From: Amycolatopsis jiangsuensis
Lineage (GTDB): Bacteria > Actinomycetota > Actinomycetes > Mycobacteriales > Pseudonocardiaceae
NCBI RefSeq assembly: GCF_014204865.1
Contig: NZ_JACHMG010000001.1
Span: 3,684,501-3,748,500 of the forward strand
Reading direction: 5' to 3'
Length of the DNA: 64,000 bases
The position numbers and the translations under genes are program-made. The notes below the pieces were generated by a model that made no database searches, was not told the origin of the DNA, and saw nothing but the letters and a program-made list of their open reading frames with translations. Each line of letters begins with the position of its first letter. Position 1 is the first letter of the stretch. Below, in pieces: positions 1-64,000 of the stretch.

Positions 1-2516
1 GCCCGTCCGAGGTAGTCGAGCACTCCGTCCGGCCGCGCGATCGCCCGGTCGCCGCTGCGGTACAGCCGCGCACCGGGCGGGCCGAACGGATCGGCGACGA
101 ACCGCGTCGCGGTGAGCGCGGAACGGCCGAGGTAGCCGCGGGCGACGCCGGGGCCGCCGACGTAGATCTCACCGGGCACCCCCGGCGGCGCCGGCCGCAA
201 AGCGTGGTCCAGCAAGTACATCCGCAGGTCCGGGAGCGCCGTACCGATGCCCGACGGGTGGTCCGCGCGCAGCTCGGTGTGGCTCACGTGCACGGTGGTC
301 TCGGTGATCCCGTACATGTTGACCAGCGACGTCCCGGGGTGGCGAGCGAACCACGACCGCAGCACGGACTCGTCGAGCGCTTCACCACCGAAGATCACCT
401 GCCGCAGCGTGAGTCCCGGTTCAGGTTCCTCGTCGTCGGCACGGCACAGCGCGGCGAACGCGGAAGGCGTCTGGTTGAGCACTGTGACGCGTTCGCGGGC
501 GAGCAGGCCAAGCATCTCGCGCGGCGACCGGCGCGCTTCTGCCGGAACGACGACCAGACGGCCGCCGTGACACAGCGCACCCCAGATCTCCCACACCGAG
601 AAGTCGAAAGCCGTGGAGTGGAACCACGTCCACACGTCCTCCGGCCCGAAACGGAACAGCTCGCGCGTGGTGTCGAGCAGCCGCGTGACGTTGTGGTGCG
701 TGACGATCACGCCCTTCGGGCGCCCGGTCGAACCGGAGGTGTAGATGACGTAGGCCGCCTCTTCGGGATCGACGACGACATCCCCCCGCGCCGCTGCACC
801 GGCGTCAACCAGGACGCGGTCGACACCCGCGGGAAGCACGTGTTCGGTGGCTCGGTCGGTCACCACGGTCACCGGGCGCGCGTCATCCAGTGTCCCGGCG
901 ATGCGGTCGGCCGGGTAGTCCGGATCGATGGGCACGTACGCGGCACCAGCGCGAAGCACGGCGAGCAAGGCGACGATGGTGTTTACGCCACGGGGAAGGA
1001 TGACGCCGACGAAGTCCCCGCGTCCAGCACCGCGCCCGACGAGCACCGCGGCAAGCCGTCCGGAACGGTCGTCGAGTTCGGCATAGGTCAGGGACTGCTC
1101 GGAATCGGAGACCGCGATCGCGTCCGGCCGGCGAACGGCGTGCTCACGGATGCGTTCCGGCACTGTCCGCACGCGGTCGACGGCCACCGGCGTGCGGGGC
1201 AACTGGGCTCGTTCACCGTCGCTGAGCAGGTCGAACTCCGCGAGCGCCCGGTCCGGGCCGGCGGCGATCCGGGTGAGCAGCCGGACGAGCCGGTCCGCGA
1301 GCGTGGCCATCTGCCCGGCGGTGCGGCGATCGGGCAGGTAGAGCAGGCCCAGTTTCAGCCGGCGACCCGGCTGCACGATCAGGGTGACCGGGTAGTGCGT
1401 GGCGTCGCTGCCGGTGATCCCGGCGAGCCGGAGCCCGGCGGCGGCACCGGCGGTGTCGATCGAATCCGGGTCCACCGGGTAGTTCTCGATCACCACGAGC
1501 GTGTCGAACAGGGTTCCGGCGCCCGCGTCACGCTGGATCTCGGCCAGGCTGACGTGGTGGTGTTCGAGCAGCGTGTTCTGCTCGGCCTGCACCCGCCGCA
1601 GCAGCGTGGAAATCGGCTCGCCGGGCTGGAGCCGTACCCGCACCGGGACCGTGTTGACGAACAGCCCGATCATCGACTCGACCCCGGCCAGGTCGGTCGG
1701 ACGGCCGGACACCACCCCGCCGAACACCACGTCGGAGCGGTCGGTCGAGGCGCCGAGCAGCATCCCCCACGCGGTGTGGAGCAGGGTGCCGAGGGTGACG
1801 CCCTGCTGCCGGGCGAGCCGGGTGAGCGCCTCGGTCGTCGCGGTGTCCAGCTCGGTGTCGTATCGCCGCGGGTCCGAGTCCGGTTCCCCGTTGCCGCCCT
1901 CCGCCAGCAGAGTCGGACCGTCCACCCCGGTCAACGCGGTGCGCCAGGCTTTTCGGGCGGCGGCATTGTCCTGTTTGGTCAGCCATGCCAGGTAGTCGCG
2001 GTACGGGCGCGGGGTGGGCAAGGAATCCTCGTCACCGTAGAGCGCGAGCAGTTCACGCACCAGCAGCGGCACCGACCAGCCGTCCAGCAGCAGGTGATGA
2101 TGGGTCAGCAGCAGGCGATGCTCCTCGTCGGCCAGCCGGACGAGAGTGAACCGCAGCAACGGCGGTGTCCCCGGATCGAAGCGACGGCTGCGGTCCTCTT
2201 CGGACAGCCGGGGCAGCTCCTCCCGGCGTCCCCGCAGGTCGGTCTCGTGCCATTCCGGTTCCGCCTCGGCCGGCACGACCTGCACGATCTGGTCGATGCC
2301 CTCGTGCCAGAACGCCACCCGCAGGTTCGGATGCCGGCGCAGCAGCGCGGCAGCGGCCGCGCGCAGCCGGTCCGGATCCAGCCGTCCGCGCAGGTCGAGG
2401 GCGAGCTGCACGGTGTAGCGGTCGGGGCCGGCTTCGGAGTACATCGTGTGGAAGAGCAGGCCCTGCTGCAGGGGTGCGGCGGGCAGGACGTCCTCGATGC
2501 GCGACCGCGTCGTCAC
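1..2516 (-). CDS. Non-ribosomal peptide synthetase, module 6 (C-A...), cut by the left edge
   Basis: About 838 residues are visible; the rest lies beyond position 1. A condensation domain (about residues 8-430, active-site motif [10 protein letters not shown]) is followed by an adenylation domain from about residue 450 ([12 protein letters not shown] core; the frame ends just after the YRSGD core). The GTG start at 2516 overlaps the upstream synthetase stop as GTGA, so the two are translationally coupled and should act in series. Read by eye, the ten-residue specificity code is D-F-W-N-I-G-M-V-H-K, which is the classic threonine code. The preceding module ends in an epimerisation domain, so this C domain should accept a D-configured donor. 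How the chain is extended or released cannot be seen. Confidence 0.93.
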
Positions 2517-5500
2517 CGGGTCCTCCAAGTCGTTTCGAGCAGATCGATCTGGTCCTGGCTCAGCGAAACCAACGGAAGGTCGGACGGGGTGTGGCCACCC
2601 GCGTCGTCACCCGCCGCATGGGCGGCGAAGCCGTCGAGTGCGCCGAACCAGCGGTCGGTGAGCGCGCCGAGTTCGTCCTCGCTCCACAACTCGGGCGCGT
2701 ACACCCAGTGCAGGGCGAGTTCCGGTCCGGGAACCACCGACAGGTTCACGGTCAGCCCGTTCGCCAATGCCAGTCCGGGATCCGCGGTACCGCCGAGCCC
2801 GGCCGACAACGGCGCCCACGGCTCGTCCGCCGTCGCCGCCGTGTCCGTCCGGCCCAGGTAGTTGAACGCGAGCCCGGCAGCGGGCAACCGGCTCAGCGCC
2901 CCGGAGGTCCGCGGGTTGAGGTACCGCAGCAGGCCGTAGCCGATCCCGTCCCCGGGAACCGCGCGGACGGTCTCCTTCACCCGCTTCAACGCCTGCCCGG
3001 CATCGGGCCCGCCGTTCCGTGCGGCAGACACGTCGAGCCCGGCGAGGTCGAACCGGACCGGGTGCGCGGTGGTGAACCAGCCGATGGTGCGGGACAGATC
3101 CACATCCAGCTCGTCGACCCGGCCGTGGCCTTCGACCTCCACCACCACGGACTCCGTGCCGAGCGCGAGTACGAGCCCGGCGAGCAGCACCTCGTGCACG
3201 CGTGCGTGGAAGGCCTCGGTGACGGCACCCAGCACCGGTTCGGTGCGCGCCGAGGACAGGGTGCGGGTCAGCGTCCGCGCGGCGCCCATGGTGTCGCGGT
3301 GCGGATCGAGGCGCTTCGGATCGTTGCCACGCAAGGTGGTCGTCCAGTGATCCAGTTCTCCGGACCGCCGGGTGGCTTCCGTGGTGAGCAAGCCCGCCCA
3401 GCGCCGCCACGACGTCGGCACCGGATCGAGCACCGGCGAACGCCCGTCGCGCACCGCTGTCCAGGCGGCGGCGAGGTCGCCGAGCAGGATCCGCCACGAC
3501 ACCGCGTCGGCCACCAGATGGTGCAGGACGATCAGCAGCCGGTCGTCGCCGAGGCGGGTGAAACGGGCGAGCACACCGCCCGCGGGATCGAGCCGGGCAG
3601 CCGCCCGTTCCACCTCGACCGCTGGATCATCCGGAATGGACACTTCCTCGAGCAGGCCTTCGGCCAGCCCGTCACGCGCCGGATCGATGCGAAGCATGCC
3701 AACGGCGAGCCGGGCCCGGAGGACGTCGTGTCGCTCCAGCACGGACTGCAGCACCGCGACCAGTCCACCGTGGTCGATCTCGCTGGGTAAGCGCACGAGC
3801 ATCGACTGACAGAACCGGGTGATCGGACCGCCGCGATCGAGCAGCCGCCGCATGATCGGGGTCAGCGGGGCCGACCCGACCGCTTCCCGGTCGTCGGCCT
3901 GCGCCCCGGCGGTGGCGGTGGCCACAGCGGCGAGCTCCGCGGGAGTGGCACGTTCGAACACCTGCCGCGGCGTGATGCGGAGCCCGGCCGCGCGGGCGCG
4001 GGCGACCAGCTGGATGGCCAGGATGCTGTCGCCGCCGAGCGTCACGAACCCGTCGTGCACGCCGGCACCCGGAACCTTGAGCAGATCCGCGAAGAGCTCC
4101 GTCAGCACGCGTTCCCGTTCGTCCCTCGGCAACGCACCGCCGGCCGACTGCTCGGGCTCGGGCAGGCTCGCGACGTCGAGTTTGCCGTTCGGTGTCACCG
4201 GAAGCTCGGGCAGCTCGCTGAACACCGCGGGCACGAGGTAAGCAGGCAGCCGGGCGGCGAGGTGTTCGCGCAGTTCGACGGCGTCCAGTGCGCCCACCGG
4301 CACGACATAGGCGACCAGCCTGCGTACGCCGGGCACGTCCTCACGAGGCACGACCGCGCATCGGGCCACCGCGGGGTGTTCGCCGAGGACGGCTTCCACC
4401 TCGCCGGGCTCGATCCGGAATCCGCGGATCTTGACCTGTCGGTCGGCGCGGCCGAGGAATTCCAGCCGGCCGTCAGTGTTTCGCCGGGCAAGATCGCCGG
4501 TGCGATAGAGGCGAGTGCCGCCCGGCGCGGCCACGAACCGTTCCGCGGTCAGGCCCGGGCGCCCGAGGTATCCGCGGGCCAGCTGCGCGCCGCCGAGGTA
4601 GATCTCCCCAGGAACACCGTCCGGCACCGGCCGCAGACCGGAGTCGAGCAGCAGCACCCGCACGTTCGGCACCGGACCGCCCAGCACCGGTTCCGGCCCG
4701 TCGACCTGTGCACTGAGGGCGTCCACAGTGGATTCAGCCGGCCCGTACAGGTTCAAGCCGACAGTGTCGGACGCCGCGACCCGGTCCCACATCGCCGGCG
4801 GAAGCGCCTCGCCACCGAAGGCGATCAAGGCCGGCGGATGCGATCCGTCGAGCAAACCCTGGTCCAGCAACGGTTCCGCTTGCGAGGGCGTCGCCTGGAA
4901 CACGTCGATGCGCTGTTCGGCGAAGGTGGCCGCGAGCAGTTCGGGGTCGCGCCGCTCGGCTTCGCCGATCAGGTGCAGTTCGTGCCCCGCGAGCATCCAC
5001 AGCAGCGGGTTCAGCGCGGCGTCGAAGGAGAACGACGCCAGATGCGCGACCCGCAACCGCGTGGCCCCGGCATGGGCGAACAACGTCCGGTGATGGCCGG
5101 CGTACAGATTCGCCAGCGCACCGACGGACACCGCGACACCCTTGGGACGTCCGGTCGAACCCGAGGTGTAGACGACGTAAGCCAACGCGTCCGAAGGTGG
5201 CGCTGTTGCGTCCGGGAACGCCTGCGCTTGCTCGTCGCCGGACATCCGCAGCACCGGAACCGTCGACGGCACCGTGGTTTCCGCCGTGGTCACCACGAGG
5301 AGGGGAGCGGCGTCGGCGAGCATGTACTCGATGCGTTCGGCCGGATAATCCGGATCGACCGGTACGAAGGCCGCACCCGTCATCGCCACCGCGAACACCG
5401 CGGTCACGTAATCCGCCGTACGCGGCAACAGCAATGCGACGAGGCGTTCCGGCCCGGCACCCTGCTCGGCGAGCCGGGCTGCCAAGGTCCGCGCCCGCTG

Positions 5501-8500
5501 GTTCAGGTCCGAGTAGGTCAGCCGTTGCGCACCAGCGACGAGCGCGACGACGTCCGGCTGGGCGCGAACACGTTCGGCGAGCAACTGCGCCAAGCCGGAC
5601 CGCGGCACGACCAGCTCCGGTCCGCGCGACTCGGCGGGCGCGTCGAGCACGACCTCCCGCACTGGCTGCCCGGCGGTGAACTGCGCCAACACGGATCGCA
5701 GGCTGTCGCCGATGAGCCGCGCCTGTTCCTGCGGGATCAGGTCGAGCCGGTGTTTCACCAGGATCCGCAGCCCGCCGCCGCTGGGCGCGACGAGCACGCT
5801 GACCGGGTAGTGCGTGGCGTCCTGGCCGGTCACACCGGACACCGACAGCCCGGCCACCTTGCGTCCGGCCGCCGGATCGACCGGGTAGTTCTCGACCACG
5901 AGCAAGGTGTCGAACAGCTCGCCGGCCCCGGCCGCACGCTGGATCTCACCGAGACCGAGGTGCTGGTGTGCGAGCAGCCCGGCCTGTTCGTGGTGCACCC
6001 GGGCGAGCAGCCCGGCGACGTCGCCGATCTCCCCGAGCCGGATCCGCACCGGCACCGTGGTGACGAACAACCCGACCATCGCTTCGACCCCGGCGAGTTC
6101 ACCGGGCCGTCCGGACACGACCGTGCCGAACACGACGTCGGTGGTCCCGGTCAGCCTGCCCAGCGTCAGCGCCCAGGCGGTCTGCAGCACGGTGCCGAGG
6201 GTGACCCCGCACTCGCGGGCGAGGGCAGTGAGCCCCGCGGCGTCCGGGATGCTCAGCTCGGTCTCCGCGGGCACCTCCGGCGGCCGGGCCGGGTCCGGCG
6301 CGGCCAGCAGGGTCGGCGCCGGCAGGTCCGCAAGCTCTTGCGTCCAGGCTTTCCGTGCTGCCTCGGCGTCCTGGCCGGCCAGCCAGCGGAGGTAATCGTG
6401 ATAGGGCCGGCGCGGCGGAACCGGCTCGCCGGCGTACCGGCTGAGCAGCTCGCCCACGAGCAGTGGATTGGACCAGCCATCGGTGATCAAGTGGTGGCTG
6501 GTCAGTACGAGCCGGTGTTCGCCGGGACCGAGCCGGACGAGCAGGAACCGCAGCAGCGGCCCGGTACCCAGGTCGAACCGCTCCGCGCGGTCCGCGGCGA
6601 GCAGCTGGTCCAGCTCCGCCTCGGTCGCGGTCGTGCTCCGCCAGCCGGGATCGAGCCGTGGCGGGATCACCGCCACCGTCGTGCCCGAGCCGAGCTGCCG
6701 GAAGGTCGTCCGCAACGCCGGGTGCGCAGCGGTCAGCTCCCGTGCCGCCGCGTGCAGCCGCGCCGCGTCGACCGGACCGCTCAGCGACAAGACCAGCTGC
6801 ACGGTGTAGACGTCGGGCGCGACAGCGTCGTCACCGTCGAACAGGGCATGGAACAACAGCCCGCGCTGCAACGGCGTCAGCGGCCACACCTCGGCTCGCT
6901 CCGGAACGACCGGGTGCAGCTCTTGTGCTTCTCCGTCGGTCAGCTCGACGAGTGGGAAGTCGGCCGGGCCACGGCGGCCAGGTGTGTCCGCCAGCTCGGC
7001 GAGCGCCGTGAACCAGCCGTCGGCCAGGCGCGCGACCTCGGCTTCGGTCAGCACGCCGCTCGGGAACGACCACCGGACCTTCAGCACCGACCCCTCGGCG
7101 GTGTCCACTGTGGACGCATTGATGTCGAGTACGGCAGCGGCGGCCAGGCTTTCCGGTACCCCGTCCCCTGCCCCGGGTTCCGGCGCGGGCGACCAGTCGG
7201 CCCCGGTCCCGCCGCCGACGCGGCCGAGGTAGTTGAACGAGATCTGCGGTGTGCTCGCCAGTCCTGGTTCACGGTGCAGGTACCGCAGTACGCCGAAGCC
7301 GGTGCCACCGTTCGGGACCGCCCGCAGCCGCGTCTTGACCTGGTCGACCACCTGGGCGACGTCCGTCGCACCGGCCAGGTCGAAGGTCACCGGGTGCAGG
7401 CTGGTGAACCAGCCGGCCGTCCGGGTCAGGTCGAGGTCGCCGTCGCGCCCGTGCCCCTCGACCGCGATCCGGACCGGCTGGTCACCGGCCCGCCAGCGCG
7501 TGACGGCAAGGGCGAGCGCGGACAACAGCACCTCCGGCAACCGTGCGTGCCAGGCCGCCGGAACGGTCGTCAGGACTTCCGTCGTCCGTTCGGTCGGCAG
7601 CTCACGCCACAGGTGCTCGACCGTGGCGGTCGTGTCGCGGACCGGATCGAGCATCCGACTGCCCAGTGGCTCTTCCGGCCCGACCTGGTCGAGCCAGAAC
7701 GGCAGTTCCCCGGAAAAGTCCCGCTGCCGCAGGGATTCTGACCATTCTCGGTAGGACACCGGCACCGGGGCGAGGGCCCGCAATTCGGCCGCTTCCGCGA
7801 GGTCACCCAGCAGCACCCGCCAGGAAACCCCGTCCACGACCAGGTGGTGCGCGACGATGAGCAGTCGCCCCGGCTCGCCGCCGCGATCCAGCCACGTAAA
7901 CCGCACCATCGCACCCGCTGCGGGGTCCAATTCGGACAGTGCGGTGCGGTGTTCGGCCGCGACCAGTTCCGTCAGGTCCGCACTGGTGGCATCGACCCTG
8001 CGGAGTGCCGGCTCAGCGGTGTCCGGGACCACCAGCGTTCCGTCGTCGCCGAGCCGGGCGCGGAGCAGGTCGTGTCGCACGAGCAGCGCGGACAACAGCT
8101 CCCGCAGCCGGTCGAGAGTCAGGCCAGCCGGGGTGTAGGCCACGGCGTGCTGAGCGAAGGAACGGGAGTCACCGCCACGTTCCGCCAGCCACCGGCCCAT
8201 CGGCGTCGCGGGAACGACGCCGGTTCCGCTTCCGCCGGTGCGCACGACCTCCACCGGGGTGGCCGCGGCGGCCAGCTCCGCCATCGTGGCGTGGTCGAAC
8301 ACGTCCCGTGGCCGCACCGACAGTCCCGCCGCCCGGGCCCGGCTGACCAGCTGGATCGAGACGATGCTGTCGCCGCCGAGGCTGAAGAAGTTGTCGTCGA
8401 GACCGACGCTGTCCAGTCCGAGCAGCTCGGCCACGATGGCGGTCAGCGTCTTCTCGGCAGCCGAAACCGGCGCCCGGTAACCGGTCCCGGTGCGCGCCGG

Positions 8501-11500
8501 CGCCGGCAACGCGGAGCGATCCAGCTTGCCCGTCGGACCGAGTGGCAGCTCCGGCAGCACGAGCACGACGGACGGCACCAGGTAGTCCGGCAGCACGGCC
8601 GCCGCCTGCGCCCGCACAGCGTCTTCGTCCAGCCGCGACCGCGGCTGCGGGACGACATAGCCGACCAGCCGTTCCTCCCGCACGACGACGGCGCTGGTCG
8701 CCACCCCCGGCAGGGTCCGAAGGACCGCTTCGACCTCACCGGGTTCGATCCGGAACCCCCGCAGCTTCACCTGGTCGTCGGAGCGGCCGAGGAAGTCCAG
8801 CTGCCCGTCCGCCCGCCAGCGCACGACGTCGCCGGTCCGGTACATCCGCCCGCCGCGGAACGGATCCGCGACGAACCGTTCCGCCGTCAGCCCCGGCCGG
8901 CCGAGGTATCCCCGCGCCAGCCGGGAACCACCGAGGTACAGCTCACCGGTGACGCCAGGGGGCACCGGCGCGAGCCCGGCGTCGAGCACGTAGACGGTGG
9001 TTCCACCGATCGGCCGGCCGATGGACGGCTCGGCATCGTGCGCGTCCGGCGCCTGCCACGCCGTGGCGTAGACCGTCGCTTCGGTGGGCCCGTACGCGTT
9101 CAGCACTTCCGCGCCGGGCAACGTCTCGCGGATCTTTCGCAGCAATCCCGCGGACAACGCCTCGCCCGCGGGTACCACCAGCCCGGTTTCCAGCCGCAGG
9201 TCCGAGGTACTGACGAGCGCGTCCAGCACGGACGGCACGCCGCTGATCGCGCTGGGTGCCCAGTCGCGGTCCGGGCTCCGGGCCGGTTCCAGCAGGTCGG
9301 TGGTCAGCTCCAGCGTGCCGCCGCTCAACAGTGGCGCAAAGATTTCGAACACGGACACGTCGAAGTTCAGCGACGTCGTCGCAAGGACGCTCCGAAGCGC
9401 CGTCGCGCCGAGTTCGGCCTGCGCCCAGGCGGCGAGCCCGACCACCGCGGACTGCGGCACCACGACGCCCTTCGGCCGACCGGTCGAACCGGACGTGTAG
9501 ATCGCGTACGCCGGATGCTGCGGTGAAACCGGGACGTCGAGGTCGTCGTCCGGACCGGACTCATCGGCCGGCCGCAGGACCGGGCAGCCGGGTGGCAACG
9601 GCGGGTCTGCACGGTCGGTGAGCACCAGGACCGGCTCGGCGTCCTCGATCATGAACGCCAGTCGCTGCACCGGATACGCCGGGTCGAGCGGCAGGTACGC
9701 GGCGCCCGACTTGAGCACGGCGAGGAGCGCGACGACCAGGCCCGGCGTGCGGTCGAGGCACAGCCCGACAAAGCGTTCCGGCCTGGCGCCGTGGCGGATC
9801 AGGACCCGCGCGAGCCGGTTCGCGCGGGCGTTGAGTTCGCCGTAGGTCAGTGCCGCCGTCGAGGACGTCGCGAACCGGACTGCTGGGGCGTCCGGCTGCC
9901 GCGCGGCCACCCGTTGGAAGACGTCGGCGATGGACTCGTGCGCGGGCTCGTCAGTGCTTCCGGCCCAGGAACCGAGGATTTTCCGACGTTCGTCGGCGGT
10001 CAGCAGGTCGAACCGGGACAAAGGCGCGTCCGGTTCGGCGAGCATCGCGGCGAGCAGCGATTGCCAGCGTCCGGCGAGCTGTGCAGCCGTACCCGAGACG
10101 AACAGATCGGCGTCGGCGACCACTGCACCGTGGATTCCGTCGCCGTCGTCGACCACGGCGAAGGTGAGGTCGAACTTCGTCGTGCCGGTGTCGATCAGGT
10201 CCAGCTCCGCGGTCAGACCGGGCAGCTCGATCCGGCGGGAATCCCGGCGCTGGTAGGAAACCAGTACCTGGAACAGCGGATGCCGGGACCGCGACCGCAC
10301 CGGACGCAGCTCGTCGACCAGCTGCTCGAACGGCACCGCGGAGTGCTCCAGCGCGTCCAGCACGCTGCGGCGGGCCCGGTCGGCCAGTTCGGTCAGGCCG
10401 GGATCGCCGCTGAGGTCGTTGCGCAGCACCAGAGTGTTGACGAAGAAGCCGACCAGCTCTCCCAGCGCGTCCTCGTCACGGCCCGCGACCGGGGTGCCGA
10501 TCGGCACGTCCGGACCGGCCCCGAGCTTCGCCAGCAACGCCGCCACGATCGACTGACACACCATGAACACACTCGTGCCGGTCTGCTCGGCGAATTCCCG
10601 CACCTGTCCGGAGAGTTCCGATGGCAGCCGGAATTCCGCCGTCTCCCCGCGGTAACCGGGAGTGTCCGGCCGGGACCGCGAGTACGGCAGATTCAGCTCC
10701 TCGGGCAACCCCGCCAGGCGCGCACGCCAGTAGTCGACCTCCGTCGACAGCGTGCTGCCGGGATCCGCCGGGTCACCCAGGAGATTCCGTTGCCAGATCG
10801 CGTAGTCCGCGTACTGCACGGGCAGCGGCACCCACTCCGGAGCCGAACCGGCCAGCCGTGCCCGGTAGGCAGTGGCGAGATCGTCGGCCAGCGGGCGCAA
10901 GGACCACTCGTCCGCGGCGATGTGGTGCACGACGAGGAGCAAGGTGTGCTCGTCCGGACCGGCCTGGACGAGATGGGCCCGGACAGGCGGCCCGTCGTTC
11001 AGCGGAACCGGTGTCCGCGCGGCCGGCGCCAGGTCGTCCGAGTCGGACAGTCCGAGGTGGACATCGGACAGTACGTGCTGCCTCGGTACACCCCCCTCCT
11101 CGGGAAACACCGTGCGCAGGCTTTCGTGGCGCTGCAAGACGTCGTTCAGCGCCGCGGTCAGGGCGGAGCGGTCGAGGTCACCGGAAAGCCGGAGCACCAC
11201 GGGCACGTTGTAGGCCGGATTGTCGCCTTCCAACTGGTGCAGGAACCACAAACGCTGCTGGGCGAACGACAACGGGACCGCTGTTGGACGCGGGACGGCG
11301 ACCAACTCCGGACGTCGCGAACCACCATTGACGCGGAGGGCGAGGGCACGGGCCGTCGGTGCCTCGAACACCGCGCGGACGTTGAGCTCGGCCCCGGTCG
11401 CCGCGCGGATCCGCGAGACCAGACGGATGGCCAGCAGGGAATGCCCGCCGAGGGCGAAGAAGTCGTCGTCGACACCGACTTCCGGGATTTCCAGCAGGTC

Positions 11501-14500
11501 CGCGAGCAACCGGCACAGAAGTTTCTCGCCGTCCGTGCTTGCAGCCGCGGACCGGGCGGGTGTGGCGGACGGGTCGGGCAACGCCGAACGATCGAGCTTT
11601 CCGTTACCGGTCAACGGGAACGTCTCCAGCGGGACGAACGCCTCGGGCACCAGGTGCGGGGGCAGCAGGGCACGGGCGTGTTCGGCGATCGCTTCGACGG
11701 ACGCTGTTCCGGTCACGTAGGCCACCAGCCGGTCCGGCCGGGCCAGCACCACCGCGCCGGTCACCTCGGGATGGTCCGCCAGCACCGTCTCGACCTCACC
11801 GGGTTCGATGCGGTAGCCGCGGATCTTGACCTGGGCGTCCGCCCGGCCCACGAAGACCAGCGTCCCGTCCGTGCGACGGCGCGCGAGATCCCCGGTCCGG
11901 TAGCACCGTGCACCGGGTTCGCCGAACGGGTCGGCGACGAATCGTTCAGCGGTCAGCCCGGGCTGTCCGAGGTAGCCGCGGGCCAGCCCGGCGCCGGCCA
12001 AATACAACTCACCCGTCACGCCGTCGGGCACCGGCTGCAGGGTCGCGTCCAGCAGGTACGCGCTCATCCCGTCGAGAGCGGTGCCGATCGGGCTCACCGC
12101 GGACGGTACCTGCGTCATCGCGTGCGCGGTGGCGAACGTCGTGGTCTCCGTCGGGCCGTAACCGTTCACGACCGTCGGCACGGTCTTCAGCACCTCGCGT
12201 ACCGCGGCGGGCGGTACGACGTCTCCGCCGGTCCACACTTCACGCAAGCCCTGCAAGGCTTCCGGCATCTCTTCGGCGACCACAGTGAACAGTCCGGCGG
12301 TCAGCCACAGCGCGGTGACGCCGCGGCGCACGATCAGGTCCCGCAACGCCGGTGGGTCGAGACGGCCGTCCGGCGCGATCACGACCTGACCTCCCGACAG
12401 CAACGGAACCCACAGCTCATAAGTCGCCGCGTCGAACGAATACGGCGAATGCAGCAGCACGCGTTCGTGCGCGCTGGTGGAGAACCGGCGGTCCGTCGCC
12501 AACGCACTGATGTCCCGCCCGGTCACCGCGACGCCCTTGGGCACACCGGTGGACCCGGAAGTGAACATGACATAAGCGAGCCGGGCCGGGTCCGGCTCCG
12601 GCAGCTCACCGGAGGATCCGGGCTCATCGACCCGCACCACCGTGCCGGCGCCGGGTACCTCGTGGTCCGCGAGCACCAGTACGGCCTTGGCGGACCGCAG
12701 CAACTCCGCCGTGCGAGCGGCGGGCTGTCCGGCCTGCAACGGCAGGTACGCCGCTCCGGCACGCAGTACGGCCAACGTCGCGACGACGAGGTCCACGCTG
12801 CGCGGCAAAGCCAACGCCACCACCGTTTCCGGCTTGGCGCCTGCCGCGGACAACCGCCTTGCCAGCGTCGTCACCCGGGCGTCCAAGTCCGCATAGGACA
12901 CCGTGAGTTCGTCCTGTACCAAGGCAATCGCATCCGGCGTGCGCGCGACCTGGGCGCGGAACAACTCGTCCGGCGCGAGGAGCGAGCCCGGCTCGGTTCG
13001 CACCGGAAGCGCGTCGAGGGCGACCAGCGGGATCGAGCCGATCCGGACATCCGGTTCGGCGACGGCCAGTTCGAGGAACCGGGCCAGATACGCGCCGAGC
13101 CGTTCGATGTCGGCCGGGTCGAACAACGCGGTGCGGTAGTTGACGGTGATCCCGGCGTCGGTGCACACGAGCGTCAGGTCGAACTTCGCGGTCGCGGTAC
13201 GCAGCGGGAACGGCTCCGCGACCAGCTCTCCCCACGCAGGCGGGCTCACCGCGTCCCGGTGCACGAGCAGCACCCGGGGCACCGGCGCGGCCGGATCCGC
13301 GCGACGCAGGCCGAGCGTGTCGATCAGGTGGTCCAGCGGGACGTCCTGGTGCGTGTAGGCGGCCAGGTCGGTGTCGCGGACCCGGCTCAGCAGTTCACCG
13401 AAAGCCGGGTTTCCGGTGACGTCCGTACGCACCAGCAGCGTGGTGACGAAGAACCCGACCAGCCCGTCGAGCGCGGGGTCGGAACGGCCCGCGGTGACGG
13501 TGCCGAGCGGCAGGTCCGTCCCGGCGCCCAGCCGCGAGAGCACGGCGGCGGTCGCGGCCCGCTGCACCATGAACGGCGTGGTCGAGGTCGCGGCTGCCAG
13601 CCGCCGGACACCTCGGGTGGCCGCCGCGGACAGCACCACGTCGTGGTACCCGCCCTCGTTCCCGACCCCGGTACCGTGCTGGGCGAACGGCAGATCGTGG
13701 TCCACCGGCAGGTCGGCCAGCACGCGTTCCCAGTGGCCGGTCTGGCTTTCCAGCACCTCGTCGAGCACGTCGCGGTGCCAGAGCGCGTAATCTGCGTACT
13801 GGACCGGCAGCGGCACCCAGTCCGGCGCATGACCGTCCACACGCGACGAGTACGCGCGCGCGAGGTCACCCAGCAGCGGCCCCATCGACCACTCGTCGCA
13901 CGCGATGTGATGCACGACGATCAGGAGCAGGTGTTCCGACCCACGCTCCCACAGCCGGATTCGGAGCGGCAGCTCGGTTTCCAGGTCGAACCGGCGTGCG
14001 GCGGCCGTTTCCGGGGACACGTCCGGCTCGGCGAAACACTGGTCGGCATCCCCGGACGGAAGTACCTGCTGGTAGGGGACTCCGTCACGGGTCGGGTAGA
14101 TCGTACGCAGAATCTCGTGCCGTTCGAGCACGTCCGCGACCGCGGCCCGGAGCGCGTTCTCGTCAAGCCGGCCACGCAGCCGGATGCCCACCGGCACGTT
14201 GTACGCCGCCCCGCCGTCCAGCCGGTCGGCGAGCCAAAGCCGTTGCTGCGCCGGAGACAGCGGGACTTCCGGAGGACGCTCTGCCGGGCGCAGGGGGGTG
14301 CGCGTCGCGGCAGTCCGCTGGGCCGCGGCGAGATCACGGACGGTCGGCGAGGCGAACACATCCCGCAGCGCGATCTCGACACCCAGTTCGGCGCGCGCCT
14401 TGGTGATCAGCTTCATGGCGAGCAGGGAATGCCCGCCCAGCGCGAAGAAGTCGTCGTCGATGCCGACTCCGGGCACACCCAGTACTTCGCCGGTGACGCG

Positions 14501-17500
14501 GCACAACGCCGCTTCCACCGGGGTGCGCGCCTCCGTGCCGCCCACCAGCGCCGCACGGTCCGGTGCCGGTAGCGCGCGCCGGTCGACTTTCTGGTTGGGC
14601 AGCAGCGGAAACGCGTCCAGCACGACGAACGCGGCGGGCACCTGGTGAGCGGGAAGCCGCCCGGCGGCATTCCGGCGCAACCGGGCGGGACCCGCGTCAC
14701 CCTCCCGACAAACACCGCTGTCCAGCACGACGTAACAGACCAGCTGCCGTCCGCCGTCGCCGTCACCGGTCGCGACGACCACGGCCTCGGCGACCGCCGG
14801 GTCCGCCAGCACGGCGGCCTCGACCTCGGCCGGTTCGACGCGGAAGCCCCGGATCTTGACCTGGTCGTCGATCCGGCCCAGCATTTCCAGCTGTCCGTCA
14901 CCGGTCCAGCGCACCAGGTCGCCGGTGCGGTACATCCGAGTCCCGGCCCGGCCGAAGGGATCGGCCAGGAACCGGGTCGCGGACAGCCCCGGCCGGCGCA
15001 GGTAACCGCGGGCGAGGCCGGCGCCGCCGAGGTACAGCTCCCCCGGCACTCCCGGCGGAACCGGGCGGAGCGCGGCATCCAGCACGTAAGCGCTCTTGTC
15101 CACGTCCGGCTGTCCGATCGCGACAGTGCCGTCGCGGAAATCCCGTGGGCACGTCCACAAGGTCGAGTTGACCGTGGACTCGGTCGGGCCGTACGCGTTG
15201 AACATCGGATGGTCCGCCGACCAGCGTGCGAACAGTGTCGGCGGGCAGTGGTCCGCCCCCACGATCACAGTCATGCCACGGGGCAGGCTGCCCTCCGGCA
15301 CCGTGGCCAACGCCGACGGCGGCACGTCGATGTGGGTCAGGCGGTGCCGCGTGACGAACTCGGCCAGTCCCGCGCCCAGGCGGTGTTCGGCGGGAACCAC
15401 GGCCAGCGCGCCACCGCAGAACACGCTCATCGCCAACTCGGAGAACATCATGTCGAAGCTCGGGGAGGCGAACTGCAGATGCCGGGTGCCCGGGCCGGCG
15501 GTCACCGTGCTGTCCCAGGTTTCGACCAGGCCGGCGAGGCCTTCGTGGGTGGACACGACTGCCTTCGGCTTCCCCGTCGATCCCGAGGTGTAGATCAGGT
15601 ACGCCGCGTGCGCGACACGCAACGGTGCGCGACGATCCCCGTCGGACGGGTTCGTGGCCGGACGAGTTGCCAGCGTGGCCCGGTCCGCTTCGTCGTCGAG
15701 GACGAGCACCGGCACGCCGGATGGCGCTCTCCCCACGCTCGCGCGGTCGGTCACGACGAGCACCGGACGCGCGTCACCGAGCACGAAAGCCACGCGCTCG
15801 GCCGGATAGTCCGGGTCGACCGGCAGATACACCGCACCGGCCTTGAGCACCGCGAGCAGGCTCACCACGACCTCGGACGACCGCGGCAGCAGCACGGCCA
15901 CAGGCTGCTCAGGTCCGGCGCCACGGGCGATCAGCTCGTGAGCCAGGCGGTTCGCCCGCTCGTTCAGCTCGCGGTAGGTCAGCTCCCGTTCGTCGTCGAG
16001 CAACGCCGGAGCGTCCGGATCACGCGCGACCTGTCGTTCGAAGATCACTGGCGCGGTCTCCGCGCGCACTCCCGCCTGGCGTCCGGCCCGCAGCGCACCG
16101 CGCTGCTCGGCCGGGGAAAGAACCTCGATCGCGGACAGCGGCCGATGCGGGTCCACGACGACCTCGATCAGCAGCGTGCCGAGCCAGCGGGCGACCGACT
16201 CCACTGTGGACCGGTCGAACAGCTCGGTGCTGAACTCGATCTCCGCCCGCAGACCCGCGTCCTCGGTGAAGGCGAAGGCGAGGTCGAACTTCGCGGTTCC
16301 GGCCCGGATCAGTTCCCGCCGGAGCGTCAGCCCGGCGAACTCGGCGTCCGCCACCGCGTTCCCGGTCCGGACGTCGAGCATGACCTGGAACAGCGGATGC
16401 CGGCCCGGCACCCGCGCCGGGTTCAGCTCCTCGACCAGCCGGGAGAACGGCAGGTCCTGCTGCGCCAGCGCCGCCAAGTCGGTGTCGCGGACGCGGGCGA
16501 GCAGTTCGGCGAACGTCGGATTGCCCGCGGTACCGGTGCGGAGCACGAGCGGGTTGACGAAGAAGCCGGTCACCGCGTCGAGCGCGGCGTCCGTCCGGCC
16601 CGCGGACGGGACACCGATGGGCAGATCGGTTCCCGCGCCGAGCCGGGTCAGCAAGGTCGCGAGGGTGGCGTGCAGCACCATGAACAGGCTGACGCCCTCG
16701 GCCGCGGCGAGGGCCCGGAGCTGCTCGTGCACCGCTGGTGACACGTCGAACGCCACCACGTCACCGGCGCCGGCCGGCAAAGCCGGACGCGCATGGTCCA
16801 CCGGCAGTGCGATCTCCTCCGGCAGCCCGGCGAGTTGCGTTCGCCAGTACCCGAGCTGCCGGACACCGGCCGAATCCGGGTCGTCCGGCGAGCCGAGCAC
16901 CTCGACCTGCCACAGCGTCGCGTCGAAATAGCCGGGTCCCTCGGCACCCCACGACGGTTCGGTCCCGGCTCGACGTGCGGTGTAGGCACGGGCGAGGTCG
17001 GCGGCGAGGATGTCCAGCGACCACTCGTCGGCAACGATGTGGTGCAGCAGCACGAGCAGCGTGTGCTCGCCGCCTTCGGCCCGGTACAGCTCGAACCGCA
17101 CCGGCGGCTCCGGGCCGAGTTCGAACGCGCGCTGCGCGTGTTCGGTCGAAAAACCAGTGTCGAAGCTGATCAGCCGCGGTCCGTCGGTCAGTACCTGACG
17201 GACGGATGTGACCTCGCCGTCGCCTTCGTCGAACCCGGTGCGCAGGCTCGCGTGGCGGGTGACGACGTCGCGTACCGCGGCAGCCAGCGCGTCCGTGTCC
17301 AAGGCCCCGGAAAGGTGCAGCGCCAGAGGCACGTTGTAGGTGGCGGAAGGTCCTGACATCCGGTGCAGGAACCACAATTGCCGCTGGGCGAACGACAGGG
17401 GCGCTGGACCGGCACCCGCGGACCCGGCGCGCAGAGCAGGCCTCGTCCCCCCGCGCTTCCCCAGCACGCGCGCGAGCCCGGCCGGGGTCGGCGTGTCGAA

Positions 17501-20500
17501 GACCGCGCGCACCGGCACTTCCGCGCCGAGCACGGGCCGCAGCCGGGCGACGAGCCGCATCGCCGACAGGGAATGCCCGCCGAGCGCGAAGAAGTCGTCG
17601 TGGACGCCAACCCCGGAAACGTTCAAGATTTCCGCGTAGAGCCCACACAGCACCTGTTCGTCCGGCGTCGCGCCAGTCTTCACCGCGGCTGCGTCCGGTC
17701 CCGGATCGGGCAACGCGGCACGGTCGATCTTTCCGTTCGGCGTCAATGGAAACTCGTCAAGCACCACCAGCAATGACGGCGTCAGGTATTCCGGCAGGTT
17801 CTCGCCGACCGCCCGCCGGACGACCTCCGGATCGAGCTGAGCGCCTGCCTCGGCGACGAGGTAACCGATCAGCCGGGGACCGGAGGCGACGACGACCGCG
17901 CGTGAAACGCCGCGCTGAGCCAGCAAAGCGGCTTCCACCTCGCCGGGTTCCACCCGGAAACCCCGGACCTTGACCTGATGGTCGGCCCGGCCGAGCACCT
18001 CGGTCACCCCGTCCGGGCGCACTCGCGCCAAGTCCCCCGTCCGGTAGAGCACCGCGCCATCGGCTGCGGCGACGAAACGCTGCGCGGTCAATCCCGGACG
18101 GTTGAGATACCCGAGCGCGACACCGTCCCCGGCGAGGTACAACTCACCGATCGCACCGGCCGGAGTCTGCTGCAACGCACTGTCGAGCACGCGAAGCCGC
18201 GTGTTCAGCACCCCGCGGCCGATCGGCGGGTCTTCCCCGCGGACAACAGGATCGAGGTGCCAGACCGCCGACCAGATCGTGGTTTCCGTGGGACCGTAGA
18301 GATTCGTAACGGTCGCGCCCGCGTCGTGCAACCGATCCGCCAGCGCACCCGGCAGCCGTTCACCACCGACGAGCGCCCGGAGGCCACGCAACGATTCCGG
18401 TGCGTGCTCGGCCAGCGCGGTCCACAACGACGGCGTCGCCTGCATCACGTCTGCGCCGCTTTCGGACAACAGCCCGGAAAGCAGCGCAGGATCCCGGACC
18501 TGATCGCGGTCTGCGAGCACCACGGTCGCCCCGCTCACCAACGGCAGGAACAGTTCGAGCGCAGCGATGTCGAACCCGACCGTGGTCACCGCCAGTAGCC
18601 GTTCTCCTTGTCGCACTGGGACTTCGGCCTGCATCGCGGACAGGAAGTTGACCAGGTTCCCGGACGAGACCACCACGCCCTTGGGCTTTCCGGTCGAGCC
18701 GGAGGTGTAGATGACGTACGCCGGTTGCCGCGGATTCGGCACCACCGCGGGGAACGGTCCCGCTGGTCCCGGTTCCGGCAGAGTCTGCAGCACGGTCCCT
18801 TCCGGCACCGCGAGATCCGTGTGGTCCGCGGTCAGCACGACCGCGGGCCGGGCGTCCTCGAGCATCATTTCCAGCCGTGGCCGGGGAAAATCCGGATCGA
18901 GCGGCAGATACGCCGCGCCGGTACGGGTCACCGCGAGCAGCGCGGTCACGAGATCGGAAGCCCGCGGCAGCAGCACCGCGACGAGCTTTCCGGGACCCGC
19001 ACCGTCCGCGGCGAGCGTGTGAGCCAGCTGGTCGACCCGACCCGCCAGGTCGCGATAGGACAGCCGTTCGTCTCCGGCGACCACAGCGGTGGCTTCGGGA
19101 TTCGCGGCGACTTGGCGATCGACCAAAGCCGCGAGACCGTCCGGCGGCACCTGCGCGACCGGACCGTCCGCGCCGACGGGGAGTTCACTGTGGACCGTCG
19201 CGCACAGTGCTCCCAGCCGGACATCCGGCTCGGTGAACTGCTCCACCAGCGCCCGGAACGCCTGCAGGTGGGTCGCCAGCTCCGCCGGCCGGTACCCGTC
19301 CGGATTGCCGTCGACCTGCAGGAGAAGCGTGTCGTCCGTCGAACGGCTGACGGTGAACGAAAGATCCTCCACCGCACCCGCCGCTAGATACCGTGACCGG
19401 CCGCGGCAGGTCCCGAAATCGAGCTCCGCGTCGAACGGCTTGACGTTGATCCACGGACCGGTGAGCCGCCGTCCCCGGCCCAGTCGACGAAGATCCCGCC
19501 GAAGTTCCTCGCCGCGGTAACGCTGGTGCGGGCGGATGGCCCGCAGCTCGGCACGGACCGCGGCCACCAGCTCGCCTGCGCTCGTCCACGGCTGGGTTGC
19601 CAACCGCAGCGGCAGCACGTTCACCGTGCTCGCCGGCACCCGCGCGGCCACCGATCCCATCCGGCCCATCACCGGAAGACCGAGGACCACGTCCGCCGAC
19701 CCGGTCCGGCGGTGCAGATACGCCGCCGCGGCCGCCATCAGAACTTCGGCCCAGGTGGCTTTGGTCTTTCCAGCGAACGCCTCGACCCGCCGAAAGACGC
19801 CGGCGTCCACAGTCTGCTCGGCTCGGAGAAACGAGTGCGCCGCCGGTGCTGCACGATCGCCGAGCACCGGGACTTCGCCGAGACCGGCGAGCCGTTCCGT
19901 CCAGAACTCCCGGTCCACTGTGTACTGCGGCGACTCGGCGTAGGCGACGTCCTCAGCCACCCAGTCGTCGAACGAGGCGAACGGCGAGGGCGGCACCGGT
20001 CCGCCCTCGCGCAGTGCGCGATACACCTCGGCGACCCGCCGGGAGACGATGGCGAACCCATACGCATCGAGCAGAATGTGGTGGAACCGCTGGAACCACA
20101 GGTACCTCGCTTCACCGACCCGTAGCAACGCCTGTGTGCACAACCGATCGCCGGTCAGCCGGGCCGGCTTCGCGACGTCCGCCCGCATCCACTCGTGCGC
20201 TGCCGCGAACGGCTCCGGCTCGTCGCGAAAGTCGAGTACCTGCAACGGGTTCTCCCCGAGCGGGCGCACCTGCTGCGTCGGCTCGGCGTCCCCGGAGAAC
20301 CGGACCCGCAGCCCGCCGGCCTCCTCCAGCACCTGCCGCACCGCCGCGGCGAACACCGGTTCGGCCAGCTCGCCGGCGAGGTCGACGTACTCGGCCGTGT
20401 TGTGGGCCGGGCTGTCCTCGTCCACGTGCTGGGCACGCCAGATCCCGGACTGAGCCCGGGTCAGCGGCCACGCGGTGGACTCGGTTTCGTTCGTGGGCAC
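2513..20500 (-). CDS. Five-module non-ribosomal peptide synthetase (C-A-T-C-A-T-C-A-T-C-A-T-E-C-A-T-E)
   Basis: About 5995 residues. Approximate order: C1 5-440, A1 455-935, T1 near 975, C2 1020-1465, A2 1475-1985, T2 near 2020, C3 2065-2500, A3 2510-2980, T3 near 3017, C4 3065-3510, A4 3520-4000, T4 near 4042, E1 4085-4530, C5 4540-4970, A5 4980-5450, T5 near 5487, E2 5540-5990. C1 resembles the EntF condensation domain along its length, suggesting an aryl-acid donor, but its motif reads HHILLDA. Codes read by eye: A1 D-I-L-Q-V-G-L-I-W-K (Gly-like), A2 D-M-S-D-I-G-A-V-N-K (unassigned), A3 D-A-Y-W-W-G-G-T-F-K (Val-like), A4 D-V-F-G-V-A-A-V-Y-K and A5 D-A-N-Q-A-G-L-V-D-K (unassigned). T4 and T5 carry the LGGDSI form usual before E domains. 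Start GTG 20500 is chosen because GGGGGAT lies just upstream, 25 bp after the oxidase stop; the open frame extends to 20566. No thioesterase. Confidence 0.95.
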
Positions 20501-20525
20501 CAAGATCCCCCGGATTCTCGACTGA

Positions 20526-22532
20526 TCAGGAATGCGGGCCGCGGTGTCCGGCCATCCCGCCGCCACCGGTGTGCGGGTCCATCGCCAGCACCTCCGGCGG
20601 CATCACCACGAACGGGCGCATCATCGCCATGTCCTCGTGTTCGTAGGTGTGGCAGTGGTAGACGTAGCGGCCGCTGACCCGGGCGAACTGCGGCGCGATG
20701 CTGACCTTCTGGCCCGGCCACATCGGCACCACGTCCTTCCAGGCCCGCTCCCCCCGCGGAATCTCCTCGGCCTGCGTGCGCTTGATCGGCGTCGCGGTGC
20801 CACCACCCCAGCTCTTCCCGTCGGCGAGCTTGAAGTAACGGAAGCCACTGACATCCCACTTCTCCTTGCCCAGCACCTGGAACGAGCAGGCGTGCAGGTG
20901 CATCGGATGCGGGAACGCGCCGGCCGCGGGCTCCACGTTGAAGAACGTCCAGCGTTCCCAGCTGTCGCGCGCGACGGTGAACTGCACCGCGTCCGAGGGC
21001 ATCGAGGCCACCCTGCGGTAGGTCACCACGCTGCCGTCGCCCTGCTGGACCTGCACGATCCCGTCGATCGGCAACGGACCCTCCGGCGCTTCGGTGCGTT
21101 CCATCTCCCACATCTGCGCATCCGGGGGCGACACCGGCGTGACCACCACCACGCGCTCCGGCACCGACTCCAGCTCCGCATCGGTGACCCGGCGGAACGA
21201 CAGCGAGACCTTCGCGGGCAGGCGGAACGGGTCCCGCACCGGAGAACCGCCCACGCGGAACTCCATCACCCACGGCACCGGCGGCGTGGCGAACCCGTTG
21301 CGCACCCGGATCTTCTTGCCCCGCAACGCGGAGAAGTCGACGAGCAGATCCGCCCGTTCGGCCGGCGTGATCACCAGGTCACCGTCCACAGTGACCGGTG
21401 CGGGGAACAGTCCGGCGTCCGCGCCGATCTGACGCACCGTGCCGGCCGGCACGCGGTTGCCCTGCTCGTCCTCGAACCGCAGGCTGTAGGGCCGCATGTT
21501 CGACGCGTTCAGCAGCCGGAACCGGTACCACCGCGGCTGCACCTCGGCATACGGCCAGATGACCCCGTTCACCAGCGAATACGGCCCGGTGAACGGCCGG
21601 ACCAGCCGGACGCCCTCGGGATTGGTGACGATGGTCTTGTACAGCACGCCGCCGTCGAGCAGCCCGTCGTCGTCGGTGTCCAGATTGTGGTCCGAGAGCA
21701 CCAGCGGGATCTCGTGCGCACCAGAGGGCAGCCCGAGCGCGCGCTCTTCATCGTCGCGAATCAGGTAGAAGCCCGCGTTCAGGCCGGCCAGCACGTTGAA
21801 GTGCGTGATGTGCATGGCATGGTCGTGGTACCACAGCGTGGCGCACGCCTGGTCGTTCTCGTACTCCGAGAGCTGCGACTGCCCCGGCAGCACCGCGTTC
21901 TCCGGCCAGCCGTCCTGCCCGCCGCCGGTCAGCGCACCGTGCAGATGCACCGCGACCCACGGCGGCAGCGCGGCCACGTCTTCGCGCGGCGTTCCGCCTT
22001 CCTTGCCGGGCCGGTCCCACTGGTACGGCTCGCTTCCGGTGGCGAAGGGCAGCTCCACGACCTGCAGCGGATAGTCCCCGCCGAGTTCGTTGGTCCAGGT
22101 GACGCGGAGCTTCTGCCCGCGACGCACGTCGAACGTCGGACCGGGATACCGCCCGTCGTAGGCCCACACCCGGGTACGCGGCAGCTGCGAATGCAGGCGC
22201 ACCCACGACTCCCGCATCGTCACCGTCGCGTAGGACACTCCGTCCTGCTCCCGCATGCGCACCGTGGGCGGCACGGGGAGCCGGTCGAGAAACGGGGTCA
22301 GGTCCTTGACCGACGGCGCGATGTCGCCACCGGGCCTTGTCGCGTTCGCAGCCGGGACGACGGTGCCGTGGTGTCCGGTGTGGACGGTCGGCGTGCTCGC
22401 CGCGGCCTGCGCGCCGGGCTCGGCCACCAAGGCGCGGTAGCCGAGTGCCCCGACCGCGGCCAGCGAAACCGCACCGCCGAACAGCTCCCGTCTGCTCAGG
22501 CCCCGTACCTCACCGGATTCCGGCTCAGGCAT
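20526..22532 (-). CDS. Tat-exported multicopper oxidase (CotA/bilirubin-oxidase-like)
   Basis: About 668 residues. A twin-arginine signal (SRRELFGG, then a hydrophobic stretch) lies near the N-terminus, so the enzyme should be exported folded. All copper motifs are present: [25 protein letters not shown], and [13 protein letters not shown] near the C-terminus, giving T1, T2 and T3 ligands. The ATG at 22532 overlaps the MbtH stop by 8 nt, and the NRPS follows 25 nt downstream, so it is inside the siderophore operon. The family oxidises phenols and low-valent metals using O2; E. coli CueO is known to oxidise 2,3-dihydroxybenzoate and enterobactin. A role in oxidative tailoring of the peptide, iron release, or protection from catechols is inference. 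Confidence 0.92.
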
Positions 22533-22740
22533 CGGATTCCATCGCGTCGATGAGGCTCTTCGGCCGCAGGTCGGTCCAGTGCGTCTCGACGTAGTCCACA
22601 CAGGACTGGCGGTCCGCCTCGCCGTAGACCTGCCGCCAGCCGCCCGGGATCTCGGCGAACGAGGGCCACAGCGAGTGCTGCCCCTCGTCGTTCACCAGCA
22701 CGAAGAACCGGCCGTCCTCGTCATCGAACGGATTCGTCAC
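22525..22740 (-). CDS. MbtH-like protein, NRPS adenylation partner
   Basis: 71 residues from GTG 22740 with the family start TNPFDDEDG and the conserved Trp/Pro pattern [13 protein letters not shown]. MbtH-like proteins bind adenylation domains and support their folding and activity. The first gene of the iron-regulated operon, its stop overlaps the start of the multicopper oxidase. In-frame alternatives are ATG 22752 and GTG 22767; GTG 22740 is preferred because most family members begin directly before TNPFDD and GGGG lies 7 nt upstream. With the predicted promoter overlapping the iron box, the two earlier starts would leave a very short leader. Confidence 0.93.
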
Positions 22741-22776
22741 CGCATGCCCCATCTGTCTCGTCACCACGTGTTCAAC

Positions 22777-22795
22777 TTAGGCGAGCATAACCTAA
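22777..22795 (-). promoter_or_regulatory. Iron box and promoter of the mbtH-oxidase-NRPS operon
   Basis: TTAGGCGAGCATAACCTAA has intact TTAGG and CCTAA arms with the 19-bp length of the DmdR/IdeR operator. On the minus strand a candidate -35 TTGGTC (22806-22811) and -10 TATGCT (22784-22789) are separated by 16 bp, and the -10 lies inside the box, so bound Fe-repressor would block RNA polymerase. This predicts repression in iron-replete cells. Confidence 0.88.
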
Positions 22796-22848
22796 GTAAT
22801 CTGGTGACCAATAGGTCAATTGGGTGGACGCCACATTTCCGAGCGTGA

Positions 22849-23898
22849 CTAAGCTCGCCCCGCCCGCCGTTCGGTGTGCAGCAGCCACGCCAGGTAAGCA
22901 CCGCCGAGCACGAGGGTGACCGCGCCGACCGGGATCTGGGTGGGCGCGAACAGCCGCTGGGCCACCAGATCCGCGCAGCCGAGCAGCACGGCTCCCATCA
23001 GCGCCGTGGTCACCAGCGCGGATCCGGCGGTCCGCGCCAGCCGCCGGGCGAGTTGCGGCGCGGCCAGCGCGACGAACTGGATGGGACCGGCGTAGGCGAC
23101 CGCGAGCGCCGTCAACACGATGGCGACCAGCAGCAACAGCAGCTGGGTGCGCTGCACCGCGACCCCGAGCCCGGCGGCGCGCTCGTGACCCATCTCCAGC
23201 AGGCCGAGGCCACGGCCGAGCACCGTGAGCACCGGAACCGCGCAGGCCAGCCCGATCAGCACCGGGCGGGCCTGATCCCAGCCGAGCGCGTTGAGGTTGC
23301 CGATGAGCCAGGCCAGCGCACCCTGCGCGGCCGAGAGGTCGGCGCGGGTGATCAGGTAGGAGCGGACCGAGGTGAGGATCGCGCTCACCCCGATGCCGAC
23401 CAGGATCAGCCGCAGCCCGTGCACCCCGCCCCGGTAGGCCAGCAGGTAAATGGCCACCGCGGCGACGAAACCGCCCAGCACCGCACCGAGCGGCGCGGAC
23501 ACCGACACCCCGCCGAGCACCAGGGTGACCAGCAACGCACCGGTCGCGGCACCGTCGTTGAACCCCACGATGTCCGGGCTGCCCAGCGGATTCCCGGACA
23601 GCCGCTGGAAAATCGCGCCGGCCAGCGCGAGCGCGGCACCGATCGCCATGGCCAGCAACGCCCGCGGCAGCCGCACGTCGAGCACGAAGAACCGGTCCAG
23701 CCGGGCGCCCCCGCCGAACAGCGCGGACAGCACCCGACCGACCGGCACCGGATAGTCCCCCAGCATCAGGCTCAGCACGAGCACCACCACGAGGCCGGCA
23801 GCGAGCGCCGCGCACACCACGACCTGCCTGCCGCGCACCCGCGCGGAAATCCGGTCCCCCCACAGCCGCACCGGCTTGCCGGCCAGCGCGCTGCTCAT
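22849..23898 (-). CDS. FecCD-type iron-siderophore ABC permease (second of pair)
   Basis: About 349 residues with multiple hydrophobic helices. Family landmarks include the LSGNPLGSPDIVGF segment and a LPRALLAMAIGAALALAG helix typical of FecD/BtuC permeases. ATG 23898 is preceded by GGAG at good spacing and lies 31 nt after the sister permease stop. The two would form a heterodimeric inner-membrane channel for ferric siderophore import. No ATPase or substrate-binding protein is encoded in the window, so those must come from elsewhere. Confidence 0.93.
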   Translation of the reverse strand: MSSALAGKPVRLWGDRISARVRGRQVVVCAALAAGLVVVLVLSLMLGDYPVPVGRVLSALFGGGARLDRFFVLDVRLPRALLAMAIGAALALAGAIFQRLSGNPLGSPDIVGFNDGAATGALLVTLVLGGVSVSAPLGAVLGGFVAAVAIYLLAYRGGVHGLRLILVGIGVSAILTSVRSYLITRADLSAAQGALAWLIGNLNALGWDQARPVLIGLACAVPVLTVLGRGLGLLEMGHERAAGLGVAVQRTQLLLLLVAIVLTALAVAYAGPIQFVALAAPQLARRLARTAGSALVTTALMGAVLLGCADLVAQRLFAPTQIPVGAVTLVLGGAYLAWLLHTERRAGRA

Positions 23899-23929
23899 GT
23901 CGTCTCCGCGGGAACGACCACGCCGTGGG

Positions 23930-24982
23930 TCACAACCGCACCTTCTTCCGGCTGCGCACCAGAGCGATGAACAGCGGCGCACCGATCACCGCGGTCATCA
24001 CCCCGACCTCCAGCTCCCCCGGCCGCACCACGAACCGGCCGATGATGTCGGCGCCGACCAGAAGCACCGGCGCGACCAGCATCGAGTACGCCATCAGCCA
24101 GCGCTGGTCCGGGCCGGAGACGATGCGCACCGCGTGCGGCACCACCAGCCCCACGAACCCGATCGGCCCGGCGATCGCGGTCGCCGTGCCACACAACAGG
24201 ATCACCGCGATCCCGGTGAGCACCCGGGTCACGCCGGTGCGCACGCCGAGCGCCCCGCCGAGTTCGTCCCCGAGCGCGAGCGCGTTCAACGGAGCCGCCA
24301 CCGTCAGCGCGAGCACCGCGCCGGCCACCAGGAACGGCAGCAGCTGGGTGGTCACCGCCGGATCGCGGCCGGCCAGCGAACCGACCTGCCACAACCGCAC
24401 CACCTCCAGCGTGGCCGCGTCCCGCACCAGCACCGTCGAGGTCAGGCCCCCGAGCACGGCCGACACCGCGGTACCGGCGAGCGCGAGCCGAACCGGGCCG
24501 ACGCTGCCGCGAAACCCCAGCAGGTACACCACCAGCGAGGCGATTCCCGCGCCGAGGAAGGCAAACCACACGTATCCGAGCGGCGAACTCAACCCCAGGT
24601 AGGCCACCGCGATCACCACCGCGCAGGCCGCGCCGGCGTTGACCCCGAGAATGCCCGGATCGGCGAGCGGATTGCGGGTCAGCGCCTGCATCAGCGTGCC
24701 CGCCAGCCCGAGCGCGACGCCGACCGCGACGCCGACGAGGGTGCGCGGCAGCCGCAGGTCGAGGATGACCTTGCTGTCGTAGTCGTGCGCGCCGGACCAC
24801 AGCGCATGCCAGACCGTGCCCAGCGGCAGACTCTGTGCCCCGACCGAAATGCTCAACAGCACCACGAAAAGCAGCAGTCCGGCGACGACCAGCAGCCCCA
24901 GCAGCCGCACCCAGGCAGCGTGACTCAGCGGGGCCCGGCCGGGACCGGCCCCGGGGGCCACGCGGACGTCAAGATCGCTCAC
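23930..24982 (-). CDS. FecCD-type iron-siderophore ABC permease (first of pair)
   Basis: About 350 residues; a polytopic permease with RNPLADPGILGVNAGA, the hallmark FecCD loop. The GTG at 24982 overlaps the stop of the upstream siderophore-interacting protein by 14 nt, so translation is coupled; the long N-terminal extension of the open frame lies inside that gene and is rejected. It works with the following permease in import of the ferric siderophore and shares the iron-box promoter upstream of the reductase gene. Confidence 0.93.
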   Translation of the reverse strand: MSDLDVRVAPGAGPGRAPLSHAAWVRLLGLLVVAGLLLFVVLLSISVGAQSLPLGTVWHALWSGAHDYDSKVILDLRLPRTLVGVAVGVALGLAGTLMQALTRNPLADPGILGVNAGAACAVVIAVAYLGLSSPLGYVWFAFLGAGIASLVVYLLGFRGSVGPVRLALAGTAVSAVLGGLTSTVLVRDAATLEVVRLWQVGSLAGRDPAVTTQLLPFLVAGAVLALTVAAPLNALALGDELGGALGVRTGVTRVLTGIAVILLCGTATAIAGPIGFVGLVVPHAVRIVSGPDQRWLMAYSMLVAPVLLVGADIIGRFVVRPGELEVGVMTAVIGAPLFIALVRSRKKVRL

Positions 24983-25787
24983 CGAATCTCCAGTACCCGG
25001 CGAAGTAGATCTCGTCCTTGGCGAAGCCCCGCTGCGCCACCAGATGCCGGCGCAGGTCCCGGATCGCACTCGCCTCCCCCGCGAGCCACGCGTATCCGGG
25101 CCCCTGCGGCAGTTCCCTGGCGCGGAGCACGTCGAGCAGGGTCTGTCCACGATCCCGGCGGACCCACGTCAGCTCGACTCCACGGGGAACCGCCAGCGCC
25201 TGCTCGGCCTTGGCGTCGCGGACCTCGGCGAAGACGAGCGCGCGGTGTCCGTCCGGCAGTGATTCCACAATGGACCCGAGAGCGGGCAGAGCGGTCTCGT
25301 CGCCGGCGAGCAGCGTCCACGCGGCCGTGGCCGGCGGCCGGAACTCGTACCCGGTGATCAGGTCGTGCCGGACGTCCGGAGCCACCACGACGAGCCGGTC
25401 ACCGGGCCGGGCGCGGGCGGCCCAGCGCGTGGCCGGGCCGGTGTCGCCGTGCAGCACGAAGTCGACGTCCATCTCCGGCTCCGCGGGACGGAACGCGCGG
25501 ACCGTGTACGTGCGCAGCACCGGTCGGAGTTCCTCGGGCAGCTGCTGGTGACGGGCGTACCAGTCGGGCGTCCGCGCCACCATCGGTTCCGGTTGCCCTT
25601 GCTGTGGCAGCAAAACCTTGATCCGCTGGTCCAGCCCGGCACTGGTGACCCCGGCGAGGTCCGGGCCGCCGAGCGTGACCCGGCGCATGTGCGGGGTCAC
25701 CTCGCTCACCCGGAGCACCTCGGCGTACGCCACCCGGTACGGCCGCACCACGACCGGCGGGCTCGCCGCCACCAGCTCAGTACTCAC
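24969..25787 (-). CDS. Siderophore-interacting protein (ViuB-like FAD-dependent ferric-siderophore reductase)
   Basis: 272 residues. The FAD-binding domain contains RTYTVR and the GDTGPATRW segment; the C-terminal SIP domain ends in WLAGEASAIRDLRRHLV and YFAGYWRFGE, as in ViuB/YqjH proteins. These cytoplasmic flavoproteins release iron from imported siderophores by reduction with NAD(P)H. GTG 25787 has GAGGGAG a few bases upstream. First gene of an operon with the two permeases, transcribed away from the iron box at 25831. Confidence 0.93.
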   Translation of the reverse strand: MSTELVAASPPVVVRPYRVAYAEVLRVSEVTPHMRRVTLGGPDLAGVTSAGLDQRIKVLLPQQGQPEPMVARTPDWYARHQQLPEELRPVLRTYTVRAFRPAEPEMDVDFVLHGDTGPATRWAARARPGDRLVVVAPDVRHDLITGYEFRPPATAAWTLLAGDETALPALGSIVESLPDGHRALVFAEVRDAKAEQALAVPRGVELTWVRRDRGQTLLDVLRARELPQGPGYAWLAGEASAIRDLRRHLVAQRGFAKDEIYFAGYWRFGERS

Positions 25788-25830
25788 GTGCTCCCTCGAT
25801 CACCCGGTCACCCCACCACACATCCAGCTA

Positions 25831-25849
25831 TTAGGCAAGGTTTACCTAA
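25831..25849 (-). promoter_or_regulatory. Iron box upstream of the reductase-permease operon
   Basis: TTAGGCAAGGTTTACCTAA has intact TTAGG/CCTAA arms at the same 19-bp length as the box at 22777. It sits 43 bp upstream of the siderophore-interacting protein start. TAATAG just downstream on the minus strand is a possible -10. Two matching boxes in front of two operons indicate one iron regulon for synthesis and uptake. Confidence 0.87.
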
Positions 25850-25873
25850 GAGTTGGGGCGAGGGTAACAGGGC

Positions 25874-26482
25874 TTAGAGCCAGCCCCGTTCTTCGGCGAC
25901 CCGCAGGGCTTCGATGCGGTTGCGGGTGGCGGTCTTGGCGATCGCGGCGGACAGGTAGTTGCGCACGGTGCCCTCGGACAGGTGGAGGCTGCCCGCGATC
26001 CCGGCGACCGACGAACCGGAGCGGGCGGCGATCAGCACGTCCCGTTCGCGCGCGGTCAACGGGGATTCGCCGGCGGCCAGCGTGGCCACGGCCAGCGCCG
26101 GATCGACCACCCGTTCCCCGCTGTGCACCCGGCGGATCGCGTCGGCCAGCGCCTCGGCCGGAGCGTCCTTCACCACGAACCCGACAGCGCCCGCGTCCAT
26201 CGCCCGGCGCAGGTAGCCTGCCCGGCCGAACGTGGTCAGCACGACCACTCTCGTACCGGGCACGTGCTCGGTGACCAGTGCGGCCGCGGCGAGCCCGTCG
26301 AGCCCGGGCATCTCGATGTCGAGCAGGGCGATGTCCGGCCGGTGCTCGCGCGCGGCGTCGAGGACCTCGTCACCGCGGCCGGTCTCGGCCACCACGGTGA
26401 AGTCGTCCTCCAGCTCCAGCAGCGCGCGAAGTGCCTGGCGGACCAGCACCTGGTCGTCGGCGAGCAGCAGGCGGACGGTCAC
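25874..26482 (-). CDS. NarL/DesR-family response regulator
   Basis: 202 residues. Receiver domain with acidic pair LADDQ, phospho-acceptor Asp in DIALLDIEMPG and Lys in VVKDAP; a LuxR-type helix-turn-helix (PLTARERDVLIAARSG ... SEGTVRNYLSAA) occupies the C-terminal 60 residues. GTG 26482 overlaps the kinase stop as GTGA, so the pair is translationally coupled. It should bind DNA on phosphorylation by the adjacent kinase. It starts beyond the iron locus and carries no iron box of its own; any link to siderophore control is unproven. Confidence 0.93.
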   Translation of the reverse strand: MTVRLLLADDQVLVRQALRALLELEDDFTVVAETGRGDEVLDAAREHRPDIALLDIEMPGLDGLAAAALVTEHVPGTRVVVLTTFGRAGYLRRAMDAGAVGFVVKDAPAEALADAIRRVHSGERVVDPALAVATLAAGESPLTARERDVLIAARSGSSVAGIAGSLHLSEGTVRNYLSAAIAKTATRNRIEALRVAEERGWL

Positions 26483-27549
26483 GCCGGTGCCTCCACCGTG
26501 ACCAGGAGCCGCCAGCCCCGCGGCCGGACCGGTCCGGCCTCCATCGTGCCGCCGGCCTCGGCGACCCGGTCCCGCAATCCGGACAGTCCGCTGCCGGAGC
26601 CCGCCGAACCCCCCACGCCGTCGTCGCGCACCTCGACCGAAGTGGCCGAAAGCAGGACCGTGCACGAGGTGGCCCGCGCGTGCCGGACCACGTTGGTGAG
26701 GCCTTCGCGGATCACCCAGCCGAACAGTTCCGGACACCCGCCGTCGGCGTAGGTGGGCAGATCGGCGGTGATCCCGGCGGCACGCAGCAACTCGCGCCCG
26801 CGGGCGAGTTCACCGGCCAGCGTGACCTCGCGGTAGCCGGAGACCGCCGCGCGCACGTCCGCCAGCGCCTGCCGGGAAAGCTGCTCGACCTCGGTGATCT
26901 CGTCGACGGCCCGGCCGGCTCCCTTGATCGCGAGCCGGCGGGCGAGGTTGCTCTTGACCGTGATGGCGGTCAGCGAATGGCCGAGCAGATCGTGCAGGTC
27001 CCGCGAAATCCGCGCGCGTTCCGCGTCCGCGGCGAGGCGCACGAGCTCCGCGCGGGCGCGCACCAGCTCCCGGTTCGCCCGGATCGCCTCGGCGAACACG
27101 GAGATCATCAGCACGGTGAACACCAGCGCGACCGTCTGCCCCCACGCCGGGCCGCTCTGCCAGGAGGGAACCAGCCACGGCACCACCAGCGTCGCGGCCG
27201 CGGCCACCGCGAGCACGTACCCGCCGCCGCGAGGCAGCCGCGGCACGGCGAGCGAAGCGACCACGACGAGCAGGTAGAACCCGTCGGCCCCGGTGAACGG
27301 CAACGCGGCCAGGAACAGCAGCCCGAGCACGCCGGTCAGCCACCAGAACACCCGCGGCCACGCCCGGTAGTCGGCGAACGCCGCGCCCACGTAGCAGACG
27401 CAGAACGCGAGCACCAGCGCCACCGCACCGGGCGACCGCCCGGCCTGCGTCAGCACGACGACGGGGAACACGAGCAGCCCGACGTCCAGCAGCAGCCGAC
27501 GCCAGCCGAGCAGCCAGCGCTGCGCATCGGAATCCGGACGGTGCTCCAC
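26479..27549 (-). CDS. DesK-like sensor histidine kinase
   Basis: 356 residues from GTG 27549 (GTG 27570 is also possible). Several hydrophobic segments fill the N-terminal half, followed by a HisKA_3 dimerisation helix with phospho-acceptor His in RDLHDLLGHSLTAI, and an ATPase domain with N box REGLTNVVRHA and G motif DDGVGG...GLSGLRDRV. This matches the DesK family, whose membrane helices act as the sensor. It should phosphorylate the response regulator encoded immediately downstream. The open frame extends far upstream to 28980 through another gene, and that extension is rejected. Confidence 0.92.
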   Translation of the reverse strand: MEHRPDSDAQRWLLGWRRLLLDVGLLVFPVVVLTQAGRSPGAVALVLAFCVCYVGAAFADYRAWPRVFWWLTGVLGLLFLAALPFTGADGFYLLVVVASLAVPRLPRGGGYVLAVAAAATLVVPWLVPSWQSGPAWGQTVALVFTVLMISVFAEAIRANRELVRARAELVRLAADAERARISRDLHDLLGHSLTAITVKSNLARRLAIKGAGRAVDEITEVEQLSRQALADVRAAVSGYREVTLAGELARGRELLRAAGITADLPTYADGGCPELFGWVIREGLTNVVRHARATSCTVLLSATSVEVRDDGVGGSAGSGSGLSGLRDRVAEAGGTMEAGPVRPRGWRLLVTVEAPA

Positions 27550-27623
27550 GCCCGGGAGAGTACCGATCACGGCCGGATTCCGGACGCGCTCGGTACTGTC
27601 CCGGGCCCGCGCGGCGCGCCCGC

Positions 27624-28634
27624 TCAGGGCAGGCCCGGCCCCTGCCGCGGGCCGACCGCCATGCCGGCCGCGATCAGCAAACCGCCACCGGCCAGCAGCC
27701 AGGGCCCGAGCCCGATCACGGAGAAGTCGTCCGAGAACACGGCGATGATCCCGGCGACGTGGACGATCAGGATCACCACCGCCCTGGCGGCATTGACCGT
27801 GCGGTACCACCAGAAGTTCGCCCGCGTGAGCTCCCGGCTGCGAATCCCGCTGAGCAGCCGGGTGGACCGCCGGCCCCGGTAGGCCCCGAGCGTCCACGCG
27901 AGCGACGAGTAGAGCATCAGGACCGTCGCGACGATGGCGATGATCTGCACGTAGACCTGGGTGAACCCGCTCGCGTTGGCGGAGGCCCTGATCAGGTCGA
28001 GGAACGTCAGGCTCGCCGGCTGCCCTGTACTGGTGACACTGACCCACGGCACCGCGACCAACGCGACCACCTGCAGCACGATCCCGATCCCCGCCGGAAT
28101 CGCCCCGAGCCCGGCGGTGGTGAGCGGACCACTGACCGCCTGCGGTTGACCGGGATACGGCTGACCCGGCCACGCCTGCTGCGGCTGCCCCGGGAACGGC
28201 TGGCCGGGCGGTGGCTGCGCGGCGAAGCCTTGTGGCTGGGACGGATAACCGGGCTGGGCCATCGCGGGCTGCGGCTGGCCGGAGTAGGCGGATTGCGCGG
28301 GGTAACCTGGTTGCGTCTGGGCGGACTGAGGCTGACCGGGCTGGGCCTGGGCTGGTTGCGCGGGATAGCCGGGTTGCGACTGGGCTGGCTGGCCATAACC
28401 GGAATAACCGGAGTAGCCGGACTGCGCGGTCTGCGCCGTCTGCGGCGGGTGACCGGGCTGGCTGGGCTGGCCCGCATAGCCCGGCTGGCCGGGCTGGCCC
28501 GCGTAACCCGGCTGACCTCCCTGACCGGACGGCGCCGGTTGCCTCGGTGCGGCCGGTGGTGACCATCCCGCGTTCGGGACGGGTGGTTCCGGCTGGTGTG
28601 CTTCGGGCTGCTGCGGCCCCCCTGGCGTGCTCAT
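27624..28634 (-). CDS. Membrane protein with a Pro/Gln/Gly-rich repeat N-terminus
   Basis: 336 residues from ATG 28634. Residues 1-165 are low-complexity, built of degenerate GQPGYAGQP / QPGYPAQ-type units; residues about 170-335 contain four predicted membrane helices (near 172-195, 222-247, 285-305 and 313-333). Actinobacterial membrane proteins often carry such cytoplasmic disordered tails, some of them kinase substrates or scaffolds. It lies upstream of the two-component genes in the same orientation with a 74-bp gap, so it may or may not be co-transcribed. No enzymatic motif is visible; function unknown. Confidence 0.85.
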
Positions 28635-28688
28635 GGCGGCACATCGTAGTGGTCCCGGCCGGGCGAACGGCGGAAAACCGCGGACAGC

Positions 28689-29456
28689 TCAGTCCACGGC
28701 GTGATACGCCCGTGGCGGCGCACCCAGCAGGCGGGTGAACCTGGTGCTGAACGCGGCGGGGCTTTCGTAGCCCAGACGCGCGGCGACCTCGGCCACCGGC
28801 AGGCCCGCGGTCAGCAACGGCAGCGCGTGCAGGACACACGCGCGCTCGCGCCAGCGGGCGAAGCTCAGCCCGGTTTCCGCGCGGAACAGGCGGTGCACCG
28901 TTCGTTCGCTCACGTGCAGTTCGCGTGCCCAGCGCGACGGCGGGTCGTGCACATCCGGAGTGTCCGAAAAGGACCGGCACAACGCCCGTAGCCGGTCATC
29001 CTGTGGCTGCGGGAGTTCCAGCGGCAGCGGCACACATCGCGAGATCTCGTGCAGCACCAAGGACATCAGCGCCGCGTCCCGGCCGCGGCGAGGGTACTCG
29101 GGCGGCAGCCGCACCGCTTCGGCCACCAGCTCCCGCAGGAGCGGCGAAACGTCAACGGCCCGGCAGCGGCGGGGAAACCACGGCACCGCCGACGGCTCGA
29201 GGTAGAGGCTGCGCGTGGTCACGTTCGTCATCACGACGCCGTGGTCGGTCTCCGGCGGGATCAGGACCGCACGGCGGGTCGGGACGGTCCAGGTGCCGTC
29301 GGCCGTTTCGACCCGCATGGAACCCGTGGCGCCGTAGAGGAACTGCGCGCGGCGATGCCGGTGCCGGGGCAGCACGTGCTCCGGCGGGTAGTCGGTGCTG
29401 ATCGCCAGTACGGCACGCGGGATGCCGTCCACCTCGCCGAGCGGGACGTTACGCAT
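28689..29456 (-). CDS. AraC-family regulator with N-terminal cupin domain
   Basis: 255 residues. The N-terminal half is a cupin-like sensor (LPRHRHRRAQFLYGATGSM), the C-terminal 100 residues carry two helix-turn-helix motifs (WARELHVSERTVHRLFRAETGLSF and VAEVAARLGYESPAAFSTRFTRLLG, quoted in part). It is divergent from the TauE/SafE exporter gene with an 80-bp intergenic region, the usual arrangement for a local regulator of an adjacent transporter. The effector is not evident from the sequence. Confidence 0.92.
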   Translation of the reverse strand: MRNVPLGEVDGIPRAVLAISTDYPPEHVLPRHRHRRAQFLYGATGSMRVETADGTWTVPTRRAVLIPPETDHGVVMTNVTTRSLYLEPSAVPWFPRRCRAVDVSPLLRELVAEAVRLPPEYPRRGRDAALMSLVLHEISRCVPLPLELPQPQDDRLRALCRSFSDTPDVHDPPSRWARELHVSERTVHRLFRAETGLSFARWRERACVLHALPLLTAGLPVAEVAARLGYESPAAFSTRFTRLLGAPPRAYHAVD

Positions 29457-29469
29457 GGACCCAGTGTCC

Positions 29470-29484
29470 GTTCCGCGAAAGAAC
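29470..29484. promoter_or_regulatory. Inverted repeat between araC-type and exporter genes
   Basis: GTTC (7 nt) GAAC lies 14 bp upstream of the AraC start in the only intergenic space shared with the exporter. Its position suits an operator, but the arms are only 4 nt and could arise by chance. Confidence 0.3.
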
Positions 29485-29536
29485 CTGGCAAACGTTCGAA
29501 TGCGCGCCGCGACCGCGGAGCCCTAACGTCACCCCG

Positions 29537-30304
29537 GTGTTCCCCTCGATCCTGGTGCTGTTCCTCTTCGGCTGCCTCAGTGGAGTCACCACGGTGCTGT
29601 TCGGCTTCGGCGGCGGGTTCGTCACCGTGCCGGTGGTCGCCGCGGTGACCCGCAGCGGTGACGCCATGCACGTCGCGGTCGCCACGTCCACCGCGGTGAT
29701 GGTGGTCAACTCGGTGACCGCGACGATCGTGCAGGCCCGCGCCGGACGGCTTCGGCGGGAGTACGTGTGGCCGCTGGCCGCGTTCATCGCGGCCGGCGCC
29801 GTGGCCGGGTCGGTGCTGGCCACCCGGATCGGCGACGGCGTGCTGCGCGTGCTGTTCGTCGGGTATCTCGCTCTGACCATTGTGGACAGTGTGCTACGCG
29901 GTGGATTCCTTCGCGCGCACGGAGAACCGCGGCCGCTCGGTCCGGTCACGACCACGGTGGGCGGAATCGGCATCGGCGCGGTGGCGAGCTTCCTCGGGGT
30001 CGGCGGCAGTGTGCTGACGGTGCCCCTGCTGCGCCGCAAGGGCCTCGCCATGGCCGGCGCCACCGCGATGGCCAACCCGCTGAGCGTGCCGGTCGCGGTG
30101 ATCGGCACCGCGGTCTACGCCACCGCCGGTAGCGGCCCCGCGGGCTACCTCGACCCGGTCGCCGCAGCCGCCCTGCTGGCCGGCTCCCTGCCGGCGATCG
30201 CGGTGCTCCGCCGGGTCGCCGACCGGCTCCCGGACCGCGGGCACGCGATCGCGTACGTCCTGCTGCTGGCGGCCGCCCTGCTCGCCGTCGCGTTCGGCGG
30301 CTGA
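29537..30304 (+). CDS. TauE/SafE (TSUP) family membrane exporter
   Basis: 255 residues from GTG 29537, with roughly eight hydrophobic helices and the two internally repeated glycine motifs of the family (GFGGGFVTVPVV near residue 25 and GVGGSVLTVPLL near residue 155). TSUP proteins move sulfur-containing or organic anions such as sulfite, sulfoacetate or taurine derivatives. The divergent AraC regulator probably controls it. Substrate not determined by sequence. Converges on the ArsC-like gene. Confidence 0.9.
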   Translation: MFPSILVLFLFGCLSGVTTVLFGFGGGFVTVPVVAAVTRSGDAMHVAVATSTAVMVVNSVTATIVQARAGRLRREYVWPLAAFIAAGAVAGSVLATRIGDGVLRVLFVGYLALTIVDSVLRGGFLRAHGEPRPLGPVTTTVGGIGIGAVASFLGVGGSVLTVPLLRRKGLAMAGATAMANPLSVPVAVIGTAVYATAGSGPAGYLDPVAAAALLAGSLPAIAVLRRVADRLPDRGHAIAYVLLLAAALLAVAFGG

Positions 30305-30312
30305 GACCGGCG

Positions 30313-30396
30313 GGTCAGTACTTCAGTCGGTCAGTGCTCCGGTCGAGCCAGTGCTCCGGCCGGTCAGTGCTCCGGCCTGGCCAGTGCCCCAGTCGG
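30313..30396. repeat. 16-17-bp minisatellite abutting the arsC-like 3' end
   Basis: Five degenerate direct copies of a unit close to GGTCAGTGCTCCGGTC fill the whole space between the convergent exporter and ArsC-like stops. The next unit, beginning at 30395, overlaps the last codons and stop of the ArsC-like gene, so the array looks like amplification of that gene's 3' end. Confidence 0.75.
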
Positions 30397-30756
30397 TCAG
30401 TGCTCCAGCACCGAACGCACCGACTGCTCGTCGCGGGCCACCACCGTGGTGCCGTCGTCCGCGGTGATGATCGGACGCTGGATCAGCTCCGGGTGCGCGG
30501 CGAGCACGGCGATCCACCGCGGCCGTTCCTCCGGGGTGCGGGGCCACGATTTCAGTCCGAGTTCACCGGCCGTTTTCTCCCCGGTGCGGGTGATGTCCCA
30601 CGGTTCGAGGCCGAGCCTGCCGAGCACCGCGACGAGTTCGTCCTCGGCCGGCGGCTCCTCGAGGTACCGCCGCACGGTGTACTTCGCGCCCGCTTCGTCG
30701 AGCAGTGACACCGCCGAGCGGCATTTCGCACAACGGGGGTTCACCCAGATCTCCAC
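30397..30756 (-). CDS. ArsC/Spx-like thioredoxin-fold protein (arsenate reductase family)
   Basis: 119 residues, ATG start. The ArsC-family active-site region is NPRCAKCRSAVSLL with a CxxC pair near residues 9-12, followed by RRYLEEPPAEDEL and a C-terminal ...QRPIITADD segment as in ArsC/YffB/Spx proteins. The family includes glutaredoxin-coupled arsenate reductases and regulators. No arsenite efflux or ArsR gene is nearby, so an arsenic-specific role is not supported by context; a general thiol-redox role is equally likely. Confidence 0.88.
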   Translation of the reverse strand: MEIWVNPRCAKCRSAVSLLDEAGAKYTVRRYLEEPPAEDELVAVLGRLGLEPWDITRTGEKTAGELGLKSWPRTPEERPRWIAVLAAHPELIQRPIITADDGTTVVARDEQSVRSVLEH

Positions 30757-30865
30757 GGCTCCACCCTACCCGGGCGCCGGACGCCGATCCGTCCACTGAG
30801 GACGTCGTCGGTACTGCGTCCCGGATCACTGCCGAAAACGGCCCGGACCGGCGTACCGTTCGGAC

Positions 30866-31399
30866 ATGAGCATGCCGCTGACGACCGACCGTCTCGTGAT
30901 CCGGGACTGGTCGGAAGAGGACGCCGAAGCCGCGTACCCGATCTACGGCTCGTCCGAAGTCACCCACTGGCTCACGCCGGCGATGGACCAGGTCACCGAC
31001 GCGGCGGCGATGCGCTCGGTGCTGCAGGCCTGGCAGGAGGCGCAGCCGAACCTGATCCCGCCGCGCGGGCGCTGGGCGGTGGAACGCCGGTCCGACGGCA
31101 GGGTGGTCGGCGGGCTGGGCATCCGGCTGCTGCCGCCGTACCAGGAAGACCTCGAGCTGAGCTGGCAGCTGCACCCGGAGGCCTGGGGGCAGGGCTACGC
31201 CACCGAAGCCGCCCGCGCGCTGATCGAATGGGCCTTCGCCCAGCACGACACCGACGAGCTCTTCGCGGTCGCCCGTCCGGCCAACACGCGCGCCAACGCC
31301 ACCGCGAAACGCCTCGGCATGCAGTGGGTCGGCGAAACCACCAAGTACTACGGCCTGCGCCTGCAGGTGTACCGAATCCGGCACAGCGACCTCGTCTAG
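30866..31399 (+). CDS. GNAT N-acetyltransferase, RimJ/RimL type
   Basis: 177 residues, ATG start. The start TTDRLVIRDWSEEDAE and the acetyl-CoA motif LHPEAWGQGYATEAARAL, followed by NTRANATAKRLGMQWVGE, are typical of RimJ/RimL-like acetyltransferases. The family acetylates ribosomal-protein N-termini, small molecules or drugs. No operon partner: the neighbours run in other directions. Confidence 0.9.
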   Translation: MSMPLTTDRLVIRDWSEEDAEAAYPIYGSSEVTHWLTPAMDQVTDAAAMRSVLQAWQEAQPNLIPPRGRWAVERRSDGRVVGGLGIRLLPPYQEDLELSWQLHPEAWGQGYATEAARALIEWAFAQHDTDELFAVARPANTRANATAKRLGMQWVGETTKYYGLRLQVYRIRHSDLV

Positions 31400-31460
31400 C
31401 GCGAAACCGTTCACGAAGCCCTTCACGTCCGTCGCGAGGTCGCCCGCGTGCGCGGCCGGG

Positions 31461-32102
31461 TCAGGCGGTGACCGGGGTCCAGAGGGCGTCGATCTCGCGT
31501 TCCGCGGCGGCGAGGCTTTCCACTGCACGGGCGCGCAGCTCGGTCATCTCGGAGACCCAGGCGGCCGCGGTCATCTCCACGGTGACGAAGCGTGCCTCCA
31601 TGCCGACCCAGCTCAGCGCGCACGGCAGCCAGGTCTGGGCGTGGTCCCAGCCGTGCCGTGGGCTGCCGAGGCCGTACCGCCCGCCACGAGCCGAGATGAC
31701 CACGAAGTCGCGGCCGCCGAGCAGGCCCTCCCCGGTTTCGGCGTCCATGCTGAACCCACGCGCGACCAGGTGATCGATCCACGATTTGACCCCGCTCGGC
31801 GGACCGTAGTTGTACAGCGGCTGGCCCAGCAGCACGGTGTCGGCGGCCCGCACCTCCGCGAGCACCTCCTCGGTCAGCCGCACCGACTCCGCCTGGGCGG
31901 GCGTGCGCTCCGCGGACGGGATGAAACGGGCGAGGCCGGTCTCGCTGTCCAGGTGCGGCAGTGGATCCGCACCCAGATCGCGATAGGTCACCGGGGCGCC
32001 GGGATGCGCCGCCCGCCAGACCGCGGCCGCACGCGCGGTGAGCTTGCGGGTCACCGACCGCGCGCCGCTGATACTCGAGTCGATGTGCAGCAAATGGGCC
32101 AT
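31461..32102 (-). CDS. azoR: FMN-dependent NADH:azoreductase / quinone reductase
   Basis: 213 residues from ATG 32102. The N-terminus LLHIDSSISGARSVTRKLT binds the FMN phosphate, PLYNYGPPSGVKSWIDH is the flavodoxin-like loop characteristic of AzoR/AcpD, and ISARGGRYG is the second flavin-contact segment. AzoR proteins are cytosolic two-electron quinone reductases that also reduce azo dyes. It is divergent from the LigD-like gene. The upstream in-frame ATG at 32138 would add 12 residues not typical of the family. Confidence 0.92.
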   Translation of the reverse strand: MAHLLHIDSSISGARSVTRKLTARAAAVWRAAHPGAPVTYRDLGADPLPHLDSETGLARFIPSAERTPAQAESVRLTEEVLAEVRAADTVLLGQPLYNYGPPSGVKSWIDHLVARGFSMDAETGEGLLGGRDFVVISARGGRYGLGSPRHGWDHAQTWLPCALSWVGMEARFVTVEMTAAAWVSEMTELRARAVESLAAAEREIDALWTPVTA

Positions 32103-32187
32103 CTCGCTGATCCCCCAAGGACGCTTTACGCAGGTCACGGCGTTTATAACACGGCACCCGGCGCTGGTCGTCCCCTAAACTGCGGGG

Positions 32188-33774
32188 ATGGACCCAGCGG
32201 CGGAACGACTTGCCAAGTACCGCGCCATGCGCAACTTCGCCAAGACCGCCGAACCCTCCGGTTCGGACACCGCGGGCAGTCCGGGCAACCGGTTCGTGGT
32301 GCAACGCCACCGGGCCCGGCGCCGGCACTACGACCTGCGCCTCGAGCTGAGCGGCGTCCTGGTCAGCTGGGCCGTGCCGAAGGGACCGACGCTGGATCCG
32401 AAGGCGCGGCGGATGGCTGTGCACGTCGAGGACCATCCGCTCGACTACGCCGACTTCGAGGGGGTGATCCCCCGCGGCGAGTACGGCGGCGGCGACGTGA
32501 TCGTGTGGGACCGCGGTACCTGGCAGCCCGTGGACACCGAGGATCCGGAACAGGCGCTGGCCGACGGGAACCTGCACTTCGACCTGTTCGGGGACAAGCT
32601 GGCCGGCCGCTTCGTGCTGGTCCACCCGAGCCGCGACGGGGACGGCAAGCAGTGGCTGCTGCTGCACAAGCAGGACGAGCACGCCAGCCGCGGCTGGGAC
32701 GCCGAGGACCATCCGAAGTCGGTGAAGAGCGGCCTCACCAACGACGAGATCGCCGACGCCCCACCGGCGTTGTGGCGCGGCGACCTGCCCGCCGACCAGG
32801 CCGAGGTGCCGCTGGAGACCGTGGTGGACCCCGCGTCCGAGGAGGAGCTGGAAGCACTGCACGAGCTGGGTGCGAACGGCACCTGGACCGTCGCGGGCAG
32901 GCAGCTGAAGCTCACCAACCTGGACAAGGTGCTCATTCCCGGCCGGGACGGCGAGGAGCCGATCACCAAACGCGAGCTCGTCGAGTACTACACCCGGATC
33001 GCCCCCACGATGCTGCCCTACCTGGCCGGCCGGGCACTGAACACCCACCGGTTCCCCGGCGGGATCGACAAGCCCGGCTTCTGGCACAAGGAAGTCCCTG
33101 GCCACGCGCCGAAGTGGCTGCGGCGCTGGCACTACCAGGCCGCCGAACCGGACGACGTGCAGCAGTACCTCGTCCCGTCCGGCGTCGCCGACCTGGCGTG
33201 GCTGGCCAACTTCGGCGCGCTGGAGCTGCACGCCTGGACGTCCCGCATCTCCGACGTGGAGCATCCGACGTGGCTGCTGTTCGACATCGACCCGGGTCCC
33301 GAGACGTCGTTCGACGACGTGCTGGCGCTCGCCCGCCTGCACCGCACCGCACTGGAACACCTCGGGCTGACCGGGTTGCCGAAGACCACCGGCCAGCGCG
33401 GCATCCAGGTGTGGGTGCCGATCGAGCCGCGCTACACCTACGCCGAGACGCGCGGGTTCGCCGAGACGGTGTCCAGGACGATCGGCCGCACCGTGCCGGA
33501 CCTGATCAGCTGGGCCTGGCACAAGGACCGGCGCGGTGGGCTGGCCCGGCTCGACTACACGCAGAACGTGCTGAACAAGACCCTCGTCGCGCCCTACAGC
33601 GTGCGGCCACGCCCGGGTGGTCCGGTGTCGGTCCCCCTGAACTGGGACGAACTCGACGATCCGGACCTCACGCCGGACCGCTGGACCCTGCGTACCGTGC
33701 TGGATCGGGTGGCGCGGGTGGGTGATCCGTACGCCGAGCTGGGGAAAAGCGCACAGCGCCTGCCTCGGCTGTAG
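32188..33774 (+). CDS. LigD-like 3'-phosphoesterase-polymerase protein lacking a ligase domain
   Basis: 528 residues. Residues about 25-175 form the LigD 3'-phosphoesterase domain (HRARRRHYDLRLEL, VEDHPLDYADFEGVIP, GEYGGGDVIVWDRG). Residues about 230-520 form an archaeo-eukaryotic primase-type polymerase domain (KLTNLDKVLIP start; metal-binding pair in LLFDIDPGP; TTGQRGIQVWVPI). No ATP-dependent ligase domain follows. In Mycobacterium LigD the order is Pol-PE-Lig, so this PE-Pol arrangement is different. The segment that usually reads SGxKGxH has Gln in place of His (GQRGIQ), close to the nucleotide-binding site, which may alter activity. A role in Ku-dependent end joining is expected, but no ku gene is present here. 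Confidence 0.9.
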   Translation: MDPAAERLAKYRAMRNFAKTAEPSGSDTAGSPGNRFVVQRHRARRRHYDLRLELSGVLVSWAVPKGPTLDPKARRMAVHVEDHPLDYADFEGVIPRGEYGGGDVIVWDRGTWQPVDTEDPEQALADGNLHFDLFGDKLAGRFVLVHPSRDGDGKQWLLLHKQDEHASRGWDAEDHPKSVKSGLTNDEIADAPPALWRGDLPADQAEVPLETVVDPASEEELEALHELGANGTWTVAGRQLKLTNLDKVLIPGRDGEEPITKRELVEYYTRIAPTMLPYLAGRALNTHRFPGGIDKPGFWHKEVPGHAPKWLRRWHYQAAEPDDVQQYLVPSGVADLAWLANFGALELHAWTSRISDVEHPTWLLFDIDPGPETSFDDVLALARLHRTALEHLGLTGLPKTTGQRGIQVWVPIEPRYTYAETRGFAETVSRTIGRTVPDLISWAWHKDRRGGLARLDYTQNVLNKTLVAPYSVRPRPGGPVSVPLNWDELDDPDLTPDRWTLRTVLDRVARVGDPYAELGKSAQRLPRL

Positions 33775-33818
33775 AAATCGGCGCGCGGATGGAGCAGCTC
33801 CAGGCATACGGTCGGGGT

Positions 33819-34805
33819 ATGCGATTCGGACTCTTCGTTCCCCAGGGCTGGCGCCACGATCTCGTCGGCATCGACCCCGCGCAGCACTGGACGACCATGC
33901 TCGACCTCGCCCGTTACGCCGACGCGGGCCCGTACGAATCGATCTGGGTCTACGACCACTTCCACACCGTGCCGGTGCCCAGTGACCAGGCCACGCACGA
34001 GGCGTGGAGCCTGATGGCGGCCTACGGCGCCGCGACGAACCGGGTCCGACTGGGCCAGATGTGCACCTGCATGGGCTACCGCAATCCCGCGTACCTGGCG
34101 AAGGTCGCCGCGACCATCGACGTGATCTCCGGCGGCCGGGTCGAGATGGGCATCGGCGGCGGCTGGTACGAGCACGAGTGGCGGGCGTACGGCTACGGTT
34201 TCCCGAGCGCGGGCGAGCGGCTGGGCCAGCTCGACGAGGGCGTGCAGATCATGCGCCAGCTGTGGACCGAGGGCAAGGCCACCCTCGAGGGCAAGCACTA
34301 CCAGGTCGACGGCGCGATCGCCCGTCCGCTTCCGTTGCAGGAGGGCGGGATTCCGCTGTGGATCGCCGGCGGCGGGGAGAAGAAGACCCTGCGCACCGCG
34401 GCGAAGTACGCCTCCTACACGAACTTCGTCGGCAACGCGGAGGGTTTCCGGCAGAAGTCGGAGGTGCTCGCCGCGCACTGCAAGGACCTCGGCACGGACT
34501 TCGACGCGATCGTCCGGTCCGCGAACTACAACGTGGTGATCGGCGAAACCGAGAAGGACGTGGCCGACCGGCTGGCCTGGATCCGCGCGCACTACGCGCC
34601 GCACCTGCCCGCGGACGTGCTGGAGAACGCTTACCAGAACTACGCCACCGGTCCGCTGGTCGGCACTCCGGAGCAGATCGTGGAGCGGCTCAAGGAGCTG
34701 GAAGGGCTCGGCATGACGTACGCGATCGCGTACTTCGTCGAGTCGGCCTACGACCGTTCCGGCGTGAAACTGTTCACCGACAAGGTGGTTCCCGAGCTGG
34801 CGTGA
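33819..34805 (+). CDS. Luciferase-like (LLM) F420-dependent oxidoreductase
   Basis: 328 residues from ATG 33819, preceded by GGTCGGGG; the in-frame ATG at 33789 is too far upstream and lacks a ribosome site. A TIM-barrel LLM protein with RFGLFVPQGW, SIWVYDHFHT, GQMCTCMGYRNPAYLAK, DVISGGRVEMGIGGGWYEHEW. The pattern is that of the actinobacterial TIGR03560 group. Members use coenzyme F420 in hydride transfer; the substrate is unknown. Its stop lies 3 bp from the convergent XRE gene. Confidence 0.92.
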   Translation: MRFGLFVPQGWRHDLVGIDPAQHWTTMLDLARYADAGPYESIWVYDHFHTVPVPSDQATHEAWSLMAAYGAATNRVRLGQMCTCMGYRNPAYLAKVAATIDVISGGRVEMGIGGGWYEHEWRAYGYGFPSAGERLGQLDEGVQIMRQLWTEGKATLEGKHYQVDGAIARPLPLQEGGIPLWIAGGGEKKTLRTAAKYASYTNFVGNAEGFRQKSEVLAAHCKDLGTDFDAIVRSANYNVVIGETEKDVADRLAWIRAHYAPHLPADVLENAYQNYATGPLVGTPEQIVERLKELEGLGMTYAIAYFVESAYDRSGVKLFTDKVVPELA

Positions 34806-34808
34806 GCC

Positions 34809-35366
34809 TCAGCGTTTCGTGAGCACCACGAGGTACCGGCAGGGTTCGGGCCCCGGGTTTTCGTAGGCGCAGTCCACCGGACGGCCGAGCCGCAGGCAGT
34901 CACCCGCGGCGAGGTCGTGCCGGTGCTCGCCCTCGTGGAACCGGAGCCGGCCGGACAGCACCCAGATCTGGTGGCCGGCGAAGGCGTACGAGCCGGCCGG
35001 GAAACCGGCTTCGGCGCCCGACGGCAGCTCGACTTCGACGAGTTCGGTCGCCCCGTGCCCTGGCGGGGAGACCGCGCGGCGGACGTATCCGGTCACCGGG
35101 TCCTGCCAGGTCGGCTGGTCCGCGCGGCGGACGAGGCCGCGGTCGCCACCCTCCGCGCGGGCCACCAGTTCGGACAGCGTCAGCCCCAGCGCGGTGGCCA
35201 GCCGGCTGAGCAGCACCGCGGTGGGCTGCGCTTCCCCGCGTTCGATCTTGCCGATCATGGCGCGGGAAACGCCGGAGCGTTCGGCCAGCGCGCCGGCGGA
35301 CAGCTCGTGGGACTCGCGGGCCGCACGCAGCGCGGTGGCCAGCGAACCGGTGAGGGCATCGGACAC
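34809..35366 (-). CDS. XRE-family regulator with C-terminal cupin
   Basis: 185 residues from GTG 35366. The N-terminal helix-turn-helix is ELSAGALAERSGVSRAMIGKIERGEAQPT (quoted in part), the C-terminal 90 residues a cupin (FAGHQIWVLSGRLRFHEGEH). Such proteins usually repress an adjacent gene and respond to a small ligand bound in the cupin. It is divergent from an acetyltransferase gene across 42 bp carrying two identical ACTATAG elements. Confidence 0.93.
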   Translation of the reverse strand: MSDALTGSLATALRAARESHELSAGALAERSGVSRAMIGKIERGEAQPTAVLLSRLATALGLTLSELVARAEGGDRGLVRRADQPTWQDPVTGYVRRAVSPPGHGATELVEVELPSGAEAGFPAGSYAFAGHQIWVLSGRLRFHEGEHRHDLAAGDCLRLGRPVDCAYENPGPEPCRYLVVLTKR

Positions 35367-35374
35367 AGCTGTCG

Positions 35375-35404
35375 ACTATAGCAGCGGGATTTGTTTACTA
35401 TAGT
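35375..35404. promoter_or_regulatory. Divergent, probably leaderless promoters between the XRE and acetyltransferase genes
   Basis: ACTATAG occurs at 35375-35381 and again at 35397-35403, 22 bp apart. Read on the minus strand the first gives TATAGT 8 nt before the XRE GTG; read on the plus strand the second gives TATAGT 4 nt before the acetyltransferase ATG. Both fit -10 elements with transcription starting at or beside the start codon. Each also lies at the -35 distance of the other promoter, so the XRE protein could bind both. Confidence 0.6.
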
Positions 35405-35408
35405 GTCC

Positions 35409-35930
35409 ATGCTGATTCGACCTGCCGAGGAGCGGGACGCCGCGGCCTGCGCGGCGATCTACGCGCCGTACGTCCGCGACACCACGATCACCTTCGAGGC
35501 CGAGCCGCCCACCCCGGCGGAGATGGCCGCGCGGATCGCCAAGGCGAGCAGGACCCACGCGTGGCTGGTGCTCGAAGTGGACGAACAGGTCGCCGGCTAC
35601 GCCTACGGGGTTCCGTTCAAGGAACGGGCCGCCTACCGATGGTCGTGCGAGGTCAGCGTGTACCTGGAGCTGGGCCGGCGCCGTACCGGCGGCGGGCGGG
35701 CGCTGTACGAGGCGTTGTTCGCCCGCCTCGCCGAGCGCGGCTTCCGCACGGCGGTCGCGGGGATGACCTTGCCCAACGAGCCGAGCATCGGACTGCACCG
35801 CGCGCTCGGTTTCGAGCCCGTGGGCACCTACCGCCGGATCGGCTGGAAGCACGGCGCGTGGCGCGATGTCGCCTGGGCACAACGGGAACTGGCGCCGGCC
35901 ACCACCGAAGCCCCGGCCGAGCCGCACTGA
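35409..35930 (+). CDS. GNAT acetyltransferase, phosphinothricin-acetyltransferase-like
   Basis: 173 residues from ATG 35409. IRPAEERDAAACAAIYAPYV, TITFEAEPPT, YAYGVPFKERAAYRWSCEVSVYL and GLHRALGFEPVGTYRRIGWKHGAWRDV follow the Pat/Bar/YncA pattern throughout (quoted in parts). These enzymes acetylate phosphinothricin, methionine sulfone/sulfoximine or related amines. The divergent XRE-cupin regulator is the likely controller. Actual substrate unknown. Confidence 0.92.
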   Translation: MLIRPAEERDAAACAAIYAPYVRDTTITFEAEPPTPAEMAARIAKASRTHAWLVLEVDEQVAGYAYGVPFKERAAYRWSCEVSVYLELGRRRTGGGRALYEALFARLAERGFRTAVAGMTLPNEPSIGLHRALGFEPVGTYRRIGWKHGAWRDVAWAQRELAPATTEAPAEPH

Positions 35931-35962
35931 GCCCCGTCCCGCACGGGACTGCCGCCCGTTAC

Positions 35963-35992
35963 TTGACAATTGCCTTACGACCGGGCCACATT
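35963..35992 (+). promoter_or_regulatory. Candidate promoter of the VOC gene
   Basis: A perfect -35 TTGACA at 35963-35968 is followed after 18 bp by CACATT, a weak -10. It lies in locally AT-richer DNA 74 bp upstream of the VOC start, after the acetyltransferase stop. Confidence 0.4.
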
Positions 35993-36065
35993 CTGTATCA
36001 AGAGATAGCCGGAGGGCCGGTCCGCCGCGCGGATCCCCTCCGCCGATCGACAGAGGAGTCGTCCC

Positions 36066-36467
36066 GTGGCTTTCCCCGGCCTGCAGCACGTCGCGATCAC
36101 CGTCAGCGACCTGGAGCGCAGCGCGAGGTGGTATTCCGCGCTGTTCGGCGCCGAGCCCGTCCTCGACGAGGACGAGGAGGGCGGGAGGTTCCACCACGCC
36201 GTCTACGCCCTCGACGGGGGCATGCTGTTCGGGCTGCACACCCACCAGGGGCGGGAGTCCGGTGACCGCTTCGCGGAGGAGCGCACCGGCCTCGATCACA
36301 TCAGCTTCGCGGTCGGCTCGCAGGCCGATCTGCAGCAGTGGGCACGGAAGCTGACCGAGCTGGGCATCGCACACGACGGAATCAAGAAGGCGCACTACGG
36401 CAGCGGGATCTCCTTCCGCGACCCGGACAACATCGCGCTGGAGTTCTTCGCCTTTCCCGAGGGCTGA
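36066..36467 (+). CDS. VOC-family (glyoxalase/dioxygenase fold) protein
   Basis: 133 residues from GTG 36066, with AGAGGAG upstream. Two beta-alpha-beta-beta-beta units: LQHVAITVSDLERSARWYSALFG and LDHISFAVGSQADLQQW, ending RDPDNIALEFFAF (quoted in part). The metal-ligand positions are only partly conserved, as usual in uncharacterised VOC proteins (glyoxalase I, fosfomycin resistance, extradiol dioxygenases). Monocistronic. Its stop directly abuts the dead transposase. Confidence 0.9.
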   Translation: MAFPGLQHVAITVSDLERSARWYSALFGAEPVLDEDEEGGRFHHAVYALDGGMLFGLHTHQGRESGDRFAEERTGLDHISFAVGSQADLQQWARKLTELGIAHDGIKKAHYGSGISFRDPDNIALEFFAFPEG

Positions 36468-36469
36468 CC

Positions 36470-36895
36470 CGCGGCTGCCGGGTCGAGGGGTGTGAATACG
36501 CCTTGTCCGCGATCACCGTCTCCGGTCGGCGTCGCGCCCTGCCCGGCCCGCGACCGGTCCGCGTTGATGCCGTCCAGTAACGGAACCAGCTGCGGGTTGT
36601 CACCCGCGGGTCCGGGGTGAGCAGAAAACGCATCGGCAGACCACACCCGTCCACCGCGAGGTGGATCTTGGTGCCCAGCCCGCCGCGGGACCGCCCGAGT
36701 CCCTCTCCGTCGCAGGAGAGGGCGTCGTCTCTGACGATCACCCGGCGCGGAATCCTGTCCCCGGTGCCGTCTCAGGTCCACAACCGCAGCCGTTCATGCG
36801 CGGTCTTCCAAGGTCTATAGCGATCAGGCAGGTCACGCCATGGCGCACCGGCGCGCAGCCTCCACAAAATCGCTTTGATCACCTGGCGATGATCC
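36470..36895 (-). pseudogene. Degenerate IS5-family transposase fragment
   Basis: Conceptual translation of the minus strand gives WRDHRQVIKAILWRLRAGAP, then WRDLPDRYRPWKTAHERLRL followed by a stop at the position usually read as WSADGTW. Further on come GLGRSRGGLGTKIHLAVDGC and VIADKAYSHPS in one frame, with LTP...GDNPQLVPLLDGINADRS in another. The N-terminal part, an in-frame stop, a missing central block and at least one frameshift show an inactivated IS5/IS427-type DDE transposase. No clear terminal inverted repeats were found; the remnant ends at the VOC gene. Confidence 0.82.
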
Positions 36896-36946
36896 CGCCA
36901 CCGCCCTGCCGAGGCGGCCGCGACTTCCCGGGGACAGGACCCGCGG

Positions 36947-37942
36947 CTAGTCCCCGCCGACGTCCAGTTCTTCGATGTCGTGTTCGATGCGGGCCCGCCA
37001 GGACCATTGTGGTTCGGTCCAGTCGGTGTCCTCGGCCGGCGGTTCTCCCAGTGGGAGCGCCGGGTCCGCGACGCCGTGGGTGACGCGGTAGGCCAGTGCC
37101 GAAGTCGCCGCGCGGATCCAGCGGTCGCCCGCCGCGCCGGTGGGCGGGGCGACGCCGAAGGCGTGCGTGAACCACACCGGCAGCAGCGCGCTCGACCCGA
37201 TGGCGCCGGTGATCCGCTCGCGCAGCCGCAGGTGCAGCTCTTCCCAGTCGCGTTCGGACTTCTCGATCTGTGGCAGCACCCGGGTACGGGTCACCTCGTC
37301 CGCGGCCAGGACCTGGTGTGCCGCTTCGGCATCCTGCACCGCGGCGGGCAGCTGCCGGTCCAGTACGCCACGACGGCGGGCGATCACCTCGGGCAGCCGC
37401 TCCTGCGCTTCGGCCCGTCCCGGCCCGCCACGTTCGCTGCCCGCCAGTGCTTCCAGCACACCGATCAACGCTTCTTCGCTGCGCGCCAAGGCTTCCCGGG
37501 CCTGCGGCAGACGTTCGGTGTCCTCCTCGTACGGGCGCCGCTGGCTCGGCGTCAGCAGCTGCGCGGTGAGCGCGTGCCTTCGCTGCGCTTCCGCGGCGAG
37601 CTTCCGCACCTCCGGCCCGACGTCGTCGAGGTCGACCACGGGAACCTTCTCCGACACCCGCACGGCGCGCTCGAGCACCAGCAACCGCTGGCGGAGCCGT
37701 TCGAGCTGCCGTGCCGTGTGGTCCAGCCGCGATTCGTGCCGGGCATGGGTCTCGGTGAAGGTTTCGACGGTTTCGCGCAGCTCGGTCAGATCGCGCGACG
37801 TGCGGGATTCGAGGTCCTCGACCGTCTCCTGCATGCCGCCCACGGTGTCGGACAACGCGAGCAGTTCGGGATCCTGCTCGGTCGCCGGACCGTCCTCGTC
37901 CACGTAGTAGTCGGTGTCCGGGTAGTACTCGGAATAGGTCAC
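36947..37942 (-). CDS. Hypothetical coiled-coil protein
   Basis: 331 residues from GTG 37942, overlapping the upstream stop as GTGA. A short acidic, Tyr-rich N-terminus (YSEYYPDTDYYVDEDG) is followed by long charged heptad-like helices (about residues 30-250, for example DLTELRETVETFTETHARHE) and a globular C-terminal 80 residues with an RWIRAATSALAYRVTHG segment. No known catalytic motif is recognised. Coupled to a membrane protein, it may form a membrane-attached scaffold; that is inference. Confidence 0.8.
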   Translation of the reverse strand: MTYSEYYPDTDYYVDEDGPATEQDPELLALSDTVGGMQETVEDLESRTSRDLTELRETVETFTETHARHESRLDHTARQLERLRQRLLVLERAVRVSEKVPVVDLDDVGPEVRKLAAEAQRRHALTAQLLTPSQRRPYEEDTERLPQAREALARSEEALIGVLEALAGSERGGPGRAEAQERLPEVIARRRGVLDRQLPAAVQDAEAAHQVLAADEVTRTRVLPQIEKSERDWEELHLRLRERITGAIGSSALLPVWFTHAFGVAPPTGAAGDRWIRAATSALAYRVTHGVADPALPLGEPPAEDTDWTEPQWSWRARIEHDIEELDVGGD

Positions 37943-38502
37943 CGGACCTCCTGCACCAGACAGGCCGCCGTCGCCGCGGTGGCGACCGCGGCGAGGACGA
38001 CCAGCACGGTCTCGGCCGTACCGCCGGGGACGAGCAGCGCGACGGTGGTGAGCACCGCGGCCAGGGCGCCGAGGTAGGCGGCACGGAGCCGGCGGCCCAC
38101 CATCAGCGGCGTCGGGCCGATGGGGCCGAACGCGATACGCAGCCCGGCGCCGAGCAGCGGCAGCGCGAACAGCACCCACGCCACGCCGAGCACGCCGAAG
38201 AGCAGCAGCGCGCCACTCACCATGCCGGCCGCGACCGGCGCGACGGCCAGATACAGCACCGTCCGCTGCACCACGGCGCGCTTGGACTCCATCCGGGCCA
38301 GCCGCACCTGCTCGGCGGCCACCTCCGCGTCCTGTTCCGTCCGCAGCAGGTTCTCCGCCCGCGCCACCAGCACGTCGAGTGCCTGGGTGCGTTCGGCGTC
38401 CGCGAGCGCGGGCAGCTCGGCCAAGCCGGCACGCAGCTGCCGCCGAAGTGCGGACACCCGCGCTTCGGCCTGGTCACGCTGGTCCTCAGCAGCCGTCGTC
38501 AC
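37939..38502 (-). CDS. Hypothetical membrane protein with N-terminal coiled coil
   Basis: 187 residues from GTG 38502. Residues 1-75 are charged and helical (EDQRDQAEARVSALRRQL), residues about 78-185 hold four hydrophobic helices. Translationally coupled to the coiled-coil protein that follows, so the two probably work together at the membrane. No family recognised. Confidence 0.8.
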   Translation of the reverse strand: MTTAAEDQRDQAEARVSALRRQLRAGLAELPALADAERTQALDVLVARAENLLRTEQDAEVAAEQVRLARMESKRAVVQRTVLYLAVAPVAAGMVSGALLLFGVLGVAWVLFALPLLGAGLRIAFGPIGPTPLMVGRRLRAAYLGALAAVLTTVALLVPGGTAETVLVVLAAVATAATAACLVQEVR

Positions 38503-38556
38503 CCGGCCACTGTAGGTACGAAGCGCGCCGAACGGCGGGAACGACGCGACCTCCGG

Positions 38557-38856
38557 CTAACGCTTCTTGCGCCGCACCCGCATCGCCCGCAGATCGGTGA
38601 CCGCGTAGTTGAGGTCCCGGCAGGGCAGCCCGTGCGCCCGCAATGCCGTGGTGGCACGGGCTTTCGCCGTCTTCTCGTCGTCGTCCGGCCCGGCGGGAAC
38701 CTGGCAGCGGAAGGTGAACGCGGTCGCGTTCACGTCGTAGGTGAACGTGCCGGCCTCGCTGAACATCAGGTCGCCGCCCTTGGCGGCCAGCGCGGCGCGG
38801 CCGGCGTCGTCGAGACCGTCGAACTTGCCGCGGATAAGCACGCGGAACGCGTCCAT
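38557..38856 (-). CDS. Small conserved protein resembling DUF6204
   Basis: 99 residues from ATG 38856 (MDAFRVLIRGKFDGLD...), ending in a basic RVRRKKR tail. The FRV-RG-FDGL start, FTYDV and TFRCQV strands and the arrangement suggest the actinobacterial DUF6204 family; function unknown. The start lies 1 nt after the TetR stop, so it is translated as the second gene of a two-gene operon with that regulator. Confidence 0.8.
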   Translation of the reverse strand: MDAFRVLIRGKFDGLDDAGRAALAAKGGDLMFSEAGTFTYDVNATAFTFRCQVPAGPDDDEKTAKARATTALRAHGLPCRDLNYAVTDLRAMRVRRKKR

Positions 38857-38857
38857 G

Positions 38858-39502
38858 TCAGCTCTCCTTCCTGGTCGCATAGCCGAGCACTCGCTCGCCG
38901 AGCAGCCCTTCCACTGCGTCGAGCAGGTCTTCGGCCGCCTTCGCGATGTCGTCCGGGACCTCCCCGGCGACGGTGCGCTTGCCGATCTCGGCGAACACCA
39001 GGCTGTGCACCCAGCCGATCTGGGCGGCGACCAGCCCCGGGACCGGATCGGCCTGATCCGCGCCGGTCTCCGCCACCAGCAGCTCGGCCAGCTCGGTGAC
39101 CATCTGCTCGCCGAGCGCGTGCAACCGGGCGGCCAGCGTCGGCGCGGCCAGCATCATCGGCAGGATCCGGCCGAACCCCGGGGTGAGCCCCACGGTCCGT
39201 TCCCGCCGCCGGATCTCGCCACGCAGGTGCGCCAGCACCGCCCCGGCCGCGGAAACCCCCGGTTCCCGCGCCCGCACGATCCCGGCCAGCCGCCCGGCCG
39301 ACGCCTCGTCCGGCGGCAGCACCAGGTCCTCCTTGACCCGGAAATGGTTGTAGACGGTGTTGACCGAAACATCGGCGGCCTCGGCCACCTCGGCGATCGT
39401 CACCGCGTCGAACCCCCGCTCGGCGAACAACCCGAGCGCGGTGTCGGCGATCCGCCGGACGGTCTCCCGCTTCTTCCGCTCGCGCAGTCCCATACCGCTC
39501 AT
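38858..39502 (-). CDS. TetR-family transcriptional regulator
   Basis: 214 residues from ATG 39502 (ATG 39493 also possible). The N-terminal helix-turn-helix spans residues about 10-55 (RIADTALGLFAERGFDAVTI, AEAADVSVNTVYNHFRVKED); the rest is a helical ligand-binding domain. A perfect palindrome begins 9 bp upstream, so autoregulation is expected. It is divergent from the SARP regulator and co-transcribed with the DUF6204-like gene. Confidence 0.93.
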   Translation of the reverse strand: MSGMGLRERKKRETVRRIADTALGLFAERGFDAVTIAEVAEAADVSVNTVYNHFRVKEDLVLPPDEASAGRLAGIVRAREPGVSAAGAVLAHLRGEIRRRERTVGLTPGFGRILPMMLAAPTLAARLHALGEQMVTELAELLVAETGADQADPVPGLVAAQIGWVHSLVFAEIGKRTVAGEVPDDIAKAAEDLLDAVEGLLGERVLGYATRKES

Positions 39503-39510
39503 TGAAGCAC

Positions 39511-39526
39511 ACTCCAAATTTGGAGT
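39511..39526. promoter_or_regulatory. Perfect 16-bp palindrome, probable TetR operator
   Basis: ACTCCAAATTTGGAGT is a perfect 8+8 inverted repeat in the 95-bp gap between the TetR gene and the SARP gene. Perfect palindromes of this length next to a tetR gene are normally its operator; binding here would affect both directions. Confidence 0.82.
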
Positions 39527-39597
39527 CGACACCACTAAATCGAGGATCCGGGGAAAACCCGGACGCGGGACGTCCGCGGACGCGGCAGAATCGGGTG

Positions 39598-42500
39598 GTG
39601 CGGATCGGCGTGCTGGGACCCCTCGAGGTGCGGACCGACGCGGGCGCCGAGGTCGAGGTCGCCGGCGTCCGGGTGCGGACGTTGCTGAGCGCGCTCGCGC
39701 TGGAGCCCGGGCGGGTCGTCGCGCCGGGACGGCTGGTGGACGCGGTGTGGGGAGCACATCCGCCGGCCACCGCCAATGCCTTGCAGGCACTCGTCTCCCG
39801 GCTGCGGCGGGCCGGCGCGGATCTGGAGAGCACGCCCGCCGGGTACCGGCTGCCCGCCGCGACCGTGGACGTGGCGCGGTTCGAGGAGCTGGTCACCGCT
39901 GCCCGCGCCGCGGGAGACGACCACACCCGCGTGCGGCTGCTGCGCGAAGCACTCGACCTCTGGCGTGGACCCGCACTCGGTGAGGTCGCCGACGGCGAGT
40001 TCTTCCAGGCTCCCGTCGCCCGGCTCACCGAACTCCGGCTCACTGCCGCCGAAGACCACGCCGAGTCCGCACTGCGCCTCGGCCACGGAGCGGACCTGAC
40101 CACGGAGCTGTCCGAACTCCTGGCCCAGCACCCCCTGCGCGAACGGCTGGCGGCCGCGCTGATGCGCGCGCTGCATGCCGCTGGACAGCCGGCCGAAGCG
40201 TTGCGGGTGTTCGCGCGGATCCGGGCCGCGCTCGCTGACGAACTCGGCGCTGATCCGTCCGCCGAGCTGTCCACAGTGCACACTTCGCTGCTGCGCGAGA
40301 ACAGCGGTACGACTGCGACCGGACCGCGGACGAATCTACGCGCCGGGCTCACCAGTTTCGTCGGCCGCGACTCGGACGTCGCCGAGGTGGCCAAGCTCGT
40401 CGGTGAATACCGGCTCACCACGCTCATCGGGCCGGGCGGCGCAGGGAAGACCCGTCTCGCGGGCGAGACCGGGCACCGGTTGCTGAGTGAAGCGAACGGC
40501 GACGTCTGGTTCATCGAGCTCGCCTCGGCCGCCCCCGGCACGGATCTCGCCCAGGCCGTGCTCGGCGCACTCGAACAACGCGGGCACGTGCACCTGGGGC
40601 TGCACGCCGGCGGCTCACCTCGGGACCGTGCGGTGGCAGCGTTGCGCGGCCGGGAAACCCTGCTGGTGCTGGACAACTGCGAGCACGTCATCGACGCGGC
40701 CGCGGAGCTGGCCGAACGACTGCTCGGCGAGTGCCCGCTGCTGCGCGTCCTGGCCACGAGCCGGGAAGCCCTCGCGGTGACCGGTGAAGCGCTGTGGCCG
40801 GTCGAACCCCTGACGCTCCCGGCCGAGGGCGCCGGCGCACCCGAGGCGATGACCTGCGCCTCGGTGCGCCTGTTCGCCGACCGGGCCGCCGCGGTGCGGC
40901 CGGGCTTCACCGTTGACGATTCCACTGTGGACGATGTGGTCCGGGTCTGCCGGGCGCTCGACGGAATGCCGCTGGCCGTGGAGCTGGCCGCGGCGCGGCT
41001 GCGGTCGCTGACCGTGCCGCAGCTCGCGGCCCGGCTCGACGACCGGTTTCGCCTGCTGACCGGGGGCAGCCGCACGGCGCTGGCGCGGCACCGGACGCTG
41101 CGCGCGGTCGTCGACTGGAGCTGGGATCTGCTGGAACCGGACGAACGCCGGCTGCTTCGCCGGCTCGCGGTGTTCTCCGGCGGCGCGACGGCCGAGGCTG
41201 CCGAGGCGGTCTGCGAGGGCGGCGCCGACTCGCTTCTCCCGCTGGTCGACAAATCGCTGCTGACCGTCTCCGGCGATCCCGAGCCGCGCTACGGGATGCT
41301 GGAGACGATCAAGGCCTACGGCCTGGAGCGGCTGGCCGAGGCGGGTGAGGGCGAAGCGGTGCGGGAGGCGCACGCGCAGTGGTTCGCCTCGCTGGCCGAA
41401 CGCGCCGACGGCCATCTGCGCGCTATCGAACAACTCGACTGGCTTCCCCGGCTGAAAGCCGACCACGGCAACCTCGTCGCCGCCATCCGGAGTGCGATCG
41501 CCGCGGGCGACGCGGCCCTGTCCGTCCGGCTGGTGGTCAGCTGTTCGTGGTTTTGGCTGCTGACCGGGCACAAACTGGAAGGCCTCGACCTGATCGCGGC
41601 CGCGCTGGCCGTGCCGGGCCGGGTGGACGACGGGGCACGGGCCACCGCGTACGCGATGCGGGCGCTGCTCATGACCGCCGGGCTGGCCGACGACCGCAGT
41701 GCCGACGACTGGGTGGACGCGGCGCTGGAGCTGGCCGGCGGCCGGGTCGCGCGGCAGCATCCGATCCTGCGGTTCATGGTCCCGTCGCACGAGTTGCTGC
41801 GCAGTGGCAGGGACGGTACGCCGCCCACTCTGTCCGCATTGGACGATCTGGTGGTGGACCCGGATCCGTGGCTGCGGGCGCACGCCCTGCTGAACCGGTC
41901 CCGGCTGCAGGTGAGCGTCCACCGCGACGTGGCCGCGGCGGAGGAGGACGGCCGGGAGTCGGTACGGCTGTTCCGGCTCAGCGGGGAACGCTGGGGGGCG
42001 TCGCTGGCGTTGAGCGGGCTCGCCGAGCTCGTCGCCCGGCGTGGCGCGCTGGCCGAATCCGCGGCGCTGTACGGGGAATCCGTCGACGCCGTGCGCGAGC
42101 TGGGCGCACTCGAGGACGCCATCTGGGCGCGCGGCCGGCAAGCGCAGCTGCTGCTGCACCTGGGCGACGAAGCGGGTGCGGCGGCCGCGATCGCCGCGGC
42201 GGACCTCGAATCGGCGACCGTCACGTTCCCCGACGCGCTGGCCGGCCTGGCTCACGCGAAGGGAGATCTTGCCCGCTGGCAAGGCGATCCGGCCACCGCA
42301 CGGCTGAACCTGGAGCGGGCCGAAGCCCTGCTCGGCCACACCACCATGCACCCGGTGTTCCGCGCGATGCTGGAGCATTCGCACGCCTACCTCGACGCCG
42401 GCGCCGGCGATCTGGACTCGGCACGCGTCCGCCGGCGCCGGGCCCTGGACCTGTTCCTCGAGGTCAACGACGTGGTCTACCTGGCACAGAGCCTGGTCGG

Positions 42501-42756
42501 GGTCGCCGACCACGCCGTGCGCCTGGGCCGGATCACCGACGCTGCCCTACTGCTGCGCGCCGCCACGGATCTGCGCGGCGGACCGGACCACGGCTCCCCC
42601 GACACCGCCGCCGTCGAAGCCTCGATCCGGGGCCTCGGCGAGCACGCGCCTGCCGAAGCCCCGGTCGCGGACGCGATTGCGCTGGCCCACGAGGTGCTCA
42701 GCGAATCAGGTTCCGCTCGAACAGCCGACGTGCCCACAGGTACCCGGCGAGGCTGA
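39598..42756 (+). CDS. SARP/AfsR-like regulator: winged helix, BTAD, NB-ARC ATPase and TPR-like tail
   Basis: About 1052 residues from GTG 39598 (GTG 39595 is in frame too). Residues 1-85 form an OmpR-like winged helix (VRIGVLGPLEVRTDAG), about 90-240 the BTAD domain, about 255-560 an NTPase with Walker A GPGGAGKTRLA near residue 280 and Walker B-like LLVLDNCEHV, and the remainder a helical repeat region. This is the AfsR type of Streptomyces antibiotic regulator. It neighbours a drug-type ABC exporter, whose gene its 3' end overlaps by 59 bp convergently. Targets are unknown; the siderophore locus is about 17 kb away. Confidence 0.9.
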   Translation: MRIGVLGPLEVRTDAGAEVEVAGVRVRTLLSALALEPGRVVAPGRLVDAVWGAHPPATANALQALVSRLRRAGADLESTPAGYRLPAATVDVARFEELVTAARAAGDDHTRVRLLREALDLWRGPALGEVADGEFFQAPVARLTELRLTAAEDHAESALRLGHGADLTTELSELLAQHPLRERLAAALMRALHAAGQPAEALRVFARIRAALADELGADPSAELSTVHTSLLRENSGTTATGPRTNLRAGLTSFVGRDSDVAEVAKLVGEYRLTTLIGPGGAGKTRLAGETGHRLLSEANGDVWFIELASAAPGTDLAQAVLGALEQRGHVHLGLHAGGSPRDRAVAALRGRETLLVLDNCEHVIDAAAELAERLLGECPLLRVLATSREALAVTGEALWPVEPLTLPAEGAGAPEAMTCASVRLFADRAAAVRPGFTVDDSTVDDVVRVCRALDGMPLAVELAAARLRSLTVPQLAARLDDRFRLLTGGSRTALARHRTLRAVVDWSWDLLEPDERRLLRRLAVFSGGATAEAAEAVCEGGADSLLPLVDKSLLTVSGDPEPRYGMLETIKAYGLERLAEAGEGEAVREAHAQWFASLAERADGHLRAIEQLDWLPRLKADHGNLVAAIRSAIAAGDAALSVRLVVSCSWFWLLTGHKLEGLDLIAAALAVPGRVDDGARATAYAMRALLMTAGLADDRSADDWVDAALELAGGRVARQHPILRFMVPSHELLRSGRDGTPPTLSALDDLVVDPDPWLRAHALLNRSRLQVSVHRDVAAAEEDGRESVRLFRLSGERWGASLALSGLAELVARRGALAESAALYGESVDAVRELGALEDAIWARGRQAQLLLHLGDEAGAAAAIAAADLESATVTFPDALAGLAHAKGDLARWQGDPATARLNLERAEALLGHTTMHPVFRAMLEHSHAYLDAGAGDLDSARVRRRRALDLFLEVNDVVYLAQSLVGVADHAVRLGRITDAALLLRAATDLRGGPDHGSPDTAAVEASIRGLGEHAPAEAPVADAIALAHEVLSESGSARTADVPTGTRRG

Positions 42757-43459
42757 TCAGCACGCACCAACCCAGCGCCAGCAACGGATTCGAGCCCACC
42801 GGCGTACCACGGAGCAGGCCCCGCACCGTCTCCATCACCGGCGTGAACGGCTGGTATTCGGCAAACCACCGCAGTCCGGCGGGCATCGAGCCGGTGGGCA
42901 CGAAGCCACTGCCCAGGAACGGCAGCAGGATCAGCGGCATCGGAAGATTGCTCGCGCCCTCGACGCTCTTGGTCACCATCCCGAGCGCGACCGTCAGCCA
43001 GGTCAGGGAAAACGCCAGCAGCGCGAGCATGCCGAGCACGCCCAGCCAGCGCGGCAGGTCCGCGGAAGGCCGGAACCCGATGGCGACCGCCAGCCCCAGT
43101 GTCACCACGACGCTCAGCATCGCTTGCACACAGCTGCCCCCCACGTGCCCGGTGAGCACCGCCGCGCGGCTGATCGCCATCGTGCGGAAGCGGGCGACGA
43201 TGCCCTGGGTCATGTCCATCGCCACGGACACCGCCGTCCCCTGCACCGAACCGGCGATCGCCATCAGCAGCACGCCCGGGACCACGTAGTCGAGGTAGGT
43301 CCCGCGGCCCCCGCCGATACCGGCGCCGAGCACACCGCCGAAGACGTACACGAACAGCAGCAGGAAGATCACCGGCATCGCGAGCAGCACCAGCGTCATC
43401 GACGGGTAGCGCATCAGGTGCTTGAGGTTGCGGCGCACCATGACGACCGAGTCACGCAT
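42698..43459 (-). CDS. ABC-2 type permease, DrrB-like
   Basis: 253 residues with six hydrophobic helices and the DrrB-family pattern (RNLKHLMRYPSMTLVLLAMP; DYVVPGVLLMAIAGSVQGTA; GSGFVPTGSMPAGLRWFAEYQPFTPVMETVRGLLRG, quoted in parts). It forms the channel of a daunorubicin-resistance-type exporter with the ATPase encoded just upstream; ATG 43459 overlaps that gene's stop by 8 nt. Confidence 0.93.
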   Translation of the reverse strand: MRDSVVMVRRNLKHLMRYPSMTLVLLAMPVIFLLLFVYVFGGVLGAGIGGGRGTYLDYVVPGVLLMAIAGSVQGTAVSVAMDMTQGIVARFRTMAISRAAVLTGHVGGSCVQAMLSVVVTLGLAVAIGFRPSADLPRWLGVLGMLALLAFSLTWLTVALGMVTKSVEGASNLPMPLILLPFLGSGFVPTGSMPAGLRWFAEYQPFTPVMETVRGLLRGTPVGSNPLLALGWCVLISLAGYLWARRLFERNLIR

Positions 43460-44393
43460 CAGCGGTCACGCTCCGTTCGGTGAGGGTGAGGAACACGTCG
43501 TCGAGGTCGGGCAGGTGCACCGACAGCTCGCCGACTTCCACGTCCGCCGCGTCGAGCCGGTCCAGCAGCGCACGAAGGGACCGGACCCCGCCGTCGCTCG
43601 GCACCTGCAGGGTGAGCGCGTCGTCGTCGCGGACGGCTTCGCCGAACAGCCGCGCACCCGCGTCCAGCGATGCGTTGTCGGAGAAGCGCAACCGCACGTG
43701 GCCGCCGGCGACGAGCCGTTTCAGCTCGTCCGCGGTGCCCTCGGCGACGAGCCGGCCGCGGTCCAGCACGGCGATCCGGTCGGCGAGCTGGTCGGCCTCG
43801 TCCAGGTACTGCGTGGTCAGGAAGAGGGTGACCCCATCGGCCACGAGGTCCCGGATGATCGACCACATCGTGCGCCGGCTGCGCGGATCGAGCCCGGTGG
43901 TCGGCTCGTCGAGGAAGACGATCCGCGCCGAGCCGACGAGGCTCATCGCCAGGTCGAGCCGCCGCCGCATGCCGCCGGAGTAGGTGCCGGCCAGCCGGTG
44001 GGCCGCGTCGGTGAGGTCGAACCGCGTCAGCAGCTCGGCCACCCGCGCACGTCCGCCCGCCCGGCCGAGGTGGCGCAGATCGGCCATCAGCCGCAGGTTT
44101 TCCGTCCCGGTGAGCAGGTCGTCGACAGCGGAGAACTGCCCGGTCACGCCGATCGCGGCCCGGACCCCGTCCGGCTCCCGCCGCACCTCGCATCCGGCCA
44201 CCCACACGTCACCCCCGTCCGGGGCAAGCAGCGTGGAGAGGATCTGGACGGTGGTGGTCTTGCCCGCGCCATTGGGCCCGAGCAAGGCGAAAACGGTGCC
44301 CGGTTCGACCCGCAGGTCGATACCGTCGAGCACGGTGTGTTCGCCGTAGGCCTTGCGCAGCCCGCGGACGCTGATCGCCGGGGTGGTGGACAT
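43452..44393 (-). CDS. ABC exporter ATPase, DrrA-like
   Basis: 313 residues from ATG 44393. Walker A GPNGAGKTT, signature YSGGMRRRL, Walker B IVFLDEPTTGLD and the His-switch LTTQYLDEAD are intact; the C-terminal 80 residues match the DrrA extension. It powers efflux of a hydrophobic compound with the downstream permease. The open frame extends to 44513 but the start at MSTTPAISVRGLRKAYG is supported by a GGGGG-rich site just upstream. Confidence 0.94.
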   Translation of the reverse strand: MSTTPAISVRGLRKAYGEHTVLDGIDLRVEPGTVFALLGPNGAGKTTTVQILSTLLAPDGGDVWVAGCEVRREPDGVRAAIGVTGQFSAVDDLLTGTENLRLMADLRHLGRAGGRARVAELLTRFDLTDAAHRLAGTYSGGMRRRLDLAMSLVGSARIVFLDEPTTGLDPRSRRTMWSIIRDLVADGVTLFLTTQYLDEADQLADRIAVLDRGRLVAEGTADELKRLVAGGHVRLRFSDNASLDAGARLFGEAVRDDDALTLQVPSDGGVRSLRALLDRLDAADVEVGELSVHLPDLDDVFLTLTERSVTADA

Positions 44394-44501
44394 CGGTCCC
44401 CCTTTCGCTGTGATGCCCGCACCGTGCCCGGCTTCCCTGACACCCGGTGGCGTTCGCGCTGACACCGCACTGACACGAAACCGCCTGTTCCGCCGTGACC
44501 G

Positions 44502-46775
44502 ATGTGGCATCATCCGCCGGTGACCGGTGAGTGGAGCGACCCGCGCGCGTTCGATGCCGGGTGGCTGGACGACTTCGCCTCGTGGACCGCTCGCGCCGCA
44601 CTGGAATCCCTGGTCGATGAAGCCCTCGCCGGACCGGAGCTCGCCGGCGCGCTCCGCCGGGAGTCACTGCGGGCGACCGACGTCCGCGAAGGGCTGCTGG
44701 AGAACGAGTCCCTGCTCGCGAAGATCCGGATGCTGCAGGATCAGGTCTCGGCCGAGGGAGCGAGCGGGTTCCGGCCGCGTGGCCGTCCGGTCCGCGTGAG
44801 CGAGCTGGGGTGGCTGCTGATCCCCTTCGTGCTCGAAGTCGGCTACCTGAGCTTGCTGCAGCGGGCCTGGGACGCGATGCCGGTGTTCCTCCGGATCTTC
44901 GCGGTTCTGGCGTTGCCCTGCGGCCTGGTGGCTGCCGTGGCGCGAATGTCCAGGAGGACGCCTGAGCTGCGTGCCCGATTCACGAGCGGACCGGCGGAAT
45001 TCGGCGACGAACAGCTCGGGCTCGGCCGCCGCCGTCCGTTCGCGCTGCGGGAGATCGTGCTGCCCGAGGCGCGCGACTTCATCTCCGCGCACCGCCTGCT
45101 GCACTACGGCACCGAGCTGGTCTTCGAAAAGCAGTGCGAACTCTACGAGGAGGCGACCGGTGACGTCGTGCCCACAGCGGCGGCGAAACGACTGCGCCGC
45201 ATCCTCGAACGCGCGGGGACGGGCGCGATCGCGCTCGGCGGGCAACGCGGTTCCGGCAAGACGACGGCAATCCTTTCCCTGCAACGCGGATTGATCCACG
45301 GCACGGAGAATCCGGCACCGCTGGTGGTCGTCGCCGCGGCCCCGGCCAACTACGACGCCCGGGACTTCGTGCTGCATCTGCACGGGCTGCTGTGCAAGGC
45401 GGTGCTCGACCTGCTCTGGAACGAACTGCCCCCGGTCCGCTCCTGGCGCAGCTGGCTGCGCCGGGGTGCGCGGCTGTCGGCAGACCTGATCGGCTCCGCC
45501 GCGGTGGCCTGGGCGATCGGCGGCTGGCTGTGGGACGGCTCGTTCACCCGCTTCCCGATCGAACTGGGACTGCTGCTGCGCCGGATCCACTTCCCGGACC
45601 TGATAGATCCTCTGTGGACAGACCAGCCGGCGGGCAACCGGATCGCGCTGATCGTGATCGTACTGCTCGCCCTGCGGTGGACGCTGAAAGTGCTGCGCAT
45701 CCCGATCGACGTGCTGCTGGACGCCGTGCAGCGCAAGCGCTCTGCCGGACTGCTCGAGCTGGAGGCGGACGCGCGCCGCCAGCTCGACCGGATCCGTTAC
45801 CTGCAGACGCACACCAGCGGATGGTCGGGCAAGCTGCTCTTCCCCGGCAGCGCGGACCTGGGCCGGACGCAGTCGACGCAGCGGGCCGAGCAGCAGCTGA
45901 CCCATCCCGAGGTGGTGGCGGAGTTCCGGGCGTTCGCGCAGCGGACCGCCGGGCTGCTGCGCGGCGAAGGGGTCACCGACCGGCTCGTGGTCGCCATCGA
46001 CGAACTGGACAAGATCGGCGAGCAGGAAAAAGCCCAGCAGCTGGTGAACGACGTCAAGGGCATCTTCGGCGTCCCCGGCTGCCTCTACCTGGTCGCGGTG
46101 TCCGACGACGCGGTGCTCAGCTTCGAGCAGCGCGGACTCGCCATGCGGGACGCCTTCGACAGCGCGTTCTCCGAACTGGTCCGCCTGGAACCGTTCACCC
46201 AGGACGAAAGCAGGCTGTGGATCGCGCAGCGGCTGCCCGGCGTCCCGGAGCAGTTCTGCCACCTCGGGCACTGCCTGTCCGGCGGCCTCCCCCGCGACCT
46301 GCGCCGCGTCACGATCGACATGGTGGACGTGACGACCGAGCTGTACCAGCCGTCGCTGTCCGCGGTCACGTCGATCCTGCTCCGCGCGGAGCTGACCGCG
46401 AAGACGAGCGCGTTCACCGGACAGGCGCGCGCACTGGAGCAGACGACGGAACTGGCGCAGCTCTGGACGAAACTGCTGCGCATCCCCGAAACCCGGGAGG
46501 CCGCCGAACTCGCCGCGCTGGCCGCCGAACTGCACGAGGGCGCCACGCACGACCTCGCCACGCCGGTGAACCTGTTGCGCCACCACAGCAGTGCGTTCGT
46601 CCTCTTCTGCGCCACGATGCTGGAGCTGTTCACGGACGCGTTGACCGACGACCGCCTCACCCCGGCCCTGCACCAGCTGGCCGTGGCCCGCCGCCACCTC
46701 GCCCTCGACCCGCACCTCGCGTGGTCGACACTAACGGACTTCCGCAAAGCACACGACCTGGCACTGCCGGAATAA
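44502..46775 (+). CDS. KAP-type P-loop NTPase with membrane helices between Walker A and Walker B
   Basis: 757 residues from ATG 44502; GTG 44520 is an alternative. Walker A GGQRGSGKTT lies near residue 246 and Walker B LVVAIDELDKIG near 494. Hydrophobic helices lie near 103-122 and 128-148, and another pair near 328-345 and 382-401, between the two Walker motifs. That insertion is the hallmark of the KAP family (Kidins220/ARMS and F-plasmid PifA, which blocks phage T7). It should be an inner-membrane NTPase that senses or scaffolds membrane-associated partners. It stands alone, so a defence role is only inference. Confidence 0.8.
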   Translation: MWHHPPVTGEWSDPRAFDAGWLDDFASWTARAALESLVDEALAGPELAGALRRESLRATDVREGLLENESLLAKIRMLQDQVSAEGASGFRPRGRPVRVSELGWLLIPFVLEVGYLSLLQRAWDAMPVFLRIFAVLALPCGLVAAVARMSRRTPELRARFTSGPAEFGDEQLGLGRRRPFALREIVLPEARDFISAHRLLHYGTELVFEKQCELYEEATGDVVPTAAAKRLRRILERAGTGAIALGGQRGSGKTTAILSLQRGLIHGTENPAPLVVVAAAPANYDARDFVLHLHGLLCKAVLDLLWNELPPVRSWRSWLRRGARLSADLIGSAAVAWAIGGWLWDGSFTRFPIELGLLLRRIHFPDLIDPLWTDQPAGNRIALIVIVLLALRWTLKVLRIPIDVLLDAVQRKRSAGLLELEADARRQLDRIRYLQTHTSGWSGKLLFPGSADLGRTQSTQRAEQQLTHPEVVAEFRAFAQRTAGLLRGEGVTDRLVVAIDELDKIGEQEKAQQLVNDVKGIFGVPGCLYLVAVSDDAVLSFEQRGLAMRDAFDSAFSELVRLEPFTQDESRLWIAQRLPGVPEQFCHLGHCLSGGLPRDLRRVTIDMVDVTTELYQPSLSAVTSILLRAELTAKTSAFTGQARALEQTTELAQLWTKLLRIPETREAAELAALAAELHEGATHDLATPVNLLRHHSSAFVLFCATMLELFTDALTDDRLTPALHQLAVARRHLALDPHLAWSTLTDFRKAHDLALPE

Positions 46776-46844
46776 CCACTGCTTATGGTACGTGGAAGAA
46801 CCAGGCCTTGGACTTCCGCCGCCCGCGTTCGTAGCGTTGCGGAC

Positions 46845-47510
46845 GTGACCACTTACATCCTCGTCCCCGGCGCCTGTCACGGCGGCTGGTGCTTCGATCG
46901 GCTCACCGCGGAGCTGCGCGACGCCGGACACCGTGTCGTCCCGCTGACTCTGACCGGCCTCAGTGAACGTCGTCACCTGCTGCACGCCGGCGTCAATCTC
47001 GAAACCCACATCGAAGATCTCGTATACGTGCTGGAAGCCAAACGCGTCGAGAACGCGGTCCTCGTGGGCCACAGCTACGGGGGAATGGTCATCACCGGCG
47101 CCGCCGACCGTGTCCCCTGGCGAGTGGACGCGCTGGTCTACCTCGACGCGTTCGTCCCGGAAAACGGCGAATCCTGCTGGAGCCTCACCGACGAACGGCA
47201 ACGGGAGTGGTACCTGACCGTCGGCGAGATCGGCTACGCCGTACCTCCGCTGCCGTTCTTCGACTCCCGCGCTTCCGCGCACCCGCTGGCCTCCCTGCTC
47301 CAGACCATCCGGCTGGAGGGCGACCTGAGCCGGTTCCGCCGCCGCGACTACGTCTACGCGAAGATCTGGGACGGCGGCTCGCCGTTCGAACCGACCTATT
47401 GCACACTCCGCGACGATCCACATTGGAACGTGCACGAACTGGACAGCAGGCACGACCTGATGCGGGACGCGCCGCGGGAGCTGCTGCGCATCCTCCTCGC
47501 GACGGGTTGA
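46845..47510 (+). CDS. Alpha/beta hydrolase (EstC/salicylate-esterase-like)
   Basis: 221 residues from GTG 46845. Oxyanion-hole region LVPGACHGGWCF, nucleophile elbow GHSYGG near residue 85, and a C-terminal Asp/His (HELDSRHDLMRDAPRE) give a complete triad. The short cap and sequence match the esterase/hydroxynitrile-lyase-like group. Substrate unknown. Converges with the following minus-strand gene with 1 bp between stops. Confidence 0.9.
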   Translation: MTTYILVPGACHGGWCFDRLTAELRDAGHRVVPLTLTGLSERRHLLHAGVNLETHIEDLVYVLEAKRVENAVLVGHSYGGMVITGAADRVPWRVDALVYLDAFVPENGESCWSLTDERQREWYLTVGEIGYAVPPLPFFDSRASAHPLASLLQTIRLEGDLSRFRRRDYVYAKIWDGGSPFEPTYCTLRDDPHWNVHELDSRHDLMRDAPRELLRILLATG

Positions 47511-47511
47511 G

Positions 47512-48507
47512 TCAGTCCGCCGACGGCAGCTCCGGCACGCGCTCGCCCGCCGGCGGCGGGCCGGGTGGGGTGCCGTCACCGAAGGGACGGCCGCCCAGCT
47601 CCTCGCGTCCGTGCGGGGAGAGCCAGCCGGACAGCTCCGGGCCCAGCGGCACGATCCCGGTCGGGTTCACCTGCCGGTGCACCACGTAGTAGTGCTCCTT
47701 GATCTGGGCGAAGTCGATGGTGTCGCCGAACCCGGGAGTCTGGAACAGGTCCCGCGCGTACGCCCACAGCACCGGCAGCTCCGTGAGCTTCGCACGGTTG
47801 CACTTGAAGTGGCCGTGGTACACCGCGTCGAAGCGGACCAGCGTGGTGAACAGCCGGACGTCGGCCTCGGTGATCGTGTCGCCCACCAGGTAACGCTGTC
47901 CGGCCAGCCGCTGCGACAGCCAGTCGAGCCTCCCGAACAGATCGCGGTAGGCCTGCTCGTAAGCGTCCTGAGAACTGGCGAACCCGGCCTTGTACACGCC
48001 GTTGTTCACGTCGTGGAAGACTTTCTCCGCCACGTCGTCGATTTCCGCGCGCAGCGGCTCCGGATACAGCTCGGGGGCGCCTTCGCGGTGGTGCGCACGC
48101 CATTCCAGCGAAAAGTCGAGCGTCATCTGCTTGAAGTCGTTGGTCACCACCTGGCCGCTGGCCACGTCCACGAGGGCCGGCACGGTGATCCCCCGCGGGT
48201 ACTCCGGATCGCGCGCGAAGAACGCCTGCTGCAGCCGTTCGATGCCGAGCACCGGATCGCGGCCGCCCGGGTCGAGGTCGAAGGTCCAGCTGCGCTCGTC
48301 GTGCGTCGGCCCGCAGATGCCCATGGACAGCACGTCCTCGAGTCCCAGCAGCCGCCGCACGATGGACGCGCGGTTGGCCCACGGGCAGGCCCTGGCGATC
48401 ACCAGCCGGTAGCGGCCGGGTTCGACCGGCCAGCCGTCGCGGCCGTCGGCGGTGACGCGGTCGGCAAGGTAGTTCATGTCGCGCCGGAAAGCGCCCTTCT
48501 CGGTCAT
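47512..48507 (-). CDS. Glutathionyl-hydroquinone reductase-like (ECM4/Xi-class GST) protein
   Basis: 331 residues from ATG 48507. RACPWANRASIVRRLLGLE carries the catalytic Cys of the CPWANR motif that defines the family, and the C-terminal GST helical domain contains LVGDTITEADVRLFTTLVRFD (quoted in part). The family reduces glutathionyl-hydroquinones; actinomycetes usually use mycothiol, so the physiological thiol is uncertain. The ATG overlaps the MarR stop as ATGA, so both are co-translated: a quinone- or phenol-responsive unit is plausible. Confidence 0.93.
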   Translation of the reverse strand: MTEKGAFRRDMNYLADRVTADGRDGWPVEPGRYRLVIARACPWANRASIVRRLLGLEDVLSMGICGPTHDERSWTFDLDPGGRDPVLGIERLQQAFFARDPEYPRGITVPALVDVASGQVVTNDFKQMTLDFSLEWRAHHREGAPELYPEPLRAEIDDVAEKVFHDVNNGVYKAGFASSQDAYEQAYRDLFGRLDWLSQRLAGQRYLVGDTITEADVRLFTTLVRFDAVYHGHFKCNRAKLTELPVLWAYARDLFQTPGFGDTIDFAQIKEHYYVVHRQVNPTGIVPLGPELSGWLSPHGREELGGRPFGDGTPPGPPPAGERVPELPSAD

Positions 48508-48989
48508 CGGCCCTGCTTTCGTCGGCTTGGTTCGGGCGGCTCGAGCGCGGCGGCCAGCCGGGCGAGGATCGGACCCGCGGCGCGCACCTCGTCGGGAGAG
48601 AGGTGGTCGAACAAGTGGGTCCGCACCCGCTCGAGATGCCCAGGGTAGGCGGCGGCGAGCTTCGCGTGCCCCTCGTCGGTGAGGGTGGCGTGCGCGGCCC
48701 GCCGGTCCTGCGGGCACCTGACCTTGCGGACCAGCCCGCGGCGCTCGAGACTTTCCACCACCCGGCTGATCCGGCTGAGCGACAGCGCGGCGGCCTCGGC
48801 AAGGTCGGTGAGGCGCAACCGGCCCTCGGCGGCCTCGGACAGCGAGACCAGTACCGTGTAGTCGGTCATCGAGATGCCGGTGTCCCGGTCGAACTGGTCC
48901 TCCAGCACGCGGGGCAGCACGGTGATGATCCTGGTCAGCGGCCGCCACACGGCTTGTTCCCTACCGGTCAGCGGAGCTCTGTTCACCAC
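48504..48989 (-). CDS. MarR-family transcriptional regulator
   Basis: 161 residues from GTG 48989. The winged helix is RLRLTDLAEAAALSLSRISRVVESLERRGLVRKVRCPQDRRAAHATLTDEG (quoted in parts), flanked by dimerisation helices. It precedes and overlaps the hydroquinone reductase gene. MarR proteins commonly sense phenolics or redox stress through a site near this winged helix. Confidence 0.93.
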   Translation of the reverse strand: MVNRAPLTGREQAVWRPLTRIITVLPRVLEDQFDRDTGISMTDYTVLVSLSEAAEGRLRLTDLAEAAALSLSRISRVVESLERRGLVRKVRCPQDRRAAHATLTDEGHAKLAAAYPGHLERVRTHLFDHLSPDEVRAAGPILARLAAALEPPEPSRRKQGR

Positions 48990-49011
48990 GGGGACGAGTC
49001 TAGCCGAACAC

Positions 49012-49062
49012 TTGCTCGCGCAATCAGTTATCCTGGGTTACAGTGTTGGTTGAGCCCTCAAC
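49012..49062. promoter_or_regulatory. Two inverted repeats between the marR and yceI genes
   Basis: TTGC-TCGC-GCAA (49012-49023) lies 23 bp upstream of the MarR start and GTTGAG-CC-CTCAAC (49049-49062) lies 31 bp upstream of the YceI start. Both are of the short-arm type bound by MarR dimers, and could let MarR control both directions. Confidence 0.5.
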
Positions 49063-49092
49063 AACCTAGCCCGAAGCACGAAGGAAGCAGAC

Positions 49093-49638
49093 ATGACCTA
49101 CCCCCAGCTCACCGGCGAGTACACGATCGACGACACGCACAGCCGCATCGGGTTCGTCGCCCGGCACGCCATGGTGACCAAGGTCCGGGGCTCGTTCAAC
49201 GAGTTCGAAGGCAGCTTCACGGTCGACGGCGACGCCCCGGAGAAGTCCAGCGCCCAGGTCACCCTGCAGACCAAGAGCATCGACACCCGCAACGCCGACC
49301 GCGACGGCCACCTGCGCACCAACGACTTCCTGTCCGCCGACGAGCACCCGGTGATCACCTTCACCTCGACCGCCATCGCCCAGAACGGCGAGGACGGCTT
49401 CGATGTGACCGGCGACCTGACCATCAAGGGCATCACCAAGCCGGTGACCATCCCGTTCGAGTTCGGCGGCGCGGCGAAGGACCCGTTCGGCAACGACCGC
49501 GTGGGCTTCGACGGCTCGACCGTGATCAACCGCAGCGACTTCGGTGTCACCTTCAACGCCCCGCTGGAGACCGGCGGCGTGCTGGTCTCGGACAAGATCA
49601 CTCTCGAGTTCGAGATCTCCGCGATCAAGAACGCCTGA
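49093..49638 (+). CDS. YceI-family lipid-binding protein
   Basis: 181 residues, ATG start with GAAGGAAG upstream. The YceI beta-barrel pattern is present: GEYTIDDTHSRIGFVARHAM, VTLQTKSIDTRNADRDGHLR, TGDLTIKGITKPVTIPFEF (quoted in part). YceI proteins bind polyisoprenoid or amphiphilic molecules in a lipocalin-like pocket. No signal peptide is visible, so it is probably cytoplasmic. Divergent from the marR-hydroquinone reductase operon and ends in a terminator hairpin. Confidence 0.95.
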   Translation: MTYPQLTGEYTIDDTHSRIGFVARHAMVTKVRGSFNEFEGSFTVDGDAPEKSSAQVTLQTKSIDTRNADRDGHLRTNDFLSADEHPVITFTSTAIAQNGEDGFDVTGDLTIKGITKPVTIPFEFGGAAKDPFGNDRVGFDGSTVINRSDFGVTFNAPLETGGVLVSDKITLEFEISAIKNA

Positions 49639-49648
49639 GCACACCGCA

Positions 49649-49682
49649 GGGCGGGCTTCGAGACCACCACCGAAGCCCGCCT
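49649..49682 (+). terminator. Hairpin terminator after the yceI gene
   Basis: GGCGGGCTTCG (49650-49660) and CGAAGCCCGCC (49671-49681) pair perfectly over 11 bp with a 10-nt loop, starting 11 bp after the stop codon. No T-run follows, as is usual in high-GC actinomycetes. Confidence 0.85.
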
Positions 49683-49922
49683 TCCCGCGGCTGGCCTGGC
49701 TTGTCCGGACCCCGCCGTCGGACCCCGCCGTCGAATCCCACCGTCGACGTCCGCGCCGACCGCCGGCCCGATCAGTCCGGACCCACCCCGTCCGGACCAG
49801 CTCCCGCCAACCACGTCCGCGCCGGGCGTTTCTCAGGCGATTTCACCGGCATCGCGAGCTGCGCGGCGTTCAGGACCTCCCACACCGGTTCATCCGCGGG
49901 CCGGGAGCCATCCGCCACCCCT

Positions 49923-50017
49923 GGCAATGGCACCGGGAACCAACTGGCGACTCCGGCAATGGCACCGGGAACCAACCGCCGACTCTGGCGACGAAACCGG
50001 GAGCAGCCACTGATTCT
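49923..50017. repeat. 32-bp tandem repeat, three copies
   Basis: Units begin at 49923, 49955 and 49987. The first two are 32 bp and differ at only a few positions; they begin GGCAATGGCACCGGGAACCA. The third is 31 bp and diverged, and a fourth starts at 50018 but is lost after about 7 nt. Confidence 0.85.
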
Positions 50018-50430
50018 GGCGACGGATAATGATCTTCGCCGGTAGTTCTCGTGCTTCACCTTGCCGGAACTTGAACCGTCACAACTTTCACCGTCCCCCA
50101 CTCCCGCCGCTTCGCCGTAGCCAGCCGCGGGCCAGCCACCACGCTCGCCTCGCCTGGCAGCCCGACGCCGGCGAGCGCGCCCGTGAGGTAGACCGGACGC
50201 ATCCACCACGACGGCTCGATGCGCACACTCCCTCTGGACCTCCTGCCGGAGCGACCTCGAAACCCTCTCCCGCGCATCCCCAGGGCCACTTCTTCATTCT
50301 CAGCCGCACGCCGACGGCGTCCTCACCGGCGCCTGAGCCGGACGACCACCGTACGACAGCAAACCTGGCACCTTCAGTTTCCGGGTGAACACGAGGGCGC
50401 TGACCTGCGAATTTGCCCCTCATAGGCGTA

Positions 50431-50458
50431 CACATATGTGAATGCTAGTCACGTGACT
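50431..50458. promoter_or_regulatory. Two perfect palindromes upstream of the sugar transporter
   Basis: CACATATGTG (50431-50440) and AGTCACGTGACT (50447-50458) are perfect inverted repeats six bases apart, in the AT-richest part of the gap. They are good candidates for operators of a sugar-responsive repressor, though they lie 265 bp upstream of the transporter start and no local repressor gene is present. Confidence 0.45.
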
Positions 50459-50722
50459 GAATAGTTATCAGCCCGCGTCTTGCCCGTGTGGAGACCGCGT
50501 GTGACTGTGTACGGCGAAGTTCGTTTCCCCACCGCAGTGGTGACGAGGAAAGGCGTTGCCCGGCAAGGGAACCGATCGTTCCACAGTGCTGTTCACGGCG
50601 ATCCGCGGGCACGTTCGGCGCGCGCGGCGGCCAACCGACCCCCATCGCCCGGCCCGGACGGCGCTGGTCTCCCGCCAGCGGACTCCGACCGGCCGGCCCC
50701 TCCGGAAAGAGACGGCTCGGCA

Positions 50723-52123
50723 ATGACACAGACAGCCGCGGCGCGGCGGCCCATCAACAGGACCACGTTGTACTTCTTCGGCGCACTGGGCGGCATCCTG
50801 TTCGGTTACGACCTCGGGGTCATTTCCGGGGTGTTGCCGTTCATCGGGAAGGTCTGGGACCTGACCGGCTGGGACAAGGGCGTGATCACCGCCAGCATCT
50901 CGGTGGGTGCGGTCGTCGGCGCGCTCTTCTCGGGTCGACTCAACGAGAAACTGGGCAGGCGCCGGACGATCATGGTGGCCGCGGTGATCGTCATCGTGGG
51001 CACCGCGGCGGCGACCTTCTCGCCGTCGTTCGGCCTGCTGATCGTGTCGCGGCTGGTGATCGGCGTGGGTATCGGGTTCTCGTCGTCGACCGTGCCGACG
51101 TACCTGTCGGAGCTGGCGCCGGCCCGGTTGCGTGGCGCGATGGGTGCGCTGAACCAGATCTTCATCGTGCTCGGCATCCTGATCGCGTTCCTGGTGAGCT
51201 ACGGGCTGGGCTCGTCGGAGAACTGGCGCGCGATGTTCGCCGGCGCGGTCGTGCCGGCGGCGATTCTGTTGGTGGGCTTGATGTTCCTGCCGGAAACGCC
51301 GCGCTGGCTGGTCGCGAACGGGCATGAGGAACAGGCCCGCGCGGTGCTGGTGAGCTCGCACGGTTCGGCGGTGAACGTCGACGAGGAGATCGGCACGATC
51401 CGCGAGGTCATCCGGCTGGACACGGAATCGGCGAAGACCCGTTTCCGCGATCTGGTGACGCCGATGGTGCGCCCGATGCTGGTGGTGGCCCTGCTGCTGG
51501 CGATCGGTCAGCAGTTCAGCGGCGTGAACGCGGTCAACGCGTACTTCCCGACCATGCTGATCGGCCTCGGGTTCGCGACGCAGGCGGCGCTGCTGTCCGG
51601 GGTGTTGCTGGGCGTGACGAAGTTCCTGTTCACCGCGTGGGTGGTTTTCGTGGTGGACCGCTGGGGCCGCAAACCGCTGCTGCTCATCGGCAACGTGATC
51701 ATGGTACTGACGCTGGTCACCGCCGGCTTCGTGGTGATCGGGGTCGAGGACACCGGAACCAAGGGCGTCCTGATGCTGATCGCGATGGTGCTGTACTTGG
51801 TCGGCTACGAACTCGGCTGGGGCGCCGTGGTGTGGGTGATGATGTCGGAGGTGTTCCCGCTCAAGGCGCGCGCCGCCGGCATGGGCGTGAGCAGCGTCGT
51901 CCTGTGGGCCGCGACCGGCATCATCAGCGCCGTGTTCCCGATCATCTCGGACCCCGGAGCCCTCGGCATCGGCGGCTCGATGTTCCTTTTCGCCGGCATC
52001 AACGTCGTCCTGTTCGCCCTGACGAAGTGGCTGGTCCCGGAAACGAAGGGCCGCAGCCTGGAGCAAATCGAACTGGACCTCCGAGGCCGCCACAACGCCC
52101 GGACCGACACCCAAGCCGCCTGA
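50723..52123 (+). CDS. Sugar:proton symporter (MFS sugar porter, GalP/XylE type)
   Basis: 466 residues from ATG 50723. Twelve hydrophobic helices and all family signatures are present: FFGALGGILFGYDLGVISG, GRRRTIM, PETPRWLVANG, GQQFSGVNAVNAYFPTM, DRWGRKPLLLIG and PETKGRSLEQIE. It imports a hexose or pentose with H+. Long 5' region and a strong terminator indicate a single-gene unit. The open frame extends upstream to 50480 but that part is not transporter-like. Confidence 0.95.
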   Translation: MTQTAAARRPINRTTLYFFGALGGILFGYDLGVISGVLPFIGKVWDLTGWDKGVITASISVGAVVGALFSGRLNEKLGRRRTIMVAAVIVIVGTAAATFSPSFGLLIVSRLVIGVGIGFSSSTVPTYLSELAPARLRGAMGALNQIFIVLGILIAFLVSYGLGSSENWRAMFAGAVVPAAILLVGLMFLPETPRWLVANGHEEQARAVLVSSHGSAVNVDEEIGTIREVIRLDTESAKTRFRDLVTPMVRPMLVVALLLAIGQQFSGVNAVNAYFPTMLIGLGFATQAALLSGVLLGVTKFLFTAWVVFVVDRWGRKPLLLIGNVIMVLTLVTAGFVVIGVEDTGTKGVLMLIAMVLYLVGYELGWGAVVWVMMSEVFPLKARAAGMGVSSVVLWAATGIISAVFPIISDPGALGIGGSMFLFAGINVVLFALTKWLVPETKGRSLEQIELDLRGRHNARTDTQAA

Positions 52124-52168
52124 GCAGCTTTTGGGCTGGATTGGCCTGACGGAGAACAGATAGTGGGG

Positions 52169-52195
52169 AAAGCCGCCTGGATGCCAGGCGGCTTT
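52169..52195 (+). terminator. Strong hairpin terminator after the sugar transporter
   Basis: AAAGCCGCCTGG and CCAGGCGGCTTT form a perfect 12-bp stem with a 3-nt loop, ending in TTT-C-T, 46 bp after the stop codon. Confidence 0.92.
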
Positions 52196-52369
52196 CTCGC
52201 GTGATCGTTCGAGCAGGAACCGGCCGCCTGCCCCGCCACTTCCGCATCGCGGCCCGCGCCGGCGGTCGCGGCGACACCCGGTCCACTTCGGACAAGGCAC
52301 GACGGACGGCCCTTGGCATCGCCCCGCGCCCGGTGCTGTACTGCCGCACAGGACGTGAGGAGGTGCGGC

Positions 52370-53062
52370 ATGCTCGAGCCGGAACTCCCCGGAGCGCCGT
52401 TCCCGCCACCGCGCCCGGGCCGGCACCGGCTGCCCGAACCCACGGAACAACGACCGCTCGGACAGCACCCGGCCGGGCAGCCACCGGTCGGGCAGCCGGC
52501 GCCCAGGCGGCAATCAGCCGGACAGCCACCACCCGGGCAGCCGCTGGCGGGGCGGCGACGGGTCGGTTCGGCAGGGGTCGAGGTCGGGCACACGGGTGCC
52601 GTGGAGTCGCCTTGGACGGGTCACCAGGAGTTCGAGCGTCAGGGAACCGTTGGGTCTGTGGATCCGGGACCGTTGCCGGATGTCGAGGTGCAGACCGGTG
52701 CCGACGTACGGCGTGACCTCGAAGGGTTACCCGGCAGAGAAATCCCGGCGAGTGGCGACCCGCGGCACAGCGCGGGAGGCGATCCGGCACTCGAGGCATT
52801 GCTCTCGACCACTGGACTCGGGCTGCGGTTACAACGGTTGTTGCGGGCACCGTACGACCGAGCCTGCGCGTTGTGTGGGGACACGATGGCGGTCGCCGAG
52901 TTGGCTGCTCGGCTGGAATTGCCCGTCGAGGACACCCGCGCGATCGTCGGCGAACTGGTCGACGGGCGGCTTCTCGTGGTGTATCCGCCCATCGGGAGCT
53001 ACCCGCCGGACGCTTGGCGGGAAGCACTCGACCTGATGCTCAGCCGGCTGTCCGAGTTGTGA
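52370..53062 (+). CDS. Hypothetical protein with Pro/Gln-rich N-terminus and DUF742-like winged-helix C-terminus
   Basis: 230 residues from ATG 52370, preceded by a strong GAGGAGG site. Residues 1-150 are low complexity, residues about 155-225 look like a winged helix: ALCGDTMAVAELAARLELPV, EDTRAIVGELVDGRLLVVYP, resembling the C-terminus of DUF742 (CvnC) proteins of actinomycete conservons. No roadblock, Ras-like GTPase or kinase neighbour completes a conservon, so the assignment is tentative. Converges with the dinB fragment 20 bp away. Confidence 0.68.
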   Translation: MLEPELPGAPFPPPRPGRHRLPEPTEQRPLGQHPAGQPPVGQPAPRRQSAGQPPPGQPLAGRRRVGSAGVEVGHTGAVESPWTGHQEFERQGTVGSVDPGPLPDVEVQTGADVRRDLEGLPGREIPASGDPRHSAGGDPALEALLSTTGLGLRLQRLLRAPYDRACALCGDTMAVAELAARLELPVEDTRAIVGELVDGRLLVVYPPIGSYPPDAWREALDLMLSRLSEL

Positions 53063-53082
53063 GACCGGTGCCCGGCCGTGAG

Positions 53083-53964
53083 TCAGTCCGGCAGCATGGG
53101 CATCTCCACTCCGGGATCGTGGCGCAACAGGGCGGCCCGGGTCACCGCCGCGGCCCCGAACCGATCGCGGACGCTGTCCATCGCGACGTCCAGCGGATCG
53201 GCAGGCGCCGACCGAGCGGACGTGCCCGACCGAGCAGACGAGGCGGGCGAGGGAGAAGATCGAAACGACGAAACGGGCTTCGGTGGCTGCGCGTCCGCCT
53301 GGAGGCCAGACCTCGACAGCGGAGCGGAACCCGTCGAAGCCGAGCCCCGTGGCGACCTCGGCGATGGGTCGGGTACCGATGCCGGGTTGGACTCCACAAG
53401 CGGGATGGCCGTCACCGGTGCCGGAATGGGCGTCACCGACGGGTGGGACGTCGACGGCAGTCCGACCGCCGGAGGCGAGGTGAACGTCGGTGGCGAGGTG
53501 AACGTCGGTGGTTGAGCGGACGTCGTCGGTTGAGCGGACGTCGGTGGTTGTGTGGGCGTCGTCGGCGCAGCATGCATCGGCGGCACGGACCTCGCCGGCG
53601 CAGCAGACGTCGGCAACGCAACGAGTCCCGGCTCAGCAAACTTCGGCGGCGCAGCATCCCTCGACGCAACGGACCTAGACGGCGCAACCCGCGACGACGC
53701 CTGCGCAGACCTCGTCGGGTCAGCGTGCCTCGCCGGCTCAGCGGACGTCGGCGGCACAACGTGCGTCGGCTGGCCGGACATCGGCGACTCAGCAAACCTC
53801 GGCCGCGCAACGTTCATCGGCAGCGCGACGAGTCTCGACTCAGCAAACGTCGGCGGCGCAGCATCCCTCGACGCAACGGACCTAGACGGCGCAACCCGCG
53901 ACGACGCCTGCGCAGACCTCGTCGGGTCAGCGTGCCTCGCCGGCTCAGCGGACGTCGGCGGCAC
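53083..53964 (-). pseudogene. dinB: Detached, frameshifted C-terminal part of DinB
   Basis: In this frame the low-complexity Ala/Pro/Ser/Thr linker (units such as RHADPTRSAQASSRVAPSRS) leads to PLDVAMDSVRDRFGAAAVTR and a final MPMLPD, the conserved C-terminal tail of actinobacterial DinB polymerases. The tail is the end of the upstream polymerase gene, displaced by a 1-nt frame change near 54031-54042. Without that change the gene would encode about 775 residues, against about 400-480 usually. No independent start with a ribosome site is evident. Confidence 0.8.
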
Positions 53965-53970
53965 AACGTG
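53642..53970. repeat. Exact 122-bp direct repeat within the DinB linker
   Basis: 53642-53763 is identical to 53849-53970, 207 bp apart (69 codons, so the reading frame is kept). Similarity extends further on both sides with scattered differences. It lies in a longer field of 12-18-bp degenerate units covering about 53500-54260. The perfect identity points to recent duplication. Confidence 0.93.
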
Positions 53971-55409
53971 TGTCGGCTGAGCAGCGCGCCTCGGCTGGCC
54001 GGACGTCGGCGACTCAGCAAACTTCGCCGGAGCAACTGCCTCGTCAACTCAGCAGACGTCGCCGATACAACGGGCCCCGACGACTCAGCGAACCTCGGCG
54101 GCACAACGAGCCTCGTCAGCTCGGCAGAACTCGCGGGCGGCGCAGCGTGCCTCGTCGGCGCAACGGGCGACGGCTGAGCAACGGGCCTCGGCGGCTGAGC
54201 AACGTGCCTCGACGGTGGAACGGGCGACGGCGGAAGGACTGCCGCCGGAGGTGAAGTTGTCGCTGACCTGGCGCTCGCCGGTGTTGCAGCTCTCGCTGGT
54301 AGGGCGTCTGCCGATGGTGGAAGGGGCGTCGGCTGGAGGGTGTCGAAAGGGAGCGTCAGCTGGACTGCGTGGGGGCTGTCCAGGTTCGTCAGCGACAGGC
54401 CCAGCAGCGTCAGCCCTCGGTCGTGGATCGTGGGCTCGGCGGCGGACAGCAGGGCACATGCTGCTGCCAGGAGGGTGGCCGTGTGGTCGGTGCATTCTCC
54501 CAGCTTGCGCGAACGCGTGGCGCGGGTGAAGTCGGCGAATCGCAGGCGGAGCACCACCGTGCGGCACACCCGTGACGCCGCGCGGAGGCGGCGGGACAGT
54601 CGGTCCACAATGGACATCAGTATCTCGTCCAGCTCGGCCCGGGAACGTCTTCGGCGGCCGAGTGCCCGCTGCGCACCCATCGAACGGCGGCGCCGCGCCG
54701 GCTGGACCGCGCGTGGATCACGACCGTGGGCAAGGAGATGCAGATGCCGGCCGGCGCCGGGACCCAGCAGGGACACCAGATCCACCTCCGGCAGCAGCGC
54801 CACCTCCCGCACGGTGGTGACGCCGAGCGCCCGCAGCTTCGCCGACGTCACCTTCCCCACTCCCCACAGCCGCTCCACCGGCAGCGGGTGCAGGAACTCC
54901 AGCTCTCCCTCCGGCGGCACCACCAGCAGCCCGTCCGGCTTCGCCACCGCGCTGGCCACCTTCGCGAGGAACTTGGTGCGCGCCACCCCGACCGTGATCG
55001 GCAGCCCGACCTGCGCCAGCACCTCCGCACGCAGCCGCGTCGCGATCTCCGACGGTCGCCCTGCGATCCGCCGCAGACCGCCGACGTCGAGGAACGCCTC
55101 GTCGATGGACACGCCCTCGACCACGGGCGTGGTCCGCCGGAACACCTCGAACACGGCTTTGCTCGCCGCGCTGTACACCGGCATACGCGGCGGCACCACC
55201 ACCGCCTGCGGGCACAGCCGCCGAGCCTGCGCACCACCCATGGCGGTGCGCACGCCGAGCGCCTTCGCCTCGTAACTCGCGGCCAGCACCACGCCGCCGC
55301 CGACGATCACCGGCCGGCCACGCAGCCGGGGCGCGTCACGCTGCTCGACCGACGCGTAGAACGCGTCGAGGTCGGCATGCAGGATCGGTCCTTCGTTCGT
55401 CACGAACAC
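53814..55409 (-). CDS. dinB: DNA polymerase IV (Y-family DinB), catalytic part plus frameshifted tail
   Basis: Open frame of 531 residues. HADLDAFYASVEQRD (near 11-25) and GVSIDEAFLDVGG (near 98-110) supply the three catalytic acidic residues; GVGKVTSAKLRALGV is the thumb helix-hairpin-helix; the little finger follows (about 240-340). QLTLPF near residue 350 is a canonical beta-clamp-binding motif. From about residue 458 the frame slips into Arg-rich sequence and ends at 53814, while the family tail continues in another frame. Catalysis and clamp binding should survive. It does error-prone lesion bypass. GTG 55409 and GTG 55403 are both possible starts; a LexA box overlaps them. Confidence 0.88.
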   Translation of the reverse strand: MFVTNEGPILHADLDAFYASVEQRDAPRLRGRPVIVGGGVVLAASYEAKALGVRTAMGGAQARRLCPQAVVVPPRMPVYSAASKAVFEVFRRTTPVVEGVSIDEAFLDVGGLRRIAGRPSEIATRLRAEVLAQVGLPITVGVARTKFLAKVASAVAKPDGLLVVPPEGELEFLHPLPVERLWGVGKVTSAKLRALGVTTVREVALLPEVDLVSLLGPGAGRHLHLLAHGRDPRAVQPARRRRSMGAQRALGRRRRSRAELDEILMSIVDRLSRRLRAASRVCRTVVLRLRFADFTRATRSRKLGECTDHTATLLAAACALLSAAEPTIHDRGLTLLGLSLTNLDSPHAVQLTLPFDTLQPTPLPPSADALPARAATPASARSATTSPPAAVLPPSPVPPSRHVAQPPRPVAQPSPVAPTRHAAPPASSAELTRLVVPPRFAESSGPVVSATSAELTRQLLRRSLLSRRRPASRGALLSRHTLCRRRPLSRRGTLTRRGLRRRRRGLRRLGPLRRGMLRRRRLLSRDSSRCR

Positions 55410-55416
55410 ATGTTCG
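55403..55416 (-). promoter_or_regulatory. LexA/SOS box over the dinB start
   Basis: CGAACACATGTTCG matches the actinobacterial SOS consensus CGAACRNRYGTTCG at every defined position. It covers GTG 55409 and ends at GTG 55403, so LexA binding would directly block a very short-leader transcript. This predicts damage induction of dinB. Confidence 0.85.
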
Positions 55417-55461
55417 CATCGAAGTACGACAAAAACCGGGGATCTGCCACCCGAACGGGCT

Positions 55462-55478
55462 AAAAACCGCCTCGGCGG
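55462..55478 (-). terminator. Hairpin plus T-run after the Ser/Thr kinase
   Basis: On the minus strand CCGCC-GA-GGCGG is followed directly by TTTTT, 8 bp after the kinase stop; the actual stem is probably 4 bp with a 4-nt loop. One of the few places here with a T-run. Confidence 0.6.
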
Positions 55479-55485
55479 GCCGCGG

Positions 55486-57255
55486 TCACTTGCTCTCCAC
55501 CTCGATCTTCCAGACGCCGTCTTGCTGCACCATGGTGTAGGTGTGGTGCTGGACCGTGGTGCTGCCGTTCCGGCGGCGGTAGGTGATCTGAGCGCTGAGC
55601 GTGTTGCTGCCGGTGACCTTGACGTCGTTCGCGGACACCGAGGAGAACCCGTCCCAGAAATCGGAGTAACTCTCGAATGTCTGGTTGCGCTCAGCGCGGA
55701 ACTTGTCGCTGAGCATCGTCCAGCTCACCTTCAAGTTCGTGGGGATCTGCGAGAAGTAGCTACGCAGCGCCGCGGACATCGCTTCGGGCGACGAATCGGC
55801 GGAACTCGACGAGACCGGCGGGCTCGAGGAAGACGAGGACACCGGAGGGGAACTGCTCGGCGTGGACACGGGCGCCGACGTCGACGGCGCGGGAGCCGGG
55901 GGGTTCGCGACCGGGTCCGGCTGGTCCTGCCTGCGCGTGAGCACGACGGTGAGGAGCACGGCGAGCACCACGACCAGTGCGCCCGCCCCGGCGAGGATCA
56001 TCGCGCGACGTCTTCGATCGGCCGGCAGCGAGGCCGTGTCCCCCGGCGCGCCACCGGCGGTCGAACCGGATGCAGCATCCGGACCGGGTGAACCGGCCGC
56101 GGAGGCCGCAGCACCGTGCGTGGCATCGAAGGTAGGCGCTCCTCCAGCGGCATCGCTCGCCGCAGAAGCCGGGCCGGTCACACCTGCACCAGCGCCCGAG
56201 TCACCGGCGGCCGAGCCCGCCACGCCTGCACCCGAGCCCGCCACGCCCGCTCCAGCGGCCGAGTCACCGGCACCCGCTACCCCCGCGCCCGAGCCCCATT
56301 CCCCACCACCGGCAGCCGAGCCGACACCGTGCCCACCCGCGGCGGAGCCCCAACGCCCACGGCCACCCGGCAGCACGGTCATCGGTGCGGTCTTCGGCAG
56401 CGTCGGCGGTTCGGGGACCGTCACGACCGGCGTGACGCCTCCGTCGAGCGCGCGCAGTTCGGTGACCACCTCCGCCATCGACGGACGGTCGTCGGGCTTC
56501 AGTTCGAGCAGTTTCAGCAGCAGCGGTTCGAGCTTCCCCGCCTGCTTCGGCGGGGTGATCGACCCGCTGGAAACCCGGTACAGCAAGGCGATCGCGTTGT
56601 CCGACGTACCGAACGGCGGCGCGCCTTCCACCGCCATGTACACCGTGGCACCGAGCGCGAACACGTCGGAGGCGAACGTGGCCTCCTCGCCACGGGCGAC
56701 TTCCGGCGCGAGGAACGCCGGCGTCCCGGAGATCTCCCCGGTCGCGGTGAGCGTGACGTCACCCATCGCGCGGGAGATGCCGAAGTCGGTGACCTTGACC
56801 GTGCCGTCGTCGCCGAGCAGCACGTTGCCCGGTTTGACGTCGCGGTGCACCACGCCGGCCCGATGCGCGGCGGCCAGCACGCCCGCCAGCTGCACCGCGA
56901 TCGGGATGACCTCCTCGACGCCGAGCGGGCCGTCCTCGTGCAGTTTCACCGACAGGCTGCGCGAGGGCAGGTATTCCATGATCAGCCACGGCCGGTCCTC
57001 GTACTCGACCACGTTGAACACGGAGATCGCGTTGGGATGCTGCAGCCGGGCCGCGATGCGTGCCTCGCGCATGGCACGGTTCTTGGCCTCTTCGACCTTG
57101 TCCTCGCCCTGGTTGACGGGCATGAGGAGTTCCTTCACCGCGACGATCCGGCCGAGGATCTTGTCCTCACCCCGCCAGACCATGCCCATGGCACCGCTGC
57201 CGACGAGTTCGACGAGCTCGTAGCGACCGGCGACCTGCCGGCTCTCCTCGGTCAA
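55486..57255 (-). CDS. Transmembrane Ser/Thr protein kinase (PknB-like)
   Basis: 589 residues from TTG 57255, with GAGGGG upstream. Kinase domain residues about 10-265: GSGAMGMV glycine loop, VAVKEL lysine, HRDVKPGNVLL catalytic loop, TDFGISRAMG, GTPAFLAPE. A long Ala/Gly/Ser-rich linker (about 300-415) leads to one membrane helix (about 420-443), a Pro/Ser stalk, and an extracellular C-terminal domain of about 100 residues resembling an NTF2-like fold (NLKVSWTMLSDKFRAERNQT). Typical of actinobacterial sensor kinases, signalling from the envelope. It is divergent from an MFS gene. Confidence 0.93.
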   Translation of the reverse strand: MTEESRQVAGRYELVELVGSGAMGMVWRGEDKILGRIVAVKELLMPVNQGEDKVEEAKNRAMREARIAARLQHPNAISVFNVVEYEDRPWLIMEYLPSRSLSVKLHEDGPLGVEEVIPIAVQLAGVLAAAHRAGVVHRDVKPGNVLLGDDGTVKVTDFGISRAMGDVTLTATGEISGTPAFLAPEVARGEEATFASDVFALGATVYMAVEGAPPFGTSDNAIALLYRVSSGSITPPKQAGKLEPLLLKLLELKPDDRPSMAEVVTELRALDGGVTPVVTVPEPPTLPKTAPMTVLPGGRGRWGSAAGGHGVGSAAGGGEWGSGAGVAGAGDSAAGAGVAGSGAGVAGSAAGDSGAGAGVTGPASAASDAAGGAPTFDATHGAAASAAGSPGPDAASGSTAGGAPGDTASLPADRRRRAMILAGAGALVVVLAVLLTVVLTRRQDQPDPVANPPAPAPSTSAPVSTPSSSPPVSSSSSSPPVSSSSADSSPEAMSAALRSYFSQIPTNLKVSWTMLSDKFRAERNQTFESYSDFWDGFSSVSANDVKVTGSNTLSAQITYRRRNGSTTVQHHTYTMVQQDGVWKIEVESK

Positions 57256-57389
57256 CGGAAAACCCCTCGATGCGACGATTCACGGACGGCGACCTCCCAG
57301 TTTTCCACGAACCGGCCCGGGCGCCTCCGACGACCCACCCCGGCCCGCGGGGGTTGCTCCGAGTGCCCGCGCCAGGACAGGCTGAGCAC

Positions 57390-58622
57390 ATGACCACCAC
57401 GGCACCGTCGTTCCGGAACGTGTTCGGTGTCGGGGAATTCCGCGCGTTGTGGGTGGCTCATGTGCTGTCCGTGGCCGGAGATCAACTGGCCAGGGTGGCG
57501 CTGACGGTGCTCGTGTTCGACCGTACCGAGTCCGCCGGCTGGGCCGCCGGAACGTACGCGCTGACCTATCTGCCGGATCTGCTCGGTGGCGCGCTCGGCG
57601 GCCTGGCGGACCGGTTCCCGCGCCGTTCGGTGCTCGTGGTGGCCGACGTGCTGCGTGCGGTGCTCGTCGCGGCGATGGCGATCCCCGCCATCCCGTGGCC
57701 GCTCGCCGCGGGGCTGCTCGTGCTCGTGCAACTGGCGGCCGGTCCGTTTCAGGCGGCACGCCAAGCGGTGCTGCCGGACCTGCTGGGCGAGGAGAAACTG
57801 CCGACCGGACAGGCGATCCTGTCCTCGACCTACCAGGCGGCCCTCGTCGTGGGCTTCGGCGCGGGCGCGGCCGTGGTGACGTGGCTGGGGGTGTCCGGCG
57901 CGCTCTGGGTGGACGCGGTCACCTTCGCCGTGTCGGCGGCCGCGTTGCGCTGGGGGCTGCGGCCGTATCCGGTCACGACGGTCGTCGAACGCACGCCACA
58001 GTGGGCTTCGCTGGTCGCCGGCTGCCGGCTCGTCGCCCGGGACCGGAAACTGCGATCGCTGCTGGCGATCGCGTGTTGCTGCGGGTTCTACGTGGTCCCC
58101 GAAGGACTGGCCGTGCCGGTGGCGGCGCAGCTCGGCGGCACCGGGGTGCTCGGCTGGCTGCTGGTTGCCAACCCGGTCGGCACGCTGCTGGGCGCGCTGC
58201 TGATCAGCCGTCTGCCGAGGGCACGGCAGATCCGCTGGCTCGGTCCGCTCGCCGTGGCCAGCAGCCTGGTGCTGCTGCCCACCGGCTGGACGCCCGCGTT
58301 GCCGGTGCTGGTCGTGCTGTGGACGGTGTCCGGCGCCTGCTCCGCGCACGACCTGATCACGCAGGTGCAGTACAGCCTCGCCGCACCACCCGGGCAACGC
58401 GGCCAGGTGATCGGCGTGGCGATCGCCGCCCTGCGCGCGGCACAGGGTCTCGGCATCATCGTCGCGGGAGCACTGACGCAGGCGTTCACGCCGACGACAG
58501 TGGTCGCGATCGCGGGCGTCGCGGGTGCGCTGTGCGCAGCCGTGGCCGGCACCGCGTGGGCCCGCGCGGTGCGGCCCCGCCGAAGTCCCCTCGACGGGGC
58601 CACGCCACCTCCGGCGCAGTGA
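57390..58622 (+). CDS. MFS exporter (DHA3/EntS-like)
   Basis: 410 residues from ATG 57390, with about twelve hydrophobic helices. FGVGEFRALWVAHVLSVAGDQ and DRFPRRSVLVVADVLRA fit the DHA3 group that includes macrolide and enterobactin exporters. Single gene, divergent from the kinase; converges on the micro-cistron array, whose last member ends 19 bp beyond its stop. An exporter of the array's peptides or of the distant siderophore would be speculation. Confidence 0.88.
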   Translation: MTTTAPSFRNVFGVGEFRALWVAHVLSVAGDQLARVALTVLVFDRTESAGWAAGTYALTYLPDLLGGALGGLADRFPRRSVLVVADVLRAVLVAAMAIPAIPWPLAAGLLVLVQLAAGPFQAARQAVLPDLLGEEKLPTGQAILSSTYQAALVVGFGAGAAVVTWLGVSGALWVDAVTFAVSAAALRWGLRPYPVTTVVERTPQWASLVAGCRLVARDRKLRSLLAIACCCGFYVVPEGLAVPVAAQLGGTGVLGWLLVANPVGTLLGALLISRLPRARQIRWLGPLAVASSLVLLPTGWTPALPVLVVLWTVSGACSAHDLITQVQYSLAAPPGQRGQVIGVAIAALRAAQGLGIIVAGALTQAFTPTTVVAIAGVAGALCAAVAGTAWARAVRPRRSPLDGATPPPAQ

Positions 58623-58641
58623 TCCGCGGGGTCGGGTGACC

Positions 58642-58665
58642 TCAGGTCCAGTTGTTGTCACGCAT
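58642..58665 (-). CDS. Micro-cistron 9: MRDNNWT
   Basis: Last member of the array: ATG, seven residues, TGA. SD GAGGAGGTGAAAGGC before the ATG. It ends 19 bp from the convergent MFS stop, and no gene follows on the same strand for 1.3 kb. Confidence 0.65.
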   Translation of the reverse strand: MRDNNWT

Positions 58666-58708
58666 GCCTTTCACCTCCTCGACGGCACGTTTCCGGGACG
58701 GCGACCGC

Positions 58709-58735
58709 TCACCGGGTCCAGTTGTTGTCACGCAT
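58709..58735 (-). CDS. Micro-cistron 8: MRDNNWTR
   Basis: Eight codons then TGA. SD GGAAGGAGG, 5 nt from ATG. Its final Arg is CGG where four other copies use CGC, a silent difference. Confidence 0.65.
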   Translation of the reverse strand: MRDNNWTR

Positions 58736-58782
58736 CCGGGCCTCCTTCCGCACGCAGAGCAAACCGGGCGGACGTACGGGCT

Positions 58783-58809
58783 TCAGCGGGTCCAGTTGTT
58801 GTCGCGCAC
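58783..58809 (-). CDS. Micro-cistron 7: VRDNNWTR (GTG start)
   Basis: GTG replaces ATG with the remaining residues unchanged; Arg-2 is CGC. SD GAGGAGGTGAAACCC. The start-codon swap is a change that translation tolerates. Confidence 0.65.
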   Translation of the reverse strand: MRDNNWTR

Positions 58810-58847
58810 GGGTTTCACCTCCTCGCCACGAGACGGATCGAGTCTTT

Positions 58848-58874
58848 TCAGCGGGTCCAGTTGTTGTCACGCAT
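58848..58874 (-). CDS. Micro-cistron 6: MRDNNWTR
   Basis: Eight codons then TGA; Arg-2 is CGT. SD GAGGAGGTGCCCGG. The spacer upstream is nearly identical to that of micro-cistron 5, marking a recent duplication. Confidence 0.67.
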   Translation of the reverse strand: MRDNNWTR

Positions 58875-58915
58875 CCGGGCACCTCCTCTCTCGCAGAACC
58901 GGCCGGCCACTCGCT

Positions 58916-58942
58916 TCAGCGAGTCCAGTTGTTGTCACGCAT
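58916..58942 (-). CDS. Micro-cistron 5: MRDNNWTR
   Basis: Same peptide as its neighbours but Thr is ACT instead of ACC, a silent difference. SD AAGGGAGGTGGCCTGG. Confidence 0.67.
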   Translation of the reverse strand: MRDNNWTR

Positions 58943-58984
58943 CCAGGCCACCTCCCTTCTCACAGAACCGGCCGGCCATTCGCT

Positions 58985-59011
58985 TCAGCGGGTCCAGTTG
59001 TTGTCGCGCAT
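58985..59011 (-). CDS. Micro-cistron 4: MRDNNWTR
   Basis: Arg-2 is CGC, Thr ACC, final Arg CGC, then TGA. SD AAGGGAGGTGGCTACGG. Confidence 0.67.
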   Translation of the reverse strand: MRDNNWTR

Positions 59012-59053
59012 CCGTAGCCACCTCCCTTCTCGCAAAACGGCCAGCCTCCGGCC

Positions 59054-59086
59054 TCAGCAGGTCCAGTTGTTGTCCCGCAAGTCCAT
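59054..59086 (-). CDS. Micro-cistron 3: MDLRDNNWTC
   Basis: ATG-GAC-TTG then CGG and the common core, ending in Cys and TGA. SD AAGGGAGG with 4 nt to ATG 59086. TTG 59080 occupies the position of the ATG/GTG in other copies, so the ancestral start was probably there and the frame has been extended by two codons. Confidence 0.6.
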   Translation of the reverse strand: MDLRDNNWTC

Positions 59087-59134
59087 TTCGCCTCCCTTCG
59101 ATGACGTTCGGGCGCCGCGCGCGCGGCAGTTCGG

Positions 59135-59155
59135 TCACCAGTTGTTGTCCCGCAC
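59135..59155 (-). CDS. Micro-cistron 2: VRDNNW, six residues
   Basis: The shortest member: GTG, five more codons, TGA directly after Trp. SD GAGGAGGTGTCCACG. It defines the minimal conserved core and shows that the trailing Thr-Arg is dispensable. Confidence 0.63.
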   Translation of the reverse strand: MRDNNW

Positions 59156-59226
59156 CGTGGACACCTCCTCTCACCTGCGAAGACGGAAGTCTCGACCCGG
59201 GGTCGAGGCTCGAGCCGGTCGTCCGG

Positions 59227-59259
59227 TCACGACCGGACCGTCCAGTTGTTGTCGCGCAC
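59227..59259 (-). CDS. Micro-cistron 1: VRDNNWTVRS
   Basis: GTG start; core followed by Thr(ACG)-Val-Arg-Ser and TGA. Its SD GGGAGG runs into the TGA of the preceding 48-codon gene, which ends 5 nt before this GTG, so the two should be translationally coupled. Confidence 0.66.
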   Translation of the reverse strand: MRDNNWTVRS

Positions 59260-59264
59260 TGTCG

Positions 59265-59411
59265 TCACCTCCCTTGTCGCAACTGCACTACCGGGTGAGT
59301 AGCACACAAATCCGTCACGGAGAGTGCCAACAGTGACCGCGACAGCCAGCCGGGCCAACGGCCACGATCTGCTGGTCGGTCACAGCTTCGTGGCGTTTTG
59401 TCGTCACGCAC
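59265..59411 (-). CDS. First gene of the array: 48-residue peptide beginning VRDDKTPR
   Basis: GTG 59411 follows GGGGAGGTGACCACT, the same ribosome site as the micro-cistrons. The first codons give V-R-D-D-K where the others have V/M-R-D-N-N, so it is a relative that has lost the Trp and runs on to 48 residues with two Cys, several Trp and basic residues and a hydrophobic centre (WLSRSLLALSV). It leads the transcript and is coupled to micro-cistron 1. No known family is recognised; it could be a precursor peptide or a decayed copy. Confidence 0.55.
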   Translation of the reverse strand: MRDDKTPRSCDRPADRGRWPGWLSRSLLALSVTDLCATHPVVQLRQGR

Positions 59412-59550
59412 AGTGGTCACCTCCCCTGCTCCCCGCCGGGCGTTGGGCTGTCCGGGCGAAAATGCTCCGGCTGATCTCAGAGTCCGGGCAACGGGCAGCA
59501 CACGACGCGCCTCGTCGTTTACGGTAGAAGCCAACCGGGTGAGGTGAAGA

Positions 59551-60837
59551 GTGCGCGGACGAACTGCCGGGTGGTTCACGGGGTGGCGCCTGTGGCAGCT
59601 GCCCCCGCACGTGCGCACTTACGTACTGCTCGTGAACGTCGTCGCGGTCGGCGCGTCGCTGAGCACAGCGTGGCTCGTCCCGGTCACCAGAACCGATCTC
59701 CTGCGCTTCGGGGTGCTCGCCGTGTGCGCGGCGGCCGCGATCGAGGCGACGCGCCACATCGAGCGACAGCGTGAGTACAACCGGGCCGCCACCGTCGCAT
59801 ATGTGGACACCAAGGCCGTCTGGAGCATCGCCGCGGTGATCGCGCTCCCGGCAGTGCTGGCCACGGCGATGGTCGTGTTCACCTACGCGGTCGCGTGGTG
59901 GCGGATCTGGCCCCGCGAACGGCCGGTGCTGCCGCACCGCTGGATCTTCTCCGCCGCGTCCGTGCTGTGCGGTACGCAGGCCGCGATCTGCGTGCTCGCG
60001 CTCGGCATGCATCACTACCCCGGCGTCCTCGCGTCCGGCTTCCTGCCGGGATTGACCGACCTCGCCGTGATCGTGCTCGCCTGCGGTCTGCGCTGGGCGA
60101 TCAACACCGCGCTCGTGATGGCCGCGATCGCGCTGTCGAGCGCGCCGCGGTCGCTTTCGGAGCTGTTCGCCGGCTTCGGCGACCAGCTGCTGGAGGCCGG
60201 CGCGATCGGGCTCGGCCTGGTCACCGCCGCGCTCCTGCTGCTGGCCAACCCACTGCTGCTGGCCGGGGTGGTGCTGGCGCTGGTCGCGTTGCACCGCGGC
60301 CTGCTGCTGACCCAGTTCCAGCGCGACGCCCGCACCGACGTCACCACGGGCTTGGCCACGAAACGCTGGTGGCGCACCGTCGCCGAGCAGTACCTGGACC
60401 GCGCCCGCAGCGGGCAGGGCACGGTCGGTGTGCTGCTGCTGGACCTGGACCACTTCAAGGCGATCAACGACACCTACGGCCATCCGACCGGCGATCTGGT
60501 GCTGCGCGAGATCGCCATCGCGCTGTGCGCGGAGGTGCGCGAGCAGGACATGTGCGGGCGCTGGGGCGGCGAGGAGTTCGCTATCGTGCTGCCGAACGTG
60601 CCCAGCGAGGAGCACCTCGGCCAGCTCGCCGACCGGATCCGCTGCCGGGTGCCCCAGGTCGTGGTGGCACTGCCCGACCGGGACACGGTGATCAGCGACC
60701 TCACCGTGTCCATCGGCTGCGCCCTCTACCCGGCCGAGCACCTCTCCAGCATCGACGATGTGCTCGTCGCCAGCGACACCGCGCTGTACCGGGCGAAACA
60801 GGCCGGCCGCAACCGCGTCGAGCTCGCCACCCGCTGA
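59551..60837 (+). CDS. Membrane diguanylate cyclase (GGDEF)
   Basis: 428 residues from GTG 59551 with GGTGAGGTGAAGA upstream. Seven to eight membrane helices fill residues about 20-260, forming a MASE-like sensor; the GGDEF domain follows with LLLDLDHFKAINDTYGH and the active-site loop GRWGGEEFAIVLP. An RxxD inhibitory site (REQD) sits five residues before GGEEF, so product inhibition by cyclic di-GMP is expected. It makes c-di-GMP from two GTP at the membrane. No EAL domain. Divergent from the micro-cistron array across 139 bp. Confidence 0.93.
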   Translation: MRGRTAGWFTGWRLWQLPPHVRTYVLLVNVVAVGASLSTAWLVPVTRTDLLRFGVLAVCAAAAIEATRHIERQREYNRAATVAYVDTKAVWSIAAVIALPAVLATAMVVFTYAVAWWRIWPRERPVLPHRWIFSAASVLCGTQAAICVLALGMHHYPGVLASGFLPGLTDLAVIVLACGLRWAINTALVMAAIALSSAPRSLSELFAGFGDQLLEAGAIGLGLVTAALLLLANPLLLAGVVLALVALHRGLLLTQFQRDARTDVTTGLATKRWWRTVAEQYLDRARSGQGTVGVLLLDLDHFKAINDTYGHPTGDLVLREIAIALCAEVREQDMCGRWGGEEFAIVLPNVPSEEHLGQLADRIRCRVPQVVVALPDRDTVISDLTVSIGCALYPAEHLSSIDDVLVASDTALYRAKQAGRNRVELATR

Positions 60838-60847
60838 AACCCGCTGC

Positions 60848-61603
60848 TCAGTCCACCAGCGCGCCGCAGCTGATGTTCACCGTGGCTGCCGTCATCGTGC
60901 GGGCCTTGTCCGAGGCGGCGAACGCTGCTGCCGCGCCCACGTCGGCGAGCGTCGCGGCGCGGCCGAGCAGGGTGGGTTCCGCCAGCTCTTCGACAAGTTC
61001 CGCGCGGCCCGGGAAGTCCGCCGGCAGTGTTTCGGGGATGCCGCCGGTGCGCAGGGTCACCGTACGCACGCCGTAGCGGCCCAGCTCGGCGGCCAGCTGA
61101 CGGCGCATGGCCTCCAGCGCGGCGAAGCCCACCTGCAGGCCGCCGACCGAATGACCGCGGACCGGGTCGCCGTCGCCGCCGAAGACCAGGACAACGCCGG
61201 AACCCCGGCGCTTCACGTGCCGGCCGGCCGCCCGCATGGTGAGGAACGTGGTGCGCACGCCGGTGCGCACCGGCTGTTCGTAGTCGGCGAGGGACATTTC
61301 GATCATCGGCGTCCCCTGCACGTCGCCGTGGGTGATCACATTGACCGAGATGTCGAGGCTCCCACCGGCCTCGACGACAGCGTCCGCATGGCCGTCGACG
61401 GCCGATTCGTCCAGCGCGTCCAGCACCGCGACGTCCGCGACGCCGCCTGCCGCGCGAATGTCCGAGGCCACACGCTCCAGCTTGTCGCGGTTGCGCCCGG
61501 TCAGGAAAACCCGCGCACCCTCCTCCGCGAACGCTCGCGCGATCGCCCCGCCGAGCGCGCCGCCACCGCCGTGAACCACCGCGTTCTTGCCTTCAAGCAG
61601 CAT
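60848..61603 (-). CDS. SDR-fold protein lacking the catalytic triad
   Basis: 251 residues from ATG 61603. N-terminal cofactor loop VHGGGGALGGAIARAFAEEG and TGRN are SDR-like. Where SDRs have Ser and YxxxK the sequence reads VFGGDG and GGLQVGFAALEAM, so Ser is Gly, Tyr is Leu and Lys is Phe. Fold and cofactor binding are likely, classical dehydrogenase chemistry is not. Third gene of a three-gene operon, 13 bp after the zinc-free oxidoreductase stop. Confidence 0.88.
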   Translation of the reverse strand: MLLEGKNAVVHGGGGALGGAIARAFAEEGARVFLTGRNRDKLERVASDIRAAGGVADVAVLDALDESAVDGHADAVVEAGGSLDISVNVITHGDVQGTPMIEMSLADYEQPVRTGVRTTFLTMRAAGRHVKRRGSGVVLVFGGDGDPVRGHSVGGLQVGFAALEAMRRQLAAELGRYGVRTVTLRTGGIPETLPADFPGRAELVEELAEPTLLGRAATLADVGAAAAFAASDKARTMTAATVNISCGALVD

Positions 61604-61616
61604 GTCGATTCCTCTC

Positions 61617-62588
61617 TCACCCTTGCGTCGAACGGCGTCCCGCGGAATCGACATCGAGCACGAGGCGAGTTCCGCGCGCTTCGCCGCCTTCGATGCGCCG
61701 GTGTGCTTCGGCCGCGTCCGACAGCGCCAGCCGCTTCACCGCGCGGGGCCGCAGGCCACCGGCGGCGAACCGCTCGTTGACCGTCTTCGCGGCGTCGGCG
61801 AGTTCGGCGGCGGTGGCGTGCGAGATCGCGAACCCGAGCACCGACCGGTCGTGCATGTACAGCTCGCCGGCAGGCAGCACCGGTCGGCTGCGTGGCCCGG
61901 CCAGCAGCACGATCCGTCCGCGCCAAGCCAGCTGTGGCACCACCGCGGCCAGATCGTTCGTGCCGGAGGTGTCCACGTACAGGTCGATATCGCCGGGCAG
62001 TTCGCCGTCGCGGTAGTCGAGTGCTTCGACGGCGCCGAGGGCCCGGCAGTGCGCCAGATCGCGAGCCGAAGCGGTGGCGACCACCCGCGCTCCGGCGTTC
62101 GTGGCGAGCTCGATCAGCGCGGATCCGACGTTGCCGCCTCCGCCGGCCACGACCACGGTCTCCCCGGCACACAGCCGTCCGTGTGTGAACAGCGCGAGGT
62201 ACGCCGTCGCCGCGGGATGCACGACCGCGACGAACTCGGCCGGATCCGCGCCGTCGGGCAGCCGGTACAGCCGCTCGACGGCCACCGCGACCCGCGTCGC
62301 AGCCGCGCCCTGCCGTCCGCCGTGCCCGAGACTGTTGCCCCACACCGGTTCCCCAGCGCTGAACCCGCCGCCATCCTCGGCGACCCGCCCGGCGAAATCC
62401 CGCCCCAGCACCAGCGGCCACGGTCCCGGCACTTCGAACAACCCGCTGCGCACGAAGGTGTCCACCGGATCGACCGCACTCACCGAGACGTCGACCAGCA
62501 CCTCACCTTCACCGCGCACCGGATCGGGCAGCTCGCCGACCCGGATGGTTTCGGCCGGACCCGGTCGCGGGACGAACGCGGCTCTCAC
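61617..62588 (-). CDS. Quinone-oxidoreductase-like MDR protein (zinc-free)
   Basis: 323 residues from GTG 62588, overlapping the preceding stop as GTGA. MDR fold with LGRDFAGRVAEDGGGFSAGEPVWG, substrate channel VHPAATAYLALF and NADPH loop VVAGGGGNVGSALIELATNAGA (quoted in part). The catalytic-zinc Cys and His are missing, so it belongs to the quinone reductase/crotonyl-reductase side of the superfamily. Substrate unknown. Confidence 0.92.
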   Translation of the reverse strand: MRAAFVPRPGPAETIRVGELPDPVRGEGEVLVDVSVSAVDPVDTFVRSGLFEVPGPWPLVLGRDFAGRVAEDGGGFSAGEPVWGNSLGHGGRQGAAATRVAVAVERLYRLPDGADPAEFVAVVHPAATAYLALFTHGRLCAGETVVVAGGGGNVGSALIELATNAGARVVATASARDLAHCRALGAVEALDYRDGELPGDIDLYVDTSGTNDLAAVVPQLAWRGRIVLLAGPRSRPVLPAGELYMHDRSVLGFAISHATAAELADAAKTVNERFAAGGLRPRAVKRLALSDAAEAHRRIEGGEARGTRLVLDVDSAGRRSTQG

Positions 62589-63436
62589 GGCCGTACCGCA
62601 CCCATCGGATTCGGTACCGGCAGACCACCACCGTCGACGACCAGGCGGCCCAACGGCGCCGCCAGCTCCAGCACCCGCTCCACGACCGGCGCGCCGAGCG
62701 CTTCGAGCGGGTCGGCCGCGAGCCGGTCAGTGGTCTCCTCGACAGTCCGGCGGACGTCCTCGCCCGCGGTGGTCAGCCGCCCATCGTCGTCGAGCAGGCC
62801 GCGGGAAACCAGGCGTGTGGTGGCCTCGTCCCATTCCTCGTCGCTCCAGCCACGAGCGCGCTGCACCAGCTCGCGGGTGGTCGCGCCGGTGGCGATGTGC
62901 GTGATGCTCGCTTCGAGACCGGTCAGCCCGGCTGCCACCGACGCCAGCACGTGACCGTCCCCGCGATGCTCGCGCAAGGTGGAGACGGCCAGCCACAGCC
63001 GGGCCAGCGGACGGTCCGGGCGCGGCACCGCGGCCCACGCGGCGGCGAGCGGGCGGCCCGGGAACCGGCAGCCGGCGACGGCCGGTTCCAGCAGCTGTGC
63101 CAGCTCGGTCACCGGAGCCGGGCCGAGCAACCGGTTCAGCGTGGTTTCGACGGCCTCGATCCGGGTGGACAGCACGTCGTCGGGTGCGGCGAAATCCCAC
63201 GCGTCCGGCAGCGCGCGAGCGACCATCCGCGGGGCGAACCCGAAGAACATCGCCGCGACCGGTTCCGGGCCGAGCGGCCCGAGCGGCGCGGCCCGTCCGG
63301 CGAAGTACCCCATCCAGAAACCACGCAGCCCCAACGCTTTCGCGGCTTCGGCAGGTTCGGGGGCGAAGTAGACCACGGCGTGCAGCGGCTCCAGCGCCGT
63401 CCACAGCTGCCGTGCCGGGCTCGGATCGGTCTCCAT
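62585..63436 (-). CDS. SCO6745-like conserved actinobacterial protein
   Basis: 283 residues from ATG 63436. Start LWTALEPLHAVVYFAPEPAE and GFWMGYFAGRAAPLGPLGPE match the uncharacterised SCO6745 family of actinomycetes; the C-terminal half contains a winged-helix-like region (DEATTRLVSRGLLDDDGRLT). First gene of an operon with the two oxidoreductases. Function unknown. Confidence 0.85.
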   Translation of the reverse strand: METDPSPARQLWTALEPLHAVVYFAPEPAEAAKALGLRGFWMGYFAGRAAPLGPLGPEPVAAMFFGFAPRMVARALPDAWDFAAPDDVLSTRIEAVETTLNRLLGPAPVTELAQLLEPAVAGCRFPGRPLAAAWAAVPRPDRPLARLWLAVSTLREHRGDGHVLASVAAGLTGLEASITHIATGATTRELVQRARGWSDEEWDEATTRLVSRGLLDDDGRLTTAGEDVRRTVEETTDRLAADPLEALGAPVVERVLELAAPLGRLVVDGGGLPVPNPMGAVRP

Positions 63437-63464
63437 GCCGCCGACTCTAGGCCGGGCAGACGAC

Positions 63465-63501
63465 GGTGGCCCGCCGTCCCGCGAGGGGACGACGGGCCAC
63501 C
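63465..63501 (-). terminator. Hairpin terminator after the protease gene
   Basis: GGTGGCCCGCCGTCCC (63465-63480) pairs with GGGACGACGGGCCACC (63486-63501) with one imperfect pair and a 5-nt loop, 15 bp after the protease stop. No T-run. Confidence 0.8.
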
Positions 63502-63516
63502 GAAGAGGCGTCGGGC

Positions 63517-64000
63517 TCAGGCGAGCTCGAGGCCGTAGGACTCCAGCTCCAGGGTCAGCGGGTAGAAGTAGCTGGTCTGGGTGTCGCCGCCGGACAGCGT
63601 GCCCAGGCCCTTCTCACCGTCGAACGCCGGGCCGCCCGAGTCGCCGTGGTCGGTCTTCGCGGTGGTGCCGAACTCGTGGTTCAGCACACCCACGTCGAAG
63701 TTGACCGACTCGTCGACCGAGGTGATCTCGCCGCTGCCGCCACCGGTGGTCTGGCCCTGCTTCTCCATCTGCTCACCGACGGTCGGCTCGGCCGCGCTGG
63801 TGATCGCCTGGCCGGTGTTGATCGCGCCCTCACCGGTGCCGTTCGGGCGGGTCAGCAGGCCGGAGTCGGCACCGGGGCAGTCGCTCTCCACGATCTCGGC
63901 GCCGGAGACGTCGCCGCCGGACCAGGTGCCGCCCTCGTTGGTGCAGTGGCCCGCGGTGAGCATCATCGGCTCACCGCCCTTGGTCACGTTGAATCCCAGC
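63517..64000 (-). CDS. Trypsin-like serine protease (S1, streptogrisin-type), N-terminus beyond the right edge
   Basis: About 161 C-terminal residues. Catalytic His in LTAGHC, a candidate Asp in ADSGLL, and Ser in HGDSGGPAFDG; two further Cys (TAGHC and ESDCPG) fit one disulfide. The frame stays open to position 64000, reading LGFNVTKGGEP before the GTG at 63987, so the start lies outside. Relatives are secreted with a propeptide. Ends in a hairpin terminator; the gene upstream is unseen. Confidence 0.92.
   Translation of the reverse strand, partial: LGFNVTKGGEPMMLTAGHCTNEGGTWSGGDVSGAEIVESDCPGADSGLLTRPNGTGEGAINTGQAITSAAEPTVGEQMEKQGQTTGGGSGEITSVDESVNFDVGVLNHEFGTTAKTDHGDSGGPAFDGEKGLGTLSGGDTQTSYFYPLTLELESYGLELA

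Follow-up and report, generated by a model that had tools for sequence, protein, structure and literature searches.

Nine tandem micro-cistrons on the minus strand of the window (the whole stretch of 64,000 nucleotides of Amycolatopsis jiangsuensis DNA that was analysed) probably act together as one gene, present in many copies, whose product is a leaderless signalling peptide that, judging from sequence comparisons, would be exported by an MFS transporter and sensed by a membrane diguanylate cyclase (DGC), changing c-di-GMP. It is very likely that the micro-cistrons are real, selected peptide genes that are functionally tied to this locus. At the level of sequence, they are Shine-Dalgarno (SD)-start-stop units with conserved residues, they are coupled to the cyclase in position and in taxonomic distribution and to the MFS gene, and they encode peptides that are specific to lineage and to paralogue. 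Because relatives have counterpart peptides of other sequence next to this membrane enzyme, the array looks like a member of an undescribed bacterial peptide-signal family.

Re-reading of the window, together with shuffle controls, bore out the original prediction of nine SD-preceded RDNNW units at 58642-59259 on the minus strand, 65-104 bp apart. Each unit of 7-11 codons comprises an SD, an ATG, GTG or TTG start, the codons for R-D-N-N-W, usually Thr-Arg, and a TGA stop, and the products, (M/V)RDNNW(T)(R), have 6-10 residues. GGAGG lies ~4-10 nt 5' of the start codon, and the start-to-start spacings are 104, 75, 69, 69, 68, 65, 74 and 70. The array and its surroundings are as follows.

55486-57255, minus strand: protein kinase, the next same-strand gene, 1.4 kb on
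57270..58622, plus strand: MFS transporter, convergent with the array; Pfam PF07690, E 5.7e-27; proposed peptide exporter
58642..58665, minus strand: micro-cistron 9, MRDNNWT; SD ggaggtg, the strong SD of the last unit being kept in many relatives
58709..58735, minus strand: micro-cistron 8, MRDNNWTR; SD aaggagg
58783..58809, minus strand: micro-cistron 7, VRDNNWTR; SD ggaggtg
58848..58874, minus strand: micro-cistron 6, MRDNNWTR; SD ggaggtg
58916..58942, minus strand: micro-cistron 5, MRDNNWTR; SD gggaggtg
58985..59011, minus strand: micro-cistron 4, MRDNNWTR; SD gggaggtg
59054..59086, minus strand: micro-cistron 3, MDLRDNNWTC, or LRDNNWTC from the TTG at 59080; SD gggagg
59135..59155, minus strand: micro-cistron 2, VRDNNW; SD ggaggtg
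59227..59259, minus strand: micro-cistron 1, VRDNNWTVRS; SD gggaggtg
59265..59411, minus strand: degenerate tenth unit upstream of unit 1, GTG CGT GAC GAC AAA..., VRDDKTPRS..., ~48 aa
59412..59550, divergent intergenic segment: expected, from its position, to hold promoters for the array (minus) and the cyclase (plus)
59551..60837, plus strand: membrane DGC, divergent from the array; Pfam PF00990, E 4.5e-40; proposed receptor

The longer product of micro-cistron 3 arises from an additional in-frame ATG two codons upstream. The degenerate tenth unit starts at 59411, and its stop falls within the SD of unit 1; read by eye, the matching slot in one relative (L074) encodes VRDDDRW*, and in some others it holds unrelated short ORFs after a similar SD. 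A consensus promoter scan of 59412-59550 returned no sigma-70 consensus match. At the other end, a GC-rich hairpin on the array strand (GGCCCCG...CGGGGCC, ~58555-58600, seen by eye within the 3' end of the MFS gene, with similar ones in the relatives read) is a possible terminator, though it lacks a T tract. Farther along the minus strand, at 53814-55409, lies a DNA polymerase IV-type protein with IMS domains and a long, low-complexity, repetitive C-terminal tail.

The array is far from chance. A rigid SD-plus-core pattern (up to 3 mismatches) fits 6 of the 9 units in the window and nothing in 100 dinucleotide shuffles of it, and the RDNNW core is common to nine SD-preceded micro-ORFs, while none of 500 doublet-shuffled versions of the region contained any core twice. 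Scanning the 8.05-Mb genome with up to 2 mismatches recovered the 9 units and a single two-mismatch site elsewhere (3 matches with a reversed-pattern control); this is the sole such array in its own genome.

Conservation is concentrated on the peptide. Across 203 units from 16 loci, the spacers carry ~0.1-0.3 bit per position and the SD, whose spacing varies, ~1 bit. The Arg codon reaches 1.9-2.0 bits at its first two bases, and the two codons after Trp reach up to ~1 bit; GAC AAC AAC TGG was fixed by the search pattern in this set. The original observation that the encoded residues are conserved held when the units were defined loosely, by an SD, a start and up to 2 residues different from RDNNW: 159 of 162 such micro-ORFs in 12 loci encode RDNNW, and the remaining three differ by one residue. 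Frames broken while the repeat persists were sought among the relatives examined and none was found, the degenerate tenth unit of the window being the exception; the odd units VRDNHW, VRDDNWTR, VRNNNW and VCDNTWPR are all in frame. In 161 units with free third positions, Arg is encoded by CGC, CGT, CGG or CGA (plus one Gln CAG) and the starts are ATG (81), GTG (79) and TTG (1), whereas Asp is GAC in 161/161 and Asn is AAC in 322/322. The flanking genes use GAC at 88.9% and AAC at 92.1%, and genes of the ribosomal-protein region of the same genome at 98.3% and 100%; the invariant codons thus resemble those of highly expressed genes, though the units copy one another and there is room for constraint at the nucleotide level.

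A search of related genomes for repeated units, proposed with the original prediction, found RDNNW units (TGCGNGACAACAACTGG) in 36 of 80 genomes of the genus, at 1-20 units each. These are exactly the 36 of the 80 that carry a 71-100% identical cyclase, and the window's own genome has one cyclase of the array-linked kind at E<=1e-60. Within the family, TGCGNGACAACAACTGG occurs in 24 of 297 genomes and 5 of 46 genera. A scan of named genomes returned 29 stretches: 20 from Amycolatopsis, 2 from Kutzneria, one each from Qaidamihabitans, Saccharomonospora, Jiangella anatolica (8 units) and Phytoactinopolyspora, and three (L055, L059, L068) that lie inside longer frames and were taken as chance. 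The SD-plus-core pattern matched 11 of 396 phylum genomes besides the own one, at one place each, against about a dozen for the reversed-pattern control. Two cyclase queries run on 394 class genomes matched, at the E-values used, nothing beyond the own genome and one other family, and a Kribbella homologue, 42% identical, appears among the 120 of 213 cyclase homologues listed.

The divergent neighbour has seven predicted helices and a GGDEF domain, with the GGEEF catalytic motif and the I-site REQD intact; the catalytic motif and RxxD are present in 107 of 107 sequences. Among the 120 of 213 homologues listed, the names given all amount to 'diguanylate cyclase' or 'GGDEF domain-containing protein' in some form. 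The AF2 model of the window protein has a pLDDT of 91.5. GGDEF matches took up the fold searches made with the whole model, so the membrane half was modelled by itself; that model tentatively resembles S-component/5TMR receptors, with what may be their extra N-terminal helix and six-helix core. Pfam 5TMR was not among the matches listed for three DGC membrane halves at E<=10. The MFS protein has a match to NCBIfam TIGR00900 that falls below the cut-off and resembles multidrug-type families, also below their cut-offs, and it has no solved-structure relatives at E<=0.001. Neither cyclase nor MFS protein had a PADLOC match, and an anti-phage system was set aside on that result.

In the first 21 loci, a divergent GGDEF gene was found in 18, a convergent MFS gene in 18 and both in 17; by tblastn, L041 has the MFS gene too. 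By rough gene calls in these loci, no gene cluster other than those of the cyclase and the MFS protein extends across genera, save one with three members, and a modified natural product was set aside as a candidate on this pattern. The original prediction that no same-strand gene follows the array stood for the immediate neighbour, the convergent MFS gene, but not at longer range, where the kinase gene lies on the same strand 1.4 kb on; the kinase falls in the same cluster in 10 of the 21 loci, all of the genus. Its corollary, that the array is not an attenuator of an adjacent gene, was upheld: a leader peptide was rejected, with no same-strand gene directly following and the MFS gene next door convergent.

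Peptide, cyclase and transporter travel together. In 118 untruncated DGC loci (98 loci plus 20 more distant genus paralogues), the peptide and MFS genes are both present in 99, the peptide alone in 13, the MFS gene alone in none, and neither in 6 (Fisher p 8e-6), a figure that, like the strand counts and the tree statistic below, describes the linkage rather than tests it because relatedness and the after-the-fact list of cores inflate it. All 99 MFS-bearing DGC loci therefore have a peptide, against 13 of the 19 that lack MFS. The set of 98 leaves out four second copies of loci already counted (L009, L014, L016, L060) and five truncated loci, all with peptides (L024, L116, L133, L135, L156); L045, L046 and L048 have no anchored cyclase and lie outside the counts. 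L048 is apparently L047 again on another contig. L045 and L046, which share a genus code with Saccharomonospora saliphila, have a peptide (MRDNNWTFRCDNNWT; MRDNNWTL) and a matching MFS gene but no cyclase in the locus. No MFS homologue was found at L190-L193, beside the MRNRES/MRNRDS cyclases; by eye, the convergent gene at L191 reads like a short-chain dehydrogenase. Counted by distinct stops in 87 loci, SD-preceded W-ended micro-ORFs number 247 on the array strand (57 kb), 0 on the opposite strand and 6 in the antisense of the cyclase genes (84 kb); shuffled sequence totalling 174 kb contained 7 start sites, with nested starts counted separately and two loci entered twice.

As the cyclase diverges, the peptide changes. 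Next to cyclases ~43-63% identical to that of the window, this position encodes other peptides, which for the most part do not vary within a locus: MADNNW/MSDNNWSR, MSDNNW, MRDVNW/MRKDVNW/MRDVNWTTK, VRDTNWTVR/MRDTNW, MRENNW/MRKQENNW and VRNNTWRRNNTWS. Other family members encode MRENTWRENTWK, MRTNEIW and MTNKDW, or single ORFs with tandem cores (STDW x6, SNNW x4, PADW x3, PTDW x3, PNEW x2, PAEW x2), and such ORFs overall hold 2-9 cores; this interchange of many one-core cistrons with one many-core ORF suggests that the dosage of the core is what is selected. Beside more distant DGCs the alternative cores include DVNW, DTNW, ENNW, NNTW, DNTW, DTTW, GNSW, ANSW, MRNRES, SSRDF and SDKGW. A second family, taken as Jiangellaceae because its L132 is the J. 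anatolica locus (L053), has such units in 28 of 29 fetched loci (31 matches), with the cores DNTW, DTTW, DTNW, DVNW, DSNW, DNNW, DNHW, DNKW, DSTW, ENCW, ANSW and GNSW, and with two cores mixed within one locus at L125 and L127. The 20 more distant genus paralogues were picked before their upstream regions were read, and all 20 have a micro-ORF, although 6 of these are single short ORFs with weaker individual support and L191 and L199 were recognised by eye. Their peptides are MRNRES (4-6 copies) or MRNRDS, SRDF/SSRDF, MSDKGW/MSDRGW, MRNKDL and polycore ORFs with 5-9 PTDW; the non-W peptides among them (MRNRES, SRDF, MRNKDL) mean that Trp is common, not universal. Mapped onto a 103-cyclase tree, the core label (24 states, counting 'none' as one; L009, L014, L016 and L060 left out) needs 32 changes, compared with a mean of 54.9 after shuffling and with 0 of 200 shuffles as low.

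Paralogous cyclases within a genome mostly have peptides of their own. Two or three cyclases accompany different cores in G829 (DNHW, DNKW, ANSW) and in G845 and G884 (DNTW and GNSW), and the same holds for G761 (DNNW and ANSW), G044 (DNNW and NKDW), G006 (NNTW and PTDW), G030 (DVNW and MRNRES), G008 (PTDW and MRNRDS) and G002, G014 and G063 (DNNW and (S)SRDF). The exceptions are the second cyclase of G934 (L138), which has no peptide, and the three of G088 (L098, L099, L100), none with a detected micro-ORF or MFS neighbour. One peptide per paralogous cyclase is the pattern that would be expected of insulated signal-receptor pairs.

We propose that one transcript from the divergent intergenic region would carry the nine independently started micro-cistrons, each translated to formyl-(M)RDNNW(TR), with the number of units setting the peptide dose. 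The convergent MFS protein would export the peptide, possibly trimmed towards a W-ended core, which would then bind the membrane domain of the neighbouring cyclase, with its predicted S-component/5TMR-like fold, and change c-di-GMP production; the divergence of the peptides between lineages would be pherotype-like. Of the three options raised by the original prediction, the signalling peptide fits best. The original interpretation as a whole is partly supported; it had not noticed that the membrane cyclase and MFS protein next door accompany the peptides and diverge with them. The wider proposal, evenly balanced in our judgement, is that of a large undescribed actinomycete family of leaderless peptides with a dedicated MFS exporter, read directly by a membrane diguanylate cyclase, encoded in arrays of up to 20 micro-cistrons or ORFs of up to 9 cores, mostly of 5-10 residues, that would fall into two dozen or more lineage-specific pherotypes and give a single genome several insulated channels. 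Counting against the signal-receptor reading are the orphan peptide-MFS pairs, the 13 peptide loci without MFS and the six cyclase loci without peptide, and the idea of faster evolution in the DGC membrane half was not borne out (59.5% versus 58.7%).

Some of these same observations suit other readings. Unexported peptides could bind the cyclase, or the MFS protein, from inside or during synthesis, with copy number setting the stoichiometry; the peptides lack any leader, 13 loci have peptide and cyclase without MFS, and co-divergence with the cyclase fits contact on either side of the membrane. We nevertheless consider such an intracellular regulator unlikely, since a convergent MFS gene accompanies 99 of the 112 peptide loci and is not seen at any locus lacking the peptide, the membrane fold of the model is tentatively receptor-like, and pherotype-like divergence is more typical of intercellular signals. 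It is more doubtful still that the peptide is a signal whose receptor is another protein, the cyclase being just a frequent neighbour or downstream element: two loci do keep peptide and MFS without the cyclase, and six cyclase loci have no peptides, but RDNNW units and cyclase match exactly genome by genome in the genus, and paralogous cyclases have their own peptides.

A short ribosomal natural product (antimicrobial or metallophore-like), with the MFS protein for export or immunity, the cyclase as regulator and any modification enzymes elsewhere, is comparably improbable. Tiny genes such as bytA can encode such products, the MFS protein resembles multidrug-type families below cut-offs, and orphan peptide-MFS pairs exist; against this, the clusters that span genera in the first 21 loci are those of the cyclase and MFS protein, bar the one of three members, and the cores consist largely of polar residues and are not the same beside the several paralogues of a genome. 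The precursor option thus survives as a possible natural product but without any accompanying enzyme that recurs, and, as predicted, no modifying enzyme was seen beside the array and no P450 among the six window proteins scanned. Least probable by far is that the reading frames are incidental and the array is a regulatory RNA, either non-coding or coupled to translation, or an RNA antisense to the 3' end of the MFS gene. The Asp and Asn codons are invariant in 161 units and the array runs towards that 3' end, but there was no Rfam match up to E 0.5, and this option of the original prediction is strongly disfavoured because the spacers, at ~0.2 bit per position, are unconserved, the encoded residues differ from one lineage to another although each retains SD, start and stop, and cores are fused in in-frame doublets and polycore ORFs.

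If the wider proposal is right, ribosomal peptide quorum sensing would be wired straight into c-di-GMP, which controls development in relatives, and gene dosage would operate on genes as small as seven codons. Ordinary annotation would miss genes of 7-11 codons. Butyrolactones include the IM-2 type of signal. According to one review, no more than 25 of 342 actinobacterial genera have reports of quorum sensing, which in nine rest on experiments; modified peptides and gamma-butyrolactones are generally the signals there, and its table lists Amycolatopsis with an IM-2-type signal (PMC4748050). Being compact and having variants of specificity in nature, such a peptide-cyclase pair would make testable what these cyclases sense, and would offer a natural test of joint change in ligand and receptor specificity.

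In keeping with the original prediction, no described multi-copy system of this sequence or kind was found among the openly licensed papers listed, which leaves absence from print unproven. The bytA gene encodes MRYYH, the pentapeptide of the P450-cross-linked biarylitides of actinomycetes; the array shares the pentapeptide scale and the hosts, but no P450 was seen beside it, and it has one aromatic residue in RDNNW with no Tyr/His pair, multiple copies, and cyclase and MFS neighbours. ComX-type polymorphic pheromones have a Trp near the C-terminus and pherotypes that co-diverge with a membrane receptor, as appears to be the case here, but the array lacks a recurring modifying enzyme nearby and a long propeptide, and the output is GGDEF instead of a histidine kinase. 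GGDEF is a known output domain of receptors of the 5TMR/S-component fold, whose extra N-terminal helix and six-helix core the DGC model may share; the ligand named in the available part of that source is pyruvate (BtsS), with no peptide partner mentioned there, whereas a peptide ligand is proposed here (PMC11109136). The tightest analogy appears to be the leaderless communication peptides (LCP; SIP-RopB) of Firmicutes, in which an ultrasmall SD-preceded ORF without a leader adjoins the receptor gene, the mature peptide has about 8 residues, lineage-specific codes track the receptor, and annotation misses the gene (PMC10518010). The LCP receptor is a cytosolic RRNPPA regulator, whereas the candidate here is a membrane diguanylate cyclase, no TPR/RRNPPA domain was found among the six window proteins scanned, and the genes flanking the array are GGDEF and MFS. 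LCPs are mostly hydrophobic (aliphatic or aromatic), in contrast to the polar RDNNW, RGNSWD and RNRES, and the available portion of the source mentions no LCP arrays (PMC10518010), whereas the actinomycete loci here have an MFS partner and either polycore ORFs or arrays, the largest of 20 units. The array peptides are thus not members of the LCP class, because receptor family and composition depart from it, and copy structure and hosts differ as well.
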